Shown here piece after piece: positions 1-64,000 of a stretch of DNA of 64,000 nt (its first letter is position 1; the number at the start of each line of letters is the position of its first letter). Made by a program: the position numbers and the translations under genes. The stretch is taken from assembly GCA_022402565.1 (NCBI GenBank), contig JAKRSC010000024.1, positions 356,042 to 420,041 on the forward strand. The letters run 5' to 3'. Source of the stretch: Hydrotalea sp. GTDB taxonomy: Bacteria; Bacteroidota; Bacteroidia; Chitinophagales; Chitinophagaceae. The notes under the pieces were generated by a model. It did no database searches. It saw only the letters and a list, made by a program, of their open reading frames with translations, and was not told the DNA's origin.

Positions 1-86
1 TGCTCTTGTAATTCACTCAACTGAGCCGAAGAGCTAATGCTCAAAGACGTAAAGACAAGAATTATTAAAATTATTTTTCGCATCAT
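1..86 (-). CDS. Secreted protein, N-terminal fragment (runs off the window)
   Basis: Only the first 28 or so codons are present; the gene continues beyond base 1. The ATG at 86-84 overlaps the TGA stop of the fbp gene (83-85) as ATGA, which suggests translational coupling; a second ATG follows immediately. The peptide begins M-M-R-K, then a hydrophobic run ([13 protein letters not shown]), then S-S-S-A-Q, a typical Bacteroidota Sec signal peptide with probable cleavage before Q. The mature protein begins QLSELQ. The family cannot be named from this fragment. Confidence 0.7.
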
Positions 87-1090
87 TTCCTGTAGCTATC
101 TAGTTCTTCCATCATTAATTTACTTCCAATAAATAGTGGAGTTCTTTGATGTAATGACTCAGGCATAATATCTAAAATACGTTGTCTCCCATCAGTAGCT
201 ACTCCACCTGCCTTTTCAACAATAAATGCGAAGGGATTACACTCATACATTAACCTAAGTTTTCCAGCAGGTTTGTCAGTTGTACCAGGATACATGAATA
301 TTCCACCTTTAATTAAGTTGCGATGTACATCTGCAACCATACTACCAATGTAGCGTTGTGTGTAAGGACCTCCAGTTGACTTATTTTTTTTCTGACAAGC
401 CGTGATGTACTCACGAACTGGCAAATCATATTGAAAGAAATTGCCATGGTTAACCGAATAAATTTTTCCTGTAGGTGGGCATTGAATATTAGGATGACTT
501 AAAGTGAATTCACCTATGGATGGATCAAGAGTAAATCCGTTTACCCCTCGCTTTGTTGCATACACTAGCATTGTACTTGAACCATAAATTACATATCCTG
601 CTGCAACCTGCTTATGTCCCGGCTGTAAAAAATCTTCTACAGTACATGGCGTTCCAAGAGGACTCACCCTTCTGAATACACTAAAAATAGTTCCTATTGA
701 AACATTCACATCTATATTCCCACTTCCATCTAATGGATCAAACAACACCACATATTTGCTATTCATACTCACAGCATCATCAAAAATCACAAAATCATCC
801 ATCTCTTCACTTCCTATACCAGCACAACTAATACCATGCTTTAAAACTCCCCAAAACTGATTATTTGCATATACGTCGAGTTTCTTAACATCTTCCCCCT
901 GTACATTAATGGTGCCTGCATCTCCTAATATGTCTACTAGTCCAGCTTTATTTACTTCAACATTTACTCTCTTTGAAGCTAGGCCAATATCTCTCAGTAG
1001 TGAACTTAACTCACCGGTTGCCTGTGGAAAATCACGTAGTTGTTGGATGGTAAACTCATCCAGGGTTAAAATAGATCTGTTGATATTCAT
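83..1090 (-). CDS. fbp: Fructose-1,6-bisphosphatase, class I
   Basis: This enzyme hydrolyses fructose 1,6-bisphosphate to fructose 6-phosphate and phosphate, the committed cytoplasmic step of gluconeogenesis. The 335-residue length is normal for class I. The metal-binding acidic stretch (GSEEMDD, about residues 93-99) and the signature [16 protein letters not shown] (about 118-133) are intact. The C-terminal substrate-site segment [10 protein letters not shown] and a following EKAGG are also present. The start at 1090 gives a family-typical N-terminus. The stop overlaps the start of the next minus-strand gene, a secreted protein, so the two are probably co-transcribed. A TATCTTTA sequence 5' of the start resembles a Bacteroidota -7 element. 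It is divergent from aspartokinase across about 100 bp. Confidence 0.97.
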
Positions 1091-1168
1091 ATTTGCAGTT
1101 CGTTTAGATAAAGATAAGATAGCACCCGTTACCGTTGTACTTTTTTCATCAATTTACCAACCACCAAG

Positions 1169-1176
1169 TACATTTG
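1169..1176 (+). promoter_or_regulatory. Probable -7 promoter element of aspartokinase
   Basis: TACATTTG matches the Bacteroidota primary-sigma -7 consensus TAnnTTTG exactly and lies 17 bp before the aspartokinase ATG. The implied transcript has a very short leader. Confidence 0.6.
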
Positions 1177-1193
1177 CTAAATAGAATACAGCT

Positions 1194-2450
1194 ATGGAAA
1201 TTTTTAAATTTGGTGGAGCCAGTGTCAACAGTGTAGAAAGAATACAAAATTTAGGGAATTTGGTAAAGGAATATGGCCAATCACCCATGGTCATAATTGT
1301 TTCAGCCATGGGAAAAACCACCAATGCCTTAGAAAAAGTAGTGGAAGCTTTTTTTAGTGGCAAGAAAGAGGAAGCCATTCAACTTTTTCAAGCAATTAAA
1401 CAGCAGCATATTAATACCACGAAGTATTTGTTAGTCAAGGAATTCAATCCTTGCTTCGCTCAACTTTCAGACTTTTTTACTGAAGCAGAATGGATGCTCC
1501 ATGATCAACCTGTTAGAGAATGGGACTATTACTATGATCAATTGGTTTGCTTAGGCGAACTTTTCAGTACTACCATCATTAGCTTCTATTTAAAAGAAGT
1601 GGGTATTCCAAACCAATGGCTCGATGTTAGAGATTTGATTAGAACCGATCAAAATTTTAGAGATGCAAATATTGATTGGGAGATTTCTACAAATCAGATC
1701 AAACAGCAAATTAGTAAATACCCAAAGGAAATAATTGTTACACAAGGTTTTATTGGTGCGACCGATGAAAATGAAAGCACTACTTTAGGAAGAGAAGGAA
1801 GTGATTATACCGCCGCAGTTTTTGCTCATGTTTTGGATGCTGAAAAAGTGGTAATCTGGAAAGATGTGGAAGCTGTTATGAGTGCAGATCCAAAAGTATT
1901 TCCAGAAGCTACTCCATTACCAGAGTTGAGTTTTCAAGAAGTATTGGAAATGTCGTTCTACGGTGCACAGGTCATTCACCCTAAAACCATTCAACCTTTG
2001 TTTAAAAAGGGTATTCCACTCTATGTAAAATGCTTTACTAACCCAAATACTGCTGGAACAGTCATTCATAAAAAGCAACCTAAAGAATTACCACCAATTT
2101 GGGTACATAAAAAATCGCAGGTTTTACTTGAATTAAAAACACAAGACTATGGTTTTGTTGGGGAAGCACCCATGCGTGCACTTTATAATTGGCTAGAAAA
2201 TATTCAAGCAAAACCCAACCTTATACAATCTGGCGCAATTTCTGTGCAATTAGTGATGGACGATGGAAGCAGAATGGAAAAACTAGCTCAAATAGCCGGA
2301 AGTCTTTTTGATGTGCAAGTTATGAAACAGCTAGAGTTACTTACTATTCGCAATTATACAGATGAATTAATTGAAAAGTATGCTGCGAATAAACCTATTT
2401 TACTGATCCAACAAACACCTAAAACAGTTCAAATTTTGTATCAGTCTTAA
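1194..2450 (+). CDS. lysC: Aspartate kinase, monofunctional
   Basis: Phosphorylates L-aspartate to aspartyl-4-phosphate, the first step toward lysine, threonine, methionine and diaminopimelate. KFGGASV (residues 5-11) is the amino-acid-kinase nucleotide motif. TTLGREGSDY (196-205) and WKDVEAVMSADPK (222-234) are aspartokinase signatures, and GAQVIHPKTI (257-266) closes the catalytic domain. The roughly 130-residue C-terminus should form the ACT regulatory region but is shorter and more diverged than in Escherichia coli LysC, so the type of feedback control cannot be predicted. At 418 aa it has no fused homoserine dehydrogenase. Its stop overlaps the convergent PhoD-like gene by 4 bp. Confidence 0.93.
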   Translation: MEIFKFGGASVNSVERIQNLGNLVKEYGQSPMVIIVSAMGKTTNALEKVVEAFFSGKKEEAIQLFQAIKQQHINTTKYLLVKEFNPCFAQLSDFFTEAEWMLHDQPVREWDYYYDQLVCLGELFSTTIISFYLKEVGIPNQWLDVRDLIRTDQNFRDANIDWEISTNQIKQQISKYPKEIIVTQGFIGATDENESTTLGREGSDYTAAVFAHVLDAEKVVIWKDVEAVMSADPKVFPEATPLPELSFQEVLEMSFYGAQVIHPKTIQPLFKKGIPLYVKCFTNPNTAGTVIHKKQPKELPPIWVHKKSQVLLELKTQDYGFVGEAPMRALYNWLENIQAKPNLIQSGAISVQLVMDDGSRMEKLAQIAGSLFDVQVMKQLELLTIRNYTDELIEKYAANKPILLIQQTPKTVQILYQS

Positions 2451-3493
2451 TTCTTAAAGTTCAACTCACTTAGAGGAATAGTATACTCAACACGTACATT
2501 CTGGTGTATATCTACAATTTCCATAATAATCAATGGGTCCTTACTCCATTGAATGCGCAAACGAGCAATATGGTTATCCATGATTGGTCCTTCAATTCTA
2601 TATTGATTGGGTGTTGCAAACATCCAAGTAGATGTAATTCCGCTGGAAGTCACATCATATAAGGGATACAAGCCTGGATAAACTCTTTTAGAAATCTCTC
2701 CGTAATGCACGTCTCCAGAAATAAAAAGTACACCCGATGCTTTGGTTTTTTGTATGAGTTGCACCATCCTTTCTTGTTCATGTGGAAAATTAGCCCACGC
2801 TTCATATCCATTATAAGCAGCTCCAAATTGTGTACTAGTGCAAACAATTCGAATATCTGCAGGTTCCTTCAATTCTTGTTCTAACCATTTCCATTGTTCC
2901 TCTCCTAGTAGTGTACTGTCTTTGGAAGTGTGGGGCAAATAATCTAATTGATAAAAAAATGGACGCTTTATAGGAATTGAATCGGGATAAGGGATTAAGT
3001 CATCACGAAATGTTCTGGTGTCTAGCACAATGAATTGAATAATTTTACTATCAACCTTATGATAATAACTGGTGTAAATGCCTTCTCTTGACCAACGGGG
3101 GCTTTCTTTTGGCTCTTCCCAAAAGTTGAGGAATATAGTTTTTGATGCTTCCTTTTTGGCATAATGACGACCAATATCGTTCCATCCATAATCGTGGTCA
3201 TCCCATGTAGCAATAAGTTTAGTACTGCTTTTTAGCTTTTGAAATGAAGACTGATTAGCAAGCTTTTGATACTTCATTTTAAGTGTATCCATGTTGTACG
3301 TATCTCCGTACACGTTATCACCTAAGAATACAAAAAAATCTGGCTTCCAAGATGCGGCCATGGCAAGAGCAGGCTGCGGTTTAGCCTCTTGTCCACATGA
3401 ACCAAATGCAATGATGGTTTCTTTATTTTCTTTTTGTGATTGCGCACTTGATAAAATAAGTAGACCAAATAAAATCAAGCAAATTTTTTGCAT
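2447..3493 (-). CDS. PhoD-like alkaline phosphatase family metallophosphoesterase
   Basis: A secreted phosphoesterase of the PhoD-like metallophosphatase group. Residues 1-19 form a signal peptide ending S-A-Q-S-Q. The metal-binding motifs follow in order: AFGSCGQE (about 29-36), FLGDNVYGD (about 56-64), TWDDHDYGWND (about 96-106) and, near the C-terminal third, FISGDVHYGE. These match the PhoD-like layout in which a Cys or Asp in GSC and the GD, DDHD and GDVH residues hold two metals. Substrate is unknown; phosphate-ester scavenging or a phospholipase D-like role are both possible. It is 348 aa. It lies downstream of the L,D-transpeptidase gene but a terminator separates them, so it probably has its own promoter. 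Confidence 0.88.
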   Translation of the reverse strand: MQKICLILFGLLILSSAQSQKENKETIIAFGSCGQEAKPQPALAMAASWKPDFFVFLGDNVYGDTYNMDTLKMKYQKLANQSSFQKLKSSTKLIATWDDHDYGWNDIGRHYAKKEASKTIFLNFWEEPKESPRWSREGIYTSYYHKVDSKIIQFIVLDTRTFRDDLIPYPDSIPIKRPFFYQLDYLPHTSKDSTLLGEEQWKWLEQELKEPADIRIVCTSTQFGAAYNGYEAWANFPHEQERMVQLIQKTKASGVLFISGDVHYGEISKRVYPGLYPLYDVTSSGITSTWMFATPNQYRIEGPIMDNHIARLRIQWSKDPLIIMEIVDIHQNVRVEYTIPLSELNFKN

Positions 3494-3505
3494 ACAAATG
3501 AAATT

Positions 3506-3528
3506 AAAAAGCCTCCGATATGGAGGCT
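3506..3528 (-). terminator. Rho-independent terminator after the L,D-transpeptidase gene
   Basis: On the minus strand AGCCTCC and GGAGGCT pair across a short ATATC loop and are followed by TTTTT. It lies 8 bp past the transpeptidase stop and before the PhoD-like start. Confidence 0.85.
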
Positions 3529-3535
3529 AGTAATG

Positions 3536-4285
3536 TTATAAAATGATGTATTCACCCTTTTTATTCACCGAAATAATTGGCAAAGTTTTATTCTTTTCGA
3601 AATGATCGTATACGTTTTTAATTTGATCCACAAATCTTGCGTAGCTCGGATCTGAGTCAACAGCTCTTTGTAAAGCAATTTGACTTTTCTCTTGTTGAAA
3701 ATGAATTGGAAACACATGCACAGGAATAAAATCCTGTCCTGCATGCTTTGCATAGCTGGCTAAAATATACAACTCTTCAATTTGATGATTCTGAATTGGA
3801 ATACAACCTACTGTGATACAAGCACCATGAATATATATTTCTCCACCTGGACGAAAAGTATCACTAAGTACACGATCCGACAAATTAGGATAATTGAGTC
3901 CAAGTGCTAAATGATATTGAGAACGAGGATTAAATTCATTCACATAATAAAATCCTTCTGGTACCTGATAATCGCCTTCAATTCTCTTTGGTCCAAGAGA
4001 ACCACTCATTGCACAAACTTTGTACTGCTTAAACAATTGATAAGGTTCATTTTTGCTTGAGCGAACCCATACCTCTAGTTGACTATCGTACTTAAAACTT
4101 CTAATGTACATGTCTTTGATTGGCCACTGGAGGTTTTGTCGCTCAAACTGCTTCCGAATGGTATCTTCCTTTGCCCGCATAGCTTGTGCTACACGAGGAA
4201 AAGTTCGCTGCGACTCTAAAAAAGAGCCTTGTGAAAAACCAATCTGACTAAAAGCCAAACCTAACATTAAGCTTATCCAACGCAT
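3536..4285 (-). CDS. L,D-transpeptidase family (YkuD fold, YafK-like) protein
   Basis: An exported YkuD-family protein that would act on periplasmic peptidoglycan, either forming L,D cross-links or cutting peptide attachments as YafK/DpaA does. A signal peptide covers about residues 1-19 (ends GFSQG). The catalytic motif HG-x5-GC is complete (HGACITVGC, H153 to C161), with C161 the expected acyl-enzyme cysteine. The sequence LGPKRIEGDYQVPEGFY upstream is typical of YafK-like members. At 249 aa it is a normal length with no peptidoglycan-binding domain visible. It is a single gene ended by its own terminator. The exact reaction is not determined by sequence. Confidence 0.88.
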   Translation of the reverse strand: MRWISLMLGLAFSQIGFSQGSFLESQRTFPRVAQAMRAKEDTIRKQFERQNLQWPIKDMYIRSFKYDSQLEVWVRSSKNEPYQLFKQYKVCAMSGSLGPKRIEGDYQVPEGFYYVNEFNPRSQYHLALGLNYPNLSDRVLSDTFRPGGEIYIHGACITVGCIPIQNHQIEELYILASYAKHAGQDFIPVHVFPIHFQQEKSQIALQRAVDSDPSYARFVDQIKNVYDHFEKNKTLPIISVNKKGEYIIL

Positions 4286-4336
4286 ACACGCAAATTAGTG
4301 CAAGTTTTTAAATCAAATATTTGCCTACTGTTAATT

Positions 4337-5467
4337 TTACAAATTACCTCTAGCAGATTGTTCTCTTTCTATTGCTTCAAATAATGCTTTAAAGTTTCCT
4401 TTTCCGAAGCTCTTCGCACCTTTTCGCTGAATAATTTCGAAGAACAAAGTTGGTCGGTCTTCTACAGGCTTAGTAAAAATTTGTAACAAATATCCTTCAT
4501 CATCTCTATCTACTAGAATACCCAACTCTCTTAGTGGAGCTAAGTCTTCATCAATATGTCCTACTCTATCTAATAAATCATCATAATAGGTGGTTGGCAC
4601 CTTTAAAAACTCAACACCTCTTTCTTGCAATTCCGTAACTGTTGCAACAATATCGTTGGTTGCGAGAGCAACATGCTGACAACCTTCTCCATCGTAAAAT
4701 TCAAGATATTCTTCTACCTGGCTTTTCTTCTTCCCCTCTGCTGGTTCATTTATAGGAAACTTTACAAATCCATTTCCATTACTCATAACCTTACTCATGA
4801 GTGCCGAATATTCAGTTGAAATATCTTTATCATCAAAACTTAAAATATTTCTAAAACCCATCACTTCTTCATAAAAGTTCACCCATTTATTCATTTGATT
4901 CCAACCTACATTACCTACACAATGGTCTACATATAATAATCCTGTTGAAGGTGGATTGTAATGAGAATCCCATTTTCTATATCCGGGCATAAATACGCCA
5001 TTGTAGTTCTTTCTTTCTATGAATAAGTGAACAGTATCTCCATACGTATGAATTCCACTTATAATAACTTCACCTTCAGCATCTGTGAGAACAGTGGGCT
5101 CTAAATAGGAAGTACCTCCTCTTGAAGTTGTTTGATGCCATGCATCTCGCGCATCATCTACCCGAAGAGCCAACATTTTTACACCATCTCCGTGCTTATA
5201 AATATGATCGGCAATTTCATTGCCAGAACGCAATGGTGTTGTAAATACAAAAGTGAGTTTATTTTGACGAACAGCATAGCTGGCCCTGTCTTTTACACCC
5301 GTTTCAGGACCTGCATAGGCAAGGCTTTGAAATCCAAATGCTGTTTTATAAAAATGAGCAGCCTGCTTAGCATTGCCCACATAAAATTCTACATAGTCTG
5401 TGCCCTGTAAGGGTAAAAAATCTTGCGCAAGCGCGTTTGTTGAAAGAGTGGCTGTTTGAGTACTCAT
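4337..5467 (-). CDS. hppD: 4-hydroxyphenylpyruvate dioxygenase
   Basis: Converts 4-hydroxyphenylpyruvate to homogentisate using Fe(II) and oxygen, in tyrosine catabolism. It is a two-domain vicinal-oxygen-chelate protein. The three iron ligands are visible: H182 in YVDHCVG, H265 in GCQHVALA and E344 in LFFEIIQRKG. The C-terminal helix region (FGKGNFKALFEAIE), which gates the active site, is complete. 376 aa is normal. No other homogentisate-pathway gene lies beside it, so the pathway must be completed elsewhere. The related 4-hydroxymandelate synthase is less likely given the strong HPPD C-terminus. Confidence 0.96.
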   Translation of the reverse strand: MSTQTATLSTNALAQDFLPLQGTDYVEFYVGNAKQAAHFYKTAFGFQSLAYAGPETGVKDRASYAVRQNKLTFVFTTPLRSGNEIADHIYKHGDGVKMLALRVDDARDAWHQTTSRGGTSYLEPTVLTDAEGEVIISGIHTYGDTVHLFIERKNYNGVFMPGYRKWDSHYNPPSTGLLYVDHCVGNVGWNQMNKWVNFYEEVMGFRNILSFDDKDISTEYSALMSKVMSNGNGFVKFPINEPAEGKKKSQVEEYLEFYDGEGCQHVALATNDIVATVTELQERGVEFLKVPTTYYDDLLDRVGHIDEDLAPLRELGILVDRDDEGYLLQIFTKPVEDRPTLFFEIIQRKGAKSFGKGNFKALFEAIEREQSARGNL

Positions 5468-5640
5468 ATCGAAAGTTGATTAAAAGTGAAGGAAGAATTG
5501 AAAAGTGAAGGAACCTTATTCAGGATCCCATAGCAAGAGTTTCCATTAACAAGCAAAATCCGGAACGGATATCTTGAAAGCGCTTATGTGGATAATCGGG
5601 TTGCATTCAAAACAAAAATAAGAAAACAAATGCTGTATTT

Positions 5641-5648
5641 TATCTTCG
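5641..5648 (+). promoter_or_regulatory. Possible -7 element of purK
   Basis: TATCTTCG matches TAnnTTTG at 7 of 8 positions and ends 14 bp before the ATG at 5663. It supports that ATG over an in-frame ATG at 5588, which would lie upstream of the promoter. Confidence 0.45.
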
Positions 5649-5662
5649 TTGAAATCATTGCT

Positions 5663-6787
5663 ATGAAAATAGGAATTTTAGGGGGTGGCCAATTAGGACG
5701 TATGTTGTTACAGGCGGCTGCTAACTACACAGTTACTACCTATGTCTTGGAAAACGATGCCGAATGCCCAGCCGCACATCTGTGTCATCAATTCGTTCTT
5801 GGTGATATTAAAAATTTTGAGGATGTTTATTCCTTTGGAAAACAACTTGATGCCCTTACAATTGAAATAGAGTCTGTTAATGTTGAAGCCTTAGAGCAAT
5901 TAGAAAAAGAAGGAGTACGTGTTATTCCTTCTGCATCTGCAATTAAAACCATACAAAATAAAATTCTTCAAAAAAATCTATATGCAGAAGCTGGAATTCC
6001 TTCTGCTCCTTATGTAATAACTAAATCAAAAAGTGACCTTCAACATCACCTCAATTTTTTACCAGCTGCGCACAAATTGGCTGTTGGTGGCTATGATGGT
6101 AAAGGTGTACAAATTTTGAACGAGGAAAAAGATATTGAGCTTGCATTTGATGCTCCTTCGGTACTTGAAAAGAAAATTCATATCAAGCAAGAAATAGCCA
6201 TCTTAGTTGCTACAAATGAAGCTGGAAAAACTGCAATTTATCCTCCAGCTGAAATGATTTTTGACCAGGTTTTAAATTTGCTCGACTATCAAATTAGTCC
6301 TGCACAACTCGAAGAAAAAGTGTTATGGAAAGCGGAAGCTATTGCACTGAAAGTTGCCAAAGCATTGAATAGTCCAGGTTTATTTGCTATAGAAATGTTT
6401 GTAGATAATAAGGGGGAGGTTTTTGTAAACGAAACTGCGCCAAGAGTTCACAATAGCGGTCATCATACCATTGAAGCGAATTATTGCAGTCAATATGATA
6501 TGTTATGGCGAATTTTATTGCAACTACCTTTAGGAAATACTGCACCCATTTTACCATCAGCTATGGTAAATCTAGTAGGCTCTGAAGGATTTACTGGTGC
6601 TGCTTTTTACAATGGTCTTGATAAGGTCCTTGAAATGCAACAAAGCTTTGTTCACTTATATGGGAAATTAACTACTAAACCAGGAAGGAAAATGGGACAT
6701 GTAACCATTTTAAGCAGTAACTATCAGGATTTAACCCATCAAGCACATAAAATAAAACAGCTCATTCGGGTTGAATCAAATCAATAG
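5663..6787 (+). CDS. purK: 5-(carboxyamino)imidazole ribonucleotide synthase
   Basis: ATP-grasp enzyme that carboxylates aminoimidazole ribonucleotide with bicarbonate to N5-CAIR in de novo purine synthesis. The N-terminus MKIGILGGGQLGRM is the family's nucleotide-fold start, which decides for ATG 5663 rather than the in-frame ATG at 5588. The ATP-grasp core shows VGGYDGKGVQ, the acidic Mg-binding FVNETAPRVHNSGH and the preceding glutamate-rich segment. 374 aa is normal. It is divergent from hppD and convergent with the DUF3078 gene; purE is not adjacent, so partner genes lie elsewhere. Confidence 0.95.
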   Translation: MKIGILGGGQLGRMLLQAAANYTVTTYVLENDAECPAAHLCHQFVLGDIKNFEDVYSFGKQLDALTIEIESVNVEALEQLEKEGVRVIPSASAIKTIQNKILQKNLYAEAGIPSAPYVITKSKSDLQHHLNFLPAAHKLAVGGYDGKGVQILNEEKDIELAFDAPSVLEKKIHIKQEIAILVATNEAGKTAIYPPAEMIFDQVLNLLDYQISPAQLEEKVLWKAEAIALKVAKALNSPGLFAIEMFVDNKGEVFVNETAPRVHNSGHHTIEANYCSQYDMLWRILLQLPLGNTAPILPSAMVNLVGSEGFTGAAFYNGLDKVLEMQQSFVHLYGKLTTKPGRKMGHVTILSSNYQDLTHQAHKIKQLIRVESNQ

Positions 6788-6793
6788 TAGTTA

Positions 6794-7735
6794 TTACTTT
6801 CTTTTAATAGGCACTTGGTATAAAAAGCCGATACCTAGAATACTTTTCACCTGCAAAGCAGCCGACGAATTATTTTCACCAAAGATGCGTAAGTCATCAT
6901 CGTAAATTAAATCGAGGTTATAGGTTGCCGACAAGTACTTATTAATTTTAAATGACAAAACATTTGTCATAAAAAGATCAATGTTCTCAGGATTGTTTTT
7001 ATAATTTGAGAATAAATCCAACCTAGAACGGTAGGTGATATTGTTAGCAAATTTTTCTGAATAGTTAACTGTTACAAAAGCACCGGCCTCATTAAAAGCC
7101 ATTTTTCCGGGAGGCACACCATATAAGCCTTTGCTCGCAAGCTCCTTATTTGCAACAATTACCCAACGAGAAGTTAATGGCGACATGAACATGGAGAACT
7201 TAGTATTGGGCTTGTAGTCTAATCCTACTGATAACAATACAAAAGCCGGAGAAAAAAGTGTTGAAGTAAATTGAGGCTCACCTTTGGGAAATGTATAGCC
7301 ATCAAAGAACTGCGTTCTAAGATTAAATAAGCCCGATAAAAACCATTTTTTATCAATTTCGTATCCATACTTCGACAAGTAGTCAACTCTGTCATCGTTT
7401 TTCCTCGCACCTAAACTGGTTGTTTGAATATATCCAAAGTTGAAGTCCAACTTATTGTCCCAGTTATGCTTTCCCGATTTCATGAACCAGAAATAATTAA
7501 TGAACAAAGCCAGATTGACAGAAAAATTATCACCCCCTGCAGCCCAGTTACTCAAACTGCCTTGACCAAGGTTTGCACTAAAAACACCCCCCGTTTTCCA
7601 TTTCCACTTTGCAGTATCTAAATCTTTTTTAATATCACGTGAAGTTTCACTTCGTAACCTATTCACAGAAATATCTTGTGAAAAAAGGGAAAAGAAAGTT
7701 CCAAAAACAAGTAAAAAGATGAAAAACAGTCTCAT
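6794..7735 (-). CDS. DUF3078 family secreted or outer-membrane protein
   Basis: A Bacteroidota-specific protein of unknown function. I place the start at 7735, where MRLFFIFLLVFGTFFSLFSQ makes a clean signal peptide; the ORF also extends upstream to 7807, but that would bury the signal. The mature region opens with KWKWKTGGVFSANLGQ and SLSNWAAGGDN, the hallmark of DUF3078. The rest alternates aromatic and polar residues and ends LGIGFLYQVPIKRK, consistent with an outer-membrane beta-barrel. A minus-strand TATTTTTA about 27 bp upstream may be the -7 element. Stands alone, convergent with purK. Confidence 0.8.
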   Translation of the reverse strand: MRLFFIFLLVFGTFFSLFSQDISVNRLRSETSRDIKKDLDTAKWKWKTGGVFSANLGQGSLSNWAAGGDNFSVNLALFINYFWFMKSGKHNWDNKLDFNFGYIQTTSLGARKNDDRVDYLSKYGYEIDKKWFLSGLFNLRTQFFDGYTFPKGEPQFTSTLFSPAFVLLSVGLDYKPNTKFSMFMSPLTSRWVIVANKELASKGLYGVPPGKMAFNEAGAFVTVNYSEKFANNITYRSRLDLFSNYKNNPENIDLFMTNVLSFKINKYLSATYNLDLIYDDDLRIFGENNSSAALQVKSILGIGFLYQVPIKRK

Positions 7736-7824
7736 GGAAGTATTCAATTTCAGTAAAGTGTAAAAATAAGGTTGATTTAGTGTTAAATGCACATGACAAA
7801 CTGACACTTTAATGTATTTTCATG

Positions 7825-7832
7825 TATTTTTG
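7825..7832 (+). promoter_or_regulatory. Probable -7 element of the miaB operon
   Basis: TATTTTTG matches TAnnTTTG exactly and ends 20 bp before the miaB ATG. It is the only good candidate ahead of the five-gene plus-strand run to secG. Confidence 0.55.
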
Positions 7833-7852
7833 CACCCCAAATCACGTGCACA

Positions 7853-9286
7853 ATGGATATGATGCTTACTGATAGTAAAATACATAATGAAACAAGGCAA
7901 GGGGAAGCATTTGCCCCTTTTGAGCAAGACAGCAATATTTACACTAAGCGGTTTTACATAGAAAGCTATGGATGTCAAATGAATTTCAGCGATAGTGAAA
8001 TTGTAGCTTCTATTCTTCAAAATGAAGGGTTTGGCGCTACACGTAATTTTGAAGAAGCTGATTTGGTTCTTCTTAATACCTGCTCCATAAGAGAAAAAGC
8101 AGAACAGACCGTTAGAAAAAGATTACAAGCATTTAGACAAGTTAAACAGCAAAGGCCAGGCATGCTGATTGGGGTTTTGGGTTGTATGGCTGAACGCTTG
8201 AAGTCGAAACTACTAGAAGAAGAAAAACTAGTAGACATGGTAGTTGGTCCAGATGCATATAGAACTTTACCTGGATTGATTGAAGAAGCAGAAACTGGAC
8301 AAAAAGCAGTGAATGTACTTCTTAGCCGTGAAGAAACTTATGCCGACATTTCACCTGTTCGATTGGGTTCGAATGGAGTTACAGCATTTATCTCAATCAT
8401 GAGAGGCTGTAATAATATGTGTAGCTTTTGTGTAGTTCCTTTTACCAGAGGCAGAGAAAGAAGCAGAGACGCACACTCAATTATTCAAGAAGCACGAGAT
8501 CTTTATGAGCAAGGATTTAGAGAAGTGACATTACTTGGACAAAATGTGGACAGTTATTATTGGCATGATGAAAACACCAATAAGCCTGTAACCTTTGCTA
8601 TGTTGTTAGAAATGGTTGCACTTGTACATCCAAACTTAAGAATTCGTTTTAGTACATCACACCCTAAAGACATTACGGATGATGTGTTGTTTACAATGGC
8701 TAAATATGAAAATATTTGCAACTATATCCATCTGCCAGTTCAAAGTGGAAACACACGTATTCTTCAGATCATGAACAGGACATATACCAGAGAATGGTAT
8801 ATGTCGAAGGTAGACCGCATTCGCGAAATCATTCCAGACTGTGGAATCAGCTCAGATATTATTGCAGGATTTTGTTCTGAAACAGAAGAAGAGCATCAAG
8901 ATACTTTAAGTATTATGGATTATAGCCGATATGACTATAGCTACATGTTTTTCTACAGCGAACGCCCAGGTACATTAGCAGCCAGAAGATATCCCGATGA
9001 TGTTCCACTTGATGTGAAAAAAAGAAGACTGCAAGAAATTGTTGACAAACAATACCATCTTTCTTTAGTAAGCAATCAGCAAGATGTGGGAAAAACTTTT
9101 AAAGTATTGATTGAAGGAGAGAGTAAAAAGAGTGAAGACGAGTGGATGGGAAGAAACTCACAAAATAAAGTAATTGTTTTTCCTAAAGACAATACCAACC
9201 TTCAGCCTGGAAGCTACGCTTGGGTAAAAGTGCATCAATGCAATAAGGCCACTCTTATTGGAACAAGAATAGATCAGCCAGAATAA
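7853..9286 (+). CDS. miaB: tRNA-2-methylthio-N6-dimethylallyladenosine synthase
   Basis: Radical SAM enzyme that adds a methylthio group to i6A37 of tRNAs reading UNN codons. The N-terminal cluster-binding cysteines C41, C77 and C111 (contexts [27 protein letters not shown]) and the radical SAM triad C186/C190/C193 ([18 protein letters not shown]) are all present, followed by a C-terminal TRAM region. 477 aa, with a 30-residue leader before the methylthiotransferase domain, as in other Bacteroidota. The start could be codon 1 or the in-frame ATGs two and three codons on. It is first gene of a tight operon, with 6 bp to the sigma-54 activator gene. Confidence 0.96.
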
Positions 9287-9292
9287 AAAAAC

Positions 9293-10564
9293 ATGGAATT
9301 ACAATCAATCAAAAACAGGTTTGGTATCATAGGCAACTCGCCATCGCTCAACCATGCTTTGAATACGGCTGTGCAAGTAGCTTCAACCGACTTGTCGGTT
9401 TTGATCGTAGGAGAAAGCGGTGTAGGTAAAGAAGTATTTTCTCAAATTATTCATGCGCTTTCAGCAAGAAAGCACAACTCATTTATTGCAGTTAACTGCG
9501 GTGCAATACCAGAGGGTACAATAGATTCTGAATTATTTGGACACGAAAAGGGTGCATTCACAGGTGCTGTAGATAGCAGAAAAGGATATTTTGAAACAGT
9601 AAATGGCGGCACTATTTTCTTAGATGAAATTGGTGAAATGCCATTAGGCACACAGGCTCGTTTACTGCGTGTTTTAGAAACTGGTGAATTCATTCGTGTT
9701 GGATCATCAAAAGTTCAAAAGACCGATGTACGTGTAATTGCAGCAACGAATAGAGAACTTTTAGAATTCACACAAAAAGGAAGATTCCGTGAGGACCTTT
9801 ATTATCGTTTAAGTACAGTACCTATTCGAGTACCATCGCTGCGCGATAGAAAAGAAGATATTTATTTATTGTTCAGAAAATTCGTAGTTGACTTTGCTGA
9901 ACGATACAAAACACAGCCTGTTCAACTACAGGAAGACGCTAAACAGCTTCTTACTCAGTATACATTCCCTGGTAATGTAAGAGAACTTAAAAACCTAGCA
10001 GAACAGTTATCTGTATTGAGTACAAATCAGCAAGTAACGGCAATTGAATTAAGTAAATTTTTACCCAAACATCAAGAAAAAAATAATTTGCCTGTATTAG
10101 CTGGACAAACAGGTGGCGCAGAGTTTGCTAATGAGCGCGAACTGCTGTATAAGCTATTCTTCGACATGAAGAAAGATGTGACTGAGCTGAAAAAAATGTT
10201 TCTTGAAATCTTGCAAAATCCATCTATTGCTCCGGCAGCAGCACAATATACGCAGCACTCTTTACTTAGCGATTTATCTTTGCCAGTAACACATGGTGAT
10301 GCAGTTACACATTCTGCTCCAGCAGCATATAACAGTAGCTATGTACCTAATGAATCTTCGGCTGCAGTCATTCTAACTCATGATGAATTACATCAACATG
10401 AAGAAGTTGAAGAGTCACTCAATATCATGGATAAAGAAAAGGAACTAATCATAAAAGCGCTTAGAAAACATAAAGGAAAAAGAAGAGATGCTTCCATTGA
10501 TTTAGGCATTAGCGAACGAACGCTCTACCGAAAACTAAAAGAGTACGACATAGAAAATTTATAA
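9293..10564 (+). CDS. Sigma-54-dependent enhancer-binding protein lacking a receiver domain
   Basis: A transcription activator that uses ATP hydrolysis to open sigma-54 promoters. The AAA+ domain starts almost at the N-terminus: Walker A GESGVGKE (40-47), the sigma-54 contact loop GAFTGA (87-92) and Walker B GTIFLDEIGE (106-115), with an arginine-finger region after. A Fis-type helix-turn-helix ends the protein (KHKGKRRDASIDLGISERTLYRKL). There is no N-terminal receiver, PAS or GAF domain, so the activity is not gated by a fused sensor. A roughly 100-residue low-complexity linker (about 270-370) separates AAA+ and HTH. It lies between miaB and lptE with gaps of 6 and 11 bp, an arrangement I recall as common in Bacteroidota. 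Targets unknown. Confidence 0.92.
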   Translation: MELQSIKNRFGIIGNSPSLNHALNTAVQVASTDLSVLIVGESGVGKEVFSQIIHALSARKHNSFIAVNCGAIPEGTIDSELFGHEKGAFTGAVDSRKGYFETVNGGTIFLDEIGEMPLGTQARLLRVLETGEFIRVGSSKVQKTDVRVIAATNRELLEFTQKGRFREDLYYRLSTVPIRVPSLRDRKEDIYLLFRKFVVDFAERYKTQPVQLQEDAKQLLTQYTFPGNVRELKNLAEQLSVLSTNQQVTAIELSKFLPKHQEKNNLPVLAGQTGGAEFANERELLYKLFFDMKKDVTELKKMFLEILQNPSIAPAAAQYTQHSLLSDLSLPVTHGDAVTHSAPAAYNSSYVPNESSAAVILTHDELHQHEEVEESLNIMDKEKELIIKALRKHKGKRRDASIDLGISERTLYRKLKEYDIENL

Positions 10565-10575
10565 TATCCATTTAC

Positions 10576-11094
10576 ATGACTCGAATTGTAACTTTTATAC
10601 CGTTGCGCTTTTTTTTGCTTTTTAGCATTGCAGCTCTCTTAGGTGGGTGTGGAATTTATTCATTTAAAGATGCTACAGTTCCACCTGATGTAAAAACTAT
10701 CAAAATTGGTTTCTTTGAAAATAAAGCGCGATATGTAAATCCTGAGTTGAGTCCCCGATTAACAGATCGACTTCAGCAAAAAATTACCAACCAAACAAAA
10801 CTTACCAGAACCAACTCCGATGATGCACACTACCAAGTTAGTGGATATGTGAGCGACTATTCTGTTACAACTACAGCCGTAGGTGGTCAACAAGCAACTA
10901 CTAACCGACTTACAGTGGGCGTTCACGTGGTTCTGCGCAAGACTTTAGAGAATAAAACTGAAGAATTTGATATTAGTCGCGCATTCGACTTTTCAGCAAA
11001 CTTATCACTCCAACAGGCTGAAGGGGCTTTGCTCGATGAAATATTGAGGAATTTAACTGATGAAATCTTTAATAAGATCTTTTCCAACTGGTAA
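10576..11094 (+). CDS. lptE: LPS-assembly lipoprotein LptE
   Basis: Outer-membrane lipoprotein that plugs the LptD barrel and helps place lipopolysaccharide in the outer leaflet. A lipobox LLGGC puts the lipidated cysteine at residue 25. The mature start GIYSFKDATVPPDVKTIKIGFFENKA and the later region TNRLTVGVHVVL fit the short Bacteroidota LptE family. 172 aa. Shares an operon with secG and the sigma-54 activator, so envelope-export functions are grouped here. Confidence 0.85.
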   Translation: MTRIVTFIPLRFFLLFSIAALLGGCGIYSFKDATVPPDVKTIKIGFFENKARYVNPELSPRLTDRLQQKITNQTKLTRTNSDDAHYQVSGYVSDYSVTTTAVGGQQATTNRLTVGVHVVLRKTLENKTEEFDISRAFDFSANLSLQQAEGALLDEILRNLTDEIFNKIFSNW

Positions 11095-11115
11095 GCTTAT
11101 AGTATTTTTAACCGC

Positions 11116-12189
11116 ATGAACCCATTGTTGCAGAAAACTTTACAGCACCTTACAGGTGAAAACCAAATAGAGCAGGTCTCTGAAGAAACCTTGCGTCAGT
11201 TGGTTCAACAGTTCCCATTTCTGGGGCCTGCGAGACTTTTACTTGCTTACAAAACAAAGGGGGCAAGAGATCACCATCATTCTAAAGAAAATAACCAATT
11301 GGCTGCACTTTACTTCTGCAACCAGCATTGGCTGCATTATCTGCTTAATGATGAGGCGCCTCAAGAAATCACACATCAGCCGGTATTTTCATTTCCTTCT
11401 AATAATCTTGTCGTTCCAGATGAGCTTCCTGTAGGAGCTCCTACAATGAGATTGGCCAGTCTAACTGCTACTCCACCCTCAGACACCCCAGTTGAAACAG
11501 CTAGCTTTGAAACTACCGTAGAAGTGCCTACTTTGGAAGCATACAAAGCAATGATGAATGGCAATACCCCACCGAACACACCGCCTACACCTACTCCATC
11601 GGCTTCTGAAGAAACAAAGCCAATCGTTCTTGAATCGAAAGAAAATATAGCACCACCAACAATCGCTCCAGAAGAACCTGAACATAATCCTTTTCTTGAG
11701 AAGGTACAATCGAAGCAGCAGTCTTCAGAAGAAGATGCTAATAATAAAATTGCGGCCATATTACAAGCTCAATTAGAAGCTTTTAAGCAACCAGTAGCTG
11801 AAAATGAATCAATTGTGACCCCTCAGGCACATCATATGGTGGATTATTTTGAGTCGCAGGGTATCAAAATTGATTTGACCCAAATACCGCAGGATAAGCT
11901 GACGGCCAAACTCCGCAAATTCACCGACTGGCTTAGGCAAATGAAAAACCATAATCCTAATCCTGTTGACCTAGGAACCGATCCTGCCTTGGAAACAGCT
12001 GTATCCGCCATAGCCCAAACTTCTAATGAAATGAAAGAAGTTGTAACAGAAACCATGGCTGATGTATTGTTAAAACAAGGGCAAGTTGATAAGGCCATAC
12101 AGCTCTACATTAAATTAAGTTTTTTAAATCCTGAAAAATCGGCTTACTTTGCCGCCAAAATTCAAGAGCTGAAAGGCATTGAAAAATAG
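11116..12189 (+). CDS. Conserved hypothetical protein, TPR-like C-terminus
   Basis: Function not recognised. 357 aa without a signal peptide or membrane segment. The N-terminal 80 residues are helical (VSEETLRQLVQQFPFLGPARL, then a histidine-rich patch around DHHHSKEN). Residues about 95-190 are rich in Pro, Thr and Glu and look disordered. The C-terminal 40 residues (MADVLLKQGQVDKAIQLYIK and following) resemble one tetratricopeptide repeat, suggesting a cytoplasmic protein-binding role. Situated 21 bp after lptE and 18 bp before secG, so a link to envelope biogenesis is plausible by context only. Confidence 0.75.
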   Translation: MNPLLQKTLQHLTGENQIEQVSEETLRQLVQQFPFLGPARLLLAYKTKGARDHHHSKENNQLAALYFCNQHWLHYLLNDEAPQEITHQPVFSFPSNNLVVPDELPVGAPTMRLASLTATPPSDTPVETASFETTVEVPTLEAYKAMMNGNTPPNTPPTPTPSASEETKPIVLESKENIAPPTIAPEEPEHNPFLEKVQSKQQSSEEDANNKIAAILQAQLEAFKQPVAENESIVTPQAHHMVDYFESQGIKIDLTQIPQDKLTAKLRKFTDWLRQMKNHNPNPVDLGTDPALETAVSAIAQTSNEMKEVVTETMADVLLKQGQVDKAIQLYIKLSFLNPEKSAYFAAKIQELKGIEK

Positions 12190-12207
12190 AGAACTCTTAT
12201 AAAATAA

Positions 12208-12555
12208 TTGAATATGACCATTTTGTTTTTGATTTTAGTTGTAGTTGCAGCTGTTGCATTAGGATTTGTAATTCTAGTTCAAAACCCTAAAGGTGGCGGA
12301 TTGGCTGGTAATGTAGGCGGACTAGGTAACCAACTGATGGGTGTAAAGCAAACCACAGATGTATTAGAAAAAGGTACTTGGATTTTTGCATCTGCTATTG
12401 CTGTTTTAGCTCTTTTTTCCTCCATCTTTTTGAAAGGTGGTACTGGTGCATCTGAAAATGAATTATTGAAAAAAGTTAACACCAATACAGCCCCTGCTAC
12501 TGCTCCAATGCAACCTGCACCGGCTCCAGCAAGCGCAGATACCAATAAAAAGTAA
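12208..12555 (+). CDS. secG: Preprotein translocase subunit SecG
   Basis: Small inner-membrane subunit of SecYEG that assists SecA-driven export. Two membrane helices are visible, at residues about 1-21 and 55-75, separated by the family loop VLVQNPKGGGLAGNVGGLG. The C-terminal 40 residues are an Ala/Pro/Thr-rich tail typical of Bacteroidota SecG. 115 aa. Last gene of the miaB operon, with a strong terminator 22 bp beyond. Confidence 0.95.
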   Translation: MNMTILFLILVVVAAVALGFVILVQNPKGGGLAGNVGGLGNQLMGVKQTTDVLEKGTWIFASAIAVLALFSSIFLKGGTGASENELLKKVNTNTAPATAPMQPAPAPASADTNKK

Positions 12556-12577
12556 TCTCTCTTTTTTACAATATTGT

Positions 12578-12605
12578 AACCCCATCGAATTCGATGGGGT
12601 TTTTT
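12578..12605 (+). terminator. Rho-independent terminator after secG
   Basis: AACCCCATCGAA and TTCGATGGGGTT form a perfect inverted repeat followed by a T-run. It closes the miaB-secG operon. Confidence 0.92.
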
Positions 12606-12632
12606 GTTAATTTTCCACCTAGTTAGATTAAT

Positions 12633-13709
12633 ATGAATCAGAAGAAATCTAAGAAAAGGAAATCATCACAACAACCGCAATGGTGGAAGAAATTACTTAC
12701 CGTATTAGGCATAATCATTTTGCTAGGAGCTTGGTGTATCTGGCTTATTCTAGGTCCAGCTACTTCCTTTAATGAAAATGAAAAGGCCGTTTATTTATAC
12801 GCTGAAGATTGTGTACCCGGTAAACTTGAAGATAAATTAAAAAATGAAGGGGTAATGACCAACCCTTGGATGATGAAATGGTTAGCTGGGCCTCTCAATT
12901 TGTGGACTAAGATTCAACCTGGAAAATATACCATTCAAAGAAACCAAAGTCTTCTTCAAACCCTGCGTATGTTACGTAATAACCGACAAACAGAAGTACG
13001 CTGGGTAATTAAAAAAATAAGAACACCGGAACAATTTGCTGGAATCGTTGGAAAACTATTCTCTACAGATAGCCTTACCTGCTTGAACTTTATTTCAAGT
13101 GCAGATGCACTATCATCATTTGGAGTAAATCCAGATCAGTTCATGACCTTAATTTTTCCAGATACATATTTTTTCTATTGGAATACCTCCATTGATAAAA
13201 TCATAGAAAAAATAGCCGAGCAAAGAAATACCTATTGGGCAACTAATGACAGAATGGAATTGGCTGCAAAAAAAGGATTGACTCCTGAACAAGTTTATAC
13301 ACTTGCTTCAATTGTTGAAGAAGAAACTTACAATGACGCAGAAAAAGGAAAAGTTGCAAGTGTCTACATGAATAGATTGAAAAAGGGCATGCCTCTTGGC
13401 GCAGATCCTACCATAAAATTTGCATTACGGGACTTTGGTTTGAAAAGAATTTTACATGGACACTTACAAGTGGCATCACCATATAACACATATCGAAATA
13501 AAGGCTTGCCACCAGGCCCCATTTGTACTCCGGGAAAAGCTAGCCTAGATGCAGTTTTAAATGCTCCTGAAACTAATTATTTGTTTTTTGTAGCAAACAG
13601 TGATTTTAGCCAGAATCATGTATTCACTTCAAACTATCAAGACCATTTAAAATACGCCAAACTATACCAGCAAGCCCTGAATGAACGATATAAAAAAGCC
13701 AATCCTTGA
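12633..13709 (+). CDS. mltG: Endolytic peptidoglycan transglycosylase MltG
   Basis: Inner-membrane lytic transglycosylase that cuts nascent glycan strands and so sets strand length. A Lys/Gln-rich cytoplasmic head (1-20) precedes one membrane helix (about 21-41). A LysM-like region follows, then the YceG catalytic domain. The motif LASIVEEET places the catalytic glutamate at E229, equivalent to E218 of E. coli MltG, and GMPLGADPTIKFAL and NKGLPPGPICTPG are family blocks. 358 aa. It overlaps the next gene's TTG start, suggesting coupling. Confidence 0.95.
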   Translation: MNQKKSKKRKSSQQPQWWKKLLTVLGIIILLGAWCIWLILGPATSFNENEKAVYLYAEDCVPGKLEDKLKNEGVMTNPWMMKWLAGPLNLWTKIQPGKYTIQRNQSLLQTLRMLRNNRQTEVRWVIKKIRTPEQFAGIVGKLFSTDSLTCLNFISSADALSSFGVNPDQFMTLIFPDTYFFYWNTSIDKIIEKIAEQRNTYWATNDRMELAAKKGLTPEQVYTLASIVEEETYNDAEKGKVASVYMNRLKKGMPLGADPTIKFALRDFGLKRILHGHLQVASPYNTYRNKGLPPGPICTPGKASLDAVLNAPETNYLFFVANSDFSQNHVFTSNYQDHLKYAKLYQQALNERYKKANP

Positions 13710-14656
13710 TAAAAATTCAAAGAATTATATTAACTAGTCCACCTGTAGCTTTTACAATTCGTAAAAGTAAAAAGTTAACCCTACCCGGATTTCAGGGGTT
13801 ATCGTTATATGATGTAGTGTACTTTTTTATAAATCAAATTAATCGTGTTGGATTAAATGAACGCGCTTCAGCGATTTCATTCAATACCTTACTAGCATTA
13901 CCCCCAGCCTGTATTTTTTTGTTTACCTTATTACCCTACGTTCCAGCTTCTGAGTTAATTCATAAGGAAATTCTTGGCATTTTAAGTGAATTTGCCCCCA
14001 CTCCTTCGGCTTCTGAAATGATCCAAAGTTTTATAAATGATTTTTTTCAGCCAAGAACTGGATTACTATCTTTTGGTTTTCTATTGGCCATCTTTTATGC
14101 TTCTAATGCTATGATGGGCATGATTAATACTTTTGATAAGTCTATTCGTGAGCGGAAAGGTTTTTTTCTGCAAAAACGATTGAAGGCGATTCAATTGACT
14201 TTCATTTTAACGCTATTGGTAATTGTATCTGGATTTGTACTAGTTGCACAGGAAGCTGTTATAAAATGGTTATTGGGTTTTCAGTCGAGTAAAAGTATTT
14301 CATGGTGGCCATATGTTCGTTGGACTATGCTCATTCTAATCATATTTTTAAGCATTGCTTTCATTTATAGATTTGGACCTTCTGTGAAAAAGAAATGGAA
14401 GTTAGCTTCGCCTGGGGCACTTTTAAGTACCAGCTTAATTTTATTAACGACCCTTGCATTTTCTTATTGGGTAAATAATTTCGGCACCTATAATACACTT
14501 TATGGATCTGTGGGTACTATTTTAGTATTGATGTTGATTATATACTTCAATGCTATGATTATCCTTATTGGCTTTGAATTGAACGTGAGTATAACTTATT
14601 TACTGGCTGAATCTGAGAAAAGAAAGCTAAAAATTATGGATGGTTTGGACAATTAA
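13706..14656 (+). CDS. YihY/BrkB family inner-membrane protein
   Basis: Polytopic membrane protein of the YihY/BrkB family, whose biochemical role is not established (an early ribonuclease BN assignment was withdrawn). The signature region GLNERASAISFNTLLALPPA and about six hydrophobic helices are visible, ending NAMIILIGFELNVSI. The only plausible start is TTG at 13706, which overlaps the mltG TGA; the next in-frame Met lies over 100 residues in, inside the fold. 316 aa. The TTG start and overlap imply translation coupled to mltG. Confidence 0.85.
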   Translation: MIKIQRIILTSPPVAFTIRKSKKLTLPGFQGLSLYDVVYFFINQINRVGLNERASAISFNTLLALPPACIFLFTLLPYVPASELIHKEILGILSEFAPTPSASEMIQSFINDFFQPRTGLLSFGFLLAIFYASNAMMGMINTFDKSIRERKGFFLQKRLKAIQLTFILTLLVIVSGFVLVAQEAVIKWLLGFQSSKSISWWPYVRWTMLILIIFLSIAFIYRFGPSVKKKWKLASPGALLSTSLILLTTLAFSYWVNNFGTYNTLYGSVGTILVLMLIIYFNAMIILIGFELNVSITYLLAESEKRKLKIMDGLDN

Positions 14657-14696
14657 AGAGTATTTGTCAATTTCGGTACCTAAACTTTGATTTCTA

Positions 14697-15302
14697 ATGA
14701 AACAATTACTTTTATCAATGATGGCTCTTGCCATATCTTGGAACATCCTCCAAGCACAAAGCATGCAATCAATTGCTGTTGGAACCAAAGCACCTAAGGT
14801 TGATGTTAAAATGAAAGACGTTTCGGGTAAAGATGTATCCATAAAGGATATGATGCAAGAAAATGGTGTGTTGGTTATGTTTAGCTGTAACACTTGTCCT
14901 TATGTTATTAAAAACCAAGACAGAACAAAAGATATTGCAGCTTATGCATTGAATAAAAAAGTGGGCGTTATTGTTTTGAATCCTAATGAAGCATACCGAA
15001 AAGGAGAAGATTCTTATTCTGCCATGCAGGAATATGCTAAAGCACAGCAATATAACTGGCCTTATGTAGTAGATCAAAATCACCAAGTTGCAGATGCTTA
15101 TGGAGCAACAAAAACCCCAGAAATTTTCTTAATCAACAAAGAAGGTACTGTTGTTTATAAAGGAGCTATTGATGACAGTCCAGCAGATGCTAAAAAAGTT
15201 GAACGTATTCATCTGAGATATGCTATTGATGAAATGGTAACAAAAAAAGATATTGCCGTTAAGGAAAGTAAATCGGTTGGATGTACCATAAAAAGGCTAT
15301 AA
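14697..15302 (+). CDS. Secreted redoxin/thioredoxin-fold protein
   Basis: Exported thiol-redox protein of the AhpC/TSA-redoxin group. A signal peptide ends at LQAQ (about residue 21). After the redoxin start (VGTKAPKVDV) comes the active motif SCNTCPYV with C64 and C67, a C-x-x-C variant seen in a redoxin subgroup that reads CxxCPY. GATKTPEIFLI is the cis-proline loop. 201 aa with a third cysteine near the C-terminus (VGCTIKRL). Peroxiredoxin versus thiol-disulfide oxidoreductase activity cannot be told apart by sequence. Confidence 0.85.
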   Translation: MKQLLLSMMALAISWNILQAQSMQSIAVGTKAPKVDVKMKDVSGKDVSIKDMMQENGVLVMFSCNTCPYVIKNQDRTKDIAAYALNKKVGVIVLNPNEAYRKGEDSYSAMQEYAKAQQYNWPYVVDQNHQVADAYGATKTPEIFLINKEGTVVYKGAIDDSPADAKKVERIHLRYAIDEMVTKKDIAVKESKSVGCTIKRL

Positions 15303-15304
15303 TA

Positions 15305-15338
15305 AAAAGGCTGTCGAAATTACCGACAGCCTTTTTCA
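15305..15338. terminator. Bidirectional terminator
   Basis: AAAAGGCTGTCG and CGACAGCCTTTTT pair around a 7-base loop. With A-rich and T-rich arms it can serve both the redoxin gene (plus) and the convergent TlpA-like gene (minus). Confidence 0.88.
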
Positions 15339-15362
15339 TATATTTTAGATTGTAATCAGTAA

Positions 15363-15854
15363 TCACTTCTCCCCTACCAATTTCTTCAGTTCTAATGCTA
15401 ACCTTGGTTCTGGAATTTGATGTCCAATAAATAAGCGATAGTTAAATGCTTTGTTTACAAAAACAGTTGCTGGAATTGCACCACTCCAAGTAGAATCAAT
15501 TGCTGGACAAAATTCATCTGCATTTGTTTCATCTAGCCATGCTAAAGAAGATCGATATCCTTTCTTCTTTGCAAATGCAATAATACCATTCGGATAATCT
15601 TCTTCAAAATCTAAGCTTACCAACAGCAGTCGAACTTTGTCTTTTGCATATTCAGCAACTGCTTTTTCAAACCATGGAATCTCTTCCACACATGGCTTAC
15701 ACCAGCTCGCCCAAAAGTTTACTACCAAAGGGACAGTAGCCGTATCCATATATTTCACCACATCTTGAATTTTATATTTGGCTACTTGTTGACTATTAGC
15801 CGCATGAAAGAAAAATATCATGCACAAGATCAATATTTGCTTTTTCATATTCAT
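15363..15854 (-). CDS. TlpA-like thioredoxin family protein
   Basis: Exported thioredoxin-fold protein. The signal peptide ends HAANSQQ. The active site is FWASWCKPCVEE (W-C-K-P-C), the TlpA/ResA type, and IPATVFVN supplies the cis-proline loop. I place the start at the ATG at 15854, which overlaps the trmH TGA as ATGA; an ATG at 15848 is also possible, whereas an upstream in-frame Met at 15869 lies inside trmH. About 163 aa. It ends a minus-strand operon of epimerase, trmH and this gene. It may reduce periplasmic disulfides, for example in cytochrome maturation. Confidence 0.87.
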   Translation of the reverse strand: MNMKKQILILCMIFFFHAANSQQVAKYKIQDVVKYMDTATVPLVVNFWASWCKPCVEEIPWFEKAVAEYAKDKVRLLLVSLDFEEDYPNGIIAFAKKKGYRSSLAWLDETNADEFCPAIDSTWSGAIPATVFVNKAFNYRLFIGHQIPEPRLALELKKLVGEK

Positions 15855-16435
15855 TCGTTTAATCCCCATTGACTCTGTAAAGTATTCATCTCATTATTGC
15901 TTAATCCACTTTGTTCATAATGCCCTGCTATAGATTTTTGTCTGTATGCTTCATAAATAGATACTGCACAAGCAACAGAAATATTTAAACTTTGTATCAT
16001 ACCTACTTGTGGAATAATAAAGTTACCATCTGCCATTTGAATAACCTCTTTACTTACACCAACATGCTCATTTCCGAATACTAATGCAATAGATTCTGTA
16101 AAATTTATTTCATACAATGAAACTGCATCCGTTGCTAAATGTGTTGTAAAAATTTTATGATATTTTCTTCTAAGAGCATGAAAACAAGTAACCGGATCAT
16201 CAAAGTGATGAATAGTTAACCATTTTGCAGCACTACTACTACTTTTTGCACCAAACTTTTCGTGTCTTGGGATACGTGTATTTAGAATATAAATATCTTG
16301 AATCCCTACAGCATCACAACTACGCATGACAGCCGAAATATTATGTGGATCATGCACATTTTCCATCACAACTGTTAAATTGTTTTGCCTTTTATTTAAC
16401 ACGCTTTGCAATCGGTTGGTTCTTTCTGGGGTCAT
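15851..16435 (-). CDS. trmH: tRNA (guanosine(18)-2'-O)-methyltransferase family (TrmH/SpoU)
   Basis: SPOUT-class enzyme that methylates the 2'-OH of a tRNA guanosine, G18 in TrmH. The N-terminus TPERTNRLQSVLNKRQNNLT and VMENVHDPHNISAVMRSCDA closely follow E. coli TrmH. The knot motifs FGNEHVGVSKEV and IPQVGMIQSLNISVA, which bind SAM, are complete. 194 aa. Four bases downstream of the epimerase gene and overlapping the TlpA-like gene. Position specificity is inferred from overall TrmH resemblance. Confidence 0.9.
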   Translation of the reverse strand: MTPERTNRLQSVLNKRQNNLTVVMENVHDPHNISAVMRSCDAVGIQDIYILNTRIPRHEKFGAKSSSSAAKWLTIHHFDDPVTCFHALRRKYHKIFTTHLATDAVSLYEINFTESIALVFGNEHVGVSKEVIQMADGNFIIPQVGMIQSLNISVACAVSIYEAYRQKSIAGHYEQSGLSNNEMNTLQSQWGLNE

Positions 16436-16438
16436 AAT

Positions 16439-17473
16439 TTATGATTGTTGCGCTGGAAATTTTACTTGAATGCCTAATCCAGGTGTATTACTTAACTGAA
16501 TATGTCCATCTGGTAAATAGTCTAAGCCAGTACCATGAACCATGGTTTGCAATAGCGGTCCATCCATATCTACAAAGTCAAGTTGTGGTAAGAAATGTGC
16601 TATAGCCGCCGAACCAATAATATTCTCATTCATACTACCCATCATTACTTGCATACCTAGTTTCTTTGCTTCTTCAATCATTCTCAAAGCAGGAGTTGGA
16701 CCACTACATTTAGTAAGCTTAATATTAATGCCATGGTAATGTCCAGCACATCTAGCAACATCAGATTCAAACACACAGCTTTCATCTGCAAATAGAGGAA
16801 TAGGTGAAACTTCCTTGAGCTGCTTCATACCTTCCCAATTGTCTTTTGCTAAAGGTTGTTCAACTAATTCAACTCCTAATTCATGCAATAAAGGGAGTTT
16901 TTCCAATGCCTCTTCTGTTGTCCAACCTGCATTTGCATCTACCCGAATAGCAGCATTTGAATGATTTCTTAATAATCGAATGATCTCTATATCATCAGAT
17001 GTACCCAATTTCACTTTATAAATAGGCCAAGGATTGGCTTTCATTTTCTCTAACATAGTTTCGGGAGCATCAATTCCTAAAGTATAGTCGGTTGGAGGAC
17101 AATGCGTCCATTCTGTTCCCCACAATTTATATAAAGGCTGTTTACGCATTTTACCAAACAAATCCCAAGCAGCCATATCTAAAGCAGCCACTAAAAAAGG
17201 GTCATTAGGAAGTAAATGATGCAGATAATGCCAATATCGAGCGGGATCGGTCAGTGCAAATTTTTCGATCTGGGTTTTCTTTTTTTCCACTACCTCAACC
17301 ATTGCATCTACAGAAACATTGTAATAAGTAATGGCAGGGGCCTCTCCAAAACCCATAAATGGTCCAAGTTCGAGAGCCACAACCAAGGCGGGTTGATGGG
17401 TTTTAGTTCTGCCACCAGAAATGGTAAAAGGGTAAATGAAGGGTGTTTCCACTACTTTATAATGCAATTTCAT
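16439..17473 (-). CDS. Dipeptide epimerase (L-Ala-D/L-Glu epimerase-like), enolase superfamily
   Basis: Enolase-superfamily protein of the muconate lactonizing subgroup. It has the lysine motif YKVKLG, the metal ligands D in RVDANAGW, E in VELVEQPL and D in LFADESC, and a second general base lysine in INIKLTKCSG. The capping N-terminus contains FTISGGRTKTHQPAL, typical of L-Ala-D/L-Glu epimerases that recycle murein peptides. The sequence IGSAAIAHFLPQLDFVDMDG is the C-terminal specificity block. 344 aa. Other dipeptide specificities occur in this group, so the precise substrate is uncertain. First gene of the trmH operon. Confidence 0.88.
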   Translation of the reverse strand: MKLHYKVVETPFIYPFTISGGRTKTHQPALVVALELGPFMGFGEAPAITYYNVSVDAMVEVVEKKKTQIEKFALTDPARYWHYLHHLLPNDPFLVAALDMAAWDLFGKMRKQPLYKLWGTEWTHCPPTDYTLGIDAPETMLEKMKANPWPIYKVKLGTSDDIEIIRLLRNHSNAAIRVDANAGWTTEEALEKLPLLHELGVELVEQPLAKDNWEGMKQLKEVSPIPLFADESCVFESDVARCAGHYHGINIKLTKCSGPTPALRMIEEAKKLGMQVMMGSMNENIIGSAAIAHFLPQLDFVDMDGPLLQTMVHGTGLDYLPDGHIQLSNTPGLGIQVKFPAQQS

Positions 17474-17617
17474 ACTGCAAGATATTAGCTACTTGAATTT
17501 TAAATTGCTAATATTGTGCAGTAAGAGACCATAAAAAGACGAAACTCCTTATAACAAATTGATTATCAACACTCACAGGAATTCAAGTTTTTTTATGGAA
17601 TTTTAGAAATATCCTCT

Positions 17618-17625
17618 TACCTTTG
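17618..17625 (+). promoter_or_regulatory. Probable -7 element of rpsT
   Basis: TACCTTTG matches TAnnTTTG and ends 30 bp before the rpsT ATG at 17656. The in-frame ATG at 17623 overlaps this element, which argues against that start. Confidence 0.6.
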
Positions 17626-17655
17626 CCCTCCAATTTTATAGAAATTCATTTTAAT

Positions 17656-17904
17656 ATGGCAAATCACAAGGCTACCAAAAAAGATACCCGTCAGGCAGCA
17701 AAAAGAAGAGATCGCAACCGCTATTATGGTAAAACAACCCGTAATGCCATTCGCGACATGAAAGAAAAAGATGGCAGTGCTTATACTGAGCAACTACCTA
17801 ACGTAATTTCTATGATTGACAAACTAGCTAAGCGTGGTATTATTCATAAGAATAAGGCAGCAAACCTAAAGAGCAAGTTATCAAAGAAAGCTAAAGCAGC
17901 TTAA
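17656..17904 (+). CDS. rpsT: 30S ribosomal protein S20
   Basis: Binds 16S rRNA early in small-subunit assembly. The start MANHKATKKDTRQAAKRR is the family N-terminus, so ATG 17656 is chosen over an in-frame ATG 33 bp upstream. The 82-residue protein is highly basic, with the expected helices and the RGIIHKNKAANLKSKLSKK C-terminus. Single gene with a promoter and a terminator. Confidence 0.97.
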   Translation: MANHKATKKDTRQAAKRRDRNRYYGKTTRNAIRDMKEKDGSAYTEQLPNVISMIDKLAKRGIIHKNKAANLKSKLSKKAKAA

Positions 17905-17925
17905 TCTAGCTGAACTAACATATTC

Positions 17926-17958
17926 AATCCGATAGGTGAAAACTTATCGGATTTTTTT
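17926..17958 (+). terminator. Rho-independent terminator after rpsT
   Basis: AATCCGATA and TATCGGATT pair across a 10-base loop and are followed by seven T. It abuts the stop of the convergent PAS gene at 17957. Confidence 0.88.
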
Positions 17959-20083
17959 ATTGCTTTTCTGCCAAATTAATTCGAGTAACAATTTTTTTAA
18001 TCAACTCATCCAGCTCATTTGCACTGGCATCTAAGTGTTCCAATAGTTCAGGATCCTTTAACGCGTCGTTGCTTTTTATAAGCTCAATAACAGCCAAAAT
18101 ATTTGCCAATGGTCTTCTAACTTCATGAGATTGAGCAACTGCAATTTCACGAAGTGTATTATTCTGCATCAACAAGCGCTGCTTATCTAAAACACTATCA
18201 GTTACATCTCTATTGGTTCCAATTAGTCTGCGAACTTTTCCAGTCTTATCTAAGTCAACTATAGCATGAGCTTCTACATATCTCATACTGCCATCAGGAA
18301 GATATATTCTATACTCAATGAAATCTTTATCTACTTTACCTTCAATAAGTCTTGTTATTGCATCTCTTAATAATGGTGCATCCTCTTTATGTAAAGCAGT
18401 CTTCCAAATATCTATAGGTTGAGGCGATTGTGCAGGATTGTTAAATCCAAAAATTTCATACATACGGTCATCCCAGAAAATTTCATTTTTCAAAGGATCT
18501 ACCTCCCAAATTCCAGTATCTGCTGATGCAGTAGCTAATGATAATCGCTTAATGAGCTCTTGTTGTTTTCTTTTTGCAATTTTTTGTCCTGTGATATTTT
18601 TAAATACAATCACATACAGCTTACCTTCCTTACCAGATTTGAAAATAGCAGAGCTAGTTTCAACATCAATAACAGATCCGTCTTTACAGTAAAACTGTAA
18701 TTCAGCAATCGCATTGCCATTCTCTTCTCTCTCATTATAAAATTGTTGAAAGACCTCACCTTTATCAGCAACTAAAGTACTTCCACTAATTTGTAAGAGT
18801 TCATCTTTTGTGAATCCCAAAATTTTACAAGCTGCTTCGTTTGCACTTAAGATAACATCATGTTCGTTTCTTACAACAATACCGTCCATGCTATTCTCAA
18901 ATATCATTCTATAGCGCTCTTCATTTTCAGCAAGCTTTTTGAGTGCTTCTTTTTTATCACTCACATCCCTGAAAAAGATAACTGCATTTTTTTCTCCCTT
19001 TTCCGTTGTGAAATTTGAAGAGCTAACATCTGCATGAAAGAATGAACCATTTTTACGACGGAAAAGCAGTTCGGCTTTTGCACTACCATGAAAATTTCTA
19101 ACAGATATAAACTTTTGTAATCGGTCATCTGCAAGTACCAATTCATCTTGTTTGAGTGTTCTAATCTCTTCCTCAGAATATCCTAAAATGTGTAAAGCAG
19201 CTTGATTAGCACTATAAAAAAACCCGTTGCTATCTCTCAGTAAAATGCCATCTAAAGCGTTGTCGAATATTAGTCTGTATCTTTCTTCATTTTCCTTCAA
19301 ATTCGATTCCATGAGTTTACGACCAGTAATATTATTCTCGATGGTCATAAATCCAACATGCTCACCAACACTATTAAACAAAGGCTGACTATCAACTTCT
19401 ACCCAGTATTTGCGGCCTAATTTACCATAACTCAGAAATTCTTCGTGAAAAGGCTTTTTTAAACGAATTGCTTGTTGCACCCTTTCTCTCACTGCATCAG
19501 TAATCTCAGGACCATCTAAAGAATATCCAAATCTTTTGTCCTCAAGCTCATATAATTCATATCCTGTAAGCTTTCTAAATGCTTCATTTACCCAAACAAA
19601 TTTTCCTTCTGTATCTGTTATTGTTACTGAATTACCAGTTCTCTCTGCTACCAACGACAATAATTCTAAATCTTGAACCTTTTTTTGGAGATGCTCATCC
19701 TCTCTCCTCTTCTGACTCATATCTGCTACAAACCCCTCTATCCAAGTTTGTCCGTATTCATCTTTGCTACAGGTTCCCTTTTCATACAAATACCTAATTG
19801 AACCATGCTGGTGTCTAAACCGATAGGTCATTTCATAAGAACCATTGTCCTTTTGAGCCTGATGTATAAGCTTACCAAGTTGCAAACGATCTGACTCTAG
19901 AATACCTTCCCTAAAAATTGACAGGGGCTGAAAAAGAAAATGTATTGGCTGATATCCTGTAATTTGTTCAATTCCGCTACTTAAATAGTGCATACGTCCA
20001 CCTCCTTCGGTTTCAAACCGAAACAAAGCCAATGGCATTTCATCCAACAAACTGGAAACAATATCAACTCCTAAAGTATGCAA
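17957..20083 (-). CDS. Five-PAS sensory protein ending in a DHp-like segment, no ATPase domain
   Basis: A soluble signalling protein with about five PAS domains in series: residues about 10-125, 145-260, 265-380, 387-500 and 515-635. Repeated EERYR-x-IF-x-N openings mark domains 3 and 4. The last 70 residues resemble a histidine-kinase dimerization helix pair with an H-box-like SHEVRRPLANILAVI. The protein then stops at 708, with no N, G1 or G2 box, so it cannot be an ordinary kinase. There is no signal peptide or membrane helix. The start is TTG at 20083 or ATG at 20038 (codon 16). Possible roles are phospho-acceptor, kinase dimerization partner or scaffold. Confidence 0.85.
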   Translation of the reverse strand: MHTLGVDIVSSLLDEMPLALFRFETEGGGRMHYLSSGIEQITGYQPIHFLFQPLSIFREGILESDRLQLGKLIHQAQKDNGSYEMTYRFRHQHGSIRYLYEKGTCSKDEYGQTWIEGFVADMSQKRREDEHLQKKVQDLELLSLVAERTGNSVTITDTEGKFVWVNEAFRKLTGYELYELEDKRFGYSLDGPEITDAVRERVQQAIRLKKPFHEEFLSYGKLGRKYWVEVDSQPLFNSVGEHVGFMTIENNITGRKLMESNLKENEERYRLIFDNALDGILLRDSNGFFYSANQAALHILGYSEEEIRTLKQDELVLADDRLQKFISVRNFHGSAKAELLFRRKNGSFFHADVSSSNFTTEKGEKNAVIFFRDVSDKKEALKKLAENEERYRMIFENSMDGIVVRNEHDVILSANEAACKILGFTKDELLQISGSTLVADKGEVFQQFYNEREENGNAIAELQFYCKDGSVIDVETSSAIFKSGKEGKLYVIVFKNITGQKIAKRKQQELIKRLSLATASADTGIWEVDPLKNEIFWDDRMYEIFGFNNPAQSPQPIDIWKTALHKEDAPLLRDAITRLIEGKVDKDFIEYRIYLPDGSMRYVEAHAIVDLDKTGKVRRLIGTNRDVTDSVLDKQRLLMQNNTLREIAVAQSHEVRRPLANILAVIELIKSNDALKDPELLEHLDASANELDELIKKIVTRINLAEKQ

Positions 20084-20150
20084 TACGAACAGTCATTAGT
20101 AAGTGTATAAAATTACAACAAACAAGCCCCAACAATAATTAAATAAAACT

Positions 20151-20173
20151 AAAAAAGGCCTCAAATGAGGCCT
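20151..20173 (-). terminator. Rho-independent terminator after lpdA
   Basis: On the minus strand AGGCCTC and GAGGCCT pair around a 4-base loop and are followed by TTTTTT. It lies 33 bp past the lpdA stop. Confidence 0.9.
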
Positions 20174-20205
20174 GCTAAATAAAAATTCCATTAAAATATA
20201 ACCTA

Positions 20206-21615
20206 TTAAATATCAATAGCTTCACCAAAAGCGGCAGCTGTTGCTTCTTTGAGTGCTTCACTCATAGTTGGGTGAGGGTGAACAGCATTTAGGATTTCAT
20301 GAGCGGTGGTTTCCAACTTTCTGGCAACAACTGCTTCAGCAATCATTTCAGTTACATTGGTTCCAATCATATGGCAACCTAAAAATTCACCATACTTAGC
20401 ATCATAAATTACTTTAACAAAGCCATCGGTATTTCCAGATGCGGAAGCTTTACCACTTGCCATGAATGGGAATTTGCCCACTTTCACTTCATAGCCAGCT
20501 TCCTTGGCAGCTTTTTCAGTCATACCTACAGAAGCAATTTCAGGAATACAATAAGTACAACCTGGAATATTGCCATAATCCATTGCTTCTGGTGCATGGT
20601 GGTGCTTTTTCTCCATATATGCAATATGTTCGGCAGCATTGATGCCCTCTTTGCTTGCTACGTGAGCCAAAGCTTGTCCTGGTGTTGCATCTCCTATTGC
20701 ATAAATACCTGGTACAGAAGTTTGATAATATTTATCTACTACAATCTTTCCCTTATCGGTTTGAATTCCATTCTCCTCTAATCCAATATTTTCAATGTTT
20801 GCAACAACACCTACTGCACTTAACAAGATATCTGCTTCTACAGTGGTAGTTGATCCATCCTGTAGCTTAACCTGAGCACGAACACCAGATCCGCTTGTAT
20901 CAACAGATTCTACTGAAGCATTTGTCATAATATTGATTCCTTGCTTCTTGTACTGCTTTTCTAATTCTTTTGAAATATCCTCATCTTCAACAGGCACAAT
21001 TCTTGGTAAATACTCAACAATAGTAACCTTTGTTCCCATGCTGTTATAGAAATAAGCAAACTCAACACCAATTGCACCACTTCCAACCACAATCATAGAA
21101 GAAGGCTGAGTGGGAAGTACCATAGCTTCGCGGTAACCAATAATTTTTTGGCCATCTTGCTTTAGATTAGGAAGCTCACGACTTCTTCCCCCGGTAGCAA
21201 TGATTATGTATTTTCCCTCAACTATTTGTTTACTTCCATCAGCAGCAGTTACTTCAACTTTGCCTCTACCAGCAATTTTTCCATAACCCATCACCACATC
21301 AATCTTGTTCTTCTTCATTAAGAATTGAACACCTTTGCTCATTTTATCGGCAACACCACGACTTCTTTTTACAACAGCTCCAAAATCATGTGCAACACCT
21401 TGTACTTGTAAACCATACGATTGTGCATGCTTTAAGTATTCATAAACCTGTGCACTTTTCAAAAGGGCCTTAGTGGGAATACAACCCCAATTTAAACAAA
21501 CGCCTCCTAAGCTTTCCTTTTCAACAATTGCAACTTTAAAGCCAAGTTGAGAAGCACGGATTGCAGCAGGGTATCCACCCGGACCGCTACCTAAAACAAT
21601 TACATCATATGCCAT
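20206..21615 (-). CDS. lpdA: Dihydrolipoyl dehydrogenase (E3)
   Basis: Flavoprotein that reoxidises dihydrolipoamide with NAD+ for 2-oxoacid dehydrogenase and glycine-cleavage complexes. The FAD-binding start VIVLGSGPGGYPAA, the redox-active pair C40/C45 (GGVCLNWGCIPTKAL), the NAD-binding VGSGAIGVEFA and the C-terminal active base HPHPTMSEALKEA are all intact. 469 aa is normal. It stands alone with its own terminator; sucA and sucB at 39.8-43.8 kb are likely users. The upstream TACTTTCG resembles a -7 element. Confidence 0.97.
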   Translation of the reverse strand: MAYDVIVLGSGPGGYPAAIRASQLGFKVAIVEKESLGGVCLNWGCIPTKALLKSAQVYEYLKHAQSYGLQVQGVAHDFGAVVKRSRGVADKMSKGVQFLMKKNKIDVVMGYGKIAGRGKVEVTAADGSKQIVEGKYIIIATGGRSRELPNLKQDGQKIIGYREAMVLPTQPSSMIVVGSGAIGVEFAYFYNSMGTKVTIVEYLPRIVPVEDEDISKELEKQYKKQGINIMTNASVESVDTSGSGVRAQVKLQDGSTTTVEADILLSAVGVVANIENIGLEENGIQTDKGKIVVDKYYQTSVPGIYAIGDATPGQALAHVASKEGINAAEHIAYMEKKHHHAPEAMDYGNIPGCTYCIPEIASVGMTEKAAKEAGYEVKVGKFPFMASGKASASGNTDGFVKVIYDAKYGEFLGCHMIGTNVTEMIAEAVVARKLETTAHEILNAVHPHPTMSEALKEATAAAFGEAIDI

Positions 21616-21722
21616 TGGTTACAAGATTTTATGGTTTATGGTATCCTTTCAAATACCGGGTGCGAAAGTAGCACCGAAATTTCAGACAGCAAAACCCCAA
21701 CCGTTAAATTGAGCCAATGAAA

Positions 21723-22586
21723 TCAGGAAAAAAATATCCTGACTTTTGTATAAATATAGTCTTGCTGACCAGATGATGAATCTCGCTTTTTAGCGTCGGG
21801 CTGAATGTACTTTTGTATAGCTTCCTCTTTCTTTTGATCGTAGCCCTGTAAGCCAAAAAGGCCAGCCATATTACCACCATTAATAGCTATTTCAAGATAA
21901 CCCGCCGAATTGAACCATGCTAAGGTGGAAAGCAGATCTACTTCGCTGTAATTATGACTGAGGGTTGTGAGGTTTTCAGCTTTATGAAAGTCAATTCTGA
22001 AGTTCCTACCTTTTCGCACACGTTCAAATTCCTCTCTCTGTAGGTTTACGACCACATTTTCAAATTTGTCAACATACATCACATGACAATCAATCCAATC
22101 TGAACCAGAGGTAGGACGTAAAGGATTTTGACTAACAAAATCTTGACATATTTTAAAATAGTCTTTAGGATGCCCTTGCTCAAGAACCCAGCTTTGAATG
22201 GAGTCAAACATAGAAGAAGTTATTTCCAACATAGAAAGATTACTTCCATATTCAAAACAATAAACTTCCTCTTCTAACTGCGGAATCAAAAAAAGCAATA
22301 TGCCATTATCGGGACAAATAATCCACTGCGAACCCATTTTTGCAAGTAAAAATCGATTTGAACTTGAGCTGAAAAAATTAACTAAAACGAGATGAATAGA
22401 CTGTTCGGGATAATATGGAAATGCATGAGCGCACATATATCCAGCTTGCATGTAATTAGTACGGGGAAGCTGGTGAGTAATATCCACAAAATGACAACCT
22501 GGTAACTTAGTTACCAACTGGCCTTTCATTGCACCTACAAGAAAATCTTGTTCTCCAAAGTCAGTATTCAGCGTTATAACGGGCAT
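21723..22586 (-). CDS. SAM hydrolase / SAM hydroxide adenosyltransferase family (DUF62)
   Basis: Member of the DUF62 family, related to fluorinase and chlorinase but using water to split S-adenosylmethionine into adenosine and methionine. The N-terminus ITLNTDFGEQDFLVGAMKG is the hallmark, with the conserved Asp. Later motifs ICPDNGILLFL and HVMYVDKFENVVVN, plus the C-terminal substrate loop NGGNMAGLFGL, fit the family. 287 aa. It follows the SDR gene by 28 bp on the same strand. The physiological purpose of these enzymes is not well settled. Confidence 0.88.
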   Translation of the reverse strand: MPVITLNTDFGEQDFLVGAMKGQLVTKLPGCHFVDITHQLPRTNYMQAGYMCAHAFPYYPEQSIHLVLVNFFSSSSNRFLLAKMGSQWIICPDNGILLFLIPQLEEEVYCFEYGSNLSMLEITSSMFDSIQSWVLEQGHPKDYFKICQDFVSQNPLRPTSGSDWIDCHVMYVDKFENVVVNLQREEFERVRKGRNFRIDFHKAENLTTLSHNYSEVDLLSTLAWFNSAGYLEIAINGGNMAGLFGLQGYDQKKEEAIQKYIQPDAKKRDSSSGQQDYIYTKVRIFFS

Positions 22587-22614
22587 GCATTTTACTAACG
22601 CTATTTTGGTGATT

Positions 22615-23421
22615 CTATTTCACCAATTCACCATTTTTGAAGAAAAAATTTCTAACCAATTTATCTGCTAACCCAGGGAAAAACTTATTCAGAAAAACGG
22701 TCCGCTTTCCAGTAAATGTAAGTACTAATGTTCTTTTACGTTTTTCCATGGCTTTATAAATATGCTCAGCACACTCTTCCGCACTCATCATGCTACCTTC
22801 ATCCATTTTTCCTTCACCTTGCGGACGAGCGTCTTTATCTAATGCCGCATTTCTAATATTGGAAGTAGTGAAACCTGGACAAACCCACATAACATGTGTT
22901 CCACTTTCTAACAATTCCGTTCTCAATGCTTCTAACCAGCCATTAACTGCAAACTTAGACGCTGAATAAGCACTTCTTCCGGGTAAACCACGGTATCCTG
23001 CAATAGAAGATACACCTACCACAATGCCATTATTTTTTTGGATGTAAGGCAGCGCGTACTTGGTACAAAAAACAGTTCCCCAAAAATTGATATCCATTAC
23101 TTGCTTAAGGGTTTCTATAGAAACCTCCTGAACCAGTGAACGCATTGAAATGCCAGCATTATTGATAAGCATGTGAATGGTACCATAAGCTTGTACCACC
23201 TTTTCCATAAATAACGCACACTCCTGCTCCTTACTAACATCAGCCGTATGTATAAATAGCTTTTTTCCCGGAAACTGCTTCTGTAACGCGTATAGCTTAT
23301 CGTAATTTCTTCCACAAGTGGCAACATGTGCCCCAGACAACAAAAAAGTTTCTACCAGTGCTTTTCCAATTCCATCTGAACCACCCGTAATTACTACAAC
23401 TTTACCTTCAGCAAATGACAT
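22615..23421 (-). CDS. Short-chain dehydrogenase/reductase
   Basis: Classical SDR with an NAD(P)-binding Rossmann fold. The cofactor motif TGGSDGIG (12-19), NNAG (87-90), catalytic S139 and the Y152-x3-K156 pair (YSASK) are all present. 268 aa. The C-terminus carries a basic, hydrophobic segment (FLNKFFPGLADKLVRNFFFK) that may touch membranes, seen in SDRs acting on lipids such as 3-ketosphinganine or fatty acyl substrates. The substrate is unknown. Probably co-transcribed with the DUF62 gene. Confidence 0.87.
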   Translation of the reverse strand: MSFAEGKVVVITGGSDGIGKALVETFLLSGAHVATCGRNYDKLYALQKQFPGKKLFIHTADVSKEQECALFMEKVVQAYGTIHMLINNAGISMRSLVQEVSIETLKQVMDINFWGTVFCTKYALPYIQKNNGIVVGVSSIAGYRGLPGRSAYSASKFAVNGWLEALRTELLESGTHVMWVCPGFTTSNIRNAALDKDARPQGEGKMDEGSMMSAEECAEHIYKAMEKRKRTLVLTFTGKRTVFLNKFFPGLADKLVRNFFFKNGELVK

Positions 23422-23511
23422 GATTGATACGTTTGGCGTAAAATTACAAGAACTATACCAAACTGTATGTAGGTACAGATAATTTTAGCATAGATAATTT
23501 ATGCAATCCCA

Positions 23512-26415
23512 TTAAGCCCTACCGCTATCTCGTATCAATTGCTTGAGTTGGTTATTAAAATTATTTTCTTGCATCAAATCTTCTAGCGAAATGTGCATTC
23601 TATATTGCCAATAATGCTTGGGGTTAGCTGGTACATTTATACGTTCATCATTGGGATTCTCTCTCCTGAGCTTAGCATCCATTCCCATAAGGTCTTGCAT
23701 TTGGAATATTGCCCACATAGCTGGGGAATACAAATGCTGCATAACAATTCCCTTATTAATCCAATCTTCACAAAATGCAGGAGCTTCTCCCCACTGTCCA
23801 AGTTCAAAATTGAAAAACTGTTGGGTCTTTTGCCTGTCTTCTTCCCACCAACCTCTAATGGTACTCATATCGTGGGTAGAAGGGGTAACAACACTGAGGT
23901 AAGGTGCATCATTTGGATGGAAGAAGGTACGCTTAGGATCTTTAGGCATCCTTTGAATTTCCAAGCTAAGTAATCCCAATTGACGCATCACATCGGGCAC
24001 ACAGTCAGGAACCATACCTAAATCTTCTCCACAAATCAGCATGTTCGTTACTTGCTTCAAAGCTGGAAGTTTTAGCATGGCTTCCGTCCTCCAAAAATCA
24101 TCTTGCCTTCTGAAGTAGTAATCAACATACAATTCCTTCAATTGGTGCTGCGTGCCTACATCTAAATAACGGAAAGATGAAGTAGATTCCATGGATATCC
24201 TAAAGTGGAACTTTCTGCCTTGTTGCCCAGGCTCTTCAATCAAAATGATATTAGAAATCAAATCAAATAACCCCTCTTTAATATTTGATTTTGAATTATT
24301 TAGGTCATTTTCTATAAAATATTCTTCAACTGCTCTTTGGGTACTAAAAGCTGGCTTCATTTGATAGACCCCATCACCTAAATCAGTTAAAAAGGTAGAC
24401 TTCACAAAATCTTGATTATCAGCAAATAAATCCCATAAAATTGAGTCAGTAATGAAGGAGCGAACCAGTCTTTCAATTGGCAAATGAATTCCGCGCTGAT
24501 ACAACTCCTGAACATCAATAGGAATTGCAGGAACAAATCGCCCTAAGATACCTTGCACTGCATCCAAAGGAATAGTCCAGATTCTAAAAAAGCCAAGAAT
24601 ATGATCAATTCGAAATGCATCAAAATAATGGCTCATTTGTCCAAAGCGCTGCTTCCACCATTCAAAACCATTCTCGCGCATTTTATGCCAGTTATAGGTG
24701 GGGAATCCCCAATTTTGGCCCTTCACAGCAAAGTCATCTGGCGGTGCCCCAGCTTGTGTATCCATATGGTACAATTCTGGCTCCTGCCATGCATCTGCAC
24801 TGTTACGAGATATACCTATGGGTATATCACCCTTCATAATTACGCCATGCAAATGGGCATAATTGGCCGCCTCTTTGAGTTGCTCATGCAGCAAGTATTG
24901 AGTGAAAAAATAAAAAGCTACTTCATCAAATTCCTTCGAAGCGGGCTTCGTGATTTGCTTTAATAAGCCATCTGTACAAACTTGATTATCAGGCCATTTT
25001 GAAAATTCAGGTGTTTTATAATGCTCCTTTAAATAGCTATACACTGCATAAGGAACCAACCATTTTTCGTTTTGAGAAAAGAACTCATTGTATGCTTGAG
25101 AAGCAAAAACAGCCTCTTTTTGAAGCGGGTATAATGCTTTTAAATAGTCCATTTTTAAAGCAACTACCCCATTATAATCTACTGCATCCTGTGCATTTAA
25201 TGCAGCCTTCTTAGGCAAAAACTCCTTGAGTAAGTCACTATGCTTTTTGTGGGTTGCTACCTCTAAGTTTAAATACATTGGGTGCAATGCAAAGGCAGAA
25301 ATAGCCGAATAAGGATATGAATCGAGGTAGGTATGCGTTGCAATGGTATCGTTTACAGGTAATAACTGTATGAGCTTTATGCCCATACTTGAACACCAAT
25401 CGACCAGCTTTGGAATATCTGCAAACTCTCCTACCCCCCAACCATTTTGGGTTCTTAAGCTAAAAACGGGGATTGCCACACCAGATGCACGGAAACCTTG
25501 GTTAGGTAAAATAGCAAATCCATCTTGTAGAAAGGTCTTTTTGTTCTTCCCAACTCGATCGTATAAAACCCTGTTATCGCCCCCTTCAAATTGAAGCCAT
25601 TGATTGCTTTTTTCATCTCTCACACCATATTTATAGCTGCATGGAAAAACTGCTTTAGATAAGTCGAGTGCTAATTCATAATAAAGATGATTGCCCGAAA
25701 GCTCCATCGGTAAGGCTTGCTCAGTTTTCCATGCACCCAACAACTCATCGCTACCTAATAAACAAAGCGATTGACCTTCTTGCAACAAGGGAGCTTTTAC
25801 TCGAAAAACATGTGTTGCTTTGGGATTAGATTTTGCTTTTTTAGTAGCGGCCTTTTTCTTGAGCAGTACTTTTAAAAATGGCTCTGTGTAAAATGCGTTT
25901 TCATAATAACCAGCATGGTTCCATGAATCTAAAACCAGTGATTCTTCTTGTTGAAACAGTTCACTAGAAATTACTTTATCATTTCCCCAATCCATGGTTT
26001 CACTGCCATCCTGATTTTTTACGACATATTTATAAGTCAACGGCTCTAATGGAATTTCATTGGCTTGCCATTCTGTAACAACATACCAAAATTCATCATT
26101 AAAATACTGTAAAGGAAGTGCTTTGGATAAATCTCCACCACCCAATTTTGGATGCTGACCCGTGATATAAATCGTCTGCCCAAAATTGGTGCTGAATCTA
26201 AGCTGGAAAATGACTTTTACAGCACTTGGTACAGACTTCTTTTTTGAAGTAACAGACTTAGTAGTCTTTTTTGCTGGTGCTGACGTTTCAGCTTTTTTTG
26301 CTGAAGTCTTGGTATTATTGGACGCTATTTTTTTAGCAGCTGGAGCTGCCTTTTTCTTAGGTGCAGGTGACTTCGCTGTTGCAGGATTTTGTAACTGCTG
26401 TTCTGGTATAGACAT
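23512..26415 (-). CDS. malQ: 4-alpha-glucanotransferase with two CBM20 domains and a Lys/Ala-rich head
   Basis: GH77 disproportionating enzyme that transfers malto-oligosaccharides between glucans. Residues about 1-65 are a Lys/Ala/Pro/Ser-rich low-complexity head. Two starch-binding CBM20 domains follow (about 68-170 and 200-305), then the GH77 barrel. The catalytic residues line up: nucleophile D604 in AFRIDHILG, acid/base E797 in CGEDLGMVP and D849 in PSTHDMS. CBM20-fused GH77 is the DPE2/type II plan known from Bacteroidota and plants, which favours maltose plus glycogen or heteroglycan. 967 aa. No signal peptide, so cytoplasmic. The basic head is unusual and is discussed as a finding. 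Confidence 0.94.
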   Translation of the reverse strand: MSIPEQQLQNPATAKSPAPKKKAAPAAKKIASNNTKTSAKKAETSAPAKKTTKSVTSKKKSVPSAVKVIFQLRFSTNFGQTIYITGQHPKLGGGDLSKALPLQYFNDEFWYVVTEWQANEIPLEPLTYKYVVKNQDGSETMDWGNDKVISSELFQQEESLVLDSWNHAGYYENAFYTEPFLKVLLKKKAATKKAKSNPKATHVFRVKAPLLQEGQSLCLLGSDELLGAWKTEQALPMELSGNHLYYELALDLSKAVFPCSYKYGVRDEKSNQWLQFEGGDNRVLYDRVGKNKKTFLQDGFAILPNQGFRASGVAIPVFSLRTQNGWGVGEFADIPKLVDWCSSMGIKLIQLLPVNDTIATHTYLDSYPYSAISAFALHPMYLNLEVATHKKHSDLLKEFLPKKAALNAQDAVDYNGVVALKMDYLKALYPLQKEAVFASQAYNEFFSQNEKWLVPYAVYSYLKEHYKTPEFSKWPDNQVCTDGLLKQITKPASKEFDEVAFYFFTQYLLHEQLKEAANYAHLHGVIMKGDIPIGISRNSADAWQEPELYHMDTQAGAPPDDFAVKGQNWGFPTYNWHKMRENGFEWWKQRFGQMSHYFDAFRIDHILGFFRIWTIPLDAVQGILGRFVPAIPIDVQELYQRGIHLPIERLVRSFITDSILWDLFADNQDFVKSTFLTDLGDGVYQMKPAFSTQRAVEEYFIENDLNNSKSNIKEGLFDLISNIILIEEPGQQGRKFHFRISMESTSSFRYLDVGTQHQLKELYVDYYFRRQDDFWRTEAMLKLPALKQVTNMLICGEDLGMVPDCVPDVMRQLGLLSLEIQRMPKDPKRTFFHPNDAPYLSVVTPSTHDMSTIRGWWEEDRQKTQQFFNFELGQWGEAPAFCEDWINKGIVMQHLYSPAMWAIFQMQDLMGMDAKLRRENPNDERINVPANPKHYWQYRMHISLEDLMQENNFNNQLKQLIRDSGRA

Positions 26416-26454
26416 GTTGGCGAATTTTCGTGGACAAGTCGGTTGTTAGAAATT

Positions 26455-26462
26455 CAAAAATA
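26455..26462 (-). promoter_or_regulatory. Probable -7 element of malQ
   Basis: On the minus strand TATTTTTG matches TAnnTTTG and lies 39 bp before the malQ ATG, inside the intergenic region shared with the divergent MFS gene. Confidence 0.5.
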
Positions 26463-26531
26463 AAGATTAATGTGTAAAATAAACACATTGTTTACATTTA
26501 AAGCCTTTATCGCTCTACATATTTCGTTTAT

Positions 26532-27758
26532 TTGTGTCACATTTATATGCATACCCAGCGACCAGCAGCCATTCGATTTATTTTCATAACACTTTTGATT
26601 GATGTTATGGGACTCGGAATTATTATTCCAGTCATGCCAAAACTTATTGAATCATTAATGGGTGGTTCACTTAGTGAAGCAGCTCGTTATGCAGGATGGT
26701 TAACTTTTTCTTATGCCATCATGCAATTCATTTGTGCACCTATCATTGGGAATTTAAGCGATCAATATGGACGAAGACCTATACTCTTATTATCCCTATT
26801 AGGCTTTGGCATTGACTATATTTTTTTAGCCCTCGCCCCAAGTTTGGCCTGGCTATTTGTAGGCCGAATGATAGCTGGATTTACTGGAGCAAGTATTACA
26901 ACGGCCTCTGCTTACATTGCCGATATTAGTAGTCCTGAAAAGCGAGCGCAAAATTTTGGATTGATTGGGGCTGCATTTGGATTGGGTTTTATACTTGGAC
27001 CCTTATTAGGTGGACTGCTAGCTGGCTGGGGAGTACGAATGCCTTTTTTTGCGTCTGCTGCTCTTTGTTTATTGAATGCTTTATACGGCTATTTTATTTT
27101 GCCTGAGTCATTATCAAAAGAAAATAGGCGGAAGTTTTCATGGAAAAGGGCGAATCCTCTTGGCAGTTTTTTTCAGCTTACAAAGTATCCTTCTATTGGT
27201 GTACTGATTGCTTCTTTGATTCTTATTTACATTGCCGTTCACGCTGTTCAAAGCAATTGGAATTTTTATACCATGTATAAATTTGGGTGGAGTGAACAAC
27301 TTATTGGAATTTCATTGGCATTTGTTGGACTACTAGTTGGTGGTGTCCAAGGCGGCCTTATCAGAATTATTCTTCCCAAAATTGGACATGAAAAAGGTGT
27401 ATGGATTGGACTACTGTTTTACTCTATTGGATTTATGGGATTTGCTTGGGCAACAGAAAGTTGGATGATGTTTGCATTTTTATTGCCTTATGCCTTGGGA
27501 GGTATTGCTGGCCCATCGATACAGGGAATTATTTCTAATCAAGTTCCTCCCACTGAGCAAGGTGCATTACAGGGTGGTCTAACCAGTCTTATGAGTGCAA
27601 CCGCCATTATAGGTCCACTGCTAATGGCGCAATTGTTTGCTTACTTTACATCACCTTCAGCACCTTTTCAATTTCCAGGTGCGCCCATGCTACTTGGGGG
27701 CATACTAACACTTATTTCAGCCGGACTTGCCATGCGAGGATTTAAAAGGAAGGGTTAA
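26532..27758 (+). CDS. MFS transporter, TetA-like DHA1 group
   Basis: Twelve-helix major facilitator, probably a proton-coupled drug or metabolite exporter. The helix 1 motif [15 protein letters not shown] and the loop 2-3 motif [14 protein letters not shown] match the TetA/DHA1 12-TMS group, and the motif C region [14 protein letters not shown] is in helix 5. 408 aa; the start may be the in-frame ATG at 26547, five codons in. No TetR-type regulator is adjacent, so a tetracycline-resistance role should not be assumed. Divergent from malQ; the accessory region begins just downstream. Confidence 0.87.
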
Positions 27759-27785
27759 TCAATTTTTGTTTACCCAACTTAAAAT

Positions 27786-28019
27786 TTAAAAAATTCTTTG
27801 TACCACTCTGTTGCATCCATCATACACCACCGCCACATATGATTCAGATGTTGTTAGCATGGTAATTATGTTCATTCCATTTGTGCCAGATTGTTCTATG
27901 ATTGGATTACCCTAAGAATCAATCACCCGAATGAATACCCTATTGTTTTCAGCCTCTTAAATTTCTACTTGTAAGTCGCCTTCAGTTCTACCAGTTTGAC
28001 TAAATTCTTTAACTTCCAG
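27786..28019 (-). pseudogene. Degraded C-terminal coding remnant
   Basis: One minus-strand frame reads continuously like protein but has two in-frame stops. It gives LEVKEFSQTGRTEGDLQVEI, stop, EAENNRVFIRVIDS, stop, GNPIIEQSGTNGMNIITM and then SESYVAVVYDGCNRVVQRIF before a final TAA at 27788-27786. The tail resembles a type IX secretion sorting domain (hydrophobic strand, DS-GN turn, strand, Y-V-x-V-x-D-G, basic end), but this is a resemblance only. The coding-like stretch begins exactly where the outer 119-bp repeat starts (28017), so its 5' part was probably cut off or displaced there. Together with the repeats it fills the 450 bp between the MFS gene and the first GIY-YIG gene. Confidence 0.55.
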
Positions 28020-28090
28020 CATGCCGACAATCGCCAAAGGCGGTTCGTCGGCACCCGCGATCCACAATATCCTCCCAACTTCAAAATAAA

Positions 28091-28113
28091 AATGCCCCAA
28101 CTTTTGGGGCATT
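28091..28113 (-). terminator. Duplicate of the tRNA-Asp terminator
   Basis: AATGCCCCAA and TTGGGGCATT form a perfect 10-bp stem with a 3-base loop, the same as at 28973-28995. Here it follows only a fragment of tRNA-Asp. Confidence 0.75.
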
Positions 28114-28117
28114 CTTG

Positions 28118-28135
28118 CGGACCGGACGGGACTCG
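28118..28135 (-). other. tRNA-Asp 3'-end fragment
   Basis: Eighteen bases identical to 29000-29017. In tRNA terms it covers part of the T-loop, the 3' T-stem strand, the 3' acceptor strand and the discriminator base. The 5' remainder of the tRNA is absent. Such a fragment is what an integration or duplication event at the tRNA 3' end leaves. Confidence 0.88.
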
Positions 28136-28188
28136 CATGCTGACGCACCGGTCAGCATGCCGACAATCGCCAAAGGCGGTTCGTCGGC
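28135..28188. repeat. Double-palindrome block A inside a split T-arm
   Basis: Hairpin 1 (28135-28160) pairs GCATGCTGAC with GTCAGCATGC across GCACCG. Hairpin 2 (28159-28188) pairs GCCGAC with GTCGGC and, inside it, CGCC with GGCG around AAA. The block is flanked by ACGGGACTCG on the left and ACCCGCG (28189-28195) on the right, which are the two T-arm halves of tRNA-Asp, where only one base separates them. Confidence 0.92.
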
Positions 28189-28206
28189 ACCCGCGCTTTT
28201 CTTAAT

Positions 28207-28455
28207 TTATTTATACTTTTCTATAAATAGCTTGATCCTATTTCTAGATAAATTCTTCAATTTTCTTTCTAAAATTATTGCCTCTGATCTTGAATACTTT
28301 GCTGTTTTCCACAACAACAACCATGGTCGAAACGGTGCTGTTGAATTTTCAGAGCCTGCATTATGCCTCGCCAATCTTTCAGTAATATTTCTAGTTTGAC
28401 CAATATAATAACGATTACTCCTTTCAGAATACAATATATAAACCCAATACTCCAT
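28207..28455 (-). CDS. GIY-YIG nuclease-like protein, copy A
   Basis: An 82-residue stand-alone GIY-YIG domain, the UvrC/Slx1-type single-metal nuclease fold. The motif pair reads VYI (Y6) and YYIG (Y16-Y17 to G19); a conserved basic stretch ERLARHN holds R27 or R30, and E63 in ILERKLK is the expected metal ligand, so the catalytic set looks intact. There is no separate DNA-binding domain; the Lys/Arg-rich C-terminus could contact nucleic acid. It is identical to copy B. It sits between palindrome blocks in a tandem unit downstream of tRNA-Asp. Family function for such small proteins is not settled; a role in moving or maintaining this unit is inferred from context. Confidence 0.88.
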   Translation of the reverse strand: MEYWVYILYSERSNRYYIGQTRNITERLARHNAGSENSTAPFRPWLLLWKTAKYSRSEAIILERKLKNLSRNRIKLFIEKYK

Positions 28456-28507
28456 AACTATAACACCTAACTAATAAAATCTTTCTAGAATTTTTCAAAC
28501 GGGACTC

Positions 28508-28561
28508 GAATGCTGACGCACCGGTCAGCATGCCGACAATCGCCAAAGGCGGTTCGTCGGC
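28508..28561. repeat. Double-palindrome block B inside a split T-arm
   Basis: Same block as at 28135-28188 except A for C near the left end, which shortens hairpin 1 to an 8-bp perfect core. Flanked by ACGGGACTCG (28499-28508) and ACCCGCG (28562-28568). Confidence 0.92.
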
Positions 28562-28579
28562 ACCCGCGCTTTTCTTAAT

Positions 28580-28828
28580 TTATTTATACTTTTCTATAAA
28601 TAGCTTGATCCTATTTCTAGATAAATTCTTCAATTTTCTTTCTAAAATTATTGCCTCTGATCTTGAATACTTTGCTGTTTTCCACAACAACAACCATGGT
28701 CGAAACGGTGCTGTTGAATTTTCAGAGCCTGCATTATGCCTCGCCAATCTTTCAGTAATATTTCTAGTTTGACCAATATAATAACGATTACTCCTTTCAG
28801 AATACAATATATAAACCCAATACTCCAT
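28580..28828 (-). CDS. GIY-YIG nuclease-like protein, copy B
   Basis: Encodes the same 82-residue protein as the gene at 28207-28455, with identical nucleotides, so either the duplication is recent or the copies are kept alike by gene conversion. It is the copy nearer the tRNA-Asp gene and lies in the same orientation as it, beyond the tRNA terminator. No good -7 element is visible upstream; the leader begins within the T-arm-like GAGTCCCG sequence. Confidence 0.88.
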   Translation of the reverse strand: MEYWVYILYSERSNRYYIGQTRNITERLARHNAGSENSTAPFRPWLLLWKTAKYSRSEAIILERKLKNLSRNRIKLFIEKYK

Positions 28829-28873
28829 AACTATAACACCTAACTAATAAAATCTTTCTAGAATTTTTCAAAC

Positions 28874-28941
28874 GGGACTCGCATGCTAACGCATCGGTCA
28901 GCATGCCGACAATCGCCAAAGGCGGTTCCTCGGCACCCGCG
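28874..28941. repeat. Partial third unit with double-palindrome block C
   Basis: Begins GGGACTCGCATGC exactly 373 bp after unit B and carries the palindromes with base changes (GCTAACGCATC for GCTGACGCACC, and CCTCGGC for CGTCGGC). It ends at ACCCGCG (28935-28941) and then departs into the spacer and terminator of tRNA-Asp instead of a GIY-YIG gene. It has therefore diverged more than A and B from each other. Confidence 0.9.
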
Positions 28942-29017
28942 ATTCACAATATCCTCCCAACTTCAAAATAAGAATGCCCCAACTTTTGGGGCATTCTTGC
29001 GGACCGGACGGGACTCG
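28899..29017. repeat. Outer direct repeat, right copy (119 bp)
   Basis: Partner of 28017-28135. Its right end lies inside the intact tRNA-Asp gene, at the T-loop. Confidence 0.92.
28973..28995 (-). terminator. Terminator of tRNA-Asp
   Basis: AATGCCCCAA and TTGGGGCATT form a perfect 10-bp stem starting 5 bases past the tRNA 3' end. The following CTTATTTT is a weak T-tract. Confidence 0.8.
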
Positions 29018-29073
29018 AACCCGCGACCTCCGCCGTGACAGGGCGGCATTCTAACCAACTGAACTACCGATCC
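29000..29073 (-). tRNA. tRNA-Asp(GTC)
   Basis: The minus strand folds into a full cloverleaf. The acceptor strands GGATCGG and CCGGTCC pair with one G-T wobble; the D-arm contains AGTTCAGTTGGTTAGA. The anticodon loop is CTGTCAC with anticodon GTC, and the T-arm is GCGGGTTCGAGTCCCGT. Discriminator G73 is the aspartate identity base; CCA is not encoded. The last 18 bases are duplicated at 28118-28135, and T-arm halves recur at every palindrome block. Confidence 0.97.
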
Positions 29074-29093
29074 TTGGTCCGTTTTTCGGACGG

Positions 29094-29101
29094 CAAAGAT
29101 A
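29094..29101 (-). promoter_or_regulatory. Probable -7 element of tRNA-Asp
   Basis: On the minus strand TATCTTTG matches TAnnTTTG exactly, 20 bp before the tRNA. A TTTG about 21 bases upstream is a -33 candidate. Between promoter and tRNA lies a small hairpin (GTCCG, AAAAA, CGGAC) ending 4 bases before the tRNA. Confidence 0.65.
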
Positions 29102-29178
29102 AGGGGATTCATTTTTTGAAAACAAATCTTTTCAAAAAAAATCTCAACCCCTAATTTTACACCTCAAGGACTTTATTT

Positions 29179-30171
29179 ATGCCTCAATACCCAAATCGCC
29201 AATTCCTCGAATTTGAACAACCTATCAAGGAATTGTACGAACAAATCGAAGCAACCAAAAAGCTCGCAGAGAAAAATCCTAAAGTGGATTATTCTAATAC
29301 TATCCAACAATTGTATGCCTCTATCGATGAAAAAAGAAAGGAAATAACCACTTCACTTTCTCCTTGGCAGCGTGTGCAATTGAGTCGTCACCCAGATCGT
29401 CCGTATACATTGAAGTATATCGATAAAATGTGTACTAACTTTATTGAACTACACGGCGACAGAAATGTGAAAGACGATAAAGCCATGGTAGGCGGGTTTG
29501 CTATGATGGATGGTGAGACAGTTATGATAATTGGCCAACAAAAAGGGATCAATACCAAAGCTCGCCAACTGAGAAATTTTGGAATGGCTAATCCAGAAGG
29601 ATATAGAAAAGCACTTCGCCTTATGAAATTAGCTGAGAAGTTTAATAAAGCTGTTATCTCACTCATAGATACGCCTGGAGCTTTTCCAGGTTTAGAAGCA
29701 GAAGAAAGAGGTCAGGGTGAAGCCATTGCGCGAAACATCTATGAAATGATTCGCCTGAAAGTGCCAGTTATATGTTGTATCATAGGTGAAGGTGCATCGG
29801 GTGGGGCTTTTGGTATTGGTGTGGGCGATCGAACATTGATGATGGAAAATACTTGGTATACAGTTATCTCTCCTGAATCTTGTTCTTCCATCCTTTGGAG
29901 AAGCTGGGATAAAAAAGAAGTGGCTGCGGAACAGTTAAAACTTACAGCTACTGATATGAAGGGGTTTGGATTGGTTGATGAAATTGTATACGAGCCTGAC
30001 GGTGGTGCTCATTGGGATTATGATGATGCTGCTTTAAGACTAAAGAAATCTATTCTCCAAGCCTTACATGAAGTAAAAGATGTTGATCCTTTAGAGAGAG
30101 TAAATCAAAGAATTGAAAAATACGGCAAAATGGGCTTCTGGGAAGAAGTTCCTGCCAATTCGCTTGTTTAA
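29179..30171 (+). CDS. accA: Acetyl-CoA carboxylase carboxyltransferase subunit alpha
   Basis: Alpha half of the carboxyltransferase that moves CO2 from biotin-BCCP to acetyl-CoA, giving malonyl-CoA for fatty acid synthesis. The N-terminal helical region ([16 protein letters not shown]) and the crotonase-like core are complete, with [20 protein letters not shown] and [17 protein letters not shown] as the CoA and oxyanion motifs. 330 aa is slightly over the usual length. First gene of an accA-dapA-cmk run, 6 bp before dapA. accD is not in the window. Confidence 0.97.
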
Positions 30172-30177
30172 ATAACC

Positions 30178-31050
30178 ATGCTCAAAAATACTTTAAGAGG
30201 AACTGGTGTTGCTTTGGTAACACCTTTCAAAAATCAGGAAATTGATTTTCCTGCTCTAGGCAAACTCATCGATTTTGTAATTGAAAATGGAGTGAACTAT
30301 GTAGTTACACTTGGAACCACAGGTGAAACACCTACTTTGAGTGCAACAGAAAAAAAAGATATTATAGCTTTCACATACGAACATGTTAATAATCGTGTGC
30401 CAGTTATTGTCGGAATTGGTGGTAATGATACAAAGTCGGTATGCAGCGATTTAGAAAAATTTGATCTTAGCAAAGCTACTGCAGTTTTAAGTGCTTCACC
30501 ATACTACAATAAGCCTACCCAAGAAGGACTATTCCTCCACTATAAAACTCTAGCAGCTGCATCACCTCTTCCACTTCTTTTATACAATGTACCTGGAAGA
30601 ACTGGAAGAAATATGACTGCTGGAACAACGATAAAATTAGCAAACGAAGTTCCCAACATTGTAGGCATCAAAGAAGCCAGCGATGATATGAACCAATGTA
30701 TGGAGTTATTGAGAGACTGTCCAAAAGAGTTCTTAATTGTTAGTGGTGATGATGCTTTAACACTACCTCAGTTAGCATGTGGTTTTGATGGAGTCATCAG
30801 CGTTGCAGCCAACTGTTTCCCAAAAGCTTTTTCATCAATGGTTCAACACGCATTAAACGGTGAACTTATTGAAGCGAGAAAGTTGCATTATAATTTATTA
30901 GAGGGCTACAACTTGTTATTTAAAGAAAATAATCCTGCTGGTGTGAAAGGGTTTTTGCATGCTCTTGGTATTCTAAAGAATGAGCTTCGTCTCCCTTTAA
31001 CTCCAGCTACAGAGCAACTCATGGTCTCTATCCGTAAATATTTATCATGA
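30178..31050 (+). CDS. dapA: 4-hydroxy-tetrahydrodipicolinate synthase
   Basis: Class I aldolase condensing pyruvate with aspartate semialdehyde, the first step dedicated to diaminopimelate and lysine. The pyruvate-binding GTTGETPT (46-53), the proton-relay Y136 in LLYNVPGRTG and the Schiff-base K165 in VGIKEASDD are in place. 290 aa is normal. The stop overlaps the cmk start as ATGA. Works downstream of the aspartokinase found at the start of this window. Confidence 0.96.
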   Translation: MLKNTLRGTGVALVTPFKNQEIDFPALGKLIDFVIENGVNYVVTLGTTGETPTLSATEKKDIIAFTYEHVNNRVPVIVGIGGNDTKSVCSDLEKFDLSKATAVLSASPYYNKPTQEGLFLHYKTLAAASPLPLLLYNVPGRTGRNMTAGTTIKLANEVPNIVGIKEASDDMNQCMELLRDCPKEFLIVSGDDALTLPQLACGFDGVISVAANCFPKAFSSMVQHALNGELIEARKLHYNLLEGYNLLFKENNPAGVKGFLHALGILKNELRLPLTPATEQLMVSIRKYLS

Positions 31051-31727
31051 AAAAAATCATCATAACCATTGATGGATTTTCTTCCTGTGGAAAAAGCACA
31101 CTCGCAAAAGCACTAGCAAAAGAATTGAATTATATTTTTATTGATTCAGGTGCAATGTATAGAGCAGTTACGCTTTATTTTATAGAGAATAATATCTCTC
31201 TGGATAATTCTAATGCTGTAAAAGAAGCATTACAAAATATTCATCTCGCATTTCAATTCAATCAAGAAAAAGGTAAAAGTGATATGCTCCTCAACAACAG
31301 AAATGTTGAAGAAGCTATTCGCAGTATGGAAATCAGCAATAAAGTGAGTGAGGTTGCAGCCCATCCCCTAGTTCGTGATTTTGCAGTGGCTCAACAACAA
31401 CAAATGGGACTAGAAAAAGGAATAGTGATGGATGGACGTGATATAGGAACTACTGTTTTTCCGCAGGCCGAACTAAAGATTTTTGTAACTGCTGATCCAC
31501 AAATTAGGACAGAAAGAAGATACAAAGAGCTAATAGAGAAGAATCCTACTATTACTCTGGAAGAAGTTAGAAAAAATCTAGAAACAAGGGATCACATCGA
31601 TAGCACAAGAGAGTTTAGTCCGCTCAGAAAAGCCAATGATGCAATAGAATTAAACAACAGTCATCTCACTCGTGAAGAGCAGTTGCAATGGGCTATTGAT
31701 ATGGCTCATAAAATATTGAATTCATAA
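31047..31727 (+). CDS. cmk: Cytidylate kinase
   Basis: Phosphorylates CMP and dCMP with ATP. The P-loop DGFSSCGKST (9-18), the NMP-binding IDSGAMYRA and VMDGRDIGTTVFP, and a lid region (ERRYKELIEKNP) are present. 226 aa is normal. Its start overlaps the dapA stop by 4 bp, so it is translated from the same message. Confidence 0.96.
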   Translation: MKKIIITIDGFSSCGKSTLAKALAKELNYIFIDSGAMYRAVTLYFIENNISLDNSNAVKEALQNIHLAFQFNQEKGKSDMLLNNRNVEEAIRSMEISNKVSEVAAHPLVRDFAVAQQQQMGLEKGIVMDGRDIGTTVFPQAELKIFVTADPQIRTERRYKELIEKNPTITLEEVRKNLETRDHIDSTREFSPLRKANDAIELNNSHLTREEQLQWAIDMAHKILNS

Positions 31728-31878
31728 TAGCAGAAATTTTCAAGCATTTTATGTAATTTAATGGTGAAGCGCATCCTTCTGTTGACAAACGATGGATAGC
31801 ACCTACTATTTGGTGTGCTTGTCTATGTACATAATGAGAAACCCATTATGTAGCCATGACTTCATAAAAAATAAAATA

Positions 31879-32937
31879 ATGAAAAAAATTATTGCAACAT
31901 CATTTCTATTTATGAGTTTGTTCGTTCAAGCTCAACGAAAAAATTCATCTACTTTGTATAGTGGAACCTTACCATGCGCCGACTGCAGCGGAATTATAAC
32001 ATATTTAGAACTCGATTCTTCACAAAAAATATTCAGATTAGAGCAAACGTATTCAAACAAATCAGAAAGGGCCAATCGAGTTGATGGAGTTATGAAAAAG
32101 AAAGGCAATCAATGGTGGCTATACGACGATAAAACTATTGCTCTACGAATCCAATATTTTAATGGAAATATTCGTGTTTTAGATACTAGAGGAATGCCGA
32201 TCTCTGGTAATCTATCTAGTTCATACATTTTACATAAAAAACAAAAAGCTAAACTTAGTCAAACTGCTTGGACCGCTGCTCAAAGAGGAAGTAAGTGGAT
32301 TGGAATAGGGAATGAACCTGCGTGGACAATTGAAGTGAATGGTAGAAATCATATTGAAGTTTCATGGCCTTTAGAAGGGAAAAAAATGACTCTCAAAAAT
32401 GCTGCGATCCAACAAGATAATGGCATGCTTATTTACACGGGTGTAGAACAAGAAAAGAATTACACGATTGAATTTTTATTATCATATAGCTCCGATGGTA
32501 TGAGCGATTTTATTTATCCTGCCAGCGTACATTTTAGTTGGGGAGAAACAAAACTGAAAGGTGTTGGTTTTCAATTGCAAGAACCTTTGCCACAATTAAG
32601 TGGAAAATGGGAATTGACATTTATTTCTGGACCTAAAATGACCATTCCTGCTATGTTTCCGCAACGCATTCCTTTTATTGAATTCAAACTCAATGAAATG
32701 CGATTTCATGGAAATGCTGGCTGTAATACCATTAATGGTGCATTTAGTGCTTTACAGGATAGTATTACATTTCTTCAACCATGGCAATCAACTATGATGG
32801 CTTGTCAGGGTAATGGAGAACAACTATTTACGAAGCTTCTTGGACAGATAAATACATACAAATTTGAAAAGAATGAGTTGCTCCTATTCCAAGGAAAAAA
32901 ATTGTTACTCCGATTTAAAAAATCAAGCCCAATATAG
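31879..32937 (+). CDS. Secreted NlpE-like / META domain envelope protein
   Basis: An exported protein of three parts. Start 31879 gives MKKIIATSFLFMSLFVQAQ, a clean signal peptide; an in-frame ATG at 31792 would hide it. Residues about 25-130 form an NlpE N-terminal domain with TLPCADCSGIITYLEL; this CxxC is the metal-linked motif of NlpE. A middle domain begins SKWIGIGNEPAWTIEV, matching the G-x-E-P-x-W pattern of COG3650-type proteins. A META domain closes the chain (about 258-345), with FHGNAGCNTINGAF. There is no lipobox. 352 aa. The combination suggests a periplasmic envelope-stress or metal-related role, but function is not established. Confidence 0.85.
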   Translation: MKKIIATSFLFMSLFVQAQRKNSSTLYSGTLPCADCSGIITYLELDSSQKIFRLEQTYSNKSERANRVDGVMKKKGNQWWLYDDKTIALRIQYFNGNIRVLDTRGMPISGNLSSSYILHKKQKAKLSQTAWTAAQRGSKWIGIGNEPAWTIEVNGRNHIEVSWPLEGKKMTLKNAAIQQDNGMLIYTGVEQEKNYTIEFLLSYSSDGMSDFIYPASVHFSWGETKLKGVGFQLQEPLPQLSGKWELTFISGPKMTIPAMFPQRIPFIEFKLNEMRFHGNAGCNTINGAFSALQDSITFLQPWQSTMMACQGNGEQLFTKLLGQINTYKFEKNELLLFQGKKLLLRFKKSSPI

Positions 32938-33000
32938 CTTTCATGAAAAAGATGGTTTTTTGACCAATAAGGGATAATTTAGCGGCACTGAACCTACACT

Positions 33001-33279
33001 ATGAAACTATTTGTTGCAGGCCTTCCATACGATTTGGATGACGCCGAATTAGAAGAAATTTTTGAAAAATTTGGCACCATTGCTTCTGCAAAAGTGGTCA
33101 TGGATCGTGATACAGGTAAAAGCAAAGGCTTTGGATTTGTTGATATGCCTAATGATGATGAAGCACGTGAAGCGATGGAACATCTAAACGATATTGTGTT
33201 GGGTAGAAAAGCTAAACCTTTGGTTATTAAAGAAGCTGAGGAACGTAAACCCGGACCGAAGCCACCAAGACGGTATTAG
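33001..33279 (+). CDS. RNA-recognition-motif (RRM) protein
   Basis: A single-RRM protein of 92 aa. RNP2 (LFVAGLPY, 3-10) and RNP1 (SKGFGFVDM, 41-49) carry the aromatic residues that stack on RNA. The last 15 residues are a basic Pro/Arg tail (ERKPGPKPPRRY). Bacterial proteins of this type, common in Bacteroidota and cyanobacteria, bind single-stranded RNA and are often linked to cold or general post-transcriptional control. The GNAT gene starts 1 bp after this stop, so the two are probably one transcript. Confidence 0.93.
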   Translation: MKLFVAGLPYDLDDAELEEIFEKFGTIASAKVVMDRDTGKSKGFGFVDMPNDDEAREAMEHLNDIVLGRKAKPLVIKEAEERKPGPKPPRRY

Positions 33280-33280
33280 C

Positions 33281-33811
33281 ATGTCAACGGTTACATTGAC
33301 ATATTTTACAAAAGACGATTTTCAACAACTCGTTGACTGGATAAATACAGAAGAGATGCTTATACAATGGTCTGGGCATCTCTTTTCATTTCCGCTAACT
33401 CAAGAAAGCTTAGAATGGTATATTGAAGGAACTAATGAACCACCCAACTGTGACGCACTGGTGTACAAAGCCTTGGATGCTTCGGGGAAAACAATTGGAC
33501 ATATTTCGCTGGGTAGTATTAGTCCCAAAAATCAATCAGCTAGAATTACTAGGGTATTTGTTGATCCTCAAGAATCTGGCAGAGGTTACTGCACCGAAAT
33601 GGTGAAACTCGTTTTGCAAATAGGATTTGAAAAGTTGGGATTGCATAGAATAAGTCTTGGGGTTTACAGTCATCTTACCTCAGCCATTCGATGCTATGAA
33701 AAAGCAGGTATGGTATTAGAAGGTACACATCGTGATGTTTTAAAAACAGAAATCGGCTATTGGAGTTATTTAGAGTTTTCTATGTTGGCTGAGGAATGGT
33801 CTCACAAATAA
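33281..33811 (+). CDS. GNAT family N-acetyltransferase (RimJ/RimL-like)
   Basis: Transfers an acetyl group from acetyl-CoA to an amine on a protein or small molecule. The CoA loop is visible as VFVDPQESGRGYCTEMVKL (Q/R-x-x-G-x-G type), followed by RISLGVYSHLTSAIRCYEKAG, the RimJ/RimL pattern. 176 aa. The start 33281 is chosen because it sits just past the RRM stop and gives the family N-terminus; an upstream in-frame ATG at 33194 lies within the RRM gene. Its end overlaps the convergent epimerase gene by 10 bp. Substrate unknown. Confidence 0.87.
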   Translation: MSTVTLTYFTKDDFQQLVDWINTEEMLIQWSGHLFSFPLTQESLEWYIEGTNEPPNCDALVYKALDASGKTIGHISLGSISPKNQSARITRVFVDPQESGRGYCTEMVKLVLQIGFEKLGLHRISLGVYSHLTSAIRCYEKAGMVLEGTHRDVLKTEIGYWSYLEFSMLAEEWSHK

Positions 33812-34725
33812 GAATCCAAGGTATTTTTAATGCCATCTTGGTACCTGGTGTATTCAAATTCAGGAAAAACTTTAAAGAACTTATCAGATGAAAACAAATA
33901 GTCAAACTCATTTTGATACAACAACTCCATAGATTCTTTAATAGGACTAATAAACAGTCCTAAAATTTGTAAAGCCCATTTGGGAAGTACTTGCATAGAT
34001 AAATCTGTTGAAAGTTGATTTCCAATTAACTCAACCCATTTTTCTAAATTCATAGCTAATGGATCTGTTGGAAGATGCCATATCTGATTAAAAGCCGTTG
34101 ACTGATTACCTAAAAAAGCTGTTGCCCGACCAGCATCTGGAGTATATATAAAACTATGTAATCTCTTTGCCGATACCATAACTTGAGGAGATTTACCTTT
34201 CAACATTCTCTCAAACACCATCAAGTTCAAAAAACTAAGAGGTGTTTCTGGACCATAAAAATCTGGTGCCCTTACAATCATAGCTTGTAATCCCTTTTTT
34301 TCTACAGCATCAAAAATCATCTCAGCAATTTTCTTTCTTACAATTCCCTTACGACTAGTTGCCAACATAGGAGTTTGTTCTGTCATCCATCCTTCAACCT
34401 TTCCATAAGCATACACATTATCAAAAAACACCAATTTGCAACTGTTGACAATACATGCATGAACTACATGCTGCATTAAAACAGGCCAGTCTCTCTCCCA
34501 AACTTTAGAATGATATGGTAGACCTACAGTAACATAGGCAACAGTGCAACCTGCAATAGCATTCATAACATCTTCTTGAACTAAAAGATTTCCTTTAAAG
34601 GTCTCATGAGTACTGGATAAAGCAGTAGGATTTCTTGCTACCAACCTAACTGGCTCTTTCATCTTTGAAAGTTCCAAAGCAACATGTTTACCAATAACAC
34701 CTGATGATCCTAAGATAACCTGCAT
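33802..34725 (-). CDS. NAD(P)-dependent epimerase/dehydratase-like protein
   Basis: Extended-SDR or NmrA-like Rossmann protein. The cofactor motif is VILGSSGVIGKHVA, followed by RLVARNP, which favours NADPH. The downstream block VFFDNVYAYGKV carries a YAYG-type segment in place of a standard YxxxK, so classical epimerase chemistry is not assured. 307 aa. Two bases downstream of the membrane protein gene on the same strand. No substrate can be proposed. Confidence 0.83.
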   Translation of the reverse strand: MQVILGSSGVIGKHVALELSKMKEPVRLVARNPTALSSTHETFKGNLLVQEDVMNAIAGCTVAYVTVGLPYHSKVWERDWPVLMQHVVHACIVNSCKLVFFDNVYAYGKVEGWMTEQTPMLATSRKGIVRKKIAEMIFDAVEKKGLQAMIVRAPDFYGPETPLSFLNLMVFERMLKGKSPQVMVSAKRLHSFIYTPDAGRATAFLGNQSTAFNQIWHLPTDPLAMNLEKWVELIGNQLSTDLSMQVLPKWALQILGLFISPIKESMELLYQNEFDYLFSSDKFFKVFPEFEYTRYQDGIKNTLDSYL

Positions 34726-34727
34726 AA

Positions 34728-35516
34728 TTATTTATTTTGAAACAATGATTGCTTTAATTGATCTGCAATTTTTTGAACTGTTGGTCGCTGTTCTTCTGAG
34801 AACGGTAATCGCAATTCATGAGATGTTGGTCCTCGCCTAGTTGTCCAAGCGTAGACAATTTCAAGAACAAGTAATCCTTCACAATTTTTAATTTCAACTT
34901 GCTCTACCCACTTCCGCCCATCATGATAAAAAATGATATGTCCAGATAAATCAGCGAAATGTTTTGTAAGGACTATTGAAACGCCCTCATTTCCCTTAGG
35001 AAAACCTTTCATGACAAAACGGAATTTGATTAAGCCATATAAAACAGCAAAAAAGCCTGAAAAAATAAGTGCCATTACCCATGATGTTGCCCTAGTAAAA
35101 ATCAATAACGGCGTTCCCAACACAAGCACCCAAAAAGCTTCACCAAATATATTTGCTTTCTGCTCCTTACTCTCCCACTCTATGAATTTTTTCCATTGTA
35201 TACCATCTATTTTCCATTCACCCAATACAATTCTTTCCTCATTTTGAGCCTGTGGATCTACTTTCTTATTCCCTTCAATATATTTTGCTAAAATGGCTCT
35301 ATCTAATCGGTCAGCTAATAGTTTTGCTTGATTAAATTTATCATAGGCCGATTTCCAGAAAAAAATACAAGAAACTAATAACATCAAACCCCATATTCCT
35401 GTTGAAGCAGGAAGCGTTAGTAAAAGGCCAACTGCTAGTGGGAAAACGATTATACCAAGAAGTAAAAGAATGGCTCCAGTTATTCGGGCAAAAGCGGGAG
35501 TTGATTTTTCTTGCAA
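34728..35516 (-). CDS. Hypothetical four-helix membrane protein
   Basis: Not recognised. 262 aa with two pairs of hydrophobic helices: residues about 11-33 and 37-55, then about 125-143 and 147-165. A charged segment (about 60-120) separates the pairs. The C-terminal 90 residues are soluble, with a strand-rich pattern (VEQVEIKNCEGLLVLEIVYA), RRGPTSHELRLPF and a final helix. It is the first gene of a two-gene minus-strand operon with the epimerase-like gene. Confidence 0.75.
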   Translation of the reverse strand: MQEKSTPAFARITGAILLLLGIIVFPLAVGLLLTLPASTGIWGLMLLVSCIFFWKSAYDKFNQAKLLADRLDRAILAKYIEGNKKVDPQAQNEERIVLGEWKIDGIQWKKFIEWESKEQKANIFGEAFWVLVLGTPLLIFTRATSWVMALIFSGFFAVLYGLIKFRFVMKGFPKGNEGVSIVLTKHFADLSGHIIFYHDGRKWVEQVEIKNCEGLLVLEIVYAWTTRRGPTSHELRLPFSEEQRPTVQKIADQLKQSLFQNK

Positions 35517-35622
35517 GGTGGTTGATTTAGGTACCTGAATGTACAGCTTTTGACAAAATCATTCATCCAAAAAAAACACAAATACCCTTTAAATGATTTT
35601 AACTTTAGCTCAAATTCACTGT

Positions 35623-37512
35623 ATGAAAAGATCCCTCCTTTTAGCATTTAGTTTTTTAATTGTAATAGGTATAACTGCTCAAAATACCCAGAAACCCCCA
35701 TTACATGGAAAAAAATGGATGGCCATAACTGGTAAGCCACTTGCTGCCACCGCAGGTTCAATGATTTTTCAACAAGGCGGAAATGCAGTAGACGCAGCTT
35801 GTGCTATGCTAGCAGCAACTTGTACAATGTGGGATGTGTTGAGTTGGGGAGGAGAAACGCAGGCATTAATTTATCATCCTAAACTAAAAAAAGTTATTGC
35901 AATAAATGCAATGGGCGTTGCGCCAACAGGAGCGACTCCAACGTTTTTTAAAGAAAAAGGGTATCAATTTCCTCCTGAGTTTGGACCACTTGCGTCTACA
36001 ACACCTGGAACACCTGGGGGTATTTGCTATATGTTAGCTAACTATGGTACAATGAGCTTAAAACAGGTTTTAGCACCTGCTATGGATATGGCAGCTGGCT
36101 ACCCAATTGAAGCACAAACAGCCAATAGTATTGAAAGAGCAAAAGATCGAATCAAGCAATGGCCATATAGTGCTAAAGTCATGCTACCGCATCTTGGAGA
36201 AAAAAGAGAAGCACCTTATGCTGGTGAAATATTTGTTCAGAAAGATTTGCTTCAAACATTACAAAAAATGGTTGATGCCGAACAAGCTGCACTCAAACAA
36301 GGTAAATCTAGAAAGGAAGCTATTCAGACTGCTTATGATCGTTTTTATAAAGGTGATATTGCAAAAGAGATAGTTCGCGGAATGCAAGAACAAGGTGGTC
36401 TTATTACAATGGAGGATCTTGCAAAATGGAAGCCTATTGAAGAAGAGCCGCTGCGTATAACTTACAAAGGCATTGATGTATATAAACTACAAGAATGGAC
36501 ACAAGGTCCAATGATGTTGCAAGCATTGAACATTTTGGAAAATTTTGATTTGAAAAAAATGGGCTATAACAGTACGCAATACATCCATACTGTGTACCAA
36601 GCCATGAATCTAAGTTTTGCTGATAGAGATTTTTATTATGGTGATCCTGCATTTGTAAAAACACCTATTAAGGGATTACTGAGTAAAGAATACGCCAAGC
36701 AGCGAGCGTTACTAATAGATACCTCCAAAAACTTAGCCGATGCTCGTCCAGGTGACCCTTACCCTTTTGAAGGAAAAACAAACCCTTATTTATCGCTTTT
36801 AGAGAAAAGAAGAGTTGAACTTGATACCAGCAAAAGAGAATTTTTGCCAGGCCACGATAATAATCAGATTGCGAAAAATGATAAAGAAGAAGAGCTTTAT
36901 CAAGATAGGCTTTGGAGAGGAACTACTACCGTACAATCGGCTGATCAAGAAGGTTGGATTGTTTCAATTACTCCTTCCGGAGGATGGATTCCTGCAGTAA
37001 TTGCAGGCAATACAGGTATTGGCATGAGTCAGCGTATGCAGAGTTTTGTACTTGATAGTATTTTAAACCCTTTCAATGTTGTTGCTCCAGGCAAACGCCC
37101 AAGAGTAACATTAACCCCTAGCTTAGCGCTTAAAGATGGTAAACCATATTTAAGTTTTGCAGTGCAAGGTGGTGATACGCAAGATCAAAATTTATTACAA
37201 TTTTTCTTGAATATGGCTGAGTTTGGAATGACTGTTCAGCAAGCGAGTGAAGCTGCTAACATCAACTCCAACCAACTATGGCTTTCTTTGGGCGGAACCA
37301 AAATTTCAGATAGAAAACCTCGTCCAGGTAATATTTTATTACAAAATAGAACACCTGAGAGAGTAAGAGAACAACTCAAGAAAATGGGTTATACACTTTC
37401 CTTTACTGAAAGAAGTAGTGGCCCTATAAACGCAATATTTTTTGACTGGAAGCATAACACACTCTGGGGTGGTTCATCAAATCATGGAGAAGATTATGGT
37501 ATAGCTTGGTAA
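35623..37512 (+). CDS. Gamma-glutamyltransferase-family Ntn hydrolase, secreted
   Basis: Self-processing periplasmic enzyme of the GGT superfamily. ATG 35623 starts the signal peptide MKRSLLLAFSFLIVIGITAQ. The processing site lies at WRGTTTVQSAD, with T434 the likely new N-terminal nucleophile. The conserved GG is kept as VQGGDTQDQ, which differs from the GSPGG of classical GGT and resembles the GGDxQ seen in YwrD/HpxW-type members. The proteobacterial TxHxSVVD stretch is also altered. 629 aa. Glutathione hydrolysis is therefore possible but not assured; another amide may be the substrate. Single gene, with a terminator 6 bp after the stop. Confidence 0.85.
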   Translation: MKRSLLLAFSFLIVIGITAQNTQKPPLHGKKWMAITGKPLAATAGSMIFQQGGNAVDAACAMLAATCTMWDVLSWGGETQALIYHPKLKKVIAINAMGVAPTGATPTFFKEKGYQFPPEFGPLASTTPGTPGGICYMLANYGTMSLKQVLAPAMDMAAGYPIEAQTANSIERAKDRIKQWPYSAKVMLPHLGEKREAPYAGEIFVQKDLLQTLQKMVDAEQAALKQGKSRKEAIQTAYDRFYKGDIAKEIVRGMQEQGGLITMEDLAKWKPIEEEPLRITYKGIDVYKLQEWTQGPMMLQALNILENFDLKKMGYNSTQYIHTVYQAMNLSFADRDFYYGDPAFVKTPIKGLLSKEYAKQRALLIDTSKNLADARPGDPYPFEGKTNPYLSLLEKRRVELDTSKREFLPGHDNNQIAKNDKEEELYQDRLWRGTTTVQSADQEGWIVSITPSGGWIPAVIAGNTGIGMSQRMQSFVLDSILNPFNVVAPGKRPRVTLTPSLALKDGKPYLSFAVQGGDTQDQNLLQFFLNMAEFGMTVQQASEAANINSNQLWLSLGGTKISDRKPRPGNILLQNRTPERVREQLKKMGYTLSFTERSSGPINAIFFDWKHNTLWGGSSNHGEDYGIAW

Positions 37513-37517
37513 ATTTT

Positions 37518-37546
37518 AAAAGGATTCTGAAAAGGATCCTTTTTTA
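37518..37546. terminator. Terminator between convergent genes
   Basis: AAAAGGATTC and GGATCCTTTT pair with one G-T wobble, followed by T-rich sequence. It ends the gamma-glutamyltransferase-family gene and abuts the stop of the minus-strand kinase-like gene. Confidence 0.78.
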
Positions 37547-38620
37547 TTATAAAGCATATTTCGACTTCCAAGAATTAAATGCAATTTGTACATCGCTCAT
37601 CTGAATATAGGATTTCAATAAATGCAGCTGATTTTTACACCGATCGAAATTTTGCTCTGGATAGGAAGCACCATAGTACGGATCACCAAGTAGATAATCT
37701 GTTCCAAAACGCAATGCTTGCATCCATATTAAAATAACACCCGACATTGGTATAGCGTTTATTTCAGCATCGGTTAACATTCCACCCATTCCTTTTGAAT
37801 ATCCTTCAATGATATTGGTATAATAAGAAGCTCGTGCATGTATGGCCTCCCAATTACAGGATGTTTCATTTTCTTCACTCAGATAGGTACGCATCATATC
37901 ACCTATATCACTAATAATGGTGCCCGGCATAACAGTATCTAAATCAATTACAACAGGATCTTCACTATTTCTTAAGAACAACACATTACTGATTTTAGTA
38001 TCATGATGAATTACTCTTATTGGCAACTTATTATTGATTTCAGATTCCCAATAATGACTTACCCAAGTAAAGAATTGTAAATCATGCAAAATTGTTGCGA
38101 ACTTTTGAATTCGTTGCTCTATACCATTTTGCAATGCATCAGAAAATTGTCTAAAGCGTAAAGAAAGGTCATGAAAATTAGGGAGAATCACTTTTAGCTG
38201 TGTTGCATCAAAGAACTGAAATTGAGCCGTGAAATGACCAAAAGCATAGGCAGCATTGTAAGCTTCTTCAACAGATGTAACACGTTCAATTGTAATTGAA
38301 TCTTTTATAAATGGAAAAGCACGCCAACAATTGTTTTCATCTTGCCACCAAATGCGATCTCCTAATTTGGTGAGCGCTGGTAACATGATAGAATAAGATG
38401 AATTATTTACTTGCAAATACTTATTCAAAAGTTCCAGATTGAATACAATATCATTCGGGTGTTTAAATACTTGTACATTTATTTTCTGAAGTATAGCATA
38501 AGGTTCACCTTCAACTTCTACTCGCCACGTAGTATGTAATAATCCAGAACTGATAGGATGTAACAAATACTCCCCTTCTGCCCAATGATACACATGTGAT
38601 AAATCTACAAGCTCGCTCAT
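37547..38620 (-). CDS. APH-fold phosphotransferase (aminoglycoside phosphotransferase family)
   Basis: Small-molecule kinase of the protein-kinase-like APH fold. The catalytic loop is VIHHDTKISNVLF (H-x-D-x4-N) and the metal-binding DFG-equivalent is PVVIDLDTVMPG, as in N-acetylhexosamine 1-kinase and related sugar kinases. TTWRVEVEGEPYAILQKIN forms the N-lobe. 357 aa. It follows the RsmB-like gene by 14 bp. Antibiotic resistance should not be assumed; a sugar or amino-sugar substrate is more in keeping with the VIDLDTVMPG motif. Confidence 0.85.
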   Translation of the reverse strand: MSELVDLSHVYHWAEGEYLLHPISSGLLHTTWRVEVEGEPYAILQKINVQVFKHPNDIVFNLELLNKYLQVNNSSYSIMLPALTKLGDRIWWQDENNCWRAFPFIKDSITIERVTSVEEAYNAAYAFGHFTAQFQFFDATQLKVILPNFHDLSLRFRQFSDALQNGIEQRIQKFATILHDLQFFTWVSHYWESEINNKLPIRVIHHDTKISNVLFLRNSEDPVVIDLDTVMPGTIISDIGDMMRTYLSEENETSCNWEAIHARASYYTNIIEGYSKGMGGMLTDAEINAIPMSGVILIWMQALRFGTDYLLGDPYYGASYPEQNFDRCKNQLHLLKSYIQMSDVQIAFNSWKSKYAL

Positions 38621-38634
38621 TGTTTAGATTTAAT

Positions 38635-39723
38635 TTATTTCTTTCGCAATAATGCAGAAAATAAGGTATCCGCTTTATGCTTGTATCCTGCATAGTATTG
38701 CATATGCATACACTCTAATCCAAGTTGATTTTCAAAGTATGAAATTTGATTTTCATTTTCATCCTTAAACACTGAACATGTTATGTAGACCAACCATCCA
38801 TTGATTTTAAGTTTAGTCATGGCTTGTTCTATAATAGCTCTCTGTAATGGAATAAATTTATTGAGTTGCGCAGGCTGAAAATAGTATAAACCTTCTGGAG
38901 TTCTACTCCATGTACCACTTCCTGAACAGGGTACATCCGTAACGATCACGTCCATCATAGGCAAATTGAAAGGTATATTACCTTTTTTAGACAAATCAGC
39001 TATAAATAAATTTTCGAATGTAACTTGAGCTAACTGTAAACGCTTGCGCAGTGGTGTCATCATTTGTGGGCGAATGTCAGAAGCATACAAAGATGCAGGC
39101 TGAAGTAAATCATGCGCAAGTATCGACTTACCGCCACTAGCTGCACAAGCATCCCAACACATTGCTTTCCCAATCAATTCAGGACAATGGTTGACTAATG
39201 CAGTTAATACTTGCTGAGATGAGTAGTCTTGTATAACAACTTCATTATTGATCTTCAAAATTTGATCAATAGGTGTAGAAGATTCAACTGCAATGCATGT
39301 ATCATCTAACTGTTCAAATGCAACGTTTGCATATTGAAGTTTTTTTAGAACATTGTTAAGTTTATTTGGACGAACACGAAGAAATACATTTGGCTGTGAA
39401 AGATGAGAAGCTGCCCACAATTCCGCATCAATATATGTACCTAATAATTCAGAATGAGGAAAGATTTCATGTACAGAAAATACTCTTTCCCCTTCTTCTA
39501 TATATTGAATAATATTTGCCCAACGTTCTTCAACAGTAATTAAACCGCCTGCTTTCCCCCATCTAAACCATTGATAACAAAGTGATGCAATTTGCTTGCG
39601 ATCTTTTGATCCGTGTTTTTTATTAGCAGCAAAATAGTTTTTTAGAAACAAATGAAATGGCTGCACACCTTCATAAGAAGCTATGAGCCTTTTGGCTGTT
39701 TCTATATGTGCGGGACGAATCAT
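38635..39723 (-). CDS. RsmB/NOP2-family RNA (cytosine-C5) methyltransferase
   Basis: SAM-dependent m5C methyltransferase for rRNA or tRNA. The two catalytic cysteines are present, in VTDVPCSGSGTW and ITCSVFKDENE, with the SAM-binding WDACAASGGKS. An N-terminal helical NusB-like region (about 1-130) precedes it. 362 aa, shorter than E. coli RsmB (429), as in other Bacteroidota. The start ATG (39723-39721) lies just after the T-run of the sucB terminator, so it needs either read-through or a promoter inside that hairpin. Target base unknown. Confidence 0.87.
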   Translation of the reverse strand: MIRPAHIETAKRLIASYEGVQPFHLFLKNYFAANKKHGSKDRKQIASLCYQWFRWGKAGGLITVEERWANIIQYIEEGERVFSVHEIFPHSELLGTYIDAELWAASHLSQPNVFLRVRPNKLNNVLKKLQYANVAFEQLDDTCIAVESSTPIDQILKINNEVVIQDYSSQQVLTALVNHCPELIGKAMCWDACAASGGKSILAHDLLQPASLYASDIRPQMMTPLRKRLQLAQVTFENLFIADLSKKGNIPFNLPMMDVIVTDVPCSGSGTWSRTPEGLYYFQPAQLNKFIPLQRAIIEQAMTKLKINGWLVYITCSVFKDENENQISYFENQLGLECMHMQYYAGYKHKADTLFSALLRKK

Positions 39724-39724
39724 A

Positions 39725-39750
39725 TAAAAAAGTCCCGCTTTTGCGGGACT
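39725..39750 (-). terminator. Rho-independent terminator after sucB
   Basis: On the minus strand AGTCCCGC and GCGGGACT pair around AAAA and are followed by TTTTTTAT, then directly ATG of the methyltransferase gene. Confidence 0.88.
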
Positions 39751-39758
39751 ATGAAAAT

Positions 39759-40979
39759 TTATAATTCTAACAATGTTTTCACTGGATCTTTCCCGAAAAG
39801 TATTTGCTCAGGGTTTTCTAGTAGTTCTTTCACACGTACTAAGAAGCTTACACTTTCCCTTCCATCAATAATGCGGTGATCATAACTAAGTGCCAAATAC
39901 ATCATTGGACGAATCTCAACCTTTCCGTTGATTGCCATTGGACGCTCTTGAATCTTATGCATACCCAAAATTGCACTCTGCGGAATGTTAATGATAGGTG
40001 TACTCATTAAGCTTCCAAATACACCACCATTCGTAATTGTAAATGTACCACCAGTAAGTTCTTCAATCGTAAGCTTATTGTCGCGCGCCTTTCCAGCAAG
40101 CTCTACCACTTTCTTTTCAACATCTGACATGCTCATGCTTTCAACATTACGCATTACCGGCACTGTTAATCCTCGAGGTGTGCTTACCGCAATACTAATA
40201 TCTGCATAATCATGGTACACCAAACTATCGCCATCAATATAGGCATTCACAGCAGGCCATTCACCTAATGCAATAGCACAAGCTTTTGCAAAGAAACTCA
40301 TGAAACCTAAATTCACACCATGCTTCTCTTTGAATTTGTCTTTGTATTGTGCTCGCACAGCCATAACCGCTGTCATATCTACCTCATTAAAGGTAGTAAG
40401 CATGGCGGTTGTATTTTTTGCTTCAACCAACCTGCGACTGATTGTTTTACGCAGATTGCTCATTTTTTCAACACGCTTGTTACGTGTATTTAATTCCTGA
40501 CCAGCATATGCTTGCTTACCAGGATGAGACAATGCTTCTAACACATCATTCTTTAAAATTTTACCTCCATGTCCAGATGGTTGAATATTAGAAGCATCTA
40601 CTTTTTTATCAGCAATAATAGCAGCTGCTACTGGAGTTGCTTTCACGTCATTTGCCACTGCAACAACCGGAGCTGGACTAGCTGCTTGAGGTGCAGCAGA
40701 TTCTTTAACTGGCTCTTCAGCAACTGCAGCTGCGGCAGGACGTTCAGCTGTTTCATCAATTTGACAAAACAAAGATCCAATTTCCAATGTATCACCTTCC
40801 TGTGCCAAAGTGGTTAGAATACCAGCTTGTTCAGCATTCACTTCAAAAGTTGCTTTTTCACTTTCGAGTTCTGCTATTACTTCATCGCGTTCTACCCATT
40901 CGCCAGACTTACGGGTCCACTTTAACAAGGTGACTTCGTTGATCGACTCTCCTACTGTTGGCACTTTGATATCAATCAT
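39759..40979 (-). CDS. sucB: 2-oxoglutarate dehydrogenase E2, dihydrolipoyl succinyltransferase
   Basis: Core of the oxoglutarate dehydrogenase complex, passing the succinyl group to CoA. A single lipoyl domain carries the modified lysine K42 in [10 protein letters not shown]. An Ala/Pro-rich linker leads to the peripheral-subunit-binding domain (about 133-155, [20 protein letters not shown]), then the catalytic domain with SYDHRIIDG, whose His and Asp form the active site. 406 aa is normal. It lies 38 bp after sucA on the same strand, confirming the substrate; E3 can come from lpdA. Confidence 0.97.
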
Positions 40980-41017
40980 AATTTCCTCCGTACCCTTTTA
41001 AGGGATTTAATTGTAGT

Positions 41018-43771
41018 TTATAATCCAAATGCGGTGTCAATAATTTGTTGTTGCTCTTTTGCATGTACTTTAGAATAACCAGTGGCAGTTGATGCACTTG
41101 CCTTTCTGCTTATTACACCAAAGTTGATGCTATTGAGGTTCATCTTCAAAAATGAAGCTGCACCCATATTCAAAGGTTCTTCCTGAACCCAAAACCAAGT
41201 GGCTTTATTATACTTTTTATAGAGCTCTAGAAGTTGTTTTTCAGGTAATGGATACAATTGCTCCACACGAACAATGGCCACATCTTCAATACCTTCTTTT
41301 TCTTTGCGCTCTGCTAAGTCAAAATAAATTTTACCAGAACAGAACAATACCTTTTTAATGTTTCCTCCATCTGTTTGTACAGTTGGATCGTCTAATACTT
41401 CTTTAAAACCACCCATAGAAAACTCAGCAATATGACTGTACGAACCAGGGTGACGAAGGTTGGCTTTAGGTGAGAAATTTATTAGCGGCTTTCTAAATTG
41501 CCAAGCTAACTGACGACGTAATGCATGGAATAAGTTAGATGCAGTTGTTATGTTCGTTATCACCATATTCAACTCAGCACACATTTGCAAAAAGCGCTCT
41601 AATCTCGCACTGCTATGTTCTGGCCCCTGTCCTTCATAACCATGTGGCAATAGCATAACTACACCGTTCATTCTCTGCCATTTTTGTTCTCCAGCAGCAA
41701 TAAACTGATCAATCATTGTTTGAGCTCCATTACAAAAATCACCAAATTGCGCTTCCCAAATTACCAAGGCATCTGGATTTGCCATAGAATAACCATATTC
41801 AAATCCTAACACCCCATATTCACTCAACAATGAGTTATAAATTTTAAAATTACGCTGCCCTTCCTGGAAATGATTCAATCGATTATATCCTTTATTTGTT
41901 TGCTCATCCCTCAAGATAGCATGACGATGACTAAATGTTCCTCTTTGAACATCTTGTCCACTCATGCGTACAATTTTATTTTCGACCAAAAGACTTGAAT
42001 AAGCTAATAATTCAGCTGTTGACCAATCAAGCTTTTGCTCATTTTCAAGCAACTTCTTTTTGTCTTGCAATAGTTTCTCAATCTTACGCAGAGGCTTGAA
42101 AGTATCAGGCCATTTCATTAAGCCATCAACCAGTCGAGCAACTTCCGACTCAGATATTGCGGTGTCTGGCGACCTATGAAAATCTTCTTCGGTGGCTTTT
42201 CTCAAACTTCTCCAAGCCAATTCCGGTGCTTGATAATGATATGGTAGCGGATTTTGTTTTACTTCATCCAATCGCTCTTGCAGATCTTGCCAGAATTTCT
42301 TTTCCATCTCCTTTGCTAACTCTCTGGCAGTAGAGTCGCCACCTTCCAATAATTGGTTCACATAAACTTCTCTTGGATTAGGATGTTTATCAATTAAAGC
42401 ATAAAGTTGAGGCTGCGTATATTTTGGATCATCCCCTTCATTGTGTCCATGCTTTCTATAACACACCATGTCTATGAAGACATCTGTATTGAATTTTTGA
42501 CGAAAGCGTGTTGCAATCTCAACACATCTAACCACAGCTTCTGGATCATCTCCATTAATGTGCATCACCGGAGCTTGTACCATAGCAGCCAATGAAGTAC
42601 AATAATCGGCACTTCTTGCATCATCAAAATCAGTAGTGAAACCAATCTGATTGTTAATTACAAAGTGAATGGTACCACCAGTATAATATCCACGAAGATT
42701 GCTCATTTGCAAAACTTCATAAACAATACCTTGTCCAGCAACCGAAGCATCCCCATGAATTAATATGGGTAAAATTTTATCAAAATCACTTTCGTATAAA
42801 ACATCTGCCTTAGCTCTTGAAAAACCAACTACAACCGGATTAACCGCTTCTAAATGGGAAGGGTTAGGCATGAGTTTCAAATAAATAGGTTTGCCAGAAG
42901 TTGAAATTAATTCACTTCCATAACCCATGTGGTATTTTACATCGCCACTGCCCATGGTTTGATCCATGACAGCAGTACCTTCAAATTCAGAAAAAATATG
43001 CTCATAGGTTTTACCCATGATGTTAGCCAAAACATTTAATCGACCTCTGTGTGCCATACCAATGGCAACCTCTTGTACATCGTTCTCAGCAGCCGTATTA
43101 ATAATTGCGTCTAAAGCTGCAATGGTAGTTTCTCCTCCTTCAAGAGAAAAACGTTTTTGACCAACATACTTAGTATGTAAGAATTTTTCAAAGATTACAC
43201 CTTGATTTAGCTTATCCAGAATACGTCTTTTCTTTTCCAATGGAAGTGGCTTAGAAAATTCCTCTTCCATTTCATGTGTCAAGAAATCAATTTTTCTTTG
43301 ATCGCTGATGTATTTAAATTCAATACCAACATGTCCCGCATAAGCTTTCTCAAGCTTTGCAATAATTTGGCGAAGGGTAGATTGACCTAAGCCCACATAA
43401 TTACCTGCATAAAAAGTCTGGTCAAGATCAGACTCAGATAATCCAAAGAAATCTAAATGTAAATTAGCTCCTCTGTCCTTTCTAGTACGAATTGGATTGG
43501 TTTTAGCAATTAAATGCCCTTTATTACGATAGCCTAAAATGAGTCTATAAACTCCAATTTCCTTAGTCCAATTTACTGAACCATTTGCATTTGAAGCACC
43601 ATTGGTGGCCGGAACTGCATTATTTGCCATTCCGTTAGATACGGCAAAATCAAATCCCTCAAAGAACTTCTTGAGCTCTTCGTCAACACTATTTGGATCC
43701 TTTACAAAATCCTGGTATAAACTTTCAATATAGGCCGGATGAGAGTTTGTGATGTATGAAAAATCCTTCAT
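41018..43771 (-). CDS. sucA: 2-oxoglutarate dehydrogenase E1
   Basis: Thiamine-diphosphate enzyme that decarboxylates 2-oxoglutarate in the citric acid cycle. The N-terminal SNSHPAYIESLYQDF-type segment and FFEGFDFA are the E2-contact region of true E1o. GMAHRGRLNVLANI, ILIHGDASVAGQGIVYE and MVCYRKHGHNEGDDP form the ThDP and Mg site, and LLPHGYEGQGPEHSSARLER lies in the pyrimidine-binding domain. 917 aa is normal. First gene of sucA-sucB. The upstream GATATTTG is close to a -7 element. Confidence 0.97.
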   Translation of the reverse strand: MKDFSYITNSHPAYIESLYQDFVKDPNSVDEELKKFFEGFDFAVSNGMANNAVPATNGASNANGSVNWTKEIGVYRLILGYRNKGHLIAKTNPIRTRKDRGANLHLDFFGLSESDLDQTFYAGNYVGLGQSTLRQIIAKLEKAYAGHVGIEFKYISDQRKIDFLTHEMEEEFSKPLPLEKKRRILDKLNQGVIFEKFLHTKYVGQKRFSLEGGETTIAALDAIINTAAENDVQEVAIGMAHRGRLNVLANIMGKTYEHIFSEFEGTAVMDQTMGSGDVKYHMGYGSELISTSGKPIYLKLMPNPSHLEAVNPVVVGFSRAKADVLYESDFDKILPILIHGDASVAGQGIVYEVLQMSNLRGYYTGGTIHFVINNQIGFTTDFDDARSADYCTSLAAMVQAPVMHINGDDPEAVVRCVEIATRFRQKFNTDVFIDMVCYRKHGHNEGDDPKYTQPQLYALIDKHPNPREVYVNQLLEGGDSTARELAKEMEKKFWQDLQERLDEVKQNPLPYHYQAPELAWRSLRKATEEDFHRSPDTAISESEVARLVDGLMKWPDTFKPLRKIEKLLQDKKKLLENEQKLDWSTAELLAYSSLLVENKIVRMSGQDVQRGTFSHRHAILRDEQTNKGYNRLNHFQEGQRNFKIYNSLLSEYGVLGFEYGYSMANPDALVIWEAQFGDFCNGAQTMIDQFIAAGEQKWQRMNGVVMLLPHGYEGQGPEHSSARLERFLQMCAELNMVITNITTASNLFHALRRQLAWQFRKPLINFSPKANLRHPGSYSHIAEFSMGGFKEVLDDPTVQTDGGNIKKVLFCSGKIYFDLAERKEKEGIEDVAIVRVEQLYPLPEKQLLELYKKYNKATWFWVQEEPLNMGAASFLKMNLNSINFGVISRKASASTATGYSKVHAKEQQQIIDTAFGL

Positions 43772-43903
43772 GAGCAGGCTTCGCTATTTTAGGTGTCGGC
43801 AAATATCGCTCAAAAATGAACATCATTCGACCCAAAAATGCAAAGGCTTTGTTTTTTTTAGGGATTTTTTACAACCAACATTTCCCCATGAAATTTCTAT
43901 CCT

Positions 43904-44650
43904 TTATTTCATCTTTTCGGCAACCATAATCAACCTAGGCGACTGCCTCATATGGTAAGGTGCTAGCTGATAATCTCCATATACTTCCTTGATTTGCAAG
44001 TGTTCAAAGGCCATCATTTCCGTAAAATCGCCTAATGAAAACTTAGCTACCCGCTCAGTAAACAGGTGATGTGGCGAAGGGTGTGTTGCATCCGTAATCT
44101 GAATTTGCTTGTAAAAAAAGCGTTCGTCATGCCATTTGGTGATATGAAAATCAACACCGTCTTCAATTTGATGTAACGAAGGAACCAAATGATCCTCAGA
44201 AAAATGAACGTTTAAATAGTCCATCACTAGTTTCCCGCCAGGTTTAATGCTCTGTGCCATAGTTCTTATGGCTTTTTCATGCTCCCTTTGTGTTTTAAAA
44301 TACCCAAAACTGGTAAATAAGTTCCAAGCAATATCAAAATAGTTCACCCAACAGGGCAAACGCATATCGTGTTGAAAGAAATGTAACTTTTCATGTGAAA
44401 ACTTTCTGGCCTCCCGGATACTTTCATAGGAAAGGTCAATGCCAGTTACGTCATAACCATACTGAGCTAAAGCCCTACTATGACGCCCTTTTCCACAGGC
44501 AATATCTAACATTTTAGCATTGGGTGCAGGCTCAATTAAATGCACTATACGGTCAATAAATGCATGTGCCTCACTATCGTCGCGGTGTTTATATAACAAG
44601 TGGTAATAATGCGAATTGAACCAATCTTTAAACCAATTATGCTCTGCCAT
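43904..44650 (-). CDS. Class I SAM-dependent methyltransferase
   Basis: Rossmann-fold methyltransferase. Motif I is KMLDIACGKGRHSRALA, motif II VTGIDLSYESI with the ribose-binding Asp, and post-I HFFQHDMRLP. The N-terminal FKDWFNSHYYHLLYKHRDDSEA is shared with a Bacteroidota subgroup of unknown substrate. 248 aa. Stands alone between the sucA promoter and the divergent glmM. Confidence 0.85.
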   Translation of the reverse strand: MAEHNWFKDWFNSHYYHLLYKHRDDSEAHAFIDRIVHLIEPAPNAKMLDIACGKGRHSRALAQYGYDVTGIDLSYESIREARKFSHEKLHFFQHDMRLPCWVNYFDIAWNLFTSFGYFKTQREHEKAIRTMAQSIKPGGKLVMDYLNVHFSEDHLVPSLHQIEDGVDFHITKWHDERFFYKQIQITDATHPSPHHLFTERVAKFSLGDFTEMMAFEHLQIKEVYGDYQLAPYHMRQSPRLIMVAEKMK

Positions 44651-44763
44651 CCTGCAAAAGTAATTAGCAACAGAAGGATCTCAACTTTCATGACTTGTTA
44701 ATTCAGGAAATTTTAGGATTGCCTCTTGATTGATAGGTCTAAAAGCAATGGCTCAAAATGCCC

Positions 44764-44771
44764 TATGTTTG
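44764..44771 (+). promoter_or_regulatory. Probable -7 element of glmM
   Basis: TATGTTTG matches TAnnTTTG and ends 19 bp before the ATG at 44791. It lies downstream of an in-frame ATG at 44758, which rules that start out if the promoter is real. Confidence 0.6.
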
Positions 44772-44790
44772 CAAGCCAAAAGTCGAACAT

Positions 44791-46185
44791 ATGGCCTTAA
44801 TGAAGAGCATTTCGGGTATCCGAGGAACCATTGGCGGAGCCCCAGGAAACAACCTTACCCCTCTAGATATTGTGCGTTTTTCTTCCGCTTATGGAACATG
44901 GCTGCTGAAGAAACATCCTAATAACAAAAAAGTCGTGGTAGGTCGCGATGGTAGAATTAGCGGTCCCATGGTACAAGCCCTTGTAATTAACACACTCACT
45001 GCTCTGGGTATTGATGTACTTGATGCAGGCCTTAGTACCACACCAACTATTGAAATGGCGGTTGTATGGGAAAAAGCTGCGGGTGGTATAATTCTAACTG
45101 CCAGTCACAATCCTAAGGAATGGAACGCCTTAAAGTTATTGAATGAAAAAGGTGAATTTATAAGTGGTGAAGATGGTGCTGAAGTGTTACAGTTAGCTGA
45201 AGCTGAAAATTTCCAATATGCATCAGTTGACCAGCTTGGTAAAACTTTTGAAGCCAACCATTTTATTGAAAAACATATTGAAGCTATTCTGGCTCATCCA
45301 TGGGTTAATAAAGCAACCATAGAAGCGGCTGATTTTTCAATTGTTGTAGATGCAATCAATAGTTCAGGTGCAATAGCAGTACCAGCTTTGTTAGAGGCTT
45401 TGGGGGTGAAAAAATACAAAGTACTTAACTGCGAAATTACTGGCAAGTTTGCACACAATCCAGAGCCACTACCTGAACACCTGACTGAACTGAGCAATAC
45501 TGTTGTAAAAGAAAATGCCCATTTAGGTATTGCAGTTGACCCGGATGTAGATCGACTTTGTTTTGTGAATGAAGATGGTACACTCTTTGGCGAAGAATAT
45601 ACTTTAGTAGCTGTAGCTGATTTTGTGTTGGGTCGTGAAAAAGGAAGCACAGTCAGCAACCTCAGTTCAACCAGAGCTCTTCGAGATGTAACTGAAAGCC
45701 ATGGCTGTACCTATTATGCAAGCGCTGTGGGTGAAGTGAATGTAGTACAACAAATGAAAGATACCAATGCTGTAATTGGCGGCGAAGGTAATGGCGGAAT
45801 AATAGTCCCAAATTTTCACTATGGAAGAGATGCATTAATTGGTATTGGTATATTCTTAACTGCATTAGCAGAAAAAGGTGGATCGTCCAAAAAACTTCGT
45901 AGCTCTTATCCCGACTATTTCATGAGCAAAAATAAAATTGAGTTAACTGAAGGAACAAATATGTCAGCAATTTTTGCTGCAATTCAAAAAAAGTATGCAA
46001 AAAATCCACAGAACACCATCGATGGATTAAAAATTGAATTTGATAAAGACTGGGTTCATTTAAGACCAAGTAATACTGAACCAATTATTCGGATATATGC
46101 TGAAAGTCAATTTGAAACCACTGCACACAATATTGCTAAAAAAATTATGGAAGATATCCGCGAAATCATGAATGGAGCTCATTAA
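44791..46185 (+). CDS. glmM: Phosphoglucosamine mutase / phosphohexomutase
   Basis: Isomerises glucosamine 6-phosphate to glucosamine 1-phosphate for UDP-GlcNAc, peptidoglycan and LPS. The start MALMKSISGIRGTIGG is the form usual in Bacteroidota. The phospho-serine is S105 in ILTASHNPKEWNALK, the metal loop is DPDVDRL, the sugar loop GGEGNGG and the phosphate loop RPSNTEPIIRIYAES. 464 aa. The loop layout favours GlmM over phosphomannomutase, but bifunctional activity cannot be excluded. It is 26 bp upstream of the cysteine desulfurase gene. Confidence 0.9.
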   Translation: MALMKSISGIRGTIGGAPGNNLTPLDIVRFSSAYGTWLLKKHPNNKKVVVGRDGRISGPMVQALVINTLTALGIDVLDAGLSTTPTIEMAVVWEKAAGGIILTASHNPKEWNALKLLNEKGEFISGEDGAEVLQLAEAENFQYASVDQLGKTFEANHFIEKHIEAILAHPWVNKATIEAADFSIVVDAINSSGAIAVPALLEALGVKKYKVLNCEITGKFAHNPEPLPEHLTELSNTVVKENAHLGIAVDPDVDRLCFVNEDGTLFGEEYTLVAVADFVLGREKGSTVSNLSSTRALRDVTESHGCTYYASAVGEVNVVQQMKDTNAVIGGEGNGGIIVPNFHYGRDALIGIGIFLTALAEKGGSSKKLRSSYPDYFMSKNKIELTEGTNMSAIFAAIQKKYAKNPQNTIDGLKIEFDKDWVHLRPSNTEPIIRIYAESQFETTAHNIAKKIMEDIREIMNGAH

Positions 46186-46211
46186 CTTTCTACAACACAC
46201 AAACTGCACTT

Positions 46212-47339
46212 ATGGAAAGAATTTATTTTGATAACGCCGCAACTACTGCACTAGACCCTACTGTGCTAGAATCAATGATGCCTTATTTAACTACGCACTT
46301 TGGAAATCCATCTTCTATTTATAGCTACGGAAGAGAGAGCAGGTTAGCAGTTGAAAATGCCAGGAAAACTGTTGCCAAAATTTTAAATGCTCATCCAGCA
46401 GAAATTTTTTTCACAAGTGGTGGCACCGAAAGCAGCAATACAGCTATTCACGCAGCAATTTTTAATTTAGGATGTACGCATATCATCAGTTCCCCAATTG
46501 AACACCATGCTACTCTGCATACTATTGAACATTTACACAAACAAGGCGCCGCAGCCTTAAGCTATGTGCGTGTGTTGCCTAACGGACATATTGACCTTGA
46601 ACATTTAGAAGAAATACTTGCAAATTCTGATGAAAAGTGTTTCGTTACATTAATGCATGCCAATAATGAAATTGGTAATATCACCGATATTTTTGCAGTT
46701 GGAAATCTTTGCAAAAAATATAATGCAATTTTTCATAGTGATACAGTTCAAACCGTTGGACATTTCCCTTTCGACCTTCGTAATACGCCTGTTCACTTTA
46801 TCACTGGTGCGGGACATAAATTTCATGGACCAAAAGGTGTTGGAATTTTATACATTAATGAAAATGTAAAAATTCAGCCCTATATACATGGCGGCAGTCA
46901 GGAAAGAAATATGCGCGCTGGTACAGAAAACTTGTATGGTATTGTTGGTTTTGCAAAAGCACTTGAAATAGCAACTCTAAATTATGAGGAAGAAAAAAAA
47001 CATATTTTAGAGATCAAACATTACATGCGCGATGAATTAAAAAAACACATCCCAGGTGTACATTTCAACGGGGATGTTGATGGAAATAGCTTGTATACCG
47101 TTCTAAATGTTAGCTTTCCTAAGACTGAAAAAAGCGAAATGATTTTATTCAACTTAGATATTCACCAAATTTGCGCCTCAGGCGGTAGTGCTTGTACGAG
47201 TGGTGCAGATGCCGGAAGTCATGTGATTAGAGCAATCAATAATAATCCCAATCAGGTGGCAGTTCGCTTTTCTTTTAGCAAATTCAATAAGAAGGAGGAA
47301 GTGGACTTAGTTATTGAAAAGCTTAAAGATTTAATCTAA
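46212..47339 (+). CDS. Cysteine desulfurase (NifS/IscS type)
   Basis: PLP enzyme that takes sulfur from cysteine as a persulfide for Fe-S clusters or tRNA thiolation. FDNAATT starts the chain, K203 in GAGHKFHGPKG binds PLP, and the active cysteine is C328 in CASGGSACTSG, on the long mobile loop typical of group I. 375 aa, shorter than E. coli IscS. It is not next to iscU; the A-type carrier at 60.3 kb is a possible partner in the same pathway. IscS versus a tRNA-specific desulfurase is not decided. Confidence 0.93.
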   Translation: MERIYFDNAATTALDPTVLESMMPYLTTHFGNPSSIYSYGRESRLAVENARKTVAKILNAHPAEIFFTSGGTESSNTAIHAAIFNLGCTHIISSPIEHHATLHTIEHLHKQGAAALSYVRVLPNGHIDLEHLEEILANSDEKCFVTLMHANNEIGNITDIFAVGNLCKKYNAIFHSDTVQTVGHFPFDLRNTPVHFITGAGHKFHGPKGVGILYINENVKIQPYIHGGSQERNMRAGTENLYGIVGFAKALEIATLNYEEEKKHILEIKHYMRDELKKHIPGVHFNGDVDGNSLYTVLNVSFPKTEKSEMILFNLDIHQICASGGSACTSGADAGSHVIRAINNNPNQVAVRFSFSKFNKKEEVDLVIEKLKDLI

Positions 47340-47394
47340 TCATTTGAAATAAATCTGTAATTTAAATCGTTCAATCACACACAAACATTTACTT

Positions 47395-47874
47395 ATGAAA
47401 AAATTTCTTTTTGCACTTATTGCCTTAACATGGCTCAATACCAATTCAACCAATGCACAGAATAAAGTCCCTATGGCTGTCTTCGCAGAAGTAGGTGGAC
47501 CAGGTCTAGCTTCAATCAATTTTGACACCCGATTTGCAAAAAAAGCTACTGGATTAGGGGGTAGAATTGGAGTTGGTGGATTTAGTGTTGACGGTACAGG
47601 GGTTACTTTTATTCCAGTTGGGGTAAACTACCTATTAGGTAAAGACAATAAAAACTTCTTTGAAATTGGAGGTGGTGTAACATATGCCAATGTTAGCGAT
47701 CGAAGTTTTTCTGACGGAAGTATTTTTGAAGGCTCTTTTGGACATTTGAATTTTGGTTATCGTCTTCAGCCTGCTAATGGAGGTTTCTTTTTTAGAGCAG
47801 CTATCAACCCAATATTTGGAAGAGGTTATTTCATGCCATATTATGCAGGCCTTGCATTTGGATATTCATTTTAA
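47395..47874 (+). CDS. Secreted hypothetical protein, likely beta-barrel
   Basis: Not recognised. 159 aa with a signal peptide ending at TNAQ (about residue 22). The mature part is rich in Gly and aromatic residues arranged as short strands (GGRIGVGGFSV, FEIGGGVTYANV, HLNFGYRLQ) and ends in aromatic F-G-Y-S-F, the usual C-terminal signature of an outer-membrane barrel strand. Single gene with a bidirectional terminator after it. Confidence 0.75.
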   Translation: MKKFLFALIALTWLNTNSTNAQNKVPMAVFAEVGGPGLASINFDTRFAKKATGLGGRIGVGGFSVDGTGVTFIPVGVNYLLGKDNKNFFEIGGGVTYANVSDRSFSDGSIFEGSFGHLNFGYRLQPANGGFFFRAAINPIFGRGYFMPYYAGLAFGYSF

Positions 47875-47892
47875 AATACAACCTCATAAATA

Positions 47893-47923
47893 AAAAATGC
47901 CTCGAATATCGAGGCATTTTTTA
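47893..47923. terminator. Bidirectional terminator
   Basis: AATGCCTCGA and TCGAGGCATT pair around a short loop, with A-rich and T-rich arms. It serves the secreted protein gene (plus) and the AAA+ gene (minus). Confidence 0.88.
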
Positions 47924-47937
47924 TTTAGCTATCAAGC

Positions 47938-49467
47938 TTATTCCTCCTGATCCCATTCATCAGTTTGCAATGATCCAAAATTCATAATACCACCCATCAA
48001 ATCCTGAAATGCAATTTTACCATCAATGTTCTTTTTGCTAATCAAAGAATAAGCAGCTAATCCATGTAAAACAAATTCCATTAATAATGACTGTTCAGCT
48101 TGATTGGCCATATGAAAATGCTTTTTAACAAAACTATCTAACCCATTCACTTTTTTCAGAGCCAATATTTTATCAGCATCCTTCATATCTAGTAACAAAT
48201 CAAGATGCTGTCCATTATTAAACCACTCTACAATAGTTTGATAAGGATCTAACGGCAATTGTTCTTCTTCTGAATTTTTTCTTTTCTTCTTTTTGGTTTG
48301 CTCTGGATTGGGAAAATACTGAACAAACAAAGTCCTGATTGCTTTCTCAATTAAATGAACAGCAACTTGATAAGGCCCCTCCTGTTCTCCTTCATACACC
48401 AATTCAATTTTCCCTGTAATTGCTGGCACAATAGCAAGAATATCAGAAATCCAAATTTGCGACTTCTTTTCATTATGCAATAATGTTCTTCTTTCAGCAC
48501 TTCCTATAGCAGTTTCAAATGCAGCAATGGTCAATCGCGCGCTTACACCACTCTTTCTATCAACATATTCACTTTGACGCGCTTCAAATGCCACTTGTTC
48601 TATGAGTCGTTTCACCAAATCACTTACTTGGATCTTTTGAGCTTGGTCTTCACCAATTGCAGCCTCTTGTTCAGTTATAGCTAACGCCACTTCCATAGAG
48701 TTAGGATAATGCGTTAATATTTGGCTTTCGATTCTATCTTTTAAAGGGGTAACTATGCTACCTCTGTTTGTATAATCTTCTGGATTAGCTGTAAATACAA
48801 ATTGAATATCTAATGGCATGCGCAACTTAAAGCCACGAATTTGCACATCACCTTCTTGTAAAATATTAAATAACGCAACTTGAATACGGGCTTGCAAATC
48901 TGGCAATTCGTTAATAACAAAAATACACCTATTGCTCCGCGGAATTATTCCATAATGGATAACACCCTCATCGGAAAAACTCAATCGAAGGTTAGCTGCC
49001 TTAATTGGGTCAATATCTCCAATCAAATCGGCAACACTTACATCCGGCGTTGCTAATTTTTCTGCATATCGCTGTGAGCGATGTACCCAAGCAATGGGCG
49101 TATCATCTCCTTTTCTTGCCAGCATATCAATAGCATACCTACTAATGGGGCGAAAAGGATCATCATTAATTTCACTTCCTTCAACTATAGGCATAAACTC
49201 GTCAAGCAAATCAACCATTTGCCTGGCCATACGTGTTTTAGCTTGACCACGTAAACCCAAGTACAAAATGTTATGCTTACTCAATAATGCTCTTTCAGTA
49301 TCTGGAATAACTGTATCCTCATAACCTAAAATACCAGGGAATGGATTTTCTTTTTGCTTGATTCTTTGAATGAGGTTATCTCTAATTTCTTCTTTGACCG
49401 TCTTAGAACGATAACCTGATTGCTTCAACTCTCCAAATGTGTGTATGTGTTGTATGTCCATTATCAT
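47938..49467 (-). CDS. AAA+ ATPase of the magnesium-chelatase ChlI / MoxR-like class
   Basis: Cytoplasmic AAA+ protein. Walker A is the unusual GLRGQAKT (71-78) and Walker B lies in RCIFVINELPDL. FTANPEDYTNRGSIVTPLKDRI is the helix-2-insert and sensor 1 region of chelatase-type ATPases. An acidic/Lys-rich stretch (KKKKRKNSEEEQ) and a 120-residue helical C-terminus follow. 509 aa. Its ATG shares one base with the stop of the VWA gene (TAATG), so the two are coupled and very likely form a chelatase- or MoxR/VWA-like complex. No chlorophyll, cobalamin or hydrogenase genes are nearby; the client is unknown. Confidence 0.85.
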   Translation of the reverse strand: MIMDIQHIHTFGELKQSGYRSKTVKEEIRDNLIQRIKQKENPFPGILGYEDTVIPDTERALLSKHNILYLGLRGQAKTRMARQMVDLLDEFMPIVEGSEINDDPFRPISRYAIDMLARKGDDTPIAWVHRSQRYAEKLATPDVSVADLIGDIDPIKAANLRLSFSDEGVIHYGIIPRSNRCIFVINELPDLQARIQVALFNILQEGDVQIRGFKLRMPLDIQFVFTANPEDYTNRGSIVTPLKDRIESQILTHYPNSMEVALAITEQEAAIGEDQAQKIQVSDLVKRLIEQVAFEARQSEYVDRKSGVSARLTIAAFETAIGSAERRTLLHNEKKSQIWISDILAIVPAITGKIELVYEGEQEGPYQVAVHLIEKAIRTLFVQYFPNPEQTKKKKRKNSEEEQLPLDPYQTIVEWFNNGQHLDLLLDMKDADKILALKKVNGLDSFVKKHFHMANQAEQSLLMEFVLHGLAAYSLISKKNIDGKIAFQDLMGGIMNFGSLQTDEWDQEE

Positions 49468-50564
49468 TAAAACATTGTTTTAGTCTTACCACTTTCAAAA
49501 TCCTTGAATACAAAAGAGCCCAAATTATCTAAACCCGCAAAAAAGGCTTTACCATGATTCATTTCTGTAAATTCTTCTACAAATTTTTGCAGATAAGGAT
49601 CACTGGCAATCATGAAAGTCGTAATGGGAATTTTTAATTTCTTGCATTGCGCTGCTAAATTCATACATCTATTAATTACTTTCCTATCTAATCCAAAACT
49701 GTTCTTATAGTATTTACCACTTATCTTAAGACAGGTGGGCTTTCCATCTGTAATCATGAAAATTTGCTTGTTGCTGTTTTTCCTTCTTCTAAGCAAATCC
49801 ATGGCCATTTCTAATCCGGCAACTGTATTAGTATGATAAGGGCCAACTTGTAAATAGGGCAAATCTTTAATCTCTACCTGCCATGCATCGTTACCAAACA
49901 CAACAATATCTAGGGTATCTTTCGGATACTTAGTTGTAATAAGTTCACTCAAAGCCATAGCCACTTTTTTGGCTGGTGTTATTCGGTCTTCGCCATATAA
50001 AATCATACTATGACTAATATCAATCATAAGTACGGTAGAAGTTTGTGCTTTGAAATCAGTTTCACGAATATGCAAATCCTCTTCTGACATGTGAAAGCGT
50101 TCAATACCATGGTTAATTTGCGCATGCCGAATGCTCTCAGTAAAATCAATTTGTTCTAAAGTATCTCCAAACTGATAGGGTCTAGTGTCTGAATTCTGCT
50201 CATCGCCTTTCCCGAATTTTGATGTGGCGTGATTGCCAGGTTTTGATTTCTTAAGTTGACCGAAAATTTCATCAAGGCTTTTTTTACGAATAGTACTTTC
50301 TGACTTTGCAGTTATTTTAAATGAGCCATCTGCTGGATTCTCTGATAGGTAACCTTTTGCTTTCAATTCTTCAATAAAATCACCCATTCCATAATCATCA
50401 TTCGTCAAATTATATTTTCTATCTAATTGATTCAACCAGTCAAGCGCTTCAGTAGCATCACCATTGGTATACGTCAAGAGCTGGACAAATAAATCCAACA
50501 ATTGCTGGAATTTATTTTCCTCATTAGCATTGATGCGAAATGTTTCGAATCTGTACCCTTTCAT
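49467..50564 (-). CDS. VWA-domain protein, partner of the AAA+ ATPase
   Basis: Von Willebrand factor A protein without signal peptide or membrane helix. The MIDAS metal site is complete: D182-I-S-H-S186 in MIDISHSMILYG, a Thr in GPYHTNTVAG and MITDGKPTC. The N-terminal 150 residues are helical and charged and may bind the partner or client. 365 aa. First gene of the pair, coupled to the ATPase by TAATG. In known AAA+/VWA pairs the VWA member recruits the substrate, which is the inferred job here. Confidence 0.87.
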   Translation of the reverse strand: MKGYRFETFRINANEENKFQQLLDLFVQLLTYTNGDATEALDWLNQLDRKYNLTNDDYGMGDFIEELKAKGYLSENPADGSFKITAKSESTIRKKSLDEIFGQLKKSKPGNHATSKFGKGDEQNSDTRPYQFGDTLEQIDFTESIRHAQINHGIERFHMSEEDLHIRETDFKAQTSTVLMIDISHSMILYGEDRITPAKKVAMALSELITTKYPKDTLDIVVFGNDAWQVEIKDLPYLQVGPYHTNTVAGLEMAMDLLRRRKNSNKQIFMITDGKPTCLKISGKYYKNSFGLDRKVINRCMNLAAQCKKLKIPITTFMIASDPYLQKFVEEFTEMNHGKAFFAGLDNLGSFVFKDFESGKTKTMF

Positions 50565-50623
50565 ATCTGAAAACTACTGTATTTGTGTCTAACGTACAAG
50601 CTATGTTTTGGTTGAAAGAGAAT

Positions 50624-50653
50624 AAAAAAAGTCCCACAATTTTATGTGGGACT
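50624..50653 (-). terminator. Rho-independent terminator after the DUF2723 gene
   Basis: On the minus strand AGTCCCACA and TGTGGGACT pair around a 6-base loop and are followed by a seven-T run. It lies between the DUF2723 stop and the VWA start. Confidence 0.9.
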
Positions 50654-50659
50654 CTATAT

Positions 50660-53600
50660 TTACTTTTCTTCTGCTGGCATTACTTTACCAGGAATACTCA
50701 TTCCTTCGTACATCTGTTTAATTTGTCTTAATCCTTCTAAATAATTTTTAGCAATATTCTTTTCCTGTTCCATGTTCATTGCATGTACACCTGAAAGAGA
50801 ATTATAGTAACGCATTTGCTGAGTTAAGTCTTTTTCAACTAATGCTGATACTTTTTTTGCTAGCTCCTTTGCCTCAGCTCTATAACAAGCATCAATAAAC
50901 ATAAGAGAGTTTCTGTTATGTAAATTAGCCCTACTGATCATTCCATATGGCATATTTTCATCAATGATCATTTGATCTGCCTTTTCTAATACCTTTCTTG
51001 CTTCCTCTTTTCTATTCTTATTTACCAAGTCAATAGCCAATTCAGTATACGCCATTCGAATTGTATTTAAGTGGCGTCTGTTTTCTTCATCAAAATACAC
51101 ACCTGGAACATTTGCATTACCAGATGCAAAAACATTCATCACTTTATCCATCATCCAATTGGTATTGATGTTGTCTTGATAAACTGGAACAAAACGAAAC
51201 GCTAACCCGTCGCGACGTAGGTATTCGTCAAATCCTAATTCAACACCAGGATTGGTGAAATAAATAGGACGTTTCCAACCATTAGCTGCAATAATATTCA
51301 ATACAGTTGCATCATTCTTCATGATGGCCCCTTTTGGAAATTCAAAGCGAACCTCACCCACTACACTGTCAGTTGGATTAACAGTTCCATTGGCAAGAAC
51401 CAATTCTTTATTAACCGGAATTGAGAATTTTCTAACTGGAAAACTATGCAAAGGTTCACCACGAGTATTATCCATAGTTGCAGGGTCATCGCTGCCTACA
51501 TAGTTTTTCATGACATCATATAAATCGTAGAATCGATTTTCTGGAATATTTGGGCGAGGTGCATAAACACTATAATCCCGCTTACGACCTTCAATCTGGT
51601 CAGCAGACCAAATTACATCTATTGGATCACTTTCGTTAATCTTATAGCGAAGCTGATTGATATACCAATCAATTCCTAATAAGCTATAGTTTACAACACG
51701 AACATCTCTACGAATTCCTTCTACTTCTTGAGCATACCATAGAGGATATGTATCGTTATCACCAAATGAAAAGATAATAGCGTTTGGCGCACAACTTTCC
51801 AAATAGTTTTTAGCCAAATCTCTTGCAATTTGTTTTTTACTACGATCATGATCATCCCATTCTTGTTGTGCCATTAAACCAGGTACAGCAAGTAAACAAA
51901 CAATAGTTGCAACACCTGCAGCTGTTACTTGAGCAAGTTTTTTCTGTAATAAATTAGCTATAAATAATACCCCTAAACCAATCCAAACAGCATATGCATA
52001 AAAGCTTCCTACAAAAGCGTAGTCACGCTCTCTTGGTTGATAGCCTGCTTGATTTAAATATAAAATAATTGCAAATCCTGTGAAGAAGAACAACAAGAAA
52101 TTGATAAAAGCATCTTCGCGCTTTTTACGGTGCTGATAAATCCATCCTAGAATACCAAGTATAAAAGGCAACATAAATAGTTTATTGTTAGCCTTGTTAT
52201 TCTTCATGCTATCGGGCAATTCTGCCTGACTTCCGTATAACAATCCATCAATAAATGGAATTCCAGTAATCCAATTACCATCGCGAACATTACCAGTAAA
52301 CAACCCTTGTACATCATTCTGCTTGCCAGAGAAATTCCACATAAAATAGCGGAAATACATCCAATAAAACTGGTACCCTAAAAAGAACCGAATATTATCA
52401 CCTTGATTAGGAGCTCTTTCATATTCTCCCTGCTGCGTTTTACCTATGTTCATAAACGACGCATAATAATCAGCATGATATTGATCATTACTAGCGTCCC
52501 ACATCCTTGTTAGAACCATTTTATCTTCAGGAGCATATACATAATTCAATTCCCTGCCAACTTCAATATATGAATCCTTCCCTTTTTGATAACGCTTTCC
52601 TCCTTCTTTGTAATCTACTGGACGAGCAGTAAACTTTTGTCCATATAACAATGGGAAATCACCATACTGCTCTCTACCTAAATATCCAACCAAACTCATA
52701 GGATTATCAACATTATACATATCCACTGATGGATCAGCAGCACTTCGGATCATGGTAGTTAGATAAGTTGAATAGCCTACCAACATAAATGCAAAGCACC
52801 AAAGAGATAATTTCAAATAATACCAACTTTTCTTAGCAGCATAACGCAAACCAACTGCAATTAGAATTGCTATCAAAACAAAGAAAAAGCCAAATCCAGT
52901 AAAGAAAGGAGCTCCCAAGCTATTTGTAAAGAATAAATCGAATTTACCAGCAGCTTTAATTGTATACTGAATAACTGCTACTTGAACTATGCCCGTCAAT
53001 ACACAGCTCATTACAAAAAATATATAAGCACCACCATAAGCTGCTTTCTTTTGAGGGTTTCTACTTTCAAAAAAGAACAACAAGCCAAAAGCAATTAAAA
53101 CACCTAAAATAACCAATCCAGCATAGGTAGGATCCATTCCTATACCACGCTCTGGAGAAGCTTCTCCATTTGCTTTAATAATTGCACCTACAAATGCCAA
53201 AGCGCCACCAATTCCCAATATTTTTACAAACCCAGCTCTTAGTTGAACATAGTTGAAAGTGTCTCTTTTTTTGTAATAGTAAACCATTACTATTGCGGGT
53301 ATTGTTAATAAGTTCAATAAGTGAACACCTATTGACAATCCCATCATAAAAAAGATAAATACAATCCATTTATCGGCACCTGGTTGTTCACTAGCATGTT
53401 CCCACTTCAAAATTGCCCAAAAAACGAGCGCTGTAAAGAAAGATGACATTGCGTACACTTCACCTTCAACTGCACTATACCAAAAAGAATCACTAAAAGT
53501 ATAAGCCAAAGCACCTACCGCACCAGCACCCATGATGCTGATTAACTGATACATAGATACTGAGCCATTCGCATCAACCTGCATAATTCTTCTAGCAAAG

Positions 53601-53896
53601 TGAGTAATAGTCCAAAACAGGAATAAAATGGTAAATCCACTCGCTAGGGCATTCATAATATTCACAGCCTTTGCAGCAGTGAAAGGATTATCACCAAACA
53701 AAATGATAAAAAATCGACCTAATAGTACAAATAAAGGTGCTCCTGGTGGGTGTGGAATTTGAAGTTTAAAACAGCTACTTACAAATTCACCACAATCCCA
53801 CAAGCTTCCGCCTGCTTCTGCTGTGAGAATGTAAACACTTGAAGCAATGAAAAAAATGAGCCATCCCGTAATGTTATTGATCTTCTTAAAATGCAT
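50660..53896 (-). CDS. DUF2723 family multi-helix membrane protein
   Basis: Large inner-membrane protein of the DUF2723 family, distantly related to GT-C glycosyltransferases such as protein O-mannosyltransferase. The N-terminus holds GGSLWDCGEFVSSCF and QIPHPPGAPLFVLLGR, the conserved acidic loop expected after helix 1. About 12-14 helices fill residues 1-600. The C-terminal 400 residues are soluble, with FSFGDNDTYPLWYAQEVEG and a helical, TPR-like end. ATG 53896 is chosen (MHFKKINNITGW); the ORF opens at 53953, but that adds a poorly conserved stretch. 1078 aa. The donor and acceptor are unknown. Confidence 0.87.
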   Translation of the reverse strand: MHFKKINNITGWLIFFIASSVYILTAEAGGSLWDCGEFVSSCFKLQIPHPPGAPLFVLLGRFFIILFGDNPFTAAKAVNIMNALASGFTILFLFWTITHFARRIMQVDANGSVSMYQLISIMGAGAVGALAYTFSDSFWYSAVEGEVYAMSSFFTALVFWAILKWEHASEQPGADKWIVFIFFMMGLSIGVHLLNLLTIPAIVMVYYYKKRDTFNYVQLRAGFVKILGIGGALAFVGAIIKANGEASPERGIGMDPTYAGLVILGVLIAFGLLFFFESRNPQKKAAYGGAYIFFVMSCVLTGIVQVAVIQYTIKAAGKFDLFFTNSLGAPFFTGFGFFFVLIAILIAVGLRYAAKKSWYYLKLSLWCFAFMLVGYSTYLTTMIRSAADPSVDMYNVDNPMSLVGYLGREQYGDFPLLYGQKFTARPVDYKEGGKRYQKGKDSYIEVGRELNYVYAPEDKMVLTRMWDASNDQYHADYYASFMNIGKTQQGEYERAPNQGDNIRFFLGYQFYWMYFRYFMWNFSGKQNDVQGLFTGNVRDGNWITGIPFIDGLLYGSQAELPDSMKNNKANNKLFMLPFILGILGWIYQHRKKREDAFINFLLFFFTGFAIILYLNQAGYQPRERDYAFVGSFYAYAVWIGLGVLFIANLLQKKLAQVTAAGVATIVCLLAVPGLMAQQEWDDHDRSKKQIARDLAKNYLESCAPNAIIFSFGDNDTYPLWYAQEVEGIRRDVRVVNYSLLGIDWYINQLRYKINESDPIDVIWSADQIEGRKRDYSVYAPRPNIPENRFYDLYDVMKNYVGSDDPATMDNTRGEPLHSFPVRKFSIPVNKELVLANGTVNPTDSVVGEVRFEFPKGAIMKNDATVLNIIAANGWKRPIYFTNPGVELGFDEYLRRDGLAFRFVPVYQDNINTNWMMDKVMNVFASGNANVPGVYFDEENRRHLNTIRMAYTELAIDLVNKNRKEEARKVLEKADQMIIDENMPYGMISRANLHNRNSLMFIDACYRAEAKELAKKVSALVEKDLTQQMRYYNSLSGVHAMNMEQEKNIAKNYLEGLRQIKQMYEGMSIPGKVMPAEEK

Positions 53897-53992
53897 GGTC
53901 GTTTTGGTTTTTAAGCGGAGCAAACCTAACTGAAAAAAAGGAAACCCATTCATTCAAAATGTGAAAATTAGAGATGTAGTGTTCATTCTTCT

Positions 53993-54000
53993 TAATTTTG
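53993..54000 (+). promoter_or_regulatory. Probable -7 element of mtaB, leaderless
   Basis: TAATTTTG matches TAnnTTTG and ends 6 bp before the ATG at 54007, so transcription would begin at or next to the start codon. Confidence 0.55.
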
Positions 54001-54006
54001 CCGCCC

Positions 54007-55296
54007 ATGAGCCAAAACAAGCGTGTTGCATTTCATACCCTGGGCTGTAAGCTAAACTTTTCAGAAACCTCTACTTTAACCAGATTAATGGAAAAAGAGG
54101 GGTTCGAAAAGCGTGGATTTGACGAGGAGGCAGACGTGTATGTAATTAATACCTGCTCGGTGACCGATAATGCAGATAAGGAATGTAGACAATTGGTGAG
54201 ACGAATTCAAAGACGGTCTCCAGAGAGCATGGTTGTGATTACTGGCTGTTATGCACAATTAAAACCTAAAGAAATAGCTGAAATTCCTGGTGTTGATCTG
54301 GTTTTGGGTGCTGCAGAGAAATTCAATATAGCAGAACACATTAGAGAGCTCACCAAGGGAGATAGTGCAAAAATTTGTAGTTGCGATATTGAAGATGTAA
54401 CTGGTTTCACCAGCTCTTATTCATTGAATGATAGAACAAGAACCTTCCTCAAAGTGCAAGATGGCTGTGATTATGGTTGCACTTTTTGCACCATTCCTAT
54501 GGCTCGTGGTAAAAGCAGAAGCGACACCATTGATCAGGTCGTAAAAAATGCTCAATTACTAGCAGAAAAAGGGGTTAAGGAAATTGTATTAACAGGCGTG
54601 AACCTTGGTGATTTTGGTAAAGGACCAAACGGCGATGCACCAGTTGGCCTTAACCAGCGACCAGAAAACTTTTTTAAGCTGATACAAGCATTGGACCAGA
54701 TAGATGGCATTGAAAGATTTAGAATTTCGAGCATAGAACCTAATTTGCTAACCAATGAAATCATTGATTTTGTTGCTGAAAGCAAACGTTTCATGCCGCA
54801 TTTCCATATCCCTTTACAAAGTGGAAGTAATGAAGTTCTCAGGTTAATGAGAAGAAGGTATCGGCGTGAACTGTATACTGAAAGGGTGAGCCGCATTAAG
54901 GAAAAAATGCCTCATTGCGCAATTGGTGTAGATGTAATTGTAGGAAGCAATGGAGAAACAGAAGAGTATTTTAAGGAAACCTTCGACTATTTACACAGTT
55001 TAGACATTTCCTATTTGCATGTTTTTACTTATTCAGAAAGAGACAATACCAAAGCACTAGAAATTGATTATGTAGTTCCAGTTGCAGTTAGAAATGAAAG
55101 AAATAAAATTCTACGCAACCTCAGTTACATGAAAATGCAATTTTTTACACAGCAATTTAGTGGTAGTAGTAGAAAAGTTTTATGGGAATCGGCAAATAGA
55201 AATGGAATGATTGAGGGGTATACCGACAATTACATTCGCGTGCAAGCTCCATTTAAAGAAGAATGGTGCAATCAAATCATGACTTGGGGAATTTAG
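54007..55296 (+). CDS. mtaB: tRNA t6A37 methylthiotransferase MtaB
   Basis: Radical SAM enzyme that converts t6A37 to ms2t6A37 in tRNAs reading ANN codons. FHTLGCKLNFSET gives the first cluster cysteine, INTCSVTDNADK the second and TGCYAQ the third; the radical SAM triad is in QDGCDYGCTFCTIPMARGKSRS-type context. The LGCKLN opening separates it from MiaB (YGCQMN). 429 aa from ATG 54007; a TTG three codons upstream lies within the promoter element. The paralogous miaB is at 7.9 kb, so both A37 methylthiolations are likely made in this organism. Confidence 0.93.
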   Translation: MSQNKRVAFHTLGCKLNFSETSTLTRLMEKEGFEKRGFDEEADVYVINTCSVTDNADKECRQLVRRIQRRSPESMVVITGCYAQLKPKEIAEIPGVDLVLGAAEKFNIAEHIRELTKGDSAKICSCDIEDVTGFTSSYSLNDRTRTFLKVQDGCDYGCTFCTIPMARGKSRSDTIDQVVKNAQLLAEKGVKEIVLTGVNLGDFGKGPNGDAPVGLNQRPENFFKLIQALDQIDGIERFRISSIEPNLLTNEIIDFVAESKRFMPHFHIPLQSGSNEVLRLMRRRYRRELYTERVSRIKEKMPHCAIGVDVIVGSNGETEEYFKETFDYLHSLDISYLHVFTYSERDNTKALEIDYVVPVAVRNERNKILRNLSYMKMQFFTQQFSGSSRKVLWESANRNGMIEGYTDNYIRVQAPFKEEWCNQIMTWGI

Positions 55297-55300
55297 CCCA

Positions 55301-55993
55301 CTATACTTTTAAATATTTTGTAAAGCCCTGCACCAACAAGCATTGAGCGTATCCATAACTCATCATAACAACAACCCCTAGAAAAGATTCTTTAAAGAAA
55401 AAAGTATCTAAAGCAAGTACTGCATCGCTCAACAAAAATAAACCTGCCCCAGGAATAAAATGTTGGATGGCCAAATTTCTTAGCGTTTTGCTTGATGCAA
55501 TATTCGTTGCAGTAATTGCCATTATACAAATTACACACATGTATATAATTACAGGCACTTTTAGATCTCCTAAATTGGGTTCTATATACTTGTAGACTTG
55601 AGAGCTTGCTAAAATTGCAATTACGGCGCCAAAAAAAGCTTCAGTTCCCTTAACCACCTGAATAGGCTTTGCTCTAATAAAGAAAATTATATACAGTACA
55701 TGGGTGATAAGAAAAGATACCATTCCAAACAAAAAAAACAGGCTGTTATCGTCACGCTCTTTCAATAAAAAAAAGTCGCCTAACCATGAAAATACCAACG
55801 CAACTGTTATTAAACTGGTAGAAACTGCATACTTCTTCGACTTAGTGTTTGTCAAAAAATAAACTAGCAAAATAGGCATCAATAATAGCTTAAAATAAGC
55901 GTGGTACTTATTTTGTTCTAAATAAAGTACGGCACAATCTGCAAATAAAACCAACCAAAAAATAAGAATACCGTGTTTTTTTAAGAGTTGCAT
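55301..55993 (-). CDS. YhhN/TMEM86 family protein, probable lysoplasmalogenase
   Basis: Eight-helix membrane protein of the YhhN family; characterised members hydrolyse the vinyl-ether bond of lysoplasmalogens. The family aspartates are in SWLGDFFLL and FLLSDAVLALDTF, located at helix ends as expected. 230 aa. Activity in this organism is uncertain because plasmalogens are not established for aerobic Bacteroidota. Convergent with mtaB, with only 4 bp between stops. Confidence 0.8.
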   Translation of the reverse strand: MQLLKKHGILIFWLVLFADCAVLYLEQNKYHAYFKLLLMPILLVYFLTNTKSKKYAVSTSLITVALVFSWLGDFFLLKERDDNSLFFLFGMVSFLITHVLYIIFFIRAKPIQVVKGTEAFFGAVIAILASSQVYKYIEPNLGDLKVPVIIYMCVICIMAITATNIASSKTLRNLAIQHFIPGAGLFLLSDAVLALDTFFFKESFLGVVVMMSYGYAQCLLVQGFTKYLKV

Positions 55994-56102
55994 ATGAAAT
56001 TTCTAAAATATGCACGAATGTACTTGCTTTCAAGCAATAGTAAAACTGCGCATTTAACATATTTATGCATATACAAATGAACTTTAAGTTGACCAAGGCG
56101 CT

Positions 56103-56110
56103 TATTTTTG
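56103..56110 (+). promoter_or_regulatory. Probable -7 element, leaderless
   Basis: TATTTTTG matches TAnnTTTG and ends 5 bp before ATG 56116, which supports that start over ATG 56065 and implies no leader. Confidence 0.5.
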
Positions 56111-56115
56111 CAGCT

Positions 56116-56505
56116 ATGACCATAGAGGAAGAAAAGTTTTTAACTTATTGGACAGTAGCAAGAAAAAACTACTTTAAAAGTCCCATGGCCTATTTAAAAG
56201 GCTTTTCTGGTGGCATAGTTCTTGGAGTATTCATTGTTTTATTAATTGCCTCTGGCTGGTATCAAAGAGCCAATATGGTGGCCAATGCCCAAGCTAACCC
56301 ATTTGTACTTCTGATGGTTATTATTGCCGTTTCAGTTGGAATGGGATTTATTTATAGAAGATTTAAATGGGAAATGAATGAACAGAAATACGCAGAATTA
56401 ATGCACAAAAAAAACTCCTCCAGCTTGCATTCTTCATCAGAGCATTCATCTTTCAATCAACAGCAAATATTACCTCAAATAACCAAAAATCATGACCAAA
56501 ACTAG
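56116..56505 (+). CDS. Small two-helix membrane protein
   Basis: Function not recognised. From ATG 56116 it is 129 aa. A soluble head (EEEKFLTYWTVARKNYFKSP) precedes helix 1 (about 30-50), a short loop and helix 2 (about 64-84). A Ser/His-rich tail follows. The pattern occurs in conserved Bacteroidota proteins encoded near FKBP genes. It overlaps the FKBP gene by 14 bp, so both are co-transcribed. Confidence 0.72.
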   Translation: MTIEEEKFLTYWTVARKNYFKSPMAYLKGFSGGIVLGVFIVLLIASGWYQRANMVANAQANPFVLLMVIIAVSVGMGFIYRRFKWEMNEQKYAELMHKKNSSSLHSSSEHSSFNQQQILPQITKNHDQN

Positions 56506-56989
56506 CTTAGGTTTACTTTCAGTAGTCTTTACTTTCATTGCCATCTCATGGGCTTGTACTCCACAACAAACTGGCTGTACGCCAGTTGCCCCTTCTGCAG
56601 AAAGAACAGAAATGATTAACTACTGCAATAGAAAAGGCATCAATTTTACTGAGCACCCTAGTGGATTGCTTTATGAAATCATTCAGCCTGGAGCAGGTTT
56701 ACAAGCCAATCCAAATTCAAGAATATTTATTACCTACGAGGGTAGACTTTTCAATGACAGCATTTTCGATGCTATGACGAACCCAGCATTATCGGGATGG
56801 ATATTAAATTCCCTAATAGATGGATGGAAAATTGGAATTCCGTTGGTTAGAAAAGGAGGAAGAATAAAGCTTGTAATACCTTCTGCATTAGCCTATGGAT
56901 GTACGGGTGCACCAGGATCGCCGGGCCGTGTTAGTATTCCGGCTAACTCACCATTATATTTCGAGGTTAACCTCTTAGATGTTCAATAA
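56492..56989 (+). CDS. FKBP-type peptidyl-prolyl isomerase lipoprotein
   Basis: Envelope peptidyl-prolyl isomerase anchored by a lipid. The signal ends ISWAC, with C22 the lipidation site. The FKBP domain (about 60-165) shows IFITYEGRLFNDSIFDA, GWKIGIPLVRKGGRIKLVIP and ALAYGC, then IPANSPLYFEVNLLDV. The isomerase pocket is nearly standard, with W at GWKIG, but the ...GTVFD pair is replaced by DSIFDA. 165 aa. It probably aids folding of exported proteins, like the secDF gene that follows it. Confidence 0.88.
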   Translation: MTKTSLGLLSVVFTFIAISWACTPQQTGCTPVAPSAERTEMINYCNRKGINFTEHPSGLLYEIIQPGAGLQANPNSRIFITYEGRLFNDSIFDAMTNPALSGWILNSLIDGWKIGIPLVRKGGRIKLVIPSALAYGCTGAPGSPGRVSIPANSPLYFEVNLLDVQ

Positions 56990-57007
56990 ATTATTCGTTT
57001 TTTAGCT

Positions 57008-57037
57008 AGGCCAGGAACTTCTGTTTCTGGCCTTTTT
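57008..57037 (+). terminator. Rho-independent terminator after the FKBP gene
   Basis: AGGCCAG and CTGGCCT pair, extended inward by GAAC and GTTT, followed by TTTTT. Confidence 0.85.
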
Positions 57038-57067
57038 GCTTTTATTCGGAAATATTCTTCATTCCCC

Positions 57068-57075
57068 TATCTTTG
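57068..57075 (+). promoter_or_regulatory. Probable -7 element of secDF
   Basis: TATCTTTG matches TAnnTTTG exactly, 32 bp before the ATG at 57108. It lies downstream of an in-frame ATG at 57036. Confidence 0.6.
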
Positions 57076-57107
57076 CCGCTCTCAAAATTTACGTAAATAC
57101 CCTAATT

Positions 57108-60100
57108 ATGCAACTAAAAGGCTTAGTGAGATTTTTTGCTATTGCGTTGATTATCATCTGTGTATATCAACTTTCCTTTACATGGATTGTGCGCAATCAT
57201 GAAGGCGCAATGGGCGAGAAAGCCGATGCTTGGATGGCAGCCAATTATGCCAAACCTGAACAAAAGTATTCTACCGATAAGGTGCTGCAAGAATTGTATG
57301 CCGACTCTTTAAAAGAAAAGAGAAGGGAGCGTCTTCAACAACTACTCGATAGTACAAAAGATACCAAAATTGGTCCTTTTGGTCTTACCACTTATAGAAG
57401 TGCAAAAGATAAGGAACTTTTATTGGGCCTAGATTTACAAGGTGGTATGAGTGTTACAATGGAGGTTGGACTAGATGGTCTAATCAGATCTCTTGCCAAC
57501 TATACCAAAGATCCTTCTTTCAATGCAGCACTAGATGCAGCTGTTAAAAGAAAGGCAAATAGTAATGCCGATTTGATTTCATTGTTTAATGAAGAATTCA
57601 GTAAGGCAATACCAGCTGGTAAACTAGCTCCTTACTTTACGGTTAGAAGTAATGGTAAAATTAAATTTGATGCAGATAACACAACTGTTCTTACATATTT
57701 AAGAGAACAAGCTGGATTAGCATTTAACAACACATTCCGAATCTTAAGGAATCGTATCGATAGATTTGGTCTTGCATCTCCTACTATTAATCCAGATGAA
57801 GCTAAAGGCATTATTAATGTTGAACTAGCTGGTGTTACAGATCCTGAAAGGGTTCGTAAATATTTGCAATCAACTGCAAACCTTCAATTCTTTGAAGTAT
57901 ATAACCTTAATGAAATTGGGGAAGCCCTTTTGGCCGCTGATCAAGCTGCTGAAAATTATTTAACAGGTGCAGAAACTACTTCTGAGTCTGCTACCCCTAC
58001 TACTGAAACTGCTAAGGCAAAAGCTGACTCAGATAATAAAGAGGATACAACTCAAACTGCAACCATCTCTGGTTTAAAAAAGACTGATACAAATGCAACT
58101 GCTAAGGCAAAAGCTGATACCAATCAGTTAAAACCAAACCAAGCGCCTATACGTCAATTGATTCAATTCACGCAGCCTTATCAAGGTCCAGGTGGAAAAG
58201 TTATCATGCCAGCAGCCTTGGGTTATGTTCAAACTAAAGACACGAATAAGCTTGGTAATTTGCTTCGTTTAGATGTGGTATCAAACAAACTGCCTAGCAA
58301 TGCTCGCTTCATGTTTGGTAAAGTAGATAGCGATGATCCAACGTCTAAGAATATCTTAATGCTTTATGCTATTAAAACACTCGATAACGGTCAAGCTGAA
58401 TTGGAGGGGGAACATGTTTCTGAAGCCACACAAGATTATGATGAAAGAGGCCGTGTTGCTATTAAAATGAACATGGATAAGGTTGGAGCAAATATTTGGG
58501 CTAAAATGACAGGCAGAAACATTGATAAACCCATTGCTATTGTACTTGATAACTTTGTTTACTCTGCACCAACTGTAAACGATGCTATCACAACCGGAAA
58601 CTCTCAAATCTCTGGAAGCTACTCTATTAAAGAAGCACAAGATTTAGCAGAAATCTTAAAGAGTGGTAAGCTACCTGCTCCTGCTAAGATTGTGCAGGAA
58701 CAAATTGTAGGTCCAACTTTAGGTGCTGCAGCAGTTAAAGGTGGCGCTTTGTCGTTTGGAATTTCTTTCTTAGTCATATTTGCCTTGATGCTGGTTTATT
58801 ATAATACAGCCGGTTGGGTAGCGAATATTGCATTAGTATTAAACCTTTTATTTACAATTGGTATTTTGGCTGCACTTGGATTTACCTTAACTGCTCCTGG
58901 TATTGCAGGTTTGGTTCTAACTATTGGTATGGCTGTTGATACGAATGTTATCATTTTTGAGCGTATTAAAGAGGAACTTGAGAAAGGTAAGAACTATGCT
59001 ATTGCAGTTAAAGACGGATATAAACGATCACTTTCTCCAGTGTTGGATGCGCATATTACTACTTTATTAACCGCATTTATACTAGCCTACTTTGGATTAG
59101 GTCCTGTATTAGGATTTGCTACAACCCAAATTATTGGTTTATTCTTATCTATGTTCTGTGGTATTTTGGTATCACGTCTAATTACAGACATCTACACAAA
59201 TAAGAATCGCCATTTCAATTATTTTACTGGCATTTCAAGAAAAGTATTCAAACATGCACAGTATAAGTTTATTGAATATCGAAAAGTCGCTTATGGTATT
59301 TCTGTAGTCGTATTTCTACTCGGTATTGCTTCATTCTTTAATGGTTTTGATGAAGGTGTTGAATTTGCAGGTGGTAGAAGCTACACTGTAAAATTTGATC
59401 GCCCAGTTGATGTTGAAGCAGTAAGAAATGATTTGAAATCTACTTTTGGAGAAGCACCAATTATTAAAACTGTACAAACAAACAGTCAGCTAAACATTAC
59501 AACGGCCTTTAAGATTAAAGAGACTGGCAACAATATTGACTCTTTAGTAGAACAAACTTTATATCAAGGTCTTGCTAAACACCTTCCTGAAGGCTTATCA
59601 TTCAGAGAATTCAGTCAGCAATACAAGCAAAGTTCACAAACTGTGTTACCAACCATTTCTGATGACTTAAAAGCAGGTGCTCAGAAAGCAACTTTCCTTG
59701 CGCTCTTGGTAATATGCTTGTATATCTTTATTCGTTTCCGCGATTGGAGATACTCTTTGGGAACCATTTTCGCATTGATGCACGACGTATTCGTTACGTT
59801 GATTGTATTCAGCTTTGCACGTAGCTTTGTTCCATTCCCATTAGAAATTGATCAGCATTTTATTGCCGCTATTTTAACTGTAATTGGATTCTCTATGAAC
59901 GATACAATTATTGTTTATGACAGAATTCGTGAAGATGGAGCATTATATCCGTCAATGGATAGACAGTCATTAATTAATAGAGCTATCAATGAAACATTGA
60001 GTAGAACCATAATGACATCATTAACAGTATTCTTGACAATTCTAATCCTATTCATCTTTGGTGGTGAAGTAACAAGAGGATTTGCGTTTGCAATGTTAAT

Positions 60101-60218
60101 AGGTGTTATTACTGGTACGTATTCTTCTATCTTTGTAGCTGCTCCAATATTGGTTGATTTTGCAAAAAATAAACCACTTGGTAAACCAGCTCCCGTAGAA
60201 GCCAAAAAGACAGCATAA
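57108..60218 (+). CDS. secDF: Protein translocase subunit SecDF (fused)
   Basis: RND-type accessory motor that uses the proton gradient to pull exported proteins across the inner membrane. SecD and SecF are fused, as is usual in Bacteroidota. The SecD half has the D1-type motif LGLDLQGGMSVTMEV near residue 110, a large periplasmic region and the helix 4-6 block GMAVDTNVIIFERIKEEL. The SecF half has GVEFAGGRSYTVKF and GFSMNDTIIVYDRIRED. ATG 57108 is chosen over 57036. 1036 aa. A Thr/Lys/Ala-rich insert (about residues 288-350) holds a 21-bp DNA repeat spaced 90 bp apart. Confidence 0.95.
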   Translation: MQLKGLVRFFAIALIIICVYQLSFTWIVRNHEGAMGEKADAWMAANYAKPEQKYSTDKVLQELYADSLKEKRRERLQQLLDSTKDTKIGPFGLTTYRSAKDKELLLGLDLQGGMSVTMEVGLDGLIRSLANYTKDPSFNAALDAAVKRKANSNADLISLFNEEFSKAIPAGKLAPYFTVRSNGKIKFDADNTTVLTYLREQAGLAFNNTFRILRNRIDRFGLASPTINPDEAKGIINVELAGVTDPERVRKYLQSTANLQFFEVYNLNEIGEALLAADQAAENYLTGAETTSESATPTTETAKAKADSDNKEDTTQTATISGLKKTDTNATAKAKADTNQLKPNQAPIRQLIQFTQPYQGPGGKVIMPAALGYVQTKDTNKLGNLLRLDVVSNKLPSNARFMFGKVDSDDPTSKNILMLYAIKTLDNGQAELEGEHVSEATQDYDERGRVAIKMNMDKVGANIWAKMTGRNIDKPIAIVLDNFVYSAPTVNDAITTGNSQISGSYSIKEAQDLAEILKSGKLPAPAKIVQEQIVGPTLGAAAVKGGALSFGISFLVIFALMLVYYNTAGWVANIALVLNLLFTIGILAALGFTLTAPGIAGLVLTIGMAVDTNVIIFERIKEELEKGKNYAIAVKDGYKRSLSPVLDAHITTLLTAFILAYFGLGPVLGFATTQIIGLFLSMFCGILVSRLITDIYTNKNRHFNYFTGISRKVFKHAQYKFIEYRKVAYGISVVVFLLGIASFFNGFDEGVEFAGGRSYTVKFDRPVDVEAVRNDLKSTFGEAPIIKTVQTNSQLNITTAFKIKETGNNIDSLVEQTLYQGLAKHLPEGLSFREFSQQYKQSSQTVLPTISDDLKAGAQKATFLALLVICLYIFIRFRDWRYSLGTIFALMHDVFVTLIVFSFARSFVPFPLEIDQHFIAAILTVIGFSMNDTIIVYDRIREDGALYPSMDRQSLINRAINETLSRTIMTSLTVFLTILILFIFGGEVTRGFAFAMLIGVITGTYSSIFVAAPILVDFAKNKPLGKPAPVEAKKTA

Positions 60219-60221
60219 AAT

Positions 60222-60253
60222 AAGAAGCCGTATCCAAAACATACGGCTTCTTT
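60222..60253 (+). terminator. Rho-independent terminator after secDF
   Basis: AAGAAGCCGTAT and ATACGGCTTCTT pair around a 7-base loop. It lies 3 bp past the stop. Confidence 0.88.
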
Positions 60254-60260
60254 CATAAAG

Positions 60261-60294
60261 AAAAGCGGCCAATCAAATTGATTGGCCGCTTTTT
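60261..60294. terminator. Second terminator, serving the convergent IscA-type gene
   Basis: AAAGCGGCCAATCAA and TTGATTGGCCGCTTT form a near-perfect inverted repeat with A-rich and T-rich ends. It sits between the secDF terminator and the minus-strand stop at 60312. Confidence 0.85.
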
Positions 60295-60311
60295 ACATTT
60301 CTAACTAATAA

Positions 60312-60656
60312 CTATACTGCAAAACTAGTTCCACATCCACATGTTTTACTTGCATTTGGATTTGAAAAGGTAAAACCACGACTATTTAAACCACCCTGCC
60401 AATCAATTTCCATTCCAAATAAATATAACTGATGTCCCGAGTTCATAATACAAGGAATCCCTTCTACTTCAAAAGCTTCATCTCCCTCTTGTACTTCGTC
60501 AAATCCTAATACATAAGTCATGCCGCTGCAACCTCCGCCCTTAACACCTACACGAAGCTTTTGAGACTGGTTAAAATCGGGTTCTGCCATTAAACGTTTG
60601 ATCTCTGCAATGGCACCGGCAGTAAAAGAAACGGGTATTTGTAATGTAGTACTCAT
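60312..60656 (-). CDS. A-type iron-sulfur carrier (IscA/ErpA/HesB family)
   Basis: Small Fe-S cluster carrier for target apoproteins. The three ligand cysteines are C43 in GGGCSGMTY and C106/C108 in SKTCGCGTSF. ATG 60656 gives MSTTLQIPVSFTAGA, the family start, with a -7 element 18 bp upstream; an in-frame ATG at 60704 lies beyond it. 114 aa. The IscA, ErpA and SufA classes cannot be separated by sequence alone. Convergent with secDF. Confidence 0.92.
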   Translation of the reverse strand: MSTTLQIPVSFTAGAIAEIKRLMAEPDFNQSQKLRVGVKGGGCSGMTYVLGFDEVQEGDEAFEVEGIPCIMNSGHQLYLFGMEIDWQGGLNSRGFTFSNPNASKTCGCGTSFAV

Positions 60657-60673
60657 GTATGCATGCTTTGGTA

Positions 60674-60681
60674 CAAAATTA
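60674..60681 (-). promoter_or_regulatory. Probable -7 element of the IscA-type gene
   Basis: On the minus strand TAATTTTG matches TAnnTTTG and lies 17 bp before the ATG at 60656. Confidence 0.5.
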
Positions 60682-60741
60682 TTGCATGTACCCAATGTTC
60701 CCATATTTGAATGTTTCGCTAAACGGAAAACCTAATGAACG

Positions 60742-60749
60742 TATTTTTG
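60742..60749 (+). promoter_or_regulatory. Probable -7 element
   Basis: TATTTTTG matches TAnnTTTG and ends 11 bp before ATG 60761, which supports that start for the next gene. Confidence 0.5.
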
Positions 60750-60760
60750 CCAAAAAACTT

Positions 60761-61267
60761 ATGATTGACCAAACGGTCTTTTACGCAGTTATTATAGCAT
60801 TGCTTTTTGCTGGATTCACAGCTTACCTCATATTCTTGCAAAAAAAGGCTGCCCCAACAAAAATGGGAGCAAGCTCAGAATCAACCCTACAGCTTCAACT
60901 GCAAGCTTATGAACGTTTAACACTCTTGGTTGAGCGTATTGCTTTACCTAATCTGATACAAAGGGTTTATCAACCTGGATTAACAGCAGTTGAATGGCAA
61001 TTACTTCTCACTAAAACATTGAGAGAAGAATTTGAATATAATATTACGCAACAAGTGTATGTAAGTCCCGATGCTTGGAAAGCTGTTAAGAACTTAAAAG
61101 AAAAAAACCTACTTATTATTAATCAGGCTGCCACTACCCTTTCATCTGAATCTTCTGGAATGGACTTAAACAAAAAAATTCTTGCTTTTTTGGCTGAGGA
61201 TTCTGCAGGCAAACTTCACGATACCGTATCCGAAATATTAAGTTATGAAGCAAAACAACTTCTTTGA
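60761..61267 (+). CDS. Hypothetical protein with one N-terminal membrane helix
   Basis: Function not recognised. From ATG 60761 it is 168 aa. Residues about 5-25 form one membrane helix (VFYAVIIALLFAGFTAYLIF). The rest is a helical cytoplasmic domain with QLQAYERLTLLVERI and KTLREEFEYNITQQVYVS, a pattern found in a conserved Bacteroidota family. An in-frame ATG at 60659 would place the helix internally and lies across the divergent promoter. It is about 80 bp upstream of the mutase gene in the same direction. Confidence 0.75.
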   Translation: MIDQTVFYAVIIALLFAGFTAYLIFLQKKAAPTKMGASSESTLQLQLQAYERLTLLVERIALPNLIQRVYQPGLTAVEWQLLLTKTLREEFEYNITQQVYVSPDAWKAVKNLKEKNLLIINQAATTLSSESSGMDLNKKILAFLAEDSAGKLHDTVSEILSYEAKQLL

Positions 61268-61346
61268 TAAAGATTCGTGAAACTGACTTTCGTCATACCA
61301 ACATGTAATGGCAAATCTTATTTTTATGTTCCTTTAAAATGATTGT

Positions 61347-62912
61347 ATGTCAGATAAAAAAGTATTCACCGATAGTGGTATTGAAATAAAGAACTTGTAT
61401 ACCGCTGCAGATATTCCTTCTTCCGCACATTCCGAGCAACCTGGTGCATTCCCATATACAAGAGGCGTTCAAGCAGATATGTATCGTGGGAAGCTATGGA
61501 CTATGCGACAGTACGCTGGATTTTCTACAGCAGAAGAAAGTAATAAGCGCTACCATTACCTGCTTTCACAAGGTGTAATGGGGTTGAGTGTAGCATTTGA
61601 CCTGCCAACCCAAATAGGCTACGACAGTGATCATGCATTAAGTGAAGGCGAAGTTGGAAAAGTAGGTGTAGCTATTGATAGTATTGAGGATATGCAAATC
61701 TTGTTCAAGGGAATTACACTTGAACAAATTTCAACTTCTATGACTATCAACGCAACTGGATATATATTGCTAAGCTTATATGTTGCCCTTGCAAAACAGC
61801 AGGGAGCCGATCTAAAAAAGATTAGCGGAACTATTCAAAATGATATCCTAAAAGAATACGCTGCAAGAGGAACTTATATTTATCCACCTAAACCCTCCAT
61901 GCGAATTATCACTGACATTTTTGAATGGTGCAGCAAAGAACTACCTAAATGGAATACCATTTCAATTTCTGGATATCATATTCGCGAAGCAGGAAGCACT
62001 GCTGTTCAAGAAATTGCTTTTACACTAAGCAATGGTAAAGCTTATGTGCAAGCTGCTTTAGAAAAAGGACTAGATATAAATGTATTTGGCAAAAGACTTT
62101 CTTTTTTCTTCAATGCACACAACAATTTGTTTGAAGAAGTTGCAAAATTTAGAGCAGCAAGAAGAATGTGGGCTAAAATGATGAAAGATTTAGGTGCAAC
62201 TGATCCTAAGGCAATGATGCTCCGCTTTCACACGCAAACTGGAGGAAGTACACTAACTGCACAACAGCCTTTGAATAATGTTGCCCGTGTTACTGTTCAA
62301 ACCCTTGCAGCAGTTTTAGGTGGTACACAAAGTTTACATACAAATGGTTTCGACGAAGCCTTAAGCTTACCTACAGAGCAAGCGGCAAAGCTAGCTTTAA
62401 GAACACAACAAATTGTTGCCTTTGAGAGCGGTGCTGCAGATACCGTTGATCCACTTGCAGGTAGTTATTATGTTGAATCACTTACCCAAGAAGTTGAAGA
62501 GGCAGCATGGAGATTAATTGAAAAAATTGATGCAATGGGCGGAAGTGTAAGTGCTATAGAACAAGGTTTCATTCAGGACGAAATAGCTAAAAGTGCGTAC
62601 GACTATCAAAGACAAATTGAGAGTACAGAAAAGATTATTGTAGGTGTAAATAAGTTTCAGTCGGAAGAAACCAACGATACACCCGTATTTAAAATTGACG
62701 ATAGCATTCGTGTTATTCAAACTCAAAAGTTACAGGCACTTAGGTCAAAAAGAGATGCAGCAAATCATACAGCAGCATTAGAAGCCATTAGATCTGCAGC
62801 AGTCGAAAACAGAAATATTATGCCTCATGTTATTGATGCAGTTGAAAAGTTGGCTACACTTGGTGAAATAGCAGATGTTCTCAGAGATTTATATGGGGAA
62901 TACAAATCCTAA
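61347..62912 (+). CDS. Methylmalonyl-CoA mutase-type catalytic subunit, without B12 domain
   Basis: Carbon-skeleton mutase TIM-barrel subunit. [20 protein letters not shown] holds the tyrosine and substrate-CoA motif, [17 protein letters not shown] keeps the arginine that favours methylmalonyl-CoA over isobutyryl-CoA, and [13 protein letters not shown] has the active histidine. 521 aa ends after the barrel and a helical tail; the C-terminal B12-binding Rossmann domain with DxHxxG is missing. The partner subunit must be encoded elsewhere, as in the archaeal McmA1/A2 split. The reaction would be methylmalonyl-CoA to succinyl-CoA. Confidence 0.9.
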
Positions 62913-62916
62913 CAAC

Positions 62917-62947
62917 AAAAAAGCGACCTGAAAACAGGTCGCTTTTT
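62917..62947. terminator. Bidirectional terminator
   Basis: AAAAGCGACCTG and CAGGTCGCTTTT pair around AAAA, with A and T runs. It serves the mutase (plus) and the prohibitin-like gene (minus). Confidence 0.9.
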
Positions 62948-62971
62948 GTATGATTAATCAGTAATATGGAT

Positions 62972-63877
62972 TTACTGCCCTTTACTATCGAGTATTACAG
63001 GCGTACTTCCTTTACCCATGATAATCACTTTGCTATTTTCGCTGGTGGCCAATTCTTTCATAGCTTTAATTTGTTCGTATTGCAACTGTCGCTCAGTTAA
63101 GCTTTCATTAATAATTCTTTGATAATCGGAAATACCTTTAGCCTCAACTCTTTTCCTTTCTGCTTCCTGTGTTTCTTTCTGCAACACAAACTGCATTTTC
63201 TGTGCTTCCTGTTCTGCATTTATTTTAGCTTCAATAGCTGCACGAACACTTGCAGGAAGGGTAATATTCCTCACAAGTAATTGTTCTAATAACAGACCTC
63301 TCTTTTTAAAATCAGTCTCAATACTTTTATAGATTCTATTCTGAAATTCATCGCGCTTTGTGCTGAATAATTCAACAGCTTGATAATACACTGCATTATC
63401 TCGAATAGCCGTTCTGCTTTGAGGGCGAACAACTTTATCTTTATAGTCAAAACCAGTTTCTACCAATAATCGAGGGGCTTCACTTGGAATGATTCTATAA
63501 AGAACTGTCAAATCAATTGCAACTTCCAACCCATCGCTCGTTAAAACACGAATTTCATCATCTCCACTTTGTCTTTCATCGCTGCTGCCACTCATAGTAT
63601 AATTCTGAGTTTTTACATCAATACGTTTAATATCAAGCAAAGGGTTTACAAAATGTAATCCACTATTCAATACTTCTTTTTGAACTTTCCCAAACAGCAC
63701 TTTAACTCCAGCCTCACCTGCATTTATTTGTACAATACAAGAAGTTAATACCCCTATCAATAAAAGAACCAAAGAAATAGTCCTTCCAACTGGAACAAAC
63801 CTCCCCGCTTGCGGATTTGATTTGGCAACAACTGTAGTTATCATTAACAGAAACAGACCAAGTATAATTAGAAACAT
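62972..63877 (-). CDS. Prohibitin/SPFH-domain membrane protein
   Basis: Integral SPFH protein that forms large membrane-bound rings, in other bacteria often with the protease FtsH. Two hydrophobic segments (about 1-18 and 31-52) anchor it. The band 7 core shows GEAGVKVLFGKV, LTVLYRIIPSEAPRL and KRGLLLEQLLVRNITLP, then a long coiled coil (about 215-275, KINAEQEAQKMQFVLQKETQ and following). 301 aa. Prohibitin is the best match within the family because of the RNAVYYQAVELFS-type and LVRNITLP blocks. Confidence 0.9.
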   Translation of the reverse strand: MFLIILGLFLLMITTVVAKSNPQAGRFVPVGRTISLVLLLIGVLTSCIVQINAGEAGVKVLFGKVQKEVLNSGLHFVNPLLDIKRIDVKTQNYTMSGSSDERQSGDDEIRVLTSDGLEVAIDLTVLYRIIPSEAPRLLVETGFDYKDKVVRPQSRTAIRDNAVYYQAVELFSTKRDEFQNRIYKSIETDFKKRGLLLEQLLVRNITLPASVRAAIEAKINAEQEAQKMQFVLQKETQEAERKRVEAKGISDYQRIINESLTERQLQYEQIKAMKELATSENSKVIIMGKGSTPVILDSKGQ

Positions 63878-63985
63878 AAAAGAGTTTTTTGCAATTTAAG
63901 ATGATAGGGTCGTATGTTTTGTTAAATATAAACTTTGTTTTCCCCAATATGCCTTCATCCGATTGAGTTTTGAATTTGAAGAAAT

Positions 63986-64000
63986 ATGTAATTTTGGCTT
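63986..64000 (+). promoter_or_regulatory. Possible promoter at the window end
   Basis: TAATTTTG, preceded by TTTGAA about 20 bases upstream, fits a Bacteroidota promoter for a plus-strand gene beyond the window. Nothing else is seen in 63878-64000. Confidence 0.35.

Follow-up and report, generated by a model that had tools for sequence, protein, structure and literature searches.

Several described systems share features with the locus examined here, an array beside a tRNA-Asp gene in a stretch of Hydrotalea sp. DNA of 64,000 nt, the whole of which is called the window below. REPtrons, which encode a RAYT, likewise have a single small enzyme gene between hairpins (blocks A–C in the window, inverted REPs in a sister class described below) and dispersed hairpin-only copies, but they use an HUH tyrosine transposase and GTAG REPs, whereas here the gene is for a GIY-YIG nuclease and the tags are CGTC or a tRNA arm. 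The CGTC REPs, which include dRS3 of Neisseria and RPE-4 and RPE-6 of Rickettsia, were said to "apparently lack a dedicated transposase", transposase genes having been searched for (Di Nocera et al. 2013, PMC3733652). No associated enzyme is given in that paper; the same repeats bracket the GIY-YIG sister class, and the palindromes in the window have another layout, inside tRNA arms. In a survey of the GIY-YIG superfamily (PMC1564403), standalone bacterial domains were grouped as repair-like Slx1, with a predicted role in repair and mostly vertical inheritance, and an unexplained recent insertion of one standalone domain into an HsdR gene was recorded. The window protein resembles the Slx1/UPF0213 standalone nucleases in sequence, fold, minimal single domain and catalytic residues, but its genes are multi-copy, hairpin-flanked and, on comparative evidence, mobile. 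As in the tRNA islands of tyrosine integrases, the tRNA is restored and a displaced fragment lies at the far end (nt 57–75 here, and also in relatives), but the unit is only about 370 bp long, has no integrase, also occurs in 5′-side layouts, and carries a palindrome in place of an arm in the fragment. GIY-YIG homing endonucleases of the I-TevI type share the domain and the occupied and empty alleles; here there is no intron, no DNA-binding extension, the ends are hairpins and the targets are many.

The window genome comprises 2.98 Mb in 35 contigs, and the element (28017–29073) has malQ-like, MFS, accA, dapA and cmk genes as neighbours. On the minus strand, starting at tRNA-Asp(GTC), the parts are arranged as tRNA, terminator, block A, ORF 1, block B, ORF 2, block C, the tRNA-Asp 3′ end (nt 57–75) again, the terminator again and a partial block, as follows.

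28999..29073 (−), tRNA-Asp(GTC), the intact target gene (ARAGORN; Rfam tRNA, 68 bits)
28970..28998 (−), intrinsic-terminator-like hairpin behind tRNA-Asp (inverted repeat)
28872..28941 (−), block A, tRNA-Asp T-arm split by two hairpins, slightly diverged (hairpin 2, 28883–28904; hairpin 1, 28905–28934)
28580..28828 (−), GIY-YIG ORF copy 1, 82 aa, Slx1/UPF0213-like single domain (ORF list, domain search, structure model, fold matches)
28499..28568 (−), block B, split T-arm (hairpin 2, 28510–28531; hairpin 1, 28532–28561)
28207..28455 (−), GIY-YIG ORF copy 2, protein identical to copy 1 (ORF list, repeat search)
28137..28188 (−), block C hairpins (hairpin 2, 28137–28158; hairpin 1, 28159–28188)
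28117..28135 (−), duplicated tRNA-Asp 3′ end (tRNA nt 57–75), 19/19 identical
28088..28116 (−), second copy of the tRNA terminator (inverted repeat)
28017..28058 (−), trailing partial block: end of hairpin 2, hairpin 1 (28023–28052) and T-stem 5′ half

Every block is a tRNA-Asp T-arm with two hairpins placed inside the T-loop, and on the tRNA strand reads GCGGGT, hairpin 1 (GCCGACG...TGTCGGC), hairpin 2 (ATGCTGACC...GCGTCAGCAT) and (T)CGAGTCCCGT; the last block additionally holds the tRNA-Asp 3′ end and the second terminator. There are three complete blocks and a partial fourth with hairpin 1 only, which is inferred, from the sequence alone, to be the remnant of a unit whose ORF has been lost. 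The array contains a direct repeat of 300 nt (100 % identity, period 373), and an outer repeat of 119 nt (28017/28899) is 97 % identical. When the 2.98 Mb genome was searched allowing up to 3 mismatches, hairpin 1 was found four times and hairpin 2 three times, every match at the window locus, and reversed-pattern controls gave 0 matches. Hence, the pattern is not due to chance, and there has been no recent spread of the T-loop type in this genome. Between the MFS gene and the element region (27760–27956), no listed ORF of 50 aa is present on either strand, and this stretch may possibly be decayed sequence.

An earlier, sequence-only reading of the locus had reported two identical GIY-YIG genes beside tRNA-Asp, three palindrome blocks, an outer 119-bp direct repeat and the absence of a RAYT. 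All four held: the genes are 82-aa ORFs matching PF01541, the blocks are refined to three complete and a partial fourth, each a split T-arm, the outer repeat is confirmed at 97 % identity, and GIY-YIG is the only ORF of the element, with no HUH tyrosine transposase among its neighbours. The further claim of a minimal element unlike integrase-borne islands or group I introns is supported, as the locus contains neither an integrase or transposase nor a group I intron. A group I or group II intron was rejected since tRNA alone scored above the gathering score in an Rfam scan at the element, and an integrase-borne island since no tyrosine integrase gene lies next to it.

The window protein matches PF01541 (E 2.3e-16) and includes little beyond the GIY-YIG domain, with no DNA-binding extension. 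The structures nearest by sequence are UPF0213 proteins (1zg2, E 9e-12) and then Slx1, and comparison of a structure model (pLDDT 96.9) placed Slx1/HIGLE and UPF0213 on top (Slx1 Z about 8), with I-TevI and UvrC lower. Among 44 sequences, Y17, G19, R27 and H31 are invariant and Y6 and E63 nearly so; in the clade of T-loop elements to which the window belongs, all catalytic residues are invariant. The pooled dN/dS of tandem ORF copies is 0.175 and the ORF is therefore under purifying selection. Hence by domain, residues and fold the protein belongs to the Slx1/UPF0213-like family; that it is a structure-specific nuclease is inferred from the likeness to the Slx1 fold. There were also weak matches to models for group I intron endonucleases and phage homing endonucleases. 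A phage origin was rejected, as no match to the protein was found in 50,697 phage records, and a defence system was rejected because there were merely weak partial matches to the GIY-YIG stretch of PDC-S14/UzuA.

Searches of the window genome revealed five small GIY-YIG genes, two of them in the window, together with a 608-aa frame, which we take to be UvrC, and one longer protein. Of the remaining three, one (L004) lies directly behind tRNA-Ala and terminates in a tRNA-Ala piece with the anticodon arm swapped for a palindrome, and two ORF-less tRNA-Ala pieces of 80 nt are found upstream of it. The second (L003) lies amid tRNA-Asn-like pieces bearing TCCCG...CGGGA palindromes. The third (L005, 1170–2430; G000:C17 near 107321) has no tRNA; the gene lies within an array of GGTGCCTGAGGCTCTCGAAGGCC-type palindromes and its protein is sister to the class bracketed by REPs on the protein tree.

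Homologues were present in 115 of 197 genomes of the family, often several per genome and often in tandem at 300–400 nt. The family set comprised 92 loci, top-ranked matches plus 60 from further down the hit list; the sequence-only reading had proposed counting how often homologues in relatives neighbour tRNA genes. A tRNA detected by ARAGORN lies within 400 nt at 77/92 loci, on the ORF strand in 77/77, with the ORF downstream of the tRNA in 55 and upstream in 22. The same rule holds more widely, with 21/26 loci linked in an order sample (five of which duplicate family loci) and 25/28 in a phylum-wide sample, all on the same strand. Chance linkage, from tRNA numbers and genome size, would be expected at about 1 %, and as a control any tRNA was found at only 4/110 loci of the REP class. 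In the phylum sample, homologues occur in 68/140 genera, and the target tRNAs include Asp, Ala, Leu, Pro, Met, Arg, Val, Lys, Phe, Asn, Ser, His and Gln. Two events named beforehand as refuting the element, palindromes widespread without the gene or a tRNA, and a fixed single-copy GIY-YIG gene in relatives, did not materialize: the matches in the window genome are all at the locus, and the gene is multi-copy, tandem and beside many tRNAs, with empty sites existing.

Arrays of five near-identical GIY-YIG genes were also seen in other Bacteroidota (G856:C1:120132-122171, 450-nt spacing; G911:C1:2945591-2947087, 315-nt spacing). Many contigs stop at or near elements (L003, L046, L052, L062, L064, L089 and others); draft assemblies therefore probably break there and copies are undercounted.

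Loci of the downstream layout open with the intact tRNA and close with a 3′ piece; those of the upstream layout open with a 5′ piece and close with the intact tRNA. The duplicated piece holds the palindrome at a structural position, replacing one arm or lying inside it. The anticodon arm is replaced exactly (palindrome between tRNA positions 27 and 45) in Ala, Pro, Arg, Leu(TAA), Lys and others. Other positions are 38 and 51 in Asp, 36 and 47 in Met, 22 and 23 in Arg(TCT), which is a pure insertion, and 12 and 20 in the D-loop; the window type has its palindrome in the T-loop (55 and 55). Most downstream remnants, lacking the 5′ half, are unable to form a tRNA, and some loci have duplicated terminators. 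At two loci (L030 and L079), ORF-less tandem pieces carry palindromes resembling those of the resident ORF-bearing copy. When stems were paired by hand, the hairpins were found to vary with compensation, position 3 of hairpin 1 being C-G, T-A, A-T or G-T and position 5 of hairpin 2 being T-A, C-G or A-T.

The protein clades and the target tRNAs also match. On a protein tree of 108 domains, the tRNA isotype (78 labelled loci) required 21 changes, compared with a mean of 53.8 and a minimum of 48 in 1000 shuffles, though the alignment has few columns and the deep forks are therefore unsure. The "Ile" isotype of L073 was rejected as a damaged tRNA-Val that had been miscalled, and the count is thus conservative. 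Where the palindromes lie in arms specific to a tRNA, the clades are largely restricted to one isotype (Met, Asp, Ala, Arg(TCT) and Leu(TAA)). The T-loop clade of the window is the sole multi-isotype clade, sitting at Asp, Leu(GAG), Leu(CAA), Pro, Lys, Val and Ser; the T-loop is common to all tRNAs. This clade–target match is the pattern expected if the nuclease reads the tRNA gene around the break, which is an inference.

ARAGORN reports palindrome-bearing pieces as odd tRNAs, such as Arg(gcg), Stop(tta), Gln(ttg) and a second Pro (L025 1740–1823, L229 1265–1340, L232 1265–1341 and L241 1893–1967), and such pseudo-tRNAs may possibly inflate tRNA counts in the annotation of Bacteroidota.

The tRNA-Asp beside accA is syntenic and is occupied by a T-loop element in the window genome and in a congener (G067). 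In a second congener (G148, locus L101), an Asp-clade element is followed by a truncated ORF of the T-loop type, an arrangement that we take as the trace of one insertion after another at the same tRNA. In several other genera, tRNA-Asp is followed only by a plain terminator, without an element. As the flanks in these genera cannot be aligned, the exact insertion product at the window tRNA-Asp could not be read at base level. Where the ORF lies downstream of the tRNA, the median distance from the tRNA 3′ end to the first start codon is 34 nt (n=50), so that a promoter would hardly fit ahead of the ORF. In the upstream layout, a TAnnTTTG box is found upstream of the first tRNA piece in 8 loci (the piece having been found in 13/16) and between the ORF and the tRNA in only 1/16. 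TAnnTTTG is the −7 motif of Bacteroidota. It is likely, though inferred from the sequence alone, that the ORF is transcribed from the tRNA promoter.

A wider search, limited to one genome per species and using as query a manually entered consensus of the domain in its proteobacterial form, recovered 80 loci from about 20 phyla. The ORFs of this REP class, which forms a single clade on the protein tree, are flanked by an inverted pair of hairpins, GTCATTCCCGC-loop-GCGGGAATCCAG ahead and the reverse behind, that fit the CGTC REP layout (CGTC tag, AT-initial stem of 8–9 bp and CCA tail). A strict CGTC REP (GTC-stem-CC) lies within 200 nt at 65/80 loci and an inverted pair at 32/80, and the density of strict REPs is 4.28/kb near the loci vs 0.136/kb beyond 500 nt, a 32-fold enrichment. 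In an independent gammaproteobacterial set, the figures are 21/30 and 13/30, with densities of 3.83 vs 0.074/kb. REP-only copies are dispersed. Among 185 gammaproteobacterial genomes, 17 have both REP and GIY-YIG gene, 14 the REP only, 22 the gene only and 132 neither (p = 4e-6; 1.1e-5 without the seed genome; shared ancestry uncorrected), and hence 14/31 REP-positive genomes, about half, have no close GIY-YIG homologue. The gene lies beside such repeats in species named in the CGTC REP paper (PMC3733652), among them Azospirillum lipoferum, Neisseria, Sinorhizobium meliloti and Novosphingobium aromaticivorans. The hairpins of the window itself do not meet the CGTC REP layout, as the outer GTC (before the stem) and CCA (after the stem) tags are missing, and the link to these REPs therefore rests on the protein family and the hairpin-ORF-hairpin plan. 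That plan, with a tRNA arm standing for one hairpin, is common to the REP units and the tRNA loci.

In Planktothrix agardhii p1 (L307, 1492–1776), a REP-class gene lies amid GTCATTCTGAG repeats, with an MmeI-type restriction gene on one side and DISARM drmA on the other. One Neisseria gonorrhoeae record of 2.17 Mb (L303, NZ_CP119142.1) is labelled as a plasmid and is evidently a chromosome.

The boundaries of the REP units could be read directly. For two loci about 30 kb apart in one alphaproteobacterial genome (L170 and L198), homology begins precisely at the left-hand REP's GTC and stops precisely at the right-hand REP's GAC, and the flanks outside these tags are unrelated. In seven Sphingobium plasmids, the interval from fnrL to a response regulator holds GTC-hairpin-ORF-hairpin-GAC, and in four the ORF is missing there; the two of these four that were read (L309 and L310) have a solo hairpin, GTC-ACCCCGGG-tcaag-CCCGGGGT-GAC, at the same place, which could also be a deletion product of recombination between the two palindromes. 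A base-exact empty site was also sought in the sufB–sufC gap of Azospirillum, where the alignment was too poor to place the ends.

We consider it likely that these loci are minimal autonomous mobile elements whose sole protein is an Slx1/UPF0213-type nuclease, with its action at the hairpins being inferred. The window array would be a tandem pair of an element with a unit of about 370 bp, one nuclease gene plus a hairpin block. The seat of the element would be a stem-loop, namely the T-arm loop in the window branch, the anticodon, D or variable region in sister branches, and, in the branch found across other phyla, two CGTC-type REPs in inverted orientation. The nuclease would cut such a hairpin at its base or loop (the arm and palindrome being extruded or single-stranded), and the cut arm would then receive, through repair or replication, a copy of the cassette with its flanking hairpins or of the hairpin alone. 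After insertion, an intact tRNA would remain on one side, so that the host tRNA survives, and the duplicated piece with its replaced or split arm would lie on the other; tandem copies may arise by re-insertion or unequal crossing-over, and the nearly promoterless ORF would be read from the tRNA promoter. Slx1, the nearest structural relative among solved enzymes, is a cutter of branched DNA according to structure entry titles, and by analogy action of the nuclease on stem-loops is the most likely mechanism. Replacement exactly at an arm would be the expected trace of cuts at the base of a tRNA-gene arm and palindrome.

Mobility is well supported, though all of the evidence is comparative and neither cleavage nor movement has been observed. 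The cleavage chemistry is inferred, as is the proposal that the nuclease, and not host repair alone, drives movement; the tight match between palindromes and tRNAs could possibly stem in part from host recombination together with selection for intact tRNAs. The proposal of the sequence-only reading that the GIY-YIG protein recognises the arm or palindrome and drives copying also remains an inference without activity data, supported by clades that track the target tRNA, intact catalytic residues, a dN/dS of 0.175 and the Slx1-like fold. A bolder reading, to which we lean by a narrow margin, is that small Slx1/UPF0213-type GIY-YIG proteins are new hairpin-directed transposition enzymes that mobilise CGTC REPs (dRS3, RPE-4/-6 and relatives) in many phyla, one Bacteroidota branch having adopted tRNA stem-loops, replacing tRNA arms with its own palindromes while leaving the host tRNA alive.

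The main rival is a free-standing homing endonuclease gene that cuts element-free tRNA genes and is copied by homologous repair from an incoming occupied allele, the palindromes being scars, or shields of the remnant against re-cutting, that the enzyme does not recognise. In its favour are the GIY-YIG domain, the clade–target specificity, the occupied and empty alleles at one tRNA and the weak matches to group I intron and phage homing endonuclease models. However, the reconstituted tRNA retains an uninterrupted arm, the 82-aa protein has no DNA-binding extension, and homing between alleles does not explain the dispersed REP-only copies or the REP-bounded sister units. As the latter lie in unrelated flanks, homing covers spread from allele to allele but not these units, and we regard it as unlikely.

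Much less plausible is a passive structure in which host slippage and unequal crossing-over in recombination-prone tRNA genes merely copied the gene and palindromes along with parts of the tRNA; the tandem arrays with direct repeats and the duplicated terminators at some loci would fit, but homologues in 68/140 genera at many tRNA species with 100 % strand agreement, arm-exact palindromes and an ORF under purifying selection speak against it. An RNA-level system, in which tRNAs are the substrate of the nuclease and the pieces with palindromes act as RNA decoys or antitoxins, could draw on the tRNA linkage, the conserved structure with covarying hairpins and the placement of the ORF for co-transcription with the tRNA, but is very improbable because most remnants cannot form a tRNA, the fold is nearest to branched-DNA nucleases, and the sister class, with the same fold family and hairpins, has no tRNA.

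In the open-licence literature searched, which excluded subscription papers and preprints, no paper was found to connect REPs or tRNA arms with GIY-YIG genes, and within those limits the hairpin-directed element is probably new in kind. It would be an apparently unknown minimal mobile element in which a GIY-YIG nuclease is the sole protein and tRNA-gene stem-loops are the targets. It provides a candidate enzyme for the CGTC REPs, the mobilisation of which was left open in 2013, making the question testable with one small gene. It recasts a widespread family whose usual annotation is GIY-YIG nuclease, UPF0213 or excinuclease subunit C and whose presumed role is in repair, and in Bacteroidota genomes would explain many odd pseudo-tRNAs, tandem GIY-YIG genes and breaks in assemblies.
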